A stretch of DNA of 32,172 nt from an uncultured Gammaproteobacteria bacterium (GCA_903938575.1 CAJADV010000615.1:1-32172); one strand, 5' to 3'; positions 1-32,172 are shown, numbered from the stretch's first letter. Made by a program: numbers and translations. Notes: generated from the letters alone by a model not told the origin.

Positions 1-867
1 CCGTGCGGCCAGCGCATCGAGGAGCGCGGGCAGTGCCACCCTACCCTGCCCGTCGGGCAATCTAAGAAGCTCGCAGCCTGCCGCTATAAGTGCCTGCTCA
101 CGGCTCGGGTCGGACTCAGCATGCACCAGCAGTGCGTGGCCCGGGCCAGCCGTCAGCCGCGCTCCAGGAGGCGTGCGCAGTTGGCTGTCGAGCACAACGC
201 GCAGCGGCTGTCTCGCGCTCGCAGCGTCACCGAGGCGCACATCGAGCCGCGGGTCATCCCTGAGCACGGTACCGATCCCGGTCATCACTGCACAACTGCG
301 CGCGCGCAGACGCTGAACATCCTGTCGCGCGGACTCGCCGGTGATCCATTGGCTCTCTCCGGAGGCCATCGCGGTGCGACCGTCCAGACTCATCGCGAGC
401 TTGCAGCAAAGCCATGGCCGGCCGCGCGTCATCCGCGCGAAGAAGCCGGGGTTCAGAGCGCGTGCCTCGCTCGCCAGGACCCCCACCTCGACCTCGATGC
501 CGGCGGCACGCAAGCGTGCGATGCCTTGGCCGCGCACGCGCGGGTTGGGATCTTCCGTCGCGACCACAACCCGTGCTATGCCGGCTGCGACCAGCGCGTC
601 GGCACAGGGGCCGGTGCGTCCGTGATGACTGCAAGGCTCGAGTGTCACATAGGCGGTAGCGCCCCGCGCATTTTCCCCGGCGACGGCGAGTGCCAATGCC
701 TCGGCATGCGGCTCTCCGGCGCGGTTGTGCCAGCCCTCGGCAATGAGTTCTCCGTTGCGAACGAGCACGCAGCCTACGCGCGGATTCGGTGAGGTTGAGT
801 CCAAACCATGCCGGGCAAGACGGATCGCCGTCGCCATAAAGCGCGTGTCATCGGGGCTGCTATTCAT
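1..867 (-). CDS. ribD: RibD, bifunctional riboflavin deaminase/reductase (3' end outside window)
   Basis: RibD performs two successive steps of riboflavin synthesis in the cytoplasm: deamination of the pyrimidine and NADPH-dependent reduction of the ribosyl chain. About 289 residues are visible from an ATG at 867, and the frame stays open to the window edge, so the C-terminal part is missing (the E. coli protein is about 367 residues). The zinc deaminase motif is clear: HAE with His54 and Glu56, then PCSHHGRTGPC with Cys79 and Cys88. From about residue 150 the reductase domain begins, with a K-x-A-x-SLDG motif followed by SQWITG. It lies 14 bp downstream of nrdR, the usual gammaproteobacterial order, and is probably co-transcribed with it. 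The start has only a weak GAG-type ribosome site, so coupling to nrdR is possible. The identification is secure; only the start codon is uncertain. Confidence 0.95.
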   Translation of the reverse strand, partial: MNSSPDDTRFMATAIRLARHGLDSTSPNPRVGCVLVRNGELIAEGWHNRAGEPHAEALALAVAGENARGATAYVTLEPCSHHGRTGPCADALVAAGIARVVVATEDPNPRVRGQGIARLRAAGIEVEVGVLASEARALNPGFFARMTRGRPWLCCKLAMSLDGRTAMASGESQWITGESARQDVQRLRARSCAVMTGIGTVLRDDPRLDVRLGDAASARQPLRVVLDSQLRTPPGARLTAGPGHALLVHAESDPSREQALIAAGCELLRLPDGQGRVALPALLDALAAR

Positions 868-881
868 GCGGAGCGGCGAAC

Positions 882-1355
882 TCAGGGCTCCGGGAGCGAG
901 AGCTGCTCTTCGGCGAGCCGCTCGATCTCTACCCGGAACTCGTTCAGGTCCTGGAAGCTGCGGTAGACGGACGCGAAGCGGACAAAGGCAACATGGTCCA
1001 CCGCTTTCAGCTGCCGCATGACCTCTTCACCGACCACGCGCGAAACCACCTCGCGCTCCCCCGACGCCTGGAGGATCCGCTTTATCTGGATCAGCATGGC
1101 CTCGATTTGCTCGCTGCTGACGGGGCGTTTCTCGAGGGCCCGCAGGATCCCCTGCCGCAGCTTGTCTTCATTGAAGGGCTCACGAACCCCGCTCTGCTTG
1201 ATGATGCGCGGCAGGAGGAGTTCGGCACTTTCGTAGGTCGTGAAGCGCTCGCTGCAACTCAGGCACTCGCGTCTCCGCCGGACCTGATCACCTTCGGCCA
1301 CGAGACGGGAGTCGATAACCTTGGTATCGGCGGCGGAGCAGAAAGGGCAACGCAT
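882..1355 (-). CDS. nrdR: NrdR, ATP-cone repressor of ribonucleotide reductase genes
   Basis: NrdR is a nucleotide-sensing transcriptional repressor that binds NrdR boxes in front of ribonucleotide reductase operons. The 157-residue protein begins with a zinc ribbon, with Cys3, Cys6, Cys31 and Cys34 as the four ligands. The ATP-cone domain covers roughly residues 49-139, where [13 protein letters not shown] opens the nucleotide-binding part. The length is close to the family norm of about 150. It precedes ribD by 14 bp on the same strand. No nrd gene is in the window, so its targets lie elsewhere. I see no convincing NrdR box pair in its own upstream region. Confidence 0.97.
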
Positions 1356-1385
1356 GCGGGGATCGTCCGGAACGGATCGCGGCGG

Positions 1386-1391
1386 ATACTA
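1386..1391 (-). promoter_or_regulatory. Candidate -10 element for nrdR-ribD
   Basis: Read on the minus strand the hexamer is TAGTAT, about 30 bp upstream of the nrdR start. No good -35 hexamer lies at 16-18 bp, so this is only a plausible promoter remnant or an activator-dependent site. The terminator of the TonB operon lies just upstream, which argues that nrdR needs its own promoter here. Confidence 0.35.
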
Positions 1392-1422
1392 GCACAGGGA
1401 CCCGGGATCACTTGGCCTGAAC

Positions 1423-1450
1423 GAAAACGGGCGGCATCTCTGCCGCCCGT
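1423..1450 (-). terminator. Intrinsic terminator of the TonB2-like operon
   Basis: A perfect 10-bp stem (ACGGGCGGCA pairing with TGCCGCCCGT, loop of 4) lies about 20 bp past the stop codon of the last TonB-operon gene. On the minus strand it runs into TTTTCG, so the orientation fits a rho-independent terminator for the operon and separates it from nrdR-ribD. Confidence 0.85.
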
Positions 1451-1470
1451 CGATGGAGCCGAGGCGCGTG

Positions 1471-2895
1471 TCAGCCCCTGTCGAGGCGCCGAGCCTCTTC
1501 GAGCGAGCGCGTCATGAAGGGGTTGCGCCGCAGCAGTTCATTCGCAAGCACCGCTTGGCTCTGCTCATCAAGGATCCGCGTCACGATATTGGAAAGCGCA
1601 GTCATGCCTTGATTAATGAAGAGCAGCGGGATGGCGATACCAATTCCCAGTACCGTCGCCATCATGGCCTGCCCGATACCATGCGCCATCATCTTGGGGT
1701 CACTGGAACCCGTGGACGTGATGACATGGAAGGTCACGATCATGCCAATAACTGTACCGATCAGACCGAGCAGCGGACCCGCCGCCACGCCGAGGCGCAA
1801 GAAGGCCTGGAAGCGTTGCAGTTTAGGCACTTCGCGAAGCACAGCCTCGGAGATCTTGAGTTCCACAACCTCTGCCGACTGACCGGCCACATCACCCTCA
1901 TGCATTGCCAGAAGAACACGACCAAGCGGATTGTTGCTGGTGGGCTGTGAGAGGTTCTTCAACTGCGCGGCAACCTTGGCACGCTGCATAAACAGATAGA
2001 TGTACTGGTATAGCGCGAGCACTACCGCAAGTATGCCCACGAAAAGAATCACGTAGTTGACGACCTCTCCGTGCTGGATACGCTCGATGATATTCGGGCG
2101 CTCAGAAAACATCCCTATCATCGCACCACGTGCCGGATCTACCACAGCTGAGACGTACCCCTCCCCGGTGGAGCCCGAGAGGTCCCTCGCCGTACGCATG
2201 AGGCCGGGCGTGAGCTCACGCTCGAGTTGCTCGAGTTGCAAGGTGCTCGAGTTGTACGTGAGATACTTGCCGTCGGCAACCGCAGTGAAAGGACCTACTC
2301 TCACGACGTCCGCCTCTGCCAACGTCCCGTCACGCATCTTGACCGGTGCCTTGAAGCGGACGACCTTGGATGTCTCTGTCATTTCGCGCTGTAGCTCGAA
2401 CCACAGGCGCTGAAGCTCGTCGATACCCGGAAGCTCCTTCGCCGCGGCAATCCGCCGCATGAACGCCTCACGCCCTTCCTCGCCTTCGACAGGCCGGAAC
2501 TGCGAACTGAGCATGGAGCTGGACAGTACATTGGCCGCGTCGCCGGCAATCTGGCGCGTAACCCCGAAGAGCTCTCCCAAGTTGCCTTCGCGCTGACGCA
2601 GCAAATCTTTGAATTCCGTGATACGCGCGTCGTTTGCGGTCCATTCGGCATCGAGTGTCTTGGTCCGGTTGTCAGCGCGCTGGCGCCGCGCGGCCGCTTC
2701 CGCCAGAGATTTCTCCTGCTTCTGAAGCTCTACTCGCTGAGTAGCTTCGCGTTCCTTCCAGACTTTCGCCTCCCGCTCACGCATGGCGGCCGCCTGGCGC
2801 TCCAATTCGCCTAGGTTCACGGCAGCGTGCGTTGCAGCCAACGGCAGCAGGCTGAGGGCTACGAGAGCGGCTTTGATAAAGCGAGTGCAGTTCAC
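1471..2895 (-). CDS. TtpC-like MotA/TolQ/ExbB proton-channel protein, second copy
   Basis: This 474-residue protein has a cleavable signal peptide (about residues 1-24, ending THAA), a long charged coiled-coil periplasmic region (about 25-120), a middle domain, and a C-terminal ExbB/TolQ channel domain. One membrane helix lies near residue 280, and the GPLLGLIGTVIGM and ATVLGIGIAIPLLF helices lie near 375-440. This is the layout of Vibrio and Shewanella TtpC, which assists TonB2 in energising outer-membrane transport. It starts with GTG at 2895, inside the preceding DUF3450 stop (GTGA, 4-bp overlap), exactly as in the paralogous pair at 8226/8223. It is the last gene before the terminator. 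It is clearly paralogous to the protein at 6835-8226. Its separate role is inferred only from the duplication. Confidence 0.88.
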   Translation of the reverse strand: MNCTRFIKAALVALSLLPLAATHAAVNLGELERQAAAMREREAKVWKEREATQRVELQKQEKSLAEAAARRQRADNRTKTLDAEWTANDARITEFKDLLRQREGNLGELFGVTRQIAGDAANVLSSSMLSSQFRPVEGEEGREAFMRRIAAAKELPGIDELQRLWFELQREMTETSKVVRFKAPVKMRDGTLAEADVVRVGPFTAVADGKYLTYNSSTLQLEQLERELTPGLMRTARDLSGSTGEGYVSAVVDPARGAMIGMFSERPNIIERIQHGEVVNYVILFVGILAVVLALYQYIYLFMQRAKVAAQLKNLSQPTSNNPLGRVLLAMHEGDVAGQSAEVVELKISEAVLREVPKLQRFQAFLRLGVAAGPLLGLIGTVIGMIVTFHVITSTGSSDPKMMAHGIGQAMMATVLGIGIAIPLLFINQGMTALSNIVTRILDEQSQAVLANELLRRNPFMTRSLEEARRLDRG

Positions 2896-3602
2896 GAGCG
2901 GGCCTCCTGCGCCGGGGGCACCGGAACGAACATCACGTCAGGCGCTACTTCTTTTTTGGCAACCCGCAGTGCCTGGGCCACTGTGTCACGGTAATCGTTG
3001 TCAACGACCCATGTCTTCTGGGCGTGGTCCCAATAGCCAGCCTCCTGGCCATCGTCTGTGCGGTACAGCAGGGACACGCGACCGACCCTCACGAACTCGG
3101 CCTTACGACCGTCGTCAAGTTGCCCTGGATACGCCGCAACCGAACGGCCATATTCCATCTCGATTTGATAGGCCTCTAGAAGACGGCGGTATTTCTCGGC
3201 CGAGTTCAGACCGCCGTCAGACATCATGTCCTTGAGACGCTGCATGCGGTCTTGGCGGCTATCGTCGCTGTCCCCGATAGGATCGAGGAAGGGGAGGTCC
3301 TGGGCGACAAACTTCTCAAGATCACCATGCATCCGCGAGAGAAGCGGGGCCAGGTTGGCTGCAGTGGCGTCGAGCGCAGCGGACTGCGATTCGACGTCAG
3401 CCAGACGCTGCTGCTGCGAAGCGATCTGCTTGGTGAGCGTGTCGTTATAGCGCACGAAACTCTCAGTGTCTGCGTAGAGTTTCGCGTAGCGCTCCCCGAC
3501 GTCCTGCGCGTGGCTCGCCACGCTCCCGACGCCCAGAAGCACCGCGACCGCGATGCCTGCCACCCTGCGCACAGGGCTATTGTGTGGTTTATTCCGGCTC
3601 AT
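2892..3602 (-). CDS. DUF3450 periplasmic coiled-coil protein, second copy
   Basis: The family is of unknown biochemical function but is almost always encoded beside TtpC-type ExbB proteins in TonB2-like operons. From the ATG at 3602 the protein is 236 residues: a signal peptide of about 27 residues ending SHAQ, a coiled coil (about 30-110), and a compact C-terminal part containing RVGRVSLLYRTDDG and GYWD. The C-terminus (VPVPPAQEARS) closely resembles that of the copy at 8223-9011, which ends VPVPAPKEARS. A TTG at 3626, overlapping the upstream TPR stop, is an alternative start. I prefer the ATG because the signal peptide then begins cleanly, although its GAGG ribosome site is 13 bp away, a little far. 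Confidence 0.87.
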   Translation of the reverse strand: MSRNKPHNSPVRRVAGIAVAVLLGVGSVASHAQDVGERYAKLYADTESFVRYNDTLTKQIASQQQRLADVESQSAALDATAANLAPLLSRMHGDLEKFVAQDLPFLDPIGDSDDSRQDRMQRLKDMMSDGGLNSAEKYRRLLEAYQIEMEYGRSVAAYPGQLDDGRKAEFVRVGRVSLLYRTDDGQEAGYWDHAQKTWVVDNDYRDTVAQALRVAKKEVAPDVMFVPVPPAQEARS

Positions 3603-3622
3603 GACTGGCTGTGATCCTCGAA

Positions 3623-4855
3623 TCAACCCTTCTGGACCTTGATCAACTGCAGATAGCCATCGGCCATCCTTCGATGCTTCTCGAAGCCACGCGCTCGATT
3701 GAACGCGTCGCCCGCGGGCCCGTAGTTCTTCTGGTTGAAGTGCGCGATCCCGAGAAGCAACTGCGCGTTACCTGTGTCCTTGAGGCCGCCTTTGCGGATT
3801 CCGCTTTGCAGCGCCTTCGCGGCTTCGCCCCATTCACTTCGTTGGATCTGGACTTCTCCGAGTCGCACAAACAGATCGCCGCTCCCGGCCATTTCAGCGG
3901 CCCGGTTCAACGGGGAAATCGCCTTCCCGAAGTCGCGTGCACTGATCCAGCAGTTGGCCTGCTTCTCATAGAGCTTGGCGTCAACCTTCACCTGCTTCTT
4001 CGCGATAGCCTCGTCGAGGGTCATGCCACAACGGTAAGGCAGTTCGTTGAAGAGTTGCAGATCGGCGAGGCGGCGTATGTCAGAGTCTTCGTTCACGATC
4101 CCGGCGTTGTACGCGAGCTGCAAGGTGCTCAGAGCCTTGATGTAGTCCTCCATCTGCCCATACACAGACGACAACTGCTGCCAGTAGCTCTTTTTCTCAG
4201 GCGTCATGGAAATCAGTTTCTTCAGCAGCGGCACTGCCTCGGAGTAGCGGTCTTGCTGCAGATACAGCGCCAGGACCAGTTGGACCCAGCCTTCTTGCGG
4301 CTTGTCTGTGAGGTCTACGGCTTTCTGCGCCGGAGGCGTAGCACGCTTGAAGTCCTCCTGCTGGTAATAGGCTACCGCAAGCAGGTAGTAAGCAGCACCG
4401 TTAGGGCTTTGGGCCGTGCGAAACCACTCTTCCAAGGCCGCAGCGCCTTCCTTCCATTTTTCCTCGGCAAGGAACATCTGCGCCATTTGATAGCGCGTGT
4501 CCGAGATTTCCTTGTCGTTCAGGCCCCCGGCGGCGATCGCTGCCTGCAGGTGCCCGCGCGCCTTGGTGTAGTTGTCCTGCGAACTCTCGATGGTAGCGAG
4601 GATCTGCTCCGTACGGCTACGCTCGTAAGGGCTCAGCGAATCCAGCTTCAACTTTGCGATCGCCGCTTTGGCGCCCGAGTAGTTCTCCTTGTTGAGCGCC
4701 TCGATGGCCTCGGTCAGGATTTTTCCAGTCGCAGCGTCGATGCCCGTGGGAGGGGGCGCATCGTCTTTTTTCTTTTGGGCGTTGGCCTGACCTGCCAGCG
4801 AAAGCGCCAGGAGCAGGGCAAGAGTCGCGCGGAGCATGAACTGCATCATGGTCAT
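3623..4855 (-). CDS. Periplasmic TPR-repeat protein of the TonB2-like operon
   Basis: This 410-residue protein has an N-terminal signal peptide (cleavage near residue 26, after GQANA) followed by many TPR-like helix pairs. Examples are the stretch with YYLLAVAYYQQEDFKRA and the one with FNQKNYGPAGDAFNRAR near the C-terminus. TPR proteins in this operon position are known from Shewanella-type TonB2 clusters, where they are needed for TonB2-dependent uptake. A role as a periplasmic adaptor between TonB and the envelope is inference. The ATG at 4855 follows the tonB stop by 3 bp, so translation is probably coupled. There is a lysine-rich KKKDDAPPP segment directly after the signal peptide. Confidence 0.87.
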   Translation of the reverse strand: MTMMQFMLRATLALLLALSLAGQANAQKKKDDAPPPTGIDAATGKILTEAIEALNKENYSGAKAAIAKLKLDSLSPYERSRTEQILATIESSQDNYTKARGHLQAAIAAGGLNDKEISDTRYQMAQMFLAEEKWKEGAAALEEWFRTAQSPNGAAYYLLAVAYYQQEDFKRATPPAQKAVDLTDKPQEGWVQLVLALYLQQDRYSEAVPLLKKLISMTPEKKSYWQQLSSVYGQMEDYIKALSTLQLAYNAGIVNEDSDIRRLADLQLFNELPYRCGMTLDEAIAKKQVKVDAKLYEKQANCWISARDFGKAISPLNRAAEMAGSGDLFVRLGEVQIQRSEWGEAAKALQSGIRKGGLKDTGNAQLLLGIAHFNQKNYGPAGDAFNRARGFEKHRRMADGYLQLIKVQKG

Positions 4856-4858
4856 GCC

Positions 4859-5458
4859 TCAGTTCTCCAGGTCGAAGCGGATGATCGTGCGTACGCCACG
4901 ACGTTCGACGGGCTGTCCGTTCTCAACCTTGGGGTTGTAACGCCAGCGACTGATAGCCTTGAGTGCGGCGTCGTTGAATATGGTACCTGGCTTGGAGTCG
5001 ACGACCTTGGCGTCCTTGACCGCGCCGGTGCCTGTAATCGTGAATTCCACGAGCACCCACCCTTCAATGCCACGGTTTACGGCACGCGCAGGGTAGTCTG
5101 GAGGAACGCGAACCAAGGGAATCGTATCGCGGTCGGAGCCTGCGGAAATGTTCAGCCCGCTCATCGCGCCGCGTGCATCGACGCTTGGCGTAAGTGTGGC
5201 GACGTTGCTGTCTACGCCACTCGTTTGGAACTGCATCTTTGGCACTTCCGGCGCAGGCGGTGGGCGCTCACGCTCGACCTTTTCTTCGCGCTTGCTCGCG
5301 ACATCGGTATCTTTGCGCATCCGGGTGAACTCGATCCGGGTCGCTTCTCTCATAGCTTCGCCGCCGCTCGGGCGGCTGACCAAGCTGGACATCAGCCAGA
5401 ACATCAGCAGAGTGAGAACTGTGCCGAACAGCAGGGATAATGGCAGTCTTGTGAACAA
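4859..5458 (-). CDS. tonB: TonB-family energy transducer (TonB2 type)
   Basis: TonB passes the proton-motive force harvested by ExbB/ExbD to outer-membrane receptors. From the TTG at 5458 the protein is 199 residues: one N-terminal membrane anchor (about 3-26), a short charged linker with only one proline run (RPPPAPEVP, about 66-74), and a C-terminal TonB_C domain from about residue 115 onward (DYPARAVNRGIEGWVLVEF, then ISRWRYNP). The short proline region is typical of TonB2 rather than classical TonB1. An in-frame ATG at 5542 would lie inside the preceding exbD. The TTG has a perfect AGGAG 8 bp upstream (5467-5471) and gives a proper anchor, so I chose it. It sits between exbD and the TPR gene in one operon. 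Confidence 0.9.
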   Translation of the reverse strand: MFTRLPLSLLFGTVLTLLMFWLMSSLVSRPSGGEAMREATRIEFTRMRKDTDVASKREEKVERERPPPAPEVPKMQFQTSGVDSNVATLTPSVDARGAMSGLNISAGSDRDTIPLVRVPPDYPARAVNRGIEGWVLVEFTITGTGAVKDAKVVDSKPGTIFNDAALKAISRWRYNPKVENGQPVERRGVRTIIRFDLEN

Positions 5459-5486
5459 GGCTATGGCTCCTGCTGCAGTTCCGGGA

Positions 5487-5897
5487 TCAGCCGCCGGCAG
5501 CCGTATCGGCTGCGATGGCGACGTCTTTGATGCCACCTGCACGCACTTCGTCCATCACTTTTGCGACGACGCCGGCGCGTGAGGCTCGATCGGCAATGAT
5601 CACTACGCTGTCGTCCGGGCGCTCGGTATGAAGGCGCTCGATGACGTTTCGCACCTCACGCAGATCAATAGACTGGCGATCAAGCCAGATATCTCCGTTC
5701 TCGCGGATGGCAATGAGGAGATTGCCCTTGGGACGCTCCTCCGCCGTCGAAGCGTTCGGCTTGAACACCTCTATGCCAGGTTCCTTTATGAAGGACGTGG
5801 TGATGATGAAGAAGATCAACAGGTTGATCGTGAAATCGAGCATCGGCGCAAGGTCGATGCCGTGGTCTTCTTGCTCTGCGGAGTGTTGCTTGGCCAT
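5487..5897 (-). CDS. exbD: ExbD biopolymer transport protein, second of a tandem pair
   Basis: ExbD dimers sit in the pore of the ExbB pentamer and carry the proton-responsive aspartate. This 136-residue protein has a short cytoplasmic N-terminus, one membrane helix (about 21-40) with the conserved aspartate at position 21 (PMLDFTINLLIFF), and a periplasmic domain of about 90 residues. It differs from the neighbouring ExbD at 5911-6321 in most of the periplasmic domain. It ends in an alanine/glycine-rich tail (AADTAAGG). It begins 13 bp after the first exbD and is followed by tonB after 28 bp. Loss of function is unlikely because all core residues are present. Confidence 0.92.
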   Translation of the reverse strand: MAKQHSAEQEDHGIDLAPMLDFTINLLIFFIITTSFIKEPGIEVFKPNASTAEERPKGNLLIAIRENGDIWLDRQSIDLREVRNVIERLHTERPDDSVVIIADRASRAGVVAKVMDEVRAGGIKDVAIAADTAAGG

Positions 5898-5910
5898 CTG
5901 ATCGCTCCGC

Positions 5911-6321
5911 TCACTCGGTCGTGGTGAACGTGATGTTGTAGATGCCGCCGAGATGAACTTGCTCGACGATGGATATCAGGGTTCCCGTAGGCGACTCAGA
6001 ACCCGCAAGCACCAGCACGCCGGCATCCGGGTTTACCGCGCTCATGCGCTCGACGTTTGCGCGAACTGCACGGACATCGACGGCGCGGTTGTCCATGTAT
6101 ATTTCACCCGTGTCGAGAACCTGGATCTGGATGCTCTTGGAATCCGAATCGTTCGGCTGATCGAAACCGGTTGGCCGGTTCACCACTACCGCTGTCGCCT
6201 TGACGAACACCGCGGTGATGATGAAGAAGATCAGTAGGTTGATGACGAAGTCGAGCATCGGCGCTAGATCGATGCCGTGGGACGACTCCCCGTGGTCCTG
6301 TACGCGACGTTTGAAACGCAT
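5911..6321 (-). CDS. exbD: ExbD biopolymer transport protein, first of a tandem pair
   Basis: Also 136 residues, with the aspartate at position 24 in PMLDFVINLLIFF and one membrane helix (about 24-43). Its periplasmic domain carries VLDTGEIYMDNRAVDVRAVR, the usual ExbD/TolR fold signature. The N-terminal flank (HGIDLAPMLDF) is identical to that of the other ExbD, while the periplasmic domains have diverged strongly. That is what one would expect if both are kept to form a mixed dimer or to contact different partners. It follows exbB by 2 bp, and the same operon promoter presumably drives it. Confidence 0.92.
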   Translation of the reverse strand: MRFKRRVQDHGESSHGIDLAPMLDFVINLLIFFIITAVFVKATAVVVNRPTGFDQPNDSDSKSIQIQVLDTGEIYMDNRAVDVRAVRANVERMSAVNPDAGVLVLAGSESPTGTLISIVEQVHLGGIYNITFTTTE

Positions 6322-6323
6322 GG

Positions 6324-6842
6324 CTAGAGCGACAACCTGTCTGCTAAGAGTTCGGTTTCATGGGCCGCGCGCGTCCGGAGCGCATGCACAGGGTAGAGAC
6401 CCGTGATGCTGACTGCCAGTCCGGTCATCGTGCAGATCATGGCTTCGGATACACCACTGGCCATCGATCGGGCGTCTGCATTACCACGAAGCGCCATGGA
6501 GTCGAATACCCCGAGCATCCCCGAAACGGTTCCGACGAGGCCGAGCAGCGGCGACATGGGCACCAACACCTGAAGAACAGGGAAGCCAACGGTCATGTTC
6601 TGATTGATACGAGAGATCATGGCCTGCCGAATTTGCCGCGCACACCAAGAACTCTTGTCCGTACGGGCAAGCCATTCTTTTTGGGCGCTGGACGCCTCCC
6701 GTGGCAACACGCGCGAAAAGTACCAATAGCGCTCGATCGCCAGGCCCCACATGAGGACACCGCTGGCGAAAATCCAGCCTACCCAAGGCCCTCCATCCGA
6801 CAGGAGATGGATAAACCCACCAAACAGCGGAATATCAGCCAC
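6324..6842 (-). CDS. exbB: ExbB-family proton channel protein (ExbB2)
   Basis: This short (172-residue) ExbB is the canonical channel subunit of TonB2 systems. It has one N-terminal membrane helix (about 12-35), then a cytoplasmic loop. Two helices follow: VPMSPLLGLVGTVSGML (about 95-115) and ASGVSEAMICTMTGLAVSI (about 130-155). The GTG start at 6842 overlaps the end of the TtpC-like gene by 8 bp, so translation is coupled. It should form the inner-membrane complex with the two ExbD proteins and TonB encoded next. I see no missing key residue. Confidence 0.92.
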   Translation of the reverse strand: MADIPLFGGFIHLLSDGGPWVGWIFASGVLMWGLAIERYWYFSRVLPREASSAQKEWLARTDKSSWCARQIRQAMISRINQNMTVGFPVLQVLVPMSPLLGLVGTVSGMLGVFDSMALRGNADARSMASGVSEAMICTMTGLAVSITGLYPVHALRTRAAHETELLADRLSL

Positions 6843-8226
6843 GACGGGTCGTCTCGATGCTTTCGGCCAGCATGCCGGCGGACTGCTCTTCGATCACTTG
6901 AGCGATCCCCTTCGAGATGGACGTCAAGAGAGCGTTCGCGAACAACAGCGGAATAGCGATACCGATACCGAGGACGGTCGCGATCATTGCCGCACCGATG
7001 CCTTCAGCCATCAGTTTGGGATCGCTGGACCCGGATTCGGTGATGCTCTGGAAGGTCAAGATCATGCCAAGAACCGTACCGATCAGACCCAGCAATGGTC
7101 CCGCGGCGACGGCAAGGCGCAACATCGCCTGGAAACGCTCGAGTCTGGGAACTTCACGGAACACGGCCTCGGCAATTCGCAGTTCCGCGACATCAGCGTC
7201 CTGTTCGATGTTGCTTGCGTCCCCTTTGAAGGCAAGGAGAACCCGACCCAGCGGATTGTCTGCTGCAGGCTTTCCAAGACTCTTCAGCTGTGCGGACACT
7301 TTCATGCGCACGACGATCAGGAACACGAGCTGGTACAGGAAGCACACCATGGCAATACCGCCGACGAGCAGGATCACATAGTTGACGGATTCACCGTGCT
7401 CAATCCGATACGCCCACGACGGACGCTCGACATAGAGGGACATCAGCACTCCGCGCGAACCGTCGACGACTGCCGTCGGGTAACCGCTGCTTGCTGCCGA
7501 GAACTGGGCGCCGATGGCCATGAATTCCGCCGGTGGTTGCCGGGGGTACACGCTGAATGCCTTGAGCTCAGGCAGATAATTCAGGTACTTGCCTTCGGAC
7601 ATCGCCGTAAACGGGCCCACACGGATGACTTCGGTCTCCTTGGGCTCACCGCCAGGCTGCACGACCCTTGTGGTGTACTTCGCAACAGCACCGCTCTGTG
7701 TCATTTCCCCGTGAAGTTCAAGCCACACTTTTTCGAGGTCACTATGCGTGGGCGCTGTCTGTGAAGCTGCGAATTCGCGCAAGTAGTCGTCTCGGATCGA
7801 CTCACCCTCAGCTGCCTGAAACTGCGTGGAAATCATCGACTGCTGCAGGATGTTCGCGGAATCACCAGCCACCTGACGAGCCAGACCGAACACTTCCTGC
7901 AGACCCAGTGATGCGGCCTTGTCGCGAAGCTTTTTATCGGCCTCGTTGATCACGAGCTCATTCGCGGAGAACTGTTCGGCGAGCTTGTCGGACGCCGCCG
8001 AGAGAGCTTCGCGGCGGCTTTGAGCCTCGGCGAGCATCTTGGCTTGCTGCTCCGCAGGCGCTGCGTTGAGCTCCGCTGCACGCTGCTGAAAGGTTTGCTG
8101 CTCTGCTGCACGCGCCGCCTGCACCTCTGCGAGGAGGCCTTCGAGCGAGTCCTGCGCCAAGGCTACACCGGCCTGTAGCATCACGGCCGCAGCCGCGACA
8201 AGGATCAACTGCTTGGACTTAATCAC
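6835..8226 (-). CDS. TtpC-like MotA/TolQ/ExbB proton-channel protein, first copy
   Basis: This 463-residue protein has a signal peptide (about residues 1-24), a coiled-coil periplasmic stretch (about 25-115), a middle domain of about 150 residues, and a C-terminal ExbB-like channel domain. Its helices are near 272-292 (YVILLVGGIAMVCFLYQLVF) and 370-440 (GPLLGLIGTVLGM, ATVLGIGIAIPLLF). Vibrio TtpC is the best-known relative; it is essential for TonB2- but not TonB1-dependent transport. It begins with GTG overlapping the DUF3450 stop by 4 bp and is followed by the short ExbB. It is a paralogue of the protein at 1471-2895, with the strongest similarity in the channel domain. Confidence 0.9.
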   Translation of the reverse strand: MIKSKQLILVAAAAVMLQAGVALAQDSLEGLLAEVQAARAAEQQTFQQRAAELNAAPAEQQAKMLAEAQSRREALSAASDKLAEQFSANELVINEADKKLRDKAASLGLQEVFGLARQVAGDSANILQQSMISTQFQAAEGESIRDDYLREFAASQTAPTHSDLEKVWLELHGEMTQSGAVAKYTTRVVQPGGEPKETEVIRVGPFTAMSEGKYLNYLPELKAFSVYPRQPPAEFMAIGAQFSAASSGYPTAVVDGSRGVLMSLYVERPSWAYRIEHGESVNYVILLVGGIAMVCFLYQLVFLIVVRMKVSAQLKSLGKPAADNPLGRVLLAFKGDASNIEQDADVAELRIAEAVFREVPRLERFQAMLRLAVAAGPLLGLIGTVLGMILTFQSITESGSSDPKLMAEGIGAAMIATVLGIGIAIPLLFANALLTSISKGIAQVIEEQSAGMLAESIETTRRG

Positions 8227-9011
8227 GACCGGGCCTCCTTCGGAGCGGGAACGGGGACAGTCAACAGATTCGGCGGACCATCTTTTTCAGCAACACGACG
8301 GGCCTCGGCAACCGCAGCAGCGTAGCTGTTGTCCAGAACCCAATCTTTCTTTTCAGCGTCCCAGTAGCCGGTCTCCGCACCGTCAAGCGTCTGGTAGAGA
8401 AGCGCAACGCGCCCCAGGCGCACAAAAGATACTGTGCGGGCGTCCGGGCCGCTGCCCAGCAGACCATCGTAGGACTCGAGGGTACGGCCGTACTCAAGCT
8501 CGATCTGGTAGGCCTCAATGATGCGGCGGTACTTCTCGGAGATAGTGACGTCGGCGCGGGGCATGATGTCCTGCAGGGTCTGGACCCGGCTGGTGCGCTC
8601 CGCGAGAAGGAAGGGAGTGTCGAGAGACACAAATTTCTGCAGCGTGTCGACCATGCGCTTCATCAGCGGCTGGACTTCACGGCTGGTGGTTTCGATCTCG
8701 AGCAGCTGGGTCTCTATGGAGGAGACCTCATCGCGCTGAGCCTTTACCTGCTTGTCGAGCTGCGAGTTGTACTTCTCGAGGCTCTCGGCATCCGCAGTCG
8801 CCGAGGCGTAGCGGCTTGCCGCATCCTGCAGGCGGTCACGGATCTCGTTGATGCGCTTCTGCGAAGACGCAGCCGCTTTATCGGCTTCGCCTTGGGTGGC
8901 GATGGCCTTGTCGAGCGACTGGGCAGATGCCTGCTGTGCGGCAACTGCCACCACGCCTGCCACCACGACGGACGCCAGCGTCCTCGTGATCCTGGTGATG
9001 GAAAGACTCAT
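8223..9011 (-). CDS. DUF3450 periplasmic coiled-coil protein, first gene of the TonB2-like operon
   Basis: From the ATG at 9011 this is 262 residues: a signal peptide (about 1-30, ending QQASAQ), a long coiled coil (about 32-125), and a C-terminal region with RLGRVALLYQTLDG and GYWDAEKKDW. The biochemical role is unknown. In Shewanella- and Alteromonas-type clusters this family is the first gene of the TonB2 operon, as here. The frame stays open upstream to an ATG at 9146, but that start lacks a ribosome site and would bury the signal peptide. The ATG at 9011 has AGGAGG 11 bp upstream. It is paralogous to the protein at 2892-3602. Confidence 0.88.
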   Translation of the reverse strand: MSLSITRITRTLASVVVAGVVAVAAQQASAQSLDKAIATQGEADKAAASSQKRINEIRDRLQDAASRYASATADAESLEKYNSQLDKQVKAQRDEVSSIETQLLEIETTSREVQPLMKRMVDTLQKFVSLDTPFLLAERTSRVQTLQDIMPRADVTISEKYRRIIEAYQIELEYGRTLESYDGLLGSGPDARTVSFVRLGRVALLYQTLDGAETGYWDAEKKDWVLDNSYAAAVAEARRVAEKDGPPNLLTVPVPAPKEARS

Positions 9012-9167
9012 GACGGATTGTGCCTCCTGATCTGGACGGACCGAAGCCTGAAAACCTGTAGGAAAGAAAATGCGGGACAACATCGAAACAACCTTGCGCA
9101 ACTTATTTTTTCGCGGTCTCCAGACAATGCCCCTGACGACCGCCATCGCATTGTTCAGTGCGCCGTC

Positions 9168-9196
9168 ACTCTAGCCGCTGAATTCGGGAGTGGCAA
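9168..9196 (-). promoter_or_regulatory. Sigma-70-like promoter of the TonB2-like operon
   Basis: On the minus strand, TTGCCA (9191-9196) and TAGAGT (9168-9173) are separated by exactly 17 bp. Transcription would begin near 9161, leaving a leader of about 150 nt before the first gene. No Fur-box-like 19-mer is apparent, so iron control cannot be read from the sequence. Confidence 0.65.
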
Positions 9197-9210
9197 GCCA
9201 GTTTCACGCC

Positions 9211-9250
9211 CTCAAGAAAAAATCTTGCGCCTTGACCGCTGTCTCAAGAA
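9211..9250. promoter_or_regulatory. Dyad and direct repeat between the TonB and nuo operons
   Basis: Between the divergent operons there is a small dyad, CAAGA-5-TCTTG (9213-9227). The octamer CTCAAGAA also occurs twice in the same orientation (9211-9218 and 9243-9250), 32 bp apart or about three helical turns. This could be a regulator site serving either operon. The rest of 9197-9435 holds no gene that I can see. Confidence 0.3.
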
Positions 9251-9358
9251 TTTTGCCTTCGGGGGCTTGCAAGGAGTGCTATTTTCGTCGTAAGCAAAGC
9301 GCGCGCAACCGCGCAACGGGCGTGTAAATGATGTGGGCGCGCGCCGCGCTCCTTGAAC

Positions 9359-9364
9359 TATACT
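9359..9364 (+). promoter_or_regulatory. Candidate -10 element of the nuo operon
   Basis: TATACT is a near-consensus -10 about 72 bp upstream of nuoA. The positions 16-18 bp upstream are GC-rich and give no -35 match, so the assignment is tentative and might depend on an activator. Confidence 0.35.
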
Positions 9365-9435
9365 TCGCGCCGATCCGCAGGAGCCTCGGTTATCGCCGCC
9401 AGGGTCCAACACCAAGAATCTGCAGGGGACTGGCA

Positions 9436-9858
9436 ATGAGCGAGAGTATCGCAGCCCTTTCACAGTACTGGGCAACCGCCGTTTTCGTGCTGGTCATTCT
9501 CGCCGTCTGCTGCGCCATGATTCTGGTGTCGGCCTTCGTGGGCGGGCGCACCAGGGGCCGCGCCAAGAATGAAGCCTTTGAGTCCGGCATAGTGGGCGCC
9601 GGCACGGCGCAGATGCGGCTGCCCGCCAAGTTCTATCTGGTCGCGATGTTCTTCGTTATATTCGACGTCGAGGCGCTGTACCTCTATGCATGGGCCGTTT
9701 CCGTTCGCGAAAGCGGCTGGACGGGCTTCATCGAGGCCACCATCTTTATTCTGATCCTGTTCGCCGGACTGGTTTATCTCTGGCGGGTAGGCGCGCTCAA
9801 GTGGGCGCCATCCATGCGCAAGGCACGTGCCCGCGCCAGCGAATTCTCGGAGGGCTGA
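9436..9858 (+). CDS. nuoA: NADH-quinone oxidoreductase subunit A
   Basis: NuoA is a small membrane subunit of complex I near the quinone site. The 140-residue protein has three membrane helices (about 10-35, 63-85 and 93-115). It carries the conserved loop [15 protein letters not shown] and the acidic [11 protein letters not shown] motif. The ATG at 9436 has AGGGGA 7 bp upstream, which is better than the upstream in-frame ATGs. It is the first gene of a complete nuo operon; nuoB starts 1 bp after its stop codon. Confidence 0.95.
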
Positions 9859-9859
9859 G

Positions 9860-10537
9860 GTGGACTACAAGCTGACCCCTATCGTGGTCTCGGACCGGGA
9901 CGCCCCGGCGCCGAAAAAAATCGCAGCTGCGGACCACGCGGACCCTTTGTCGCAGCAGGTCCACCGCAGCGTCTTTATGGGTAAAGTCGAAGATGTGCTG
10001 CACAAAACCGTCAACTGGGGCCGCAAGAATTCGCTCTGGCCCTACAACTTCGGACTTTCTTGCTGCTACGTCGAGATGGCCACCGCGTTCACGGCGCCGC
10101 ATGACGTGGCCCGGTTCGGCGCCGAGGTCATCCGCGCCTCACCCCGCCAGGCGGACTTCATGGTCATCGCCGGCACCTGCTTCATCAAGATGGCGCCAGT
10201 CATCCAGCGCTTGTACGAACAGATGCTCGAGCCGCGCTGGATTATCTCGATGGGCGCCTGCGCCAACTCTGGCGGTATGTACGACATCTACTCCGTGGTA
10301 CAGGGCGTCGATAAATTCCTGCCGGTGGACGTCTATATCCCGGGTTGCCCGCCACGGCCCGAGGCCTTCCTGCAAGGCCTGATGCTGCTGCAGGATTCGA
10401 TCGCCACCGAGCGCCGTCCGCTGTCCTGGGTGGTGGGTGATCAGGGCGTACACAAGGTCGAAGTTCCCTCGCAGCGCGAACAGCGTCGTGAGGAAAGGAT
10501 GAGCGCGACCACACTGCGCGCTCCCAACCAGGTCTGA
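9860..10537 (+). CDS. nuoB: NADH-quinone oxidoreductase subunit B
   Basis: NuoB holds the terminal cluster N2, which reduces quinone. From the GTG at 9860 it is 225 residues, matching the E. coli length and its N-terminus (DYxLT). The four cluster ligands are present: the adjacent Cys68 and Cys69 in GLSCCYVEM, the cysteine in [10 protein letters not shown] and that in IPGCPPRPE. An upstream in-frame ATG at 9827 would overlap nuoA and has no homology support. The nuoA stop is 1 bp before the start, with AGGGCTGAGG as the likely ribosome site region. Confidence 0.96.
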
Positions 10538-10550
10538 GGGGCAGCTGAGC

Positions 10551-12332
10551 GTGGGCGACAAGGCAAGCGCATCAACGACCGGACTCCCGGGCAGTCAGCA
10601 CCCCGTCATCGCGGAGCTGTACCAGCGCTTCGGCGGGGCGAGGATCCACTTCCAGGATACGCTGGGGGCAGTTCCCACCGTCTGGGTGTCGCGGCAGGAC
10701 GCTACCGCCGTGCTCCGGTACCTGCGGCAGGCACCCAAACCCTATTCGATGCTCCTCGATCTGCACGGCGTCGACGAGCGGCTGCGCCGCCATCGAGCGG
10801 GCATGCCGGCAGCCGATTTCACGGTCTTTTATCACCTCCTGTCGATCGAGCGAAACAACGATGTGCGCATCAAGGTCGCGCTCGCTGCGAACGACATGCA
10901 ACTGCCTACCGTCACCGGCATCTGGCCCAACGCCAACTGGTACGAACGCGAGGTCTGGGATCTTTTCGGTATCGAGTTCAAGGGTCACCCCCACCTGGTG
11001 AGGCTCCTGATGCCCCGCACCTGGGAGGGCCATCCGCTGCGCAAGGATTACCCGGCGCGCGCCACCGAATTCGACCCCTTCAGCCTGGACGACGCCAAAC
11101 AGGACCTCGAGCAGGAATCGCTGCGCTTCGTGCCCGAGGAATGGGGCATGGCCCGTGGCACGGCCCACACTGATTACATGTTCCTGAATCTGGGGCCCAA
11201 CCACCCCTCGGCGCACGGCGCCTTCCGGATCGTGCTGCAGTTGGATGGTGAGGAAATCCTCGATTGCGTGCCGGACATCGGCTACCACCACCGCGGCGCC
11301 GAGAAAATGGCCGAGCGGCAGTCGTGGCACTCGTTCATCCCGTACACCGACCGCATCGATTACCTCGGCGGGGTGATGAACAACCTCGCCTACGTGATGG
11401 CGGTGGAACAGCTCGCGGGCATCCAGGTCCCCGACCGGGTGAAGACCATCCGCATCATGATGTCGGAGTTTTTCCGCATCACCAGCCACCTGCTCTTTCT
11501 GGGCACCTATATCCAGGACGTGGGGGGCATGTCGCCCATTTTCTTCATCTTCACCGACCGCATGAAAGCCTACGACGTGATCGAGGCCATCACCGGCGGC
11601 CGGATGCACCCGGCGTGGTTCCGTATCGGCGGCGTGGCGCACGACCTGCCCGAGGGCTGGGACAGGCTGGTCCGCGATTTCGTGAACTGGATGCCGAAAC
11701 GGCTCGACGAGTACGACAAGGCAGCAATGCGTAACGGCATCCTGCGCTCGCGGACCATCGGTGTCGCCAAGTACAACAGCACCGAGGCCATCGAGTGGGG
11801 CGTCACGGGCCCGGGCCTGCGCGCCACCGGCGTCGACTACGATCTGCGCAAAGCACGCCCCTACGGCGGCTGGGAGAATTTCGAGTTCGAGGTGCCACTG
11901 GCCGTCAACGGCGACGCCTACGACCGCGGCGTGCTGCGCCTCGAGGAAATGCGTCAGAGCGTGAAGATCATCCGCCAGTGCCTCGAGAACATGCCTGCTG
12001 GCCCCTACAAGGCGGACCACCCGCTCACCACGCCGCCCCCGAAGGAGCGCACCCTCGCCGACATCGAGACGCTCATCAATCACTTCGTGGGTGTTTCCTG
12101 GGGCCCTGTCATGCCGGCCGGCGAGGCCTGCCAACTGATCGAGGCCACCAAGGGCATCAACAGCTATTACCTCACCTCGGACGCCGCCACGATGAGCTAC
12201 CGCACGCGCATCCGCACGCCGAGTTTCCCGCACCTGCAGCAGATTCCGACGGTCATCCGCGGCGGCCTTGTCGCCGACCTGATCGCCTATCTTGCGAGCA
12301 TTGATTTCGTGATGGCCGATGTCGACCGCTGA
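10551..12332 (+). CDS. nuoCD: NADH-quinone oxidoreductase fused subunit C/D
   Basis: A single 593-residue chain joins the 30-kDa (NuoC, about residues 1-190) and 49-kDa (NuoD, about 200-593) subunits. It forms the peripheral-arm base next to N2 and part of the quinone pocket. NuoC signatures include [19 protein letters not shown]. NuoD signatures include [17 protein letters not shown] and [15 protein letters not shown]. The fusion is common in Gammaproteobacteria and is one reason for that assignment. It starts with GTG at 10551, 13 bp after nuoB. I see no frameshift or missing block. Confidence 0.96.
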
Positions 12333-12342
12333 GGCAACGCAC

Positions 12343-12852
12343 ATGACTGGTTCCGGAGCCCTGATCGCCAGCAGTGCCGGTGATTTCGTGCTCTCCGAGG
12401 CGGAGATCCACGAGATCCGCCACGAGATGGAGCACTACGAGGATCCACGTGCCGCGACTATCGAGGCACTGAAGATCGTCCAGCACCACCGCGGCTGGGT
12501 GGCCGATGGCGCCATCGAGGCCATCGCCCGCGTCATCGGCATCGGTGGCGCCGAGGTGGAAGGTGTAGCCACCTTCTACAACATGATTTTCCGCCGTCCG
12601 GTTGGCCGTCATGTGATCAAGATCTGCGACAGCATTTCCTGCTTCCTCACCGGTTACGAGGAGTTGCGCGCCGAGATCAGCCGCCAGACCGGCCTCGACT
12701 GGGGCGGCACCACGGCAGACGGCCGCTTCACGCTGCTGCCCGTGTGCTGTCTGGGCAACTGCGACAAGGGCCCCACCCTGATGATCGATGACGACACCCA
12801 CGGCCCGGTGGCGCCCGCCGAGGTCACGGCACTGCTGGAGCGCTACACATGA
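12343..12852 (+). CDS. nuoE: NADH-quinone oxidoreductase subunit E
   Basis: NuoE is the 24-kDa subunit of the NADH-dehydrogenase module and carries the off-path [2Fe-2S] cluster N1a. The 169-residue protein has a helical N-terminus and a thioredoxin-like C-terminal half. The four ligands are Cys95 and Cys100 (CDSISC) and Cys136 and Cys140 (CLGNC). An alternative ATG at 12319 lies inside nuoCD. The ATG at 12343 has GAGG 8 bp upstream and is preferred. Its end overlaps the nuoF start by 4 bp (ATGA). Confidence 0.95.
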
Positions 12853-14174
12853 GCAGCGCGGCGCGGATGCAACCCGAGACACACCCGCTACTGTGGCGGC
12901 TGGACCACGGCACCCCGATCACCGAGATCGCCGCCTACGAATCGCTCGAGGGCTATTCGGCGCTGCGCAAGGCGCTGCGCGATCTTGAGCCTGCCGCCCT
13001 GACCCAGCTGGTGAAAGATGCCAACCTCCGCGGTCGCGGCGGTGCCGGCTTCCCCACCGGCGTCAAGTGGAGCCTGGTCCCCATGGGGCCGGATGTAGGC
13101 ACCAAGTACCTGATCTGTAATGCCGATGAAATGGAGCCGGGCACCTTCAAGGACCGCCTCCTGATGGAGGAGATCCCGCACTCGCTGGTCGAGTCGATGA
13201 TCCTGTCGGCCTGGGCGATCGAAGCAACCCGCGGCTATATCTTCCTGCGTGGCGAGTACGTGCTGGCGGCCGAGCGGCTGCGCAAGGCGCTCGCCCAGGC
13301 AAAGGAGCGCGGCTACCTCGGCAACAACATCCTCGGCACGGGCTGGAACTTCGAGCTTTTCGTGCACACGGGCGCCGGTCGCTATATCTGCGGCGAAGAA
13401 ACCGCGCTCATCAACAGCCTCGAGGGGCGGCGGGCCAATCCGCGCTCGAAGCCTCCGTTCCCGCAGATCGCGGGGGCCTGGGGTAAACCCACTATCGTCA
13501 ATAACGTCGAGACCTTCTGCAACATACCCGGCATCGTCCTGCGTGGCGCCGAGTGGTTCACGGGGCTCTCGGCCGGCCGCAGCAAGGATGGCGGGACCAA
13601 GCTCTACGGCGCCTCGGGTCGCGTGCGGCGCCCCGGCACCTGGGAGCTTCCCATGGGCACCACGGGCCGCGAGATCCTCGAAGAGCACGCCGGCGGCATG
13701 CAGCCGGGACTCAATCTGCGCGCCTGGCTGCCAGGCGGCGCCTCCACCGACTTCCTGCTGCCCGAGCACCTCGATCTCGCCATGGACTTCGACACCATCG
13801 CCAAGGCACGCAGCCGCATGGGCACGGGCCTCATCACTGTGGTCGATGACAAGCAGGACATCGTGGCCGTCACGCGGAACCTGATTGATTTCTTCTCGCG
13901 CGAGTCCTGCGGCTGGTGCACGCCCTGCCGCGACGGGCTGCCGTGGACGGCCAAGCTGCTCGCCGCGTTGGAGCATGGCGAGGGCGCACCCGGCGACATC
14001 GAGACCCTCGAGAGCCTGTGCGGCCTGCTCGGACCGGGCAAGACGCACTGCGCGCTCGCCCCCGGAGCGGTAGAGCCCCTGCAGAGCGCTCTGCGCTTTT
14101 TCCGTGAAGACTTCGAACGCGGCATTGCCGCCCAACCAGCACTCGCGCGTGCGGCAGCCGGAGGCACGCCCTGA
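12849..14174 (+). CDS. nuoF: NADH-quinone oxidoreductase subunit F
   Basis: NuoF binds NADH and FMN and holds the [4Fe-4S] cluster N3; it is the entry point for electrons into complex I. The 441-residue protein (E. coli 445) carries the glycine-rich loop [13 protein letters not shown] near residue 60 and the FMN-site motif [15 protein letters not shown] near 180. The N3 ligands are Cys354, Cys357 and Cys360 (CGWCTPC) and Cys401. It starts within the nuoE stop (ATGA overlap) and ends within the nuoG start. Confidence 0.97.
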
Positions 14175-16879
14175 TGGCAACCATCAACGTAGACGGAAAA
14201 CAGTACGAGGTCGACGGGGCTGACAACCTGCTCCACGCCTGTCTCTCGCTCGGTCTCGACATCCCCTATTTCTGCTGGCACCCGGCCCTCGGCTCGGTCG
14301 GCGCCTGCCGGCAGTGCGCGGTCAAGCAGTACGCCAACGCCGACGACAAGCGCGGACGTCTGGTGATGTCGTGCATGACGCCGTCAACCGACAACTCCTG
14401 GATCTCCATCGAGGACGAGGAAGCCAAGACCTTCCGGAAGAGCGTCATCGAGTGGCTGATGATCAACCACCCGCACGACTGCCCGGTCTGCGAGGAAGGT
14501 GGGCACTGCCACCTGCAGGACATGACGGTGATGGCCGGCCAGGTGACGCGACGCTACCGCTTCACCAAGCGCACGCACCAGAACCAGAATCTCGGCACCT
14601 TCGTCAATCACGAGATGAACCGCTGCATCGCATGCTACCGCTGCGTCCGCTACTACAAGGACTACGCGGGCGGTACCGATCTCGGGGTCTTCGGCGCGCA
14701 CGATAACGTGTATTTCGGCCGCGTCGCCGACGGCCAGCTGGAGAGCGAGTTCTCCGGCAACCTGGTCGAGGTCTGCCCGACTGGCGTGTTCACCGACCGC
14801 ACCCACTCCGAGCGCTACAACCGCAAGTGGGACATGCAGTTCGCACCTAGCGTCTGCCAGCAATGCGCCGTTGGCTGCAATACAAGCCCCGGTGAGCGCT
14901 ATGGCGAACTGCGCCGTATCGAGAACCGCTTCAACGGCGCGGTGAACCACTACTTCCTCTGCGACCGCGGCCGCTTCGGCTACGGTTATGTGAACCTGAA
15001 GGATCGTCCCCGCCAGATGCTGGCGCGTTCGGGCACCGAATTCGAAGCCGCTTCACCGCAGGGCGAACTCGATCGCCTCGCCTTCACCCTGCGCGATGCC
15101 GGGCGCATCGTCGGCATCGGCTCGCCACGGGCGAGTCTCGAGGCAAACTTTGCCTTGCGCGAGTTCGTGGGTGCGGACAACTTCTCGACCGGCATGGATG
15201 TCGCAGGCAACGCGCTCGCCGCGCGGACGCTCGCGATCCTGCGCGAGAGCCCCGCCCGTTCTCCCTCGTTGCGTGACATCGAGGGCTTCGATGCCGTGAT
15301 CATCCTCGGCGAGGACGTCACCCAGACGGCGCCCCGCGTGGCGCTCGCGCTGCGGCAGGCCGTCAATGGCCGTGCGGTAGAACTGGCGGCAGCCAAGCGC
15401 GTACTGCAGTGGCAGGTCGAGGCGATCGCCAATATCGGCCAACACGAACGCCATCCGCTCTTCATCGCCGCTGTCGATGCCACGCGCCTCGACGATGTCG
15501 CAGCCGCGTGTCACCACGCCAGCCCCGATGCCATCGCCGCACTCGGTTTCGCCGTGGCCCGGGCCATCGACCCCGCGGCCCCGGCTCCCGCGACCGCACT
15601 CGACGCCGACACCGCAGCACTGGCCACGCGCATTGCAGCGGCCCTGGCGGGTGCCCGCAAGCCTCTGGTGGTGTCGGGAACAGGCGCCGGCTCGCTCGCG
15701 GTGCTCGATGCCGCAGCCAACATCGCCCGTGCGCTCTGCGCCAAGGGACTGCCCGCAGGCCTTAGCCTCGCGCTGCCGGAAGTAAACACCCTCGGTGTGG
15801 CCTTCCTCGGTGGCCTTGACGTCGAACAGGCACTTGCCAAGGTCGATGCCGACACCGTGGTAGTGGTGCTGGAAAACGATCTCTACCGCCGCGCACCGTC
15901 CGCAGTGGTTGATGCCGCATTGGAGCGCGCGCACTGCGTGCTGGTGGCAGATCACCAACTGAGCCCCACGGCCGAACGCGCGCATGTGGTGCTGCCTGCC
16001 GCTACCTTCGCCGAGAGTGACGGCACCGTGGTGAGCAGCGAGGGCCGTGCCCAGCGCTACTTCCAGGTCTATGACCCCGGCTACTACAACCTCGCCTCGC
16101 AGGTGCGGGAGAGCTGGCGCTGGATCGCAGGCCTGATGGCCGCGGCACGCCGCTGCGCCCTGCCCTGGACAACCCTCGACGAGCTGACCGCAGCCTGTGC
16201 GCAGGGTGTCCCCGGCCTCGAAGCCATCCAGGGCGCCGCCCCGAACGCCGAACTGCGGGTCTCGGGTCGCAAGATCGCCCGCCAGCCTCTGCGCTACTCA
16301 GGACGGACCGCGATGCGGGCCAACATCTCCGTGCACGAGCCACGGACCTCGCAGGATCCCGACACCGCTCTGGCGTTCTCGATGGAAGGCTACGGCGGCC
16401 CATCGGAGCCGGGAGCGCTGATTCCCTTCGCGTGGGCTCCAGGCTGGAACTCGCCCCAGGCCTGGAACAAGTTCCAGGACGAGGTTGGCGGTCATCTGAT
16501 CTCGGGGGATCCGGGCGTTCGCCTCATTGAAGGTGCCGGCACCGGTGGCTACGCCGCGGCCGGCAGCAGTGCCGCCGCCGCGCTGGTAGTGGCGCCCGTG
16601 TGGCATATACACGGCAGCGAGGAGCTCTCCTCGCGCGCCCCGGCCGCCAGCACGCTCGTGCCCAAGCCCTACCTGGCACTGAATCCGGCCGACGCGGCCG
16701 CACTCGGGCTTGCGACCGACGCCATGGCGCGCTTCCAGATCGGCGAACAACTGTTCGAAGCCCCGGTAGCCATCCGCGAGCACCTCGCGCGCGGCGTACT
16801 CGGTGTACCCGTAGGCCTTCCGGGCCTGCCGTGGGCGCCGCTGGCGGGCGAGGCCAGACTCGTGCAGGGAGGTACCTGA
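14174..16879 (+). CDS. nuoG: NADH-quinone oxidoreductase subunit G
   Basis: NuoG is the 75-kDa subunit with the chain of iron-sulphur clusters N1b, N4, N5 and, in a subset of bacteria, N7. The 901-residue protein begins with a ferredoxin-like domain (N1b ligands Cys34, Cys45, Cys48 and the cysteine of MSCMTP). The [14 protein letters not shown] stretch supplies N5. [13 protein letters not shown] and a later EVCPTGVF supply N4. The [10 protein letters not shown] motif plus a cysteine in YFLCDRGRF provides N7. The rest is a molybdopterin-oxidoreductase-like domain without sign of a cofactor role. The start ATG overlaps the nuoF stop by 1 bp. The region from about residue 450 to 560 is alanine-rich and poorly conserved, as usual. 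Confidence 0.96.
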
Positions 16880-17859
16880 TGAACCTGCTGCCACTTCCCG
16901 AGTTGCTGGAGATCGGCGCGGCCATTGGCCGGGCGGTGGTGCTGCTGCTGATAGTCGTGCTGTTCGCCGCCTACCTCAGCTTCATCGAGCGACGGGTACT
17001 CGCACTCTGGCAGGACCGCTATGGTCCCAACCGCGTCGGTCCATTCGGCATCTGGCAGCTGCCGGCTGACGTGATCAAGATGCTCTTCAAGGAAGACTGG
17101 ATCCCGCCGTTCTCAGATCGACTCACCTTCATCATCGCGCCCGTCATCGCGATGAGTGCGCTGTTCCTGTCCTTTATCGTGATCCCCGTCTCGCCCACCT
17201 GGGGCGTGGCCGACCTGAACATCGGCATCCTTTTCTTCATGGCGATGGCAGGTCTCGCGGTCTACGCGGTGCTGTTTGCCGGCTGGTCCAGCAACAGCAA
17301 GTACGCGCTGCTCGGCAGCCTGCGTTCGGCCGCACAGACGGTGAGCTATGAGGTCTTCATGGGCCTCTCGCTGATGGGGGTAGTGGCACAGGCCGGCTCC
17401 TTCAACATGCGCGATATCGTCGAGGCGCAGCAGGGCATGTGGTTCATCGTGCCGCAGTTCCTCGGTTTCCTTACCTTCTCGATGGCCGCGATAGCGGTCA
17501 CCCACCGCAGCCCCTTCGACCTGCCGGAAGCAGAGCAGGAGCTGGGCGCTGGCTATCACACCGAATACGCGGGCATGAAGTGGGCGATGTTCTTCGTGGG
17601 CGAGTACGTGGGCATCGTGGTCGTATCGGCCCTGCTCACCGCACTCTTCCTCGGCGGCTGGTACGGCCCCGGGCCGGAGTGGCTGGCGGGTTTCTGGTTC
17701 TCGCTGAAAACCGTCTTTTTCGTGATGCTGTTCATCCTGCTGCGCGCCGCGCTGCCACGGCCGCGTTACGACCACCTGATGGCGGCAGGCTGGATGGTGT
17801 GTCTACCCCTCACGCTGCTGAACCTGCTGGTCACCGGCGCCGTGCTGCTGATGAAATGA
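16879..17859 (+). CDS. nuoH: NADH-quinone oxidoreductase subunit H
   Basis: NuoH is the membrane subunit that forms the quinone-binding chamber and links the two arms of complex I. The 326-residue protein has about eight membrane helices. [19 protein letters not shown] lies after the first helix, and the acidic loop [17 protein letters not shown] is characteristic. The ATG at 16879 shares a base with the nuoG stop, and the length equals that of the E. coli protein within one residue. The frame is open further upstream, but only as a shadow within nuoG. Confidence 0.96.
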
Positions 17860-17867
17860 GGATGCCC

Positions 17868-18413
17868 ATGAACCTCGTCTTACGCATACTCATTGGCATC
17901 GGTACCAACCTGCGCAGCATGTGGATGATCTTCGCCCACAGTTTCCGCAAGCGCGACACCATCCAGTACCCGGAACAGAAGGTCTACCTGCCGCCCCGCT
18001 ACCGCGGCCGGATCGTGCTCACGCGCGACCCCGACGGCGAGGAGCGCTGCGTCGCCTGCAACCTCTGCGCGGTGGCGTGTCCGGTGGGCTGCATCTCGCT
18101 GCAGAAAGCCGAGCAGGACGACGGCCGCTGGTACCCGGAGTTCTTCCGCATCAATTTCTCCCGCTGCATTTTCTGCGGTCTGTGCGAGGAAGCCTGCCCG
18201 ACCAATGCCATCCAGCTCACCCCGGACTTCGAGCTTGCCGAGTACAAGCGTCAGGATCTGGTCTACGAGAAGGAAGACCTGCTGATCGCCGGCACCGGTA
18301 AGTACCACGACTACAATGTCTACCGCGTCGCAGGTCTCTCCATCGCCGGCAAGCCCAAGGGCGCCGCCGAGGCCGAGGCACAACCTATCGACGTGAGAAC
18401 CCTGCTGCCATGA
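17868..18413 (+). CDS. nuoI: NADH-quinone oxidoreductase subunit I
   Basis: NuoI carries the two [4Fe-4S] clusters N6a and N6b that connect NuoG to N2 in NuoB. The 181-residue protein has two ferredoxin motifs: Cys61, 64, 67 and 71 ([11 protein letters not shown]) and Cys100, 103, 106 and 110 ([11 protein letters not shown]). An amphipathic N-terminal helix precedes the [12 protein letters not shown] segment. ATG codons at 17856, 17862 and 17868 are all in frame; only the last has a well-spaced GAGG (6 bp), so I use it. It closely follows the E. coli sequence. Confidence 0.96.
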
Positions 18414-18423
18414 GGGCCCACAC

Positions 18424-18915
18424 GTGGAACTGACCTTTTATACCTGCGCCCTCGTGGCGCTCGCCTCGGCGCTGCGTTGCGTCACCCACACCAACCCGGT
18501 GCACTCGCTGCTTTACTTGGTGGTTCTGCTGCTTGCGGTAGCGGGGATTTTCTTCGCTATTGGCGCGCCCTTCGCGGGAGCGCTCGAGGTCATTGTCTAT
18601 GCTGGCGCCATCATGGTGCTCTTTGTGTTCGTGGTGATGATGCTCAGCCTGGGCGCCGAGACCGCCGCACAGGAACGCGCCTGGCTGCGGCCCCGCACCT
18701 GGATCGGACCGGCCATTCTTGCCGCGGTGATGCTCGCGTCACTGGTGTCCGGCATCCTTCACGCACCTGGCCTCACGGGCACCGCCACCGTCGATGCCAA
18801 GCAGGTTGGCATTGCCCTTTTCGGCCCCTACCTCCTCGCCGTCGAGCTCGCCTCGCTGATGCTTCTCGGTGCGCTGGTCGCGGCTTATCACCTCGGCAGG
18901 GAAGAGACTCGATGA
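18424..18915 (+). CDS. nuoJ: NADH-quinone oxidoreductase subunit J
   Basis: NuoJ is a membrane subunit of complex I with five helices; its third helix couples quinone chemistry to proton pumping. The 163-residue protein shows the YAGAIMVLFVFVVMM helix (about 60-74) with the conserved tyrosine. It starts with GTG at 18424, 8 bp after a GAGG in the nuoI stop region. It is a little shorter than the E. coli protein (184), mainly at the C-terminus, which is variable in the family. Confidence 0.94.
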   Translation: MELTFYTCALVALASALRCVTHTNPVHSLLYLVVLLLAVAGIFFAIGAPFAGALEVIVYAGAIMVLFVFVVMMLSLGAETAAQERAWLRPRTWIGPAILAAVMLASLVSGILHAPGLTGTATVDAKQVGIALFGPYLLAVELASLMLLGALVAAYHLGREETR

Positions 18916-18933
18916 ACCACGGGAGCCAGCACC

Positions 18934-19251
18934 ATGCCTGAGACGGCCGGTATTCCCATGGAGCACGGCCTGCTGTTGGCGGCCGCGCTCTTCTGCATCG
19001 GCTTCGCTGGCCTGATGGCCCGGCGGAACATCCTGTTCATGCTGATCTGCCTCGAGGTCATGACCAACGCGGTGGCGCTTGCCTTCGTGGTGGCGGGAAG
19101 CCGCTGGGTGCAGCCCGACGGACAGATCATGTTCATCCTGGTGCTGACGCTGGCGGCCGCCGAGGCGGCCATCGGACTCGCGCTGCTGCTGCAGCTTTAT
19201 CGCCGCCACCGCAGCCTCGACATCGACCTCGCGAGCGAGATGCACGGATGA
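18934..19251 (+). CDS. nuoK: NADH-quinone oxidoreductase subunit K
   Basis: NuoK is the smallest antiporter-related subunit, with three membrane helices. The 105-residue protein has the two conserved membrane glutamates, in [13 protein letters not shown] and in [14 protein letters not shown]. It ends SEMHG, very like the E. coli SEMRG. The ATG at 18934 has GGGAG 8 bp upstream; a later ATG at 18958 would give a 97-residue protein and remains possible. The end overlaps nuoL by 4 bp. Confidence 0.94.
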
Positions 19252-21092
19252 ATACGCTGCCACTGACTTTCCTTGCGCCCCTGATCGGCTACCTGTTGCT
19301 GTCGTTCTCGCGCGGCAAGATCTCCGAGAACACCGCCGCTGCCATCGGCGTGGGCTCCATGGGACTGTCGGCCTCGGCCACGGCGCTGGCCATGTTGGGT
19401 TTCGATGGCGGCAGCCACGACATGGTGCTCTGGACCTGGATGGCGGTAGGCGATTTCCGTCCGGCCTTCGGCCTGCATCTCGACGGTCTCTCGCTCACCA
19501 TGCTTGGCGTGATCACGGGCGTTGGCTTCCTGATCCACCTCTTCGCCTCCTGGTACATGCGCGGCGAAGAAGGCTACTCGCGCTTTTTCTCCTACATGAA
19601 CCTGTTCATCGCCAGCATGGTGCTGCTGGTACTCGGCAACAACATGCTGATGCTCTACCTCGGCTGGGAAGGCGTGGGCGTCTGCTCCTACCTGCTGATC
19701 GGTTTCTACTACCGCACCGTCGCCAACGGCAACGCGGCACTCAAGGCGATCATCGTCACGCGGGTGGGCGATGTGTTCATGGCGCTCGGCATGTTCATCC
19801 TGCTGCAGAAGCTGGGTACCCTCGATATCCAGGAGATGCTCCTGCGCGCGCCGCAGGTCTTTGCCTCGGGCGATCACACCATCACCCTCGCCACGCTGCT
19901 GTTGCTGGGTGGCGCGGTAGGCAAGTCCGCGCAGTTGCCCCTGCAGACCTGGCTCGCCGATGCCATGGCCGGCCCCACGCCGGTCTCGGCGCTGATCCAC
20001 GCGGCCACCATGGTGACGGCGGGGGTGTATCTGATCGCACGCCTTAACGGCCTGTTCGTGCTGGCCCCCGACACCATGCTGCTGGTGGGCGCCACCGGCG
20101 CGCTGACGCTCCTGATGGCCGGTCTCTGCGCCATGGTGCAAACCGACATCAAACGCGTTCTGGCCTACTCCACGATGAGCCAGATCGGCTATATGTTCCT
20201 CGCGCTCGGCGCGGGCGCCTGGCAGGCAGCGGTGTTCCACCTGATGACCCACGCCTTCTTCAAGGCGCTGCTGTTCCTCGGTTCGGGCGCGGTGATCATC
20301 GCCTGCCACCACGAGCAGGACATCTTCAAGATGGGCGGGCTGCGCAAGACGCTGAAACTCGAGTACGCCTGTTTCCTGGTTGGCGGCGCCGCACTCAGCG
20401 CGCTGCCGCTGGTAACGGCCGGCTTCTACTCGAAAGACGAGATCCTGTGGGCCCACTGGGCCCTCACTGATGGCCCCTCGCCGCTGTTCTACGCGGGCCT
20501 GATCGGCGCCTTCATGACCTCGCTCTATACCTTCCGCCTGATCTTCACCGTCTTCCACGGCGAAGAGAAAATCCATGCCCACGCCGGCCACGGCATTGCC
20601 TACGCACTCCCGTTGATCGTGCTGCTGGTGCTCTCCACGGGCGTGGGCGCGCTGATCCATCCGCCGCTCGCAGGTGTGCTGCCGGCCTCACCGGGCGAAG
20701 CCGGGGGCGAGGCGAAACACACCGTCGAGATCATCTCCTCGGTTGTGGGGCTGGCGGGTATCGGTGCGGCGATCATGCTCTTCCTTGGCCGCCGCACACT
20801 GGTCAATGCCGTGGCGGGCAGCGGCATAGGCCGCTTCGTCTCGGCCTGGTGGAAAGCCGCCTTCGGCTTCGATGCGCTCTACAACGCGCTCTTCGTGCAG
20901 CCTTTCCTGTACATCGCCAGCCCCGGCCGGCGTGACACCCTGGATCGGACCATCGCCCTGCTTCCGGCCTCGGTACGCGTGCTGAACGCACTGGTCGTTC
21001 TGCCGCAAACGGGTCGGCTGCGCTGGTACGTCGCCTCCATGGCAATCGGCGCCTCGCTGGTGCTGGCCGCCGTTATGATCACCCTGAACTGA
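19248..21092 (+). CDS. nuoL: NADH-quinone oxidoreductase subunit L
   Basis: NuoL is the distal proton-pumping subunit of complex I, related to Mrp antiporters. The 614-residue protein has about 14-16 membrane helices. Key stretches are [19 protein letters not shown] (acidic residue of helix 5), [18 protein letters not shown] (broken helix 7) and the [15 protein letters not shown] segment. A long amphipathic lateral helix lies near the C-terminus, as expected for NuoL. Length equals that of E. coli (613). The start overlaps the nuoK stop (ATGA). Confidence 0.96.
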
Positions 21093-21107
21093 GGAGCCAC
21101 CGAACTC

Positions 21108-22619
21108 ATGCTGCTCGCATGGCTCATCCTGATTCCGCTCATCGGCGGCCTGCTCTGCTGGCAGAGCGACCGCTTCGGCAACCTGCCTCCGCGCTGGATA
21201 GCGCTGGCCAGTATGTCGCTCGTGATGTACCTGTCACTCGACCTGTGGGCGAGCGGCAACTACAGCCTCGCGACCGACGTGCTCGCCGCACCCCAGTGGC
21301 AGATGGAACTGCAGATCCCCTGGATCCCGGCCATGGGCATCAGCATCCACCTGGCACTGGACGGTCTGTCGCTCGCGCTGATCGTACTGACCGGGTTCAT
21401 CGGACTGCTGTCGATCCTTTGCTCGTGGACGGAGATCACGCGCCGTACCGGCTTCTTCCACCTGAACCTGCTGTGGATCCTCTCCGGCGTGATCGGCGTG
21501 TTCCTTGCGGTCGATCTCTTCCTCTTCTTCCTGTTCTGGGAAGTGATGCTGGTCCCGATGTACTTCCTGATCGCGCTGTGGGGACACCGCGCCTCCAGCG
21601 GCAACTCGCGGATCTCGGCGGCCACAAAGTTCTTCATCTACACGCAGGCCTCGGGCCTCTTGATGCTGCTGTCGATCCTCGGGCTGGTGTTCCTGAATCA
21701 CGACACCACCGGGATTCTCACCTTCGACTACAACGACCTGCGCGGCGTGGCACTGCCGCCGCGGCTCGAGTTCACGCTGATGCTCGGCTTCTTCCTTGCC
21801 TTCGCGGTCAAGCTCCCGATCCCGCCCCTGCACGGCTGGCTACCCGATGCCCACTCGCAGGCCCCCACCGCGGGCTCGGTTGACCTCGCCGGCCTGCTGC
21901 TGAAGACCGCGGGCTACGGCATGCTGCGATTCGCCCTGCCGCTGTTCCCCAACGCCTCCCAGGAGTTCGCCCCGGTCGCGATGTGGCTCGGGGTGTTCGG
22001 CATCATGTACGGCGCCGTGCAGGCCTTCATTCAGACCGACATCAAACGAATGGTCGCCTACACCTCCATTTCGCACATGGGCTATGTGCTGATCGGCATC
22101 TACGCGGGCGGCGCGCTGGCACTGCAGGGCGCGGTGATGCTGATGGTCGCACACGGTCTCTCCGCGGCCGCGCTGTTCATCATGAGCGGCCAGCTCTACG
22201 AGCGACTGCACAGCCGCGAGTTCAGCAAGATGGGCGGTCTCTGGTCTCGGATGCCGTGGCTGCCGCCGATCGGCCTCTTCTTTGCCGCGGCCTCGCTCGG
22301 CCTGCCCGGCACCGCCAACTTCATCGGCGAATTCCTCGTACTGGCCGGCGCCTGGAACACGGCGCCCACCGTGGTGATTGTGGCCGCCGCAGGCCTGGTG
22401 TTCGCATCGGTCTACTCGCTGGCGATGATCCACCGCAGCATGTTTGGTCCAGCCCGCTCCGAGGAGCCGATCGAGGGCTCGTCCCCGCGTGAACTCGCGA
22501 TGCTGCTTACCCTGGTGGCCAGCATCGTCTACTTCGGACTGTATCCCCAGCCCGTGCTCGACCTCGCGGCCGGCCCCATGGCGCGGCTGCAACAGATCTA
22601 CACGCCGCCGGCACCCTGA
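21108..22619 (+). CDS. nuoM: NADH-quinone oxidoreductase subunit M
   Basis: NuoM is the middle antiporter-like subunit. The 503-residue protein (E. coli 509) has 14 predicted helices. The conserved glutamate is in FWEVMLVPMYFLIALWG. The KLPIPPLHGWLPDAHSQAPT loop and KRMVAYTSISHMGYV segment are also seen. It lies 15 bp after nuoL, and GAGGAG between the two genes serves as ribosome site. Confidence 0.96.
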   Translation: MLLAWLILIPLIGGLLCWQSDRFGNLPPRWIALASMSLVMYLSLDLWASGNYSLATDVLAAPQWQMELQIPWIPAMGISIHLALDGLSLALIVLTGFIGLLSILCSWTEITRRTGFFHLNLLWILSGVIGVFLAVDLFLFFLFWEVMLVPMYFLIALWGHRASSGNSRISAATKFFIYTQASGLLMLLSILGLVFLNHDTTGILTFDYNDLRGVALPPRLEFTLMLGFFLAFAVKLPIPPLHGWLPDAHSQAPTAGSVDLAGLLLKTAGYGMLRFALPLFPNASQEFAPVAMWLGVFGIMYGAVQAFIQTDIKRMVAYTSISHMGYVLIGIYAGGALALQGAVMLMVAHGLSAAALFIMSGQLYERLHSREFSKMGGLWSRMPWLPPIGLFFAAASLGLPGTANFIGEFLVLAGAWNTAPTVVIVAAAGLVFASVYSLAMIHRSMFGPARSEEPIEGSSPRELAMLLTLVASIVYFGLYPQPVLDLAAGPMARLQQIYTPPAP

Positions 22620-22633
22620 CAGGCGATGCAACA

Positions 22634-24058
22634 ATGAATCTGGAAGCGATCCATATCCTTGCTCTCGCCCCACTGATCGTAGTGACGCTCACGGCCGTGG
22701 CCGTGATGCTCGCGGTCTCATGGCGCCGCCACCACTTCTTTAACGCCACCCTGACCGTGGTCGGACTGAACGCCGCACTGGCGGCCACGATCTACGTGCG
22801 CCAGGAGATTCCAGGCTCGCTTGCCATCACCGACCTGCTGGTCATGGACCAGATCTCGCTGTTCGGGGCCTCGGCGGTGCTGGTTGCAACGCTCGGCTGC
22901 GCCACGCTCTTGCACGCCTATCTCGAGGGGCTGCAGGACAACCGCGAAGAGATGTACCTGATGCTCCTGATCGGAGCGGCGGGCGCGCTGGTACTCACCG
23001 GTGCACAACATATGGCCTCGTTCTTTGTAGGGCTGGAGCTGATGTCAGTGCCGCTCTACGGCATGATCGGCTACATCGTGAAAGATCGCCGGTCGCTGGA
23101 AGCGAGCGTGAAGTACCTGGTGCTCTCCGCCACGGCATCGGCCTTCCTGCTCTTTGGCATGGCGCTGATCTACGCCGCAACCGGCAGCATGAGCTTCGCC
23201 TCGCTCGCGGGTGTGGAGCACTCAGGGCTGGTCGCCGCAGGGATCGCGATGATCCTGATCGCGGTGGCCTTCAAGCTCTCGCTGGTGCCCTTTCACCTCT
23301 GGACACCCGATGTCTATCACGGCGCGCCCGCACCGGTGGGCGCCTTCCTCGCAACCGTGAGCAAGATCGCCGTAGTGGTAGTACTGATGCGCTGGTGGCA
23401 GGCTGCAGAACTCGGCGCCGATCCGGTCTACACCACCTTGATAGCGGTCCTTGCGGCCATGTCGATCCTGGGCGGCAACCTGCTCGCGCTGATGCAGAAC
23501 AACCTGAAGCGTCTGCTCGGGTACTCGTCGATCGCGCATTTCGGCTTCCTGCTGGCCGCCCTGGTGGCGGGCAACGAGTTCAGCCAGGAAGCGATCCTCA
23601 TTTATCTCCTCACCTATATGGCCGCTACGCTCTCTGCCTTCGGCGTGCTGACACTGATGTCATCGCCCTATCGCGGTGATGATGTGCAGACGCTGGGCGA
23701 CGTGCGTGGTCTGTTCTGGCAGCGCCCGTTCCTCGCGGCCGTGATGACAGTTTCGGTGTTGTCGCTCGGTGGCGTGCCGCTCACCGCGGGCTTCATCGGC
23801 AAGTTCTACGTGATCGCGAGCAGCATGCGCTCGGAGCTCTACTGGCTGGTGGGCGTGCTCGTGGCCGGCAGCGCCATCGGCATCTACTACTACCTGCGCG
23901 TGATGATCAGTATGTTCCTGGCCGTGCCCGGCAAACGGCGCCTTGACGCCGCGCGCGACTGGGGCCAGAGATCAGGGGGTGTGATGACACTCGCACTCGC
24001 GCTCTTCACGCTCGCGGTGGGGCTGTATCCGCAACCCCTGATCGAACTGCTGCGCTAA
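22634..24058 (+). CDS. nuoN: NADH-quinone oxidoreductase subunit N
   Basis: NuoN is the antiporter-like subunit nearest the quinone module and the last gene of the operon. The 474-residue protein (E. coli 485) shows the membrane glutamate in FFVGLELMSVPLYGM, the loop FKLSLVPFHLWTPDVYHGAP and KRLLGYSSIAHFGFLLAA. The ribosome site is weak (AGGCG), 14 bp after nuoM, so coupling is likely. No further nuo or unrelated gene follows on this strand before the repeat-rich gap. Confidence 0.96.
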   Translation: MNLEAIHILALAPLIVVTLTAVAVMLAVSWRRHHFFNATLTVVGLNAALAATIYVRQEIPGSLAITDLLVMDQISLFGASAVLVATLGCATLLHAYLEGLQDNREEMYLMLLIGAAGALVLTGAQHMASFFVGLELMSVPLYGMIGYIVKDRRSLEASVKYLVLSATASAFLLFGMALIYAATGSMSFASLAGVEHSGLVAAGIAMILIAVAFKLSLVPFHLWTPDVYHGAPAPVGAFLATVSKIAVVVVLMRWWQAAELGADPVYTTLIAVLAAMSILGGNLLALMQNNLKRLLGYSSIAHFGFLLAALVAGNEFSQEAILIYLLTYMAATLSAFGVLTLMSSPYRGDDVQTLGDVRGLFWQRPFLAAVMTVSVLSLGGVPLTAGFIGKFYVIASSMRSELYWLVGVLVAGSAIGIYYYLRVMISMFLAVPGKRRLDAARDWGQRSGGVMTLALALFTLAVGLYPQPLIELLR

Positions 24059-24083
24059 TACGCTAGCCAACCAAAAGCACGGC

Positions 24084-24097
24084 CCGCTTTTACCGTA
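24084..24097 (+). repeat. Copy 1 of the CCGCTTTTACCGTA repeat
   Basis: A 14-bp sequence found again, identical and in the same orientation, at 24886-24899. The copies bracket the CBS gene, and ACTT follows both after one or two bases. Nearby, AAAAGCACGGCCC (24073-24085) recurs with one change at 24143-24155. Confidence 0.6.
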
Positions 24098-24099
24098 CG

Positions 24100-24126
24100 A
24101 CTTGCCGTGGCCGGCCCACGACAAGT
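24100..24126 (+). terminator. Hairpin after nuoN, possible transcription end
   Basis: ACTTGCCGTGG and its partner ending GACAAGT form a stem of about 11 pairs with one mismatch and a CCGG-type loop, about 40 bp past the nuoN stop. There is no T-run, so it may be a factor-dependent end or an mRNA-protecting hairpin rather than an intrinsic terminator. Confidence 0.4.
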
Positions 24127-24165
24127 TCCGTGCCGCTGACCTAAAAGCACGACCCCTTACGCGGT

Positions 24166-24207
24166 CAGTCCGCAGTCCGCAGTCCGCAGTCCGCAGTCCG
24201 CAGTCCG
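24166..24207 (+). repeat. Six tandem copies of CAGTCCG
   Basis: Six exact heptamers in a row, 42 bp. Seven is not a multiple of three, but no gene covers it. Such short tandem repeats often vary in copy number through slipped replication. It lies in the nuoN-CBS gap (24059-24357), which holds no gene that I can support. Confidence 0.9.
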
Positions 24208-24345
24208 AAGCGCGGCCAGCGCGGCCCGTGCGGTCTTGATCCCCGAAACCGTCGGGAACGATAGGATGCAGGCAGTTTCTGCACAGGGATGTGCAACGAC
24301 GTGAGCGATCAAGGAGTACCCGCAGCAGGCCGAAGCGCGGCCAGC
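24205..24345. repeat. Direct repeat pair CCGAAGCGCGGCCAGC plus small hairpins
   Basis: The 16-mer occurs at 24205-24220 and again at 24330-24345. Between them lies a small hairpin, TGCAC-6-GTGCA (24280-24295). Around the second copy GCAGGC can pair with GCCTGC, a few bases past the CBS stop codon on the minus strand. The pattern is like a REP-type or other dispersed intergenic element, but that is inference. Confidence 0.55.
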
Positions 24346-24357
24346 CGCCTGCGGAGA

Positions 24358-24795
24358 TCAATACTTCCCGGTGATATAACCCTGCAACTGATCGATGGTG
24401 CTGCGTTGCACCGAGACGATCTGCATCAGCACGTCACCAATCGCCACCATGCCGATCAGTTTGCCGTCCTCGACCACCGGCAGGTGGCGGAAGCGCCGCG
24501 AAGTCATCAGCTCCATGCAATCTTCCATGCTCTGGTCCGGGCTGACCGTGACCAGCGGCGCGCTCATCAGATCGCGCACCGGAGTCTCGTGTGAGCGCTT
24601 GCCCATGATGATGCCCTTGCGGGCGTAGTCGCGCTCCGAAAATATGCCTACCGGCTCGCCGTTCTCGAGGACCACGAGCGCGCCTATCCCGTGATGCGCG
24701 AGCAGGGCCACCGCCGCGTGCACGGTGTAGGAGGCATCCACGGTGTGAACACCCCTGACGGACTTGGTCGCGAGGATCTGCTTGACGGTGGGCAT
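24358..24795 (-). CDS. Two-CBS-domain protein
   Basis: The 145-residue cytoplasmic protein consists of little more than two CBS domains (about residues 8-62 and 73-130), a module that binds adenine nucleotides and senses energy state. Typical pieces are GALVVLENGEPVGIFSERD in the first and FRHLPVVEDGKLIGMVAIGD in the second. The target is unknown; stand-alone CBS pairs often regulate enzymes or transporters in trans. The ATG at 24795 has GAGG 9 bp upstream; an upstream in-frame ATG at 24861 lacks one. It is convergent with nuo and divergent from the TerC-family gene. Confidence 0.9.
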   Translation of the reverse strand: MPTVKQILATKSVRGVHTVDASYTVHAAVALLAHHGIGALVVLENGEPVGIFSERDYARKGIIMGKRSHETPVRDLMSAPLVTVSPDQSMEDCMELMTSRRFRHLPVVEDGKLIGMVAIGDVLMQIVSVQRSTIDQLQGYITGKY

Positions 24796-24885
24796 GGGTA
24801 CTTCCCTCTGCGTGCCTGCGTTGAAACGCCGATGATCGCGCAGATCGTCCGCTTGGTACAAGCCACCAGACAGTCATCCGCAAGA

Positions 24886-24899
24886 CCGCTTTTACCGTA
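24886..24899 (+). repeat. Copy 2 of the CCGCTTTTACCGTA repeat
   Basis: Identical to 24084-24097. It lies in the 148-bp region between the divergent CBS and TerC-family genes, where it could also be a regulatory site. No yybP-ykoY manganese riboswitch, known in front of some TerC-family genes, is recognisable in this short region. Confidence 0.6.
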
Positions 24900-24943
24900 A
24901 ACTTCTACGTCGTTCTGGCAGACGCAGTAGCGGAGCAAATCAC

Positions 24944-25888
24944 ATGGAGTCGATCGGCAGTCCGGGCCTCTGGGTGGCCTTCGGGATCATCGTGGCGATC
25001 ATGCTGGCCGTAGATCTGTTCGTGGTCGGCGGCGGCCGCCAGCACAGGGTCGGAGTACGCGAGGCACTCATCTGGTCGCTGGTATGGATTTGCGTCTCCC
25101 TCGCTTTCGCGGTGGGACTGTGGGTTTATCTGGACGGGCTGCACGGCCGCGAGGTAGCGACCAGCACCGCGCTCGAGTACCTGACCGGTTACGTGATCGA
25201 GAAATCCCTCGCCGTCGACAACGTCTTCGTGTGGCTGATGCTGTTCTCGTTCTTCGGCATTCCCATGGAACTGCAGAAACGCGTGCTGCTATACGGTGTG
25301 CTGGGCGCCATCGTGATGCGCACCGTGATGATTTTCGCCGGTGCCTGGCTGATTTCGCAGTTCCACTGGGTCATTTACGTCTTCGGCGCCTTCCTGCTCA
25401 TCACCGGCATCAAGATGTACTGGGCGGCAGACACCGAACCCGACCTCGAGAACAACGCTGCTCTGCGCTGGCTCCGTGCGCGCATGAACGTCACCCGCGA
25501 GTTGCATGGCGAGCGCTTCTTCGTCATGCAGAACGGACTCCGCTACGCCACGCCACTGTTTCTTGCGCTGGTGCTGGTCGAGATCTCGGACCTGATATTC
25601 GCAGTCGACTCCATTCCGGCCATCTTCGCCATCACCACCGACCCCTTCGTGGTGCTCACCTCCAACGTCTTTGCGATCCTCGGGCTGCGCTCCATGTACT
25701 TCCTGCTGGCCGACGCCGCCGACCGCTTCTCCTTGCTGAAATACGGCCTCGCGATCGTGCTGATGTTCATCGGGGTGAAGATGATCCTGATCGACGTCTA
25801 CAAGATCCCGGTCGGTTTCTCGCTCGCGGTGGTGGCGGTGATCCTGGGTGCATCGGTGGCCATGTCCCTGCGGCGCAGTCCCCGCTGA
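24944..25888 (+). CDS. TerC/Alx-family integral membrane protein
   Basis: The 314-residue protein has about nine membrane helices and the family motifs EKSLAVDNVFVW (about residue 86) and VEISDLIFAVDSIPAIFAIT (about residue 210). The membrane aspartates in these motifs are the likely metal ligands. Length and architecture match E. coli Alx (321), which exports manganese, rather than the plasmid tellurite-resistance TerC in its ter cluster. A manganese or other metal export role is therefore inferred. The ATG at 24944 has GGAG 9 bp upstream. No ter genes are nearby. Confidence 0.9.
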   Translation: MESIGSPGLWVAFGIIVAIMLAVDLFVVGGGRQHRVGVREALIWSLVWICVSLAFAVGLWVYLDGLHGREVATSTALEYLTGYVIEKSLAVDNVFVWLMLFSFFGIPMELQKRVLLYGVLGAIVMRTVMIFAGAWLISQFHWVIYVFGAFLLITGIKMYWAADTEPDLENNAALRWLRARMNVTRELHGERFFVMQNGLRYATPLFLALVLVEISDLIFAVDSIPAIFAITTDPFVVLTSNVFAILGLRSMYFLLADAADRFSLLKYGLAIVLMFIGVKMILIDVYKIPVGFSLAVVAVILGASVAMSLRRSPR

Positions 25889-25908
25889 TAACGCGGCTTG
25901 GGAGCGCC

Positions 25909-25948
25909 TTGTTTAGCGCCGAGGGGCTGTTCTATGATGCGGCGCTAA
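25909..25948 (+). promoter_or_regulatory. Promoter with an inverted repeat spanning its -10
   Basis: TTGTTT (25909-25914) and TATGAT (25933-25938) are 18 bp apart, a plausible sigma-70 promoter for the DUF1232 gene. A perfect 8-bp inverted repeat, TTAGCGCC (25913-25920) and GGCGCTAA (25941-25948), flanks the -10. It could be an operator. Confidence 0.5.
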
Positions 25949-25997
25949 GCGAGACGCCCCGTTAAACTCAAATAATGCCCTGCCGAGGACCACAATC

Positions 25998-26552
25998 ATG
26001 TCGCTCGAAATCACCCTCTCCCTGGACGATCAGGACCTCGAGCACTTCCGCAAGGCCATGGAGGCTGCACAGGAGCGCGCCAGTGGCGCACCGGAAGCCG
26101 ACGTAACCGCCAAGGCCCAGGAAACCCTCGACAAGGTCAGCGAGGACGCCCGCGCCCCGCAATTCGTCAAGGCCAAGCTCGCTCAGTTGCAGTCGCTGAT
26201 CACCATGCTGAACGACTCCGACTGGCCCCTCGGCCCGGAGGAGCGCACGGATGTCGTGAGCGCGCTGGCGTATTTCTACGACCCCAAAGACATCATCGAC
26301 GACAGCGTGCCGGTGCTCGGCCTGCTCGATGACGCGATCATGATCGAACTGGTCACCCGCGAGATGCGCAATGAAATCCAGGCCTATGAGGATTTCTGCA
26401 CCTACCGGACCCGCGAGGAAGCCAAGGGTGGCCGCGACATCTCGCGTGAAGACTGGCTGTCTTCCAAGCGCAAGGAGCTGATGGACGGCATGCGCAACCG
26501 CATGAACTCCCGCGGCCGCGGCAGCCGCTTCACGCGGTTCTCGTTCCGCTGA
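25998..26552 (+). CDS. YkvA/DUF1232-domain protein
   Basis: The 184-residue protein has a charged helical N-terminal half of about 75 residues, the DUF1232 core (about 85-125) with DPKDIIDDSVPVLGLLDDA, and a basic, arginine-rich C-terminus. No function is established for the family. The core resembles a hydrophobic hairpin, but here it is not strongly membrane-like. The ribosome site GAGG precedes the ATG by 9 bp. It has its own promoter and ends before a strong bidirectional terminator, so it is a single-gene unit. Confidence 0.82.
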   Translation: MSLEITLSLDDQDLEHFRKAMEAAQERASGAPEADVTAKAQETLDKVSEDARAPQFVKAKLAQLQSLITMLNDSDWPLGPEERTDVVSALAYFYDPKDIIDDSVPVLGLLDDAIMIELVTREMRNEIQAYEDFCTYRTREEAKGGRDISREDWLSSKRKELMDGMRNRMNSRGRGSRFTRFSFR

Positions 26553-26573
26553 GATACCGCTCCGCGGCATCGC

Positions 26574-26600
26574 AAAAGGGCCCCTTCGAGGGCCCTTTTT
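26574..26600. terminator. Bidirectional intrinsic terminator
   Basis: AAAAGGGCCC and GGGCCCTTTT pair perfectly around CTTCGA, with T-runs on both strands. It lies 20 bp past the DUF1232 gene (plus) and 30 bp past dedA (minus) and can end both. Confidence 0.93.
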
Positions 26601-26630
26601 CGTTTCGGGTCGGAACGGCTTTTGTCGGCC

Positions 26631-27281
26631 TCAGCGCTCTGCGCCACGGCGACGCCAGGCACGCAGGACCTCGATCACCACCGGCATCACCGAGACCACG
26701 ATGATACCGAGGATCAGCAGCGTGAAATTCTGGCGCACCACGGGCAGATCCCCGAAGACATAACCCGCGCCGGTGAAACCCGCCACCCACACGAAGGCGC
26801 CCGCGACATTCCACAGGAAGAACACCCGGTAAGGCATGTTGCCCATGCCCGCCACGAAGGGGGCAAAGGTGCGCACGATGGGGATGAAACGGGCGATAAC
26901 GATCGTTTTGGGGCCATGCCGCGCGTAAAAACGCTCGGTGCTCTCAAGGTAGTCGCGACGGAACAGCCGCGACTGCGGATCCCGAAAAAGTCGCAGACCC
27001 GAGCGACGCCCTACGGTGTAGTTCAGGGAATCACCCAGCACCGCAGCCAGAAACAGCAACACACCCAGCAGCCACACATCGAGCCCGCTCGCGGCCGCCA
27101 GGGCGCCGGCGGCGAACAGCAGGGAGTCGCCCGGCAGGAAGGGCGTGACCACCAGCCCGGTCTCGCAAAAAATGATCAGGAACAGGATGCCGTAGATCCA
27201 CAGCCCGTGCTGCCGAAAAAGCTCCAGCAGATGCTGATCGACATGCAGCACGAAATCCACGGCAAGGGCCAGGAGTTCCAT
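26631..27281 (-). CDS. dedA: DedA-family membrane protein (VTT domain)
   Basis: DedA proteins are inner-membrane proteins of the VTT/SNARE-associated superfamily; members flip undecaprenyl phosphate or phospholipids and support membrane potential. The 216-residue protein has the E. coli DedA signatures [19 protein letters not shown] (about residues 38-56) and [19 protein letters not shown] (about 130-150) with the conserved acidic and arginine residues. It has about 4-6 hydrophobic segments. It follows glyA on the same strand after 54 bp containing a micro-ORF. Its own ribosome site is poor, which suggests coupling. Which lipid it moves cannot be read from sequence. Confidence 0.92.
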
Positions 27282-27282
27282 C

Positions 27283-27336
27283 TCAGTGCGCCGCGCTGAC
27301 GCCGAGGCTCATCGCCTTAGCCATGATCACCGGCAT
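27283..27336 (-). CDS. 17-codon micro-ORF between glyA and dedA
   Basis: An ATG overlaps the glyA stop by one base (TGATG) and opens a frame of 17 codons ([17 protein letters not shown]) that stops one base before the dedA ATG. It fills the gap exactly, so ribosomes leaving glyA could re-initiate here and then on dedA, which has no good ribosome site. There is no evidence that the peptide itself has a function, and chance is quite possible. Confidence 0.3.
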
Positions 27337-28598
27337 CAGCCATACACCGGGAAGCGCGCACAAACCGCCTTCACCTTCTCGCGGGTCGCGGGAATCACGC
27401 GGGCGCTGTCGCCCTTTTCCAGCGAATCCAGCACATCGCAGATCCAGTGCGCGAGTTGCACCGTCTCGGTCAGCCCGAAGCCGCGGGTGGTGATCGCGGG
27501 GGTGCCCACACGGAAACCGCTGGTCACCGCCGGCGGGCGTGGATCGCCCGGCACGGCGTTTTTGTTGACGGTGATCCAGGCCTGGCCGAGCGCCTCGTCG
27601 GCGTCCTTGCCCGTGTAGGGTTTGTCGACGAGATTCACCAGCATCAGGTGATTGTCGGTGCCGCCCGAGACGATGTTGATGCCGCGCTCGATGATGGTGG
27701 TCGCCATGGCGCGGGCGTTGTCCAGAACCTGTTGCTGGTAGACCTTGAACTCGGGCTGCAGCGCCTCGAGGAAACTCACCGCCTTGGCCGCGATCACGTG
27801 CATCAGCGGGCCGCCCTGCGTGCCGGGGAACACGGCGGAGTTCAGCTTCTTGGTGATCTCGTCGTTGGCGCGGGCGAGGATGATGCCGCTGCGCGGACCA
27901 CGCAGCGTCTTGTGGGTAGTGCTGGTCACCACGTCGGCAAAGGGAATCGGGTTCGGGTACAGCCCCGCCGCCACCAGCCCGGAGACATGCGCCATATCCA
28001 CCAGGAAATACGCCCCGACCGCGTCGGCAATGGCGCGGAAGCGACCCCAGTCGAGCACCCGGGAATACGCCGAGAAGCCGGCGATGATGAGCTTCGGTTT
28101 GTGCTCGTGCGCGAGCCGCTCGACCTGCGCGTAATCGACCTCGCCAGTCGCGGGATCGAGGCCGTACTGAACGGCGTTGTAGATCTTGCCCGAGAAATTC
28201 GGCTTGGCGCCGTGGGTGAGGTGTCCGCCGGCATCAAGGCTCATGCCGAGGATCGTGTCGCCGTGCTTCAGCAGCGCAAGGAATGCCGCGCTGTTGGCCT
28301 GCGAGCCCGAGTGCGGCTGCACGTTGGCGTAATCCGCGCCGAAGAGCTGTTTGGCGCGCGCGATGGCGAGCTCCTCCGCCTTGTCTACTTCCTCGCAGCC
28401 ACCGTAGTAGCGCTTGCCCGGGTAGCCCTCGGCGTACTTGTTGGTGAGCGAGGATCCCTGCGCGGCGAGCACCCGTGGGCTCGCGTAGTTCTCGGAGGCG
28501 ATCAGCTCGATGTGCTCTTCCTGACGGCGCTCCTCGGCGCCGATGGCGGCGGCGAGTTCGGGATCGAAACCGGCGATGGTCATCTGCTTGTCGAACAT
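27336..28598 (-). CDS. glyA: Serine hydroxymethyltransferase
   Basis: GlyA interconverts serine and glycine with tetrahydrofolate, the main source of one-carbon units, in the cytoplasm. The 420-residue PLP enzyme has the Schiff-base lysine in [14 protein letters not shown] (near residue 230). [12 protein letters not shown] lies near the N-terminus, and the C-terminal half includes [14 protein letters not shown] use the ATG at 28598, with GAGG 8 bp upstream; a GTG three codons earlier would overlap that ribosome site. It is the first gene of a likely glyA-dedA unit. In many relatives glyA adjoins nrdR-ribD, which here lie 26 kb away. Confidence 0.97.
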
Positions 28599-28658
28599 GG
28601 GTGGCACCTCGGGCGAGCGGCAAACGCGGAGCCCGCAGTCTTGTCGGGCAAGGCCTGA

Positions 28659-28664
28659 ATTCTA
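28659..28664 (-). promoter_or_regulatory. Candidate -10 element for glyA
   Basis: TAGAAT on the minus strand, about 60 bp upstream of glyA. No -35 match lies at the proper distance, so it is tentative. Confidence 0.3.
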
Positions 28665-28702
28665 CCTGATGCTACGCGCCTGGCCGCCCGGCGGTTTTTG
28701 GT

Positions 28703-28756
28703 GTTTCGCCTGACGTTTCGCCGGGGCTGCAGCGCGTGTTAGCGTCGCGGCGCGAC
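28703..28756. promoter_or_regulatory. Repeats and palindrome upstream of the GH109 gene
   Basis: GTTTCGCC occurs twice in tandem with a 12-bp period (28703-28710 and 28715-28722). It is followed by the palindrome GTCGCG-G-CGCGAC (28744-28756), which ends only 6 bp before the GGAGG ribosome site. Both are in the glyA-GH109 divergent gap and look like regulator sites, but no regulator gene is adjacent. Confidence 0.4.
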
Positions 28757-28774
28757 AAGGCCGGAGGGCAGGAC

Positions 28775-30157
28775 GTGACAGACGCAATCAAGCGCCGGGA
28801 ATTCCTCGCTGCGGCCACGGCAGCGGCCGCCGGGGCAGGCCTTGCCGGCTGCGCACAAACGCCGCTCGCCGGCCCCACACCGGCCTCAACACAGGCAACG
28901 GACGCGGCGCCACCGCGTGCACCGGGCCAGCGCAGCATGCGCGGCTTGACCTTCGATACGCGCGGCCGGGCGCGCATAGCGATCGTGGGCACCGGGCTCC
29001 GCGGGCGCGCGGTGCTGGCGGAACTCCTCACGATCGAGGGCGCCGAGATCACGGCCATCGCGGATCTGCGACCCGCCAACGCCGCGCTGGCCCTGGAGGA
29101 CATCAAGGCGGCAAAGCGGCCGGCACCAGCGGTCTACACCGGCGGCGAGCGGGACTTCGAGCGCCTGGTGCAGCGCGACGACATCGACCTCGTCTACACC
29201 GCCACGCCCTGGGAGTGGCACGTCCCGGTCTGCCTCGCCGCACTGAACGCCGGCAAGCACGCAGCCACCGAATGCCCGGCGGGCGCAACGCTGGAGGATC
29301 TCTGGGCACTGGTCGATGCCGCCGAGCGCAACCGTCGCCACTGCCTGCAGCTCGAGAACTGCAACTACGGCTACACCGAGATGCTGGTGAACCGCCTGGT
29401 GCACGCGGGCGTGCTGGGCGAGCTGCTGCACTGCGAGGCGGCCTACCTGCATGATCTGCGCGAGATCCTCTTCGAGACCCGCGACGAGGGCCTCTGGCGA
29501 CGCGGCTGGCACACGCGCATGGACGCCAATCTCTACCCTACCCACGGGCTGGGGCCGGTGGCCCGCTATCTCGATATCCACCGCGGCGACCGCTTCGATT
29601 ACCTGGTCTCGATGAGTTCGCCCGAGGCGGGCCTCTCGGCATGGCGTGACACCAAACTCGCGGCCAACGACCCGCGCCGCGCCGAGCGCTACCTCGCGGG
29701 CGATGTGAACACCTCGCTGATCAAGACCGCGCGCGGGCGCAGCATCACGCTGCAGCACGGCGTGAGCAGCCCCCGGCCCTACTCCCGACTGAACGGCGTG
29801 CAGGGCAGCAAGGGGATTTTTCAGGACTATCCGCCACGCATCTACGTCGAGGGACAGCCCGGCGAAGAGACTTTCGGGCCGCTGGATCCCTGGCAGGCGA
29901 CACACGAGGATCCGCTCTGGCGCGAACTCGGTGAGCGTGCCCGCGAGCAGGGCGGTCACGGTGGCATGGACTTCGTAATGTGCTGGCGGCTGGTGCAATG
30001 CCTGCGCGAGGGTCTGACACCGGACTTCGACGTCTACGACGCGGCAGCGTGGAGCGCACCGCTGCCGCTCTCGCGGATCAGCGTGGCCGGCGGCAGCGCG
30101 CCGGTGAAATTCCCGGACTTCACCCGCGGCGAGTGGCAAGGCCCGAACGGCACCTGA
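28775..30157 (+). CDS. GH109-family glycosidase (Gfo/Idh/MocA fold), Tat lipoprotein
   Basis: GH109 enzymes, typified by alpha-N-acetylgalactosaminidase of Elizabethkingia, cleave glycosides through a bound NAD+. The 460-residue protein starts at a GTG with GGAGG upstream. It begins with a twin-arginine signal (KRREFLAAA) and a lipobox ending at Cys26 (GLAGC), so it should be exported folded and lipid-anchored. The Rossmann motif GTGLRG is near residue 70, TPWEWH near 147, YLHDLR with Tyr224, and YPTHGLGP with His257, both conserved in GH109. The C-terminus has GGHGGMDFVM and a DVYDAAAWSAPLPLS block typical of the family. The exact substrate is inferred only from family. It is followed by a symporter gene 9 bp downstream. 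Confidence 0.88.
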   Translation: MTDAIKRREFLAAATAAAAGAGLAGCAQTPLAGPTPASTQATDAAPPRAPGQRSMRGLTFDTRGRARIAIVGTGLRGRAVLAELLTIEGAEITAIADLRPANAALALEDIKAAKRPAPAVYTGGERDFERLVQRDDIDLVYTATPWEWHVPVCLAALNAGKHAATECPAGATLEDLWALVDAAERNRRHCLQLENCNYGYTEMLVNRLVHAGVLGELLHCEAAYLHDLREILFETRDEGLWRRGWHTRMDANLYPTHGLGPVARYLDIHRGDRFDYLVSMSSPEAGLSAWRDTKLAANDPRRAERYLAGDVNTSLIKTARGRSITLQHGVSSPRPYSRLNGVQGSKGIFQDYPPRIYVEGQPGEETFGPLDPWQATHEDPLWRELGERAREQGGHGGMDFVMCWRLVQCLREGLTPDFDVYDAAAWSAPLPLSRISVAGGSAPVKFPDFTRGEWQGPNGT

Positions 30158-30166
30158 GGCAAGACC

Positions 30167-31945
30167 ATGCAACTCGCCACGCTGGATATCTGGATCATCG
30201 CCCTGTCACTGGCAGTGGCTTTCGTGCCGGCCTTGTTGATGGCGCGTCGCGCCGGACGCAGCACGGCGGAGTTTTTCACCTCGGGGCGTGCGGCGCCGTG
30301 GTGGCTGGTGGGCGTGTCGATGGTCGCCACCACGTTTAGCACCGACACACCGAACCTGGTCACCAACCTGGTGCGCGAACACGGTGTGGCGAACAACTGG
30401 GCGTGGTGGTCCTTCCTGCTGACAGGCATGGCCACGGTGATGTTCTACGCCCGCATGTGGCGGCGCTCGGGCGTGCTCACCGATCTCGAGTTCTACGAGA
30501 TCCGCTACGCAGGGCGGGCGGCCTCGGTGGTGCGTTGCTTCCGCGCGGTGTACCTGGGCCTCGTCTTCAACGTCGTGATCATGGCCATGGTGAATCTTGC
30601 CGCGGTGAAGATCGCAAACCTCCTGCTCGGCTGGCCGATGTGGCAAACGCTCGCTGTCAGTGCGGTGCTCAACATCCTCTTCGCCGCCAGCTCGGGGCTG
30701 TGGGGCGTGCTGGTGGCGGATTTCATCCAGTTCGGCATCGCCATGGCGGGCTCCTTCGCGGCGGCGTGGTTCGCGCTGCAACGGCCCGAGGTCGGCGGGC
30801 TCGCAGGGCTGATCGAGCGCACGCCGCCCGGCACGCTGGCGATGCTGCCGGATCCCTCCGACTGGACGCTCACACTGAGCGTGCTGGTGATGCCACTGCT
30901 CGTGCAGTGGTGGTCCGTGTGGTATCCGGGCGCGGAGCCTGGTGGTGGTTCCTACATTGCGCAGCGCATGCTGGCCGCACGCAGTGAGCGCGACGCGCTG
31001 GCCGGTACGCTGCTCTTCAACGTGGCGCACTACGCGCTGCGCTCCTGGCCATGGATCATCGTGGCGCTCGCATCGCTCTTGGTGTTCCCCACCCTCGATG
31101 ACATCCGACGTGCCTTTCCGCAGGTCGATCCCACCCTGATCGGGCACGACATCGCCTACCCCGCCATGCTCAGCTTCCTGCCGGCGGGCTGGCTCGGGCT
31201 GGTGATCGCGGGGCTGGTGGCGGCCTATGTCTCCACCATCGTGACGCACCTGAACTGGGGTACGTCCTACCTCGTGCACGATCTCTACCGGCGTTTCATG
31301 CGCCCGGCCGAGAGCGAGCGCCACTACGTGCTGATCGGACGCATCGTGACGGCGCTGCTGATGCTGGTGGCGGCGCTCTTCACGACGGCGCTGGAGTCCG
31401 CACGCCAGGGTTTCACGCTGCTGCTGTCGATCGGCGCAGGTACGGGGCTGCTGTACCTGCTGCGCTGGTACTGGTGGCGCATCAATGCGCAGGCTGAAGT
31501 CGCCGCGATGCTGGGCTCACTGCTGGTGGCCGTGGGTTTCGAGGTGGCGCGCCACGCCGGACACGAAGTCGCGGGGCATCTGGTGGTGCTGCTCACGGCG
31601 GTGATCACCACGCTGGTGTGGGTGCTCGTCACGCTGCTCACCCGCCCCACCGACGACGCCACGCTGCTCGCCTTCTACCGCCTGGTCCGGCCGGCGGGTC
31701 CGGGCTGGACGCGCATCCGCGCACTCGCCGGCATCGGGCCCTCACCCGACTCGCTGCCGCAGGCGATGCTCGGCTGGGTGCTGGGCTGTGGACTGGTGTA
31801 TTGCGCGCTCTTCGGCACCGGCGCCGTGCTCTACGGACGCACCACCGCGGCGTGGATCTTCGGCGTGACGGGCGTGCTCTGCGGCTGGGGCGTAGCGCGG
31901 GTGTTGCGGGGTTTCCGCAACGCGGCGGGTGAGACGGCGGAGTAG
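30167..31945 (+). CDS. Sodium:solute symporter family transporter
   Basis: The 592-residue protein has about 13-14 membrane helices and the SSS-family features. These include the SGRAAPWWLVGVSMVATTF segment near residue 38, the ADFIQFGIAMAG helix near 185 and WWSVWYPGAEPGGG near 250. Several relatives move sugars or related compounds with sodium. Because it is 9 bp behind the GH109 gene (GAGG ribosome site), it may import the sugar that enzyme releases. That is inference, since the substrate cannot be read from the sequence. It has an extra pair of C-terminal helices after a hydrophilic loop (about residues 490-530). Confidence 0.88.
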   Translation: MQLATLDIWIIALSLAVAFVPALLMARRAGRSTAEFFTSGRAAPWWLVGVSMVATTFSTDTPNLVTNLVREHGVANNWAWWSFLLTGMATVMFYARMWRRSGVLTDLEFYEIRYAGRAASVVRCFRAVYLGLVFNVVIMAMVNLAAVKIANLLLGWPMWQTLAVSAVLNILFAASSGLWGVLVADFIQFGIAMAGSFAAAWFALQRPEVGGLAGLIERTPPGTLAMLPDPSDWTLTLSVLVMPLLVQWWSVWYPGAEPGGGSYIAQRMLAARSERDALAGTLLFNVAHYALRSWPWIIVALASLLVFPTLDDIRRAFPQVDPTLIGHDIAYPAMLSFLPAGWLGLVIAGLVAAYVSTIVTHLNWGTSYLVHDLYRRFMRPAESERHYVLIGRIVTALLMLVAALFTTALESARQGFTLLLSIGAGTGLLYLLRWYWWRINAQAEVAAMLGSLLVAVGFEVARHAGHEVAGHLVVLLTAVITTLVWVLVTLLTRPTDDATLLAFYRLVRPAGPGWTRIRALAGIGPSPDSLPQAMLGWVLGCGLVYCALFGTGAVLYGRTTAAWIFGVTGVLCGWGVARVLRGFRNAAGETAE

Positions 31946-31977
31946 ATCGACATGCCGGGGTGATGTAGGGTGGTCAC

Positions 31978-31997
31978 TGTGTGAGTCAATGTGTAAG
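31978..31997 (+). promoter_or_regulatory. Direct repeat upstream of the VapB-type antitoxin
   Basis: TGTGTGAG (31978-31985) and TGTGTAAG (31990-31997) are 12 bp apart. Type II antitoxins usually bind repeats close to their own start, so this may be the operator. No clear -10 could be assigned. Confidence 0.3.
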
Positions 31998-32008
31998 CGA
32001 GGACCCAG

Positions 32009-32172
32009 ATGGCAACCAATCTGGCAATTGACCCTGAGCTTATCGACCGGGCCCTCGCGCTAAGCGGGGAGCAAACCAAGCGCGCAGCGGTCACGAAGGC
32101 CTTGCAGGAGTTCATCGCGCGGCGCGAGCAGAAAGGCGTGCTTGAACTCTTCGGCTCGCTCGAGTGGGACGC
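32009..32172 (+). CDS. VapB-type antitoxin, N-terminal part (cut by window edge)
   Basis: From the ATG at 32009, 54 codons are visible before the edge. The sequence (MATNLAIDPELIDRALALSG, then KRAAVTKALQEFIAR and LELFGSLEWD) resembles the VapB/DUF2191 antitoxin family: a ribbon-helix-helix-like DNA-binding half, then the start of the toxin-binding tail. Family members are about 65-75 residues, so nearly all of it is here. A PIN-domain VapC toxin would be expected just outside. It lacks a strong ribosome site (GAGGACCCAG is the best match). Confidence 0.75.
   Translation, partial: MATNLAIDPELIDRALALSGEQTKRAAVTKALQEFIARREQKGVLELFGSLEWD

Follow-up and report, generated by a model that had tools for sequence, protein, structure and literature searches.

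A TonB2-type energy-coupling operon with two DUF3450-TtpC pairs and two ExbDs in a freshwater gammaproteobacterium

The window analysed here, a stretch of 32,172 nucleotides from an uncultured freshwater gammaproteobacterium, carries on its minus strand (9011 to 1471) a nine-gene TonB energy-coupling operon, which was delineated from open reading frames and Pfam matches and reads DUF3450a-TtpC1-ExbB-ExbDa-ExbDb-TonB-TPR-DUF3450b-TtpC2. The nine genes are tightly packed, with intergenic gaps that are short or negative. The first pair consists of a TtpB-like DUF3450 protein (DUF3450a, 8223..9011, 262 aa; PF11932 E 2e-78, 263 bits, profile positions 5-240) and TtpC1 (6835..8226, 463 aa), in which a DUF3450-like periplasmic domain is joined to a MotA/TolQ/ExbB channel (PF01618, MotA_ExbB, E 6.8e-25). 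ExbB (6324..6842, 172 aa; PF01618 E 1.7e-20, with PDB sequence matches to TolQ/ExbB) is followed by two ExbDs that are 35% identical to each other, a (5911..6321; PF02472 E 1.2e-19) and b (5487..5897; PF02472 E 7.3e-22), belonging to the E1 and E2 clades of the ExbD tree, respectively. TonB (PF03544 E 4.9e-22) is given as 4859..5542 using its earliest GTG start, which overlaps ExbD b, and the true start may lie further downstream. The next gene (3623..4855) encodes a 410 aa protein matching TPR families and is positioned as TtpD is in the Vibrio TonB2 operons (PMC6957404). Twenty bases separate its stop codon from the ATG (3602) of DUF3450b (2892..3602, 236 aa; PF11932 E 2.8e-59, 201 bits, profile 43-240), and the last gene is TtpC2 (1471..2895, 474 aa; PF01618, MotA_ExbB, E 4.9e-24). 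Both free DUF3450 proteins score above the PF11932 cut-off of 32.6 bits.

The operon is flanked by nrdR, at 1355, and by a divergent nuo operon upstream of DUF3450a. Between TtpC2 and nrdR lies a minus-strand hairpin at 1426..1451 (11-bp, G+C-rich, GTTTTCGTT T-rich tail) with a folding energy of -22.8 kcal/mol (z -3.7), a stability reached by 0/200 shuffles. It was not listed by a strict consensus terminator scan, which requires 5 T in 8; it is nevertheless a probable intrinsic terminator closing the operon before nrdR. The terminator scan found no terminator-like site on the minus strand within the operon, and this, together with the hairpin after TtpC2, makes it most likely that the second pair is transcribed as one unit with the other genes. 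A promoter scan gave no signal above chance. Control by a Fur box upstream of DUF3450a was rejected, since the best 19-mer over 324 bp matched at 11/19 positions, a score that about half of the shuffles reach. Further along the window, downstream of the nuo operon and a TerC gene, a GH109-type oxidoreductase gene adjoins one for a sodium:solute symporter (28736-31945), possibly a sugar-uptake locus.

The nature of the paired proteins was examined with structure models and profile comparisons. In the AlphaFold2 model of TtpC1 (mean pLDDT 81), the membrane part resembles ExbB/TolQ, and the best Foldseek matches of the model in the PDB are E. coli ExbB and TolQ. DUF3450a (mean pLDDT 86) was modelled as a full-length coiled coil plus a beta domain, and the periplasmic part of TtpC1 repeats its layout (long helices, two short helices, five strands, helix). 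Comparison of the DUF3450 and TtpC profiles with hhalign gave E 1.1e-5 over 194 columns (probability 82%), and PF11932 itself was matched by 28/62 TtpCs (E up to 1; best E 2.5e-9), so not by every TtpC. DUF3450 has also been described as the N-terminal domain of some ExbB-type subunits in a 2025 study (PMC12505986). The periplasmic domain of TtpC is itself DUF3450-like, and each pair is thus composed of a free DUF3450 protein and a channel-fused DUF3450-like domain, which makes docking between the two a natural hypothesis. No solved structure resembling DUF3450 was found in the PDB, either by sequence or by fold.

A preliminary description of this DNA had pointed out that both DUF3450 proteins end in EARS and that their genes overlap the following TtpC gene by a GTGA stop/start, and both features were seen at each junction. 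The overlap is 4 bases in both cases. At the DUF3450a/TtpC1 junction (8215..8240, minus strand) it follows an AAGGAGG within the DUF3450 gene, and at the DUF3450b/TtpC2 junction (2884..2909, minus strand) a CAGGAGG; the EARS codons thereby spell an in-gene Shine-Dalgarno site (GGAGG) for the next gene (AAGGAGGCC / CAGGAGGCC). A GGAGG-type site followed by an RTGA overlap is also frequent at the DUF3450/TtpC junction of single-pair relatives, with protein endings such as PEAAQ and PEAAK. Because the ribosome-binding site constrains these letters and is common at single-copy junctions, EARS/GTGA is mostly not an independent sign of recent duplication; the shared ending appears to be largely a constrained translational-coupling signal, common in DUF3450-TtpC gene pairs.

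Both pairs were found on one contig in the window's own genome (G000, a MAG of 661 contigs) and in G002, G003, G004 and G005 of the same genus, that is, in 5/5 same-genus genomes with long enough contigs; in G001, also of the genus, copy 2 is seen, on a short contig only. The full double pair is present in one Lake Baikal MAG (L057) as well. Chance or an assembly artefact was rejected as the source of the doubling, the layout being the same in independent MAGs and the copies orthologous, and a strain-specific or recent duplication was rejected because five genomes of the genus and L057 carry both pairs and the TtpC clades are deep and separate. Restriction of the second pair to this strain, or its degradation in close relatives, had been named beforehand as an outcome that would refute the preliminary description's reading; instead the pair is present in five genomes of the genus and in L057, and is under purifying selection. 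Two further MAG records, L053 (CAMAXE010000014.1, titled Klebsiella pneumoniae) and L054 (CANJKD010000451.1, titled Burkholderiales), carry the operon of the genus with TtpC2 98-99% identical to that of the window, and their titles look wrong.

Among 117 genomes of the order, the TtpC genes of two-hit genomes outside the genus lie far from each other or on different contigs. A stricter search of larger samples recovered two TtpCs in one operon in families f42, f165 and f194, the f194 locus (L156) being cut upstream of ExbB with its copy 1 out of view. The retrieved loci were annotated with profiles built in this analysis, and four architectures were counted. One pair with one ExbD (DUF-TtpC-ExbB-ExbD-TonB-TPR) occurs at 42 loci and one pair with two ExbDs at at least 15. 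Two ExbDs with a lone second TtpC after the TPR gene, and no second DUF3450, occur in 11 distinct complete operons from two families (12 entries, L059 and L190 being the same contig); the partial loci L058, L076 and L156 also have a lone second TtpC. The double pair is found in the window, G002, G004, G005 and L057 (7 entries, two counted twice; G003 is cut at a contig end in this series). A second TtpC downstream of the TPR gene is absent from all single-pair loci with several kilobases of sequence there, and all other TonB2-type loci retrieved have one DUF3450-TtpC pair, which agrees with the single pair that the preliminary description gave for known TonB2 clusters. Among the genomes sampled, a second TtpC without a second DUF3450 is thus commoner than the full double pair. 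Translated junctions of relatives without copy b were inspected by eye for remains of a degraded DUF3450 in the stretch from TPR to TtpC2, and none were recognisable. From the lone-TtpC operons, and from the separate TtpC clades in every two-copy lineage, it follows that the conserved addition is the second TtpC; the second DUF3450 is restricted.

In a TtpC tree of 43 rows, copy 1 (100/100) and copy 2 (100/99) form separate clades, each including members from the window's genus, L057, f42 and f165, with the single-copy two-ExbD relatives outside. The TtpC gene was therefore duplicated before these lineages split, and the separate clades and co-occurrence across families that had been proposed as a check of the initial observation were obtained for TtpC. 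Trees of the periplasmic half and of the channel half agree, and gene conversion was accordingly rejected as the cause of the similar channels. In the ExbD tree, each ExbD of the window groups with its orthologues from single-pair relatives (100/97 and 93/74), which places the gain of the second ExbD before that of the second TtpC. In other two-ExbD Ttp operons (L079, L086, L110 and L121) the ExbDs fall elsewhere in this tree, and ExbD may have been doubled on more than one occasion. DUF3450b, on a long branch (1.0-1.4 changes per site), was placed among the DUF3450a sequences of the lineages with two TtpCs. In AU tests, duplication of the pair as a unit followed by loss in other lineages was not rejected (p 0.14 and 0.19), and a late origin of DUF3450b from the genus's own DUF3450a was marginally disfavoured (p 0.043 and 0.057). 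The earlier proposal that the two-gene module was duplicated as a unit is thus compatible with the trees but not proven by them, lone-TtpC operons being more widespread; unit duplication and loss is somewhat more likely than a separate later duplication of DUF3450, because a separate insertion would need to recreate the overlapping junction. The doubling of the channel-plus-helper pair as such is real, old and conserved.

The two TtpCs are 46% identical overall, with 60-65% identity in the membrane/channel part and 35-37% in the periplasmic part, as expected from the initial remark that the channel domains are highly similar and the periplasmic domains clearly diverged; DUF3450a and DUF3450b are 42% identical. 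This gradient, the age of the copies and the retention of both, and the number of receptors to be served (at least 37 TonB-dependent receptor barrels were detected in G000 and 47 in G005) would all suit the interpretation offered in the preliminary description, namely that one ExbB-ExbD-TonB motor serves both DUF3450-TtpC pairs in turn, the pairs being alternative periplasmic adaptors with a different receptor set each. We consider this rather unlikely, and the analysis brought it no positive support. Among orthologs, too, conservation is higher in the channel part, where the A1 invariant columns cluster, so the identity gap need not signal specialisation. TtpC, moreover, is more than an adaptor, being a channel subunit in which channel threonines are conserved, and most TtpC2 lineages lack a second DUF3450, which means that the unit is not the pair. 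The operon encodes a single TonB, and no receptor gene was found in it or adjoining it. Finally, one of the diagnostic differences between the copies lies in the channel, and a choice of adaptor would not require channel changes.

This difference concerns channel position E397: the glutamate is present in every copy-1 sequence (18/18) and every single-copy two-ExbD relative (17/17), and 22/22 copy-2 rows have A or S there. Conversely, G105-N106 in a periplasmic helix is kept in copy 2 and in single-copy relatives and lost in copy 1. Such copy-specific residues came from a scan and are few in number, but the complementary losses are the pattern expected of subfunctionalisation. Threonines in TM2 and TM3 of ExbB and TolQ have a role in the proton path, and the residues aligned to them, T384 and T417, are conserved in both TtpC copies, L156 excepted; TtpC1, TtpC2 and ExbB all combine the profile match and the channel threonines of the MotA/TolQ/ExbB proton channel family. 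The copy-2 TtpC of G649 (L156:9197-10768) is very diverged, with a branch of 1.36, lacks several of the conserved channel residues, and is possibly non-conducting.

Comparison with G005 and G004 gave dN far below dS for both pairs and nearly all other operon genes, a few short genes having too few changes against G005 to judge, and both TtpC copies are under long-term purifying selection. This selection, and the fixation of complementary copy-specific residues over several families, make it quite improbable that the second TtpC is kept without a distinct role, through gene dosage, buffering or a neutral ratchet. Constructive neutral growth would nonetheless be expected to add subunits stepwise, as here, and DUF3450b is fast-evolving, restricted in distribution and absent from many relatives; in the window, G002, G004, G005 and L057 it starts only after the first ~42-46 positions of the profile and thereby lacks part of the long coiled coil. 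In the comparison with G004, DUF3450a (8223-9011, against L044:13060-13848) has a dS of 0.54, the other operon genes have values of 1.1-1.7, and nuoE/nuoF share 90-93% DNA identity; divergence is therefore patchy, which suggests recombination between species.

The operon was compared with described systems. Vibrio TonB2/TonB3 operons are ordered ttpB-ttpC-exbB-exbD-tonB-ttpD (PMC6957404), and the window operon has the same six gene kinds and begins in the same order, with DUF3450 first and the TPR gene after TonB; unlike them, it has two ExbDs and, after the TPR gene, a second, truncated DUF3450 and a second TtpC. TonB2-driven iron uptake in Vibrio vulnificus requires both TtpB2 and TtpD2, for which their TonB3 counterparts do not substitute (PMC6957404). 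A Fur box precedes the first gene of the V. vulnificus TonB2-type operon, whereas none was found upstream of the window operon. Such a box is not universal for TonB2-type systems, since the clusters of Teredinibacter turnerae, in which tonB2 serves both iron and carbohydrate uptake, are not clearly iron-regulated (PMC10734418). The T. turnerae TonB2 and TonB3 clusters each contain one set of ttpB, ttpC, exbB, exbD, tonB and ttpD (PMC10734418) and thus share the six gene kinds, the second ttpC being present in the window only. The tonB-exbB-exbD1-exbD2 arrangement of Xanthomonas and Stenotrophomonas likewise combines two ExbDs with a single ExbB and a single TonB. To our knowledge, no TtpC, DUF3450 or TPR gene is present there. 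The closest single-copy relatives are operons of Nevskia, Hydrocarboniphaga, Steroidobacter and Cellvibrionaceae (L060-L075), in which both ExbDs are orthologous to those of the window but the DUF3450-TtpC pair is single. The window operon thus has the TonB2-type gene order with two ttpB and two ttpC genes in place of one of each, which makes it a variant rather than a standard member, and we interpret it as a derived form of the Vibrio TonB2 layout. In the literature searched, which lay mostly outside subscription journals, no description of two TtpCs in one operon was found.

Taken with the gene content, these comparisons lead us to favour, tentatively and at somewhat less than an even chance, a single TonB2-type machine with two complementary TtpC paralogs as channel subunits. 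Its operon would have grown stepwise, gaining the second ExbD first and then, behind the TPR gene, another TtpC; a second DUF3450, in shortened form, would have persisted only in the window's genus and the one Baikal MAG. Free DUF3450 would dock on the DUF3450-like domain of TtpC to form a periplasmic collar, and the two TtpCs would divide the ancestral job by complementary divergence, TtpC1 and TtpC2 assembling as obligate, non-interchangeable subunits round a single ExbB-ExbD-ExbD-TonB-TPR set. The TtpCs would pass the proton-motive force to TonB and thence to many TonB-dependent receptors, which by homology the operon should energise, presumably with no receptor specificity of its own. Two distinct motors, each built with a single TtpC and a single ExbD, would be expected to leave the same traces in the sequence, and this counts against the single machine. 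An operon with three MotA_ExbB proteins and with ExbDs from two different conserved clades has the parts for two parallel motors, each TtpC (or ExbB) ring having its own ExbD and only TonB and the TPR protein being common; this we regard as unlikely, as the second ExbD predates the second TtpC and the duplications are not one to one. A more specific form of the single machine, in which TtpC1, TtpC2 and possibly ExbB share one asymmetric, proton-driven ring of mixed subunits, with an ExbD a/b heterodimer and a collar of four DUF3450-type domains, is distinctly improbable. If true, it would be a hetero-oligomeric relative of the 5:2 ExbB/TolQ/MotA motors and an unusual ion-driven motor; the structures of those motors known to us contain one kind of ring subunit only.

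TtpB (DUF3450) and TtpC are essential to TonB2 systems and mechanistically unexplained. A lineage with a split channel subunit, together with sister lineages at each earlier step, offers a natural series for studying the function of both, and the DUF3450-like domain of TtpC suggests a concrete docking partner for free DUF3450.

A further Ttp cluster was found in the genus. On contig C331 of G000 (L050:1640-5650), after genes for thymidylate synthase and dihydrofolate reductase (thyA/folA), it has the order DUF3450-TtpC-TonB-TPR, without ExbB and ExbD, and its TtpC gives a weak channel match (27 bits) with a degenerate, shortened TM2-TM3 segment. A cluster lacking ExbB and ExbD is also present in G005, in the same arrangement, and in G004, where the thyA/folA flank was not matched (L051 and L052). 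In G001 and G002 (L048 and L049), ExbB and ExbD are present in the cluster beside the same thyA/folA neighbours, and it therefore looks as if both genes were lost within the genus in G000, G004 and G005. The C331 cluster may depend on the ExbB-ExbD of another operon and, if any module in G000 borrows a motor in this way, is the better candidate.
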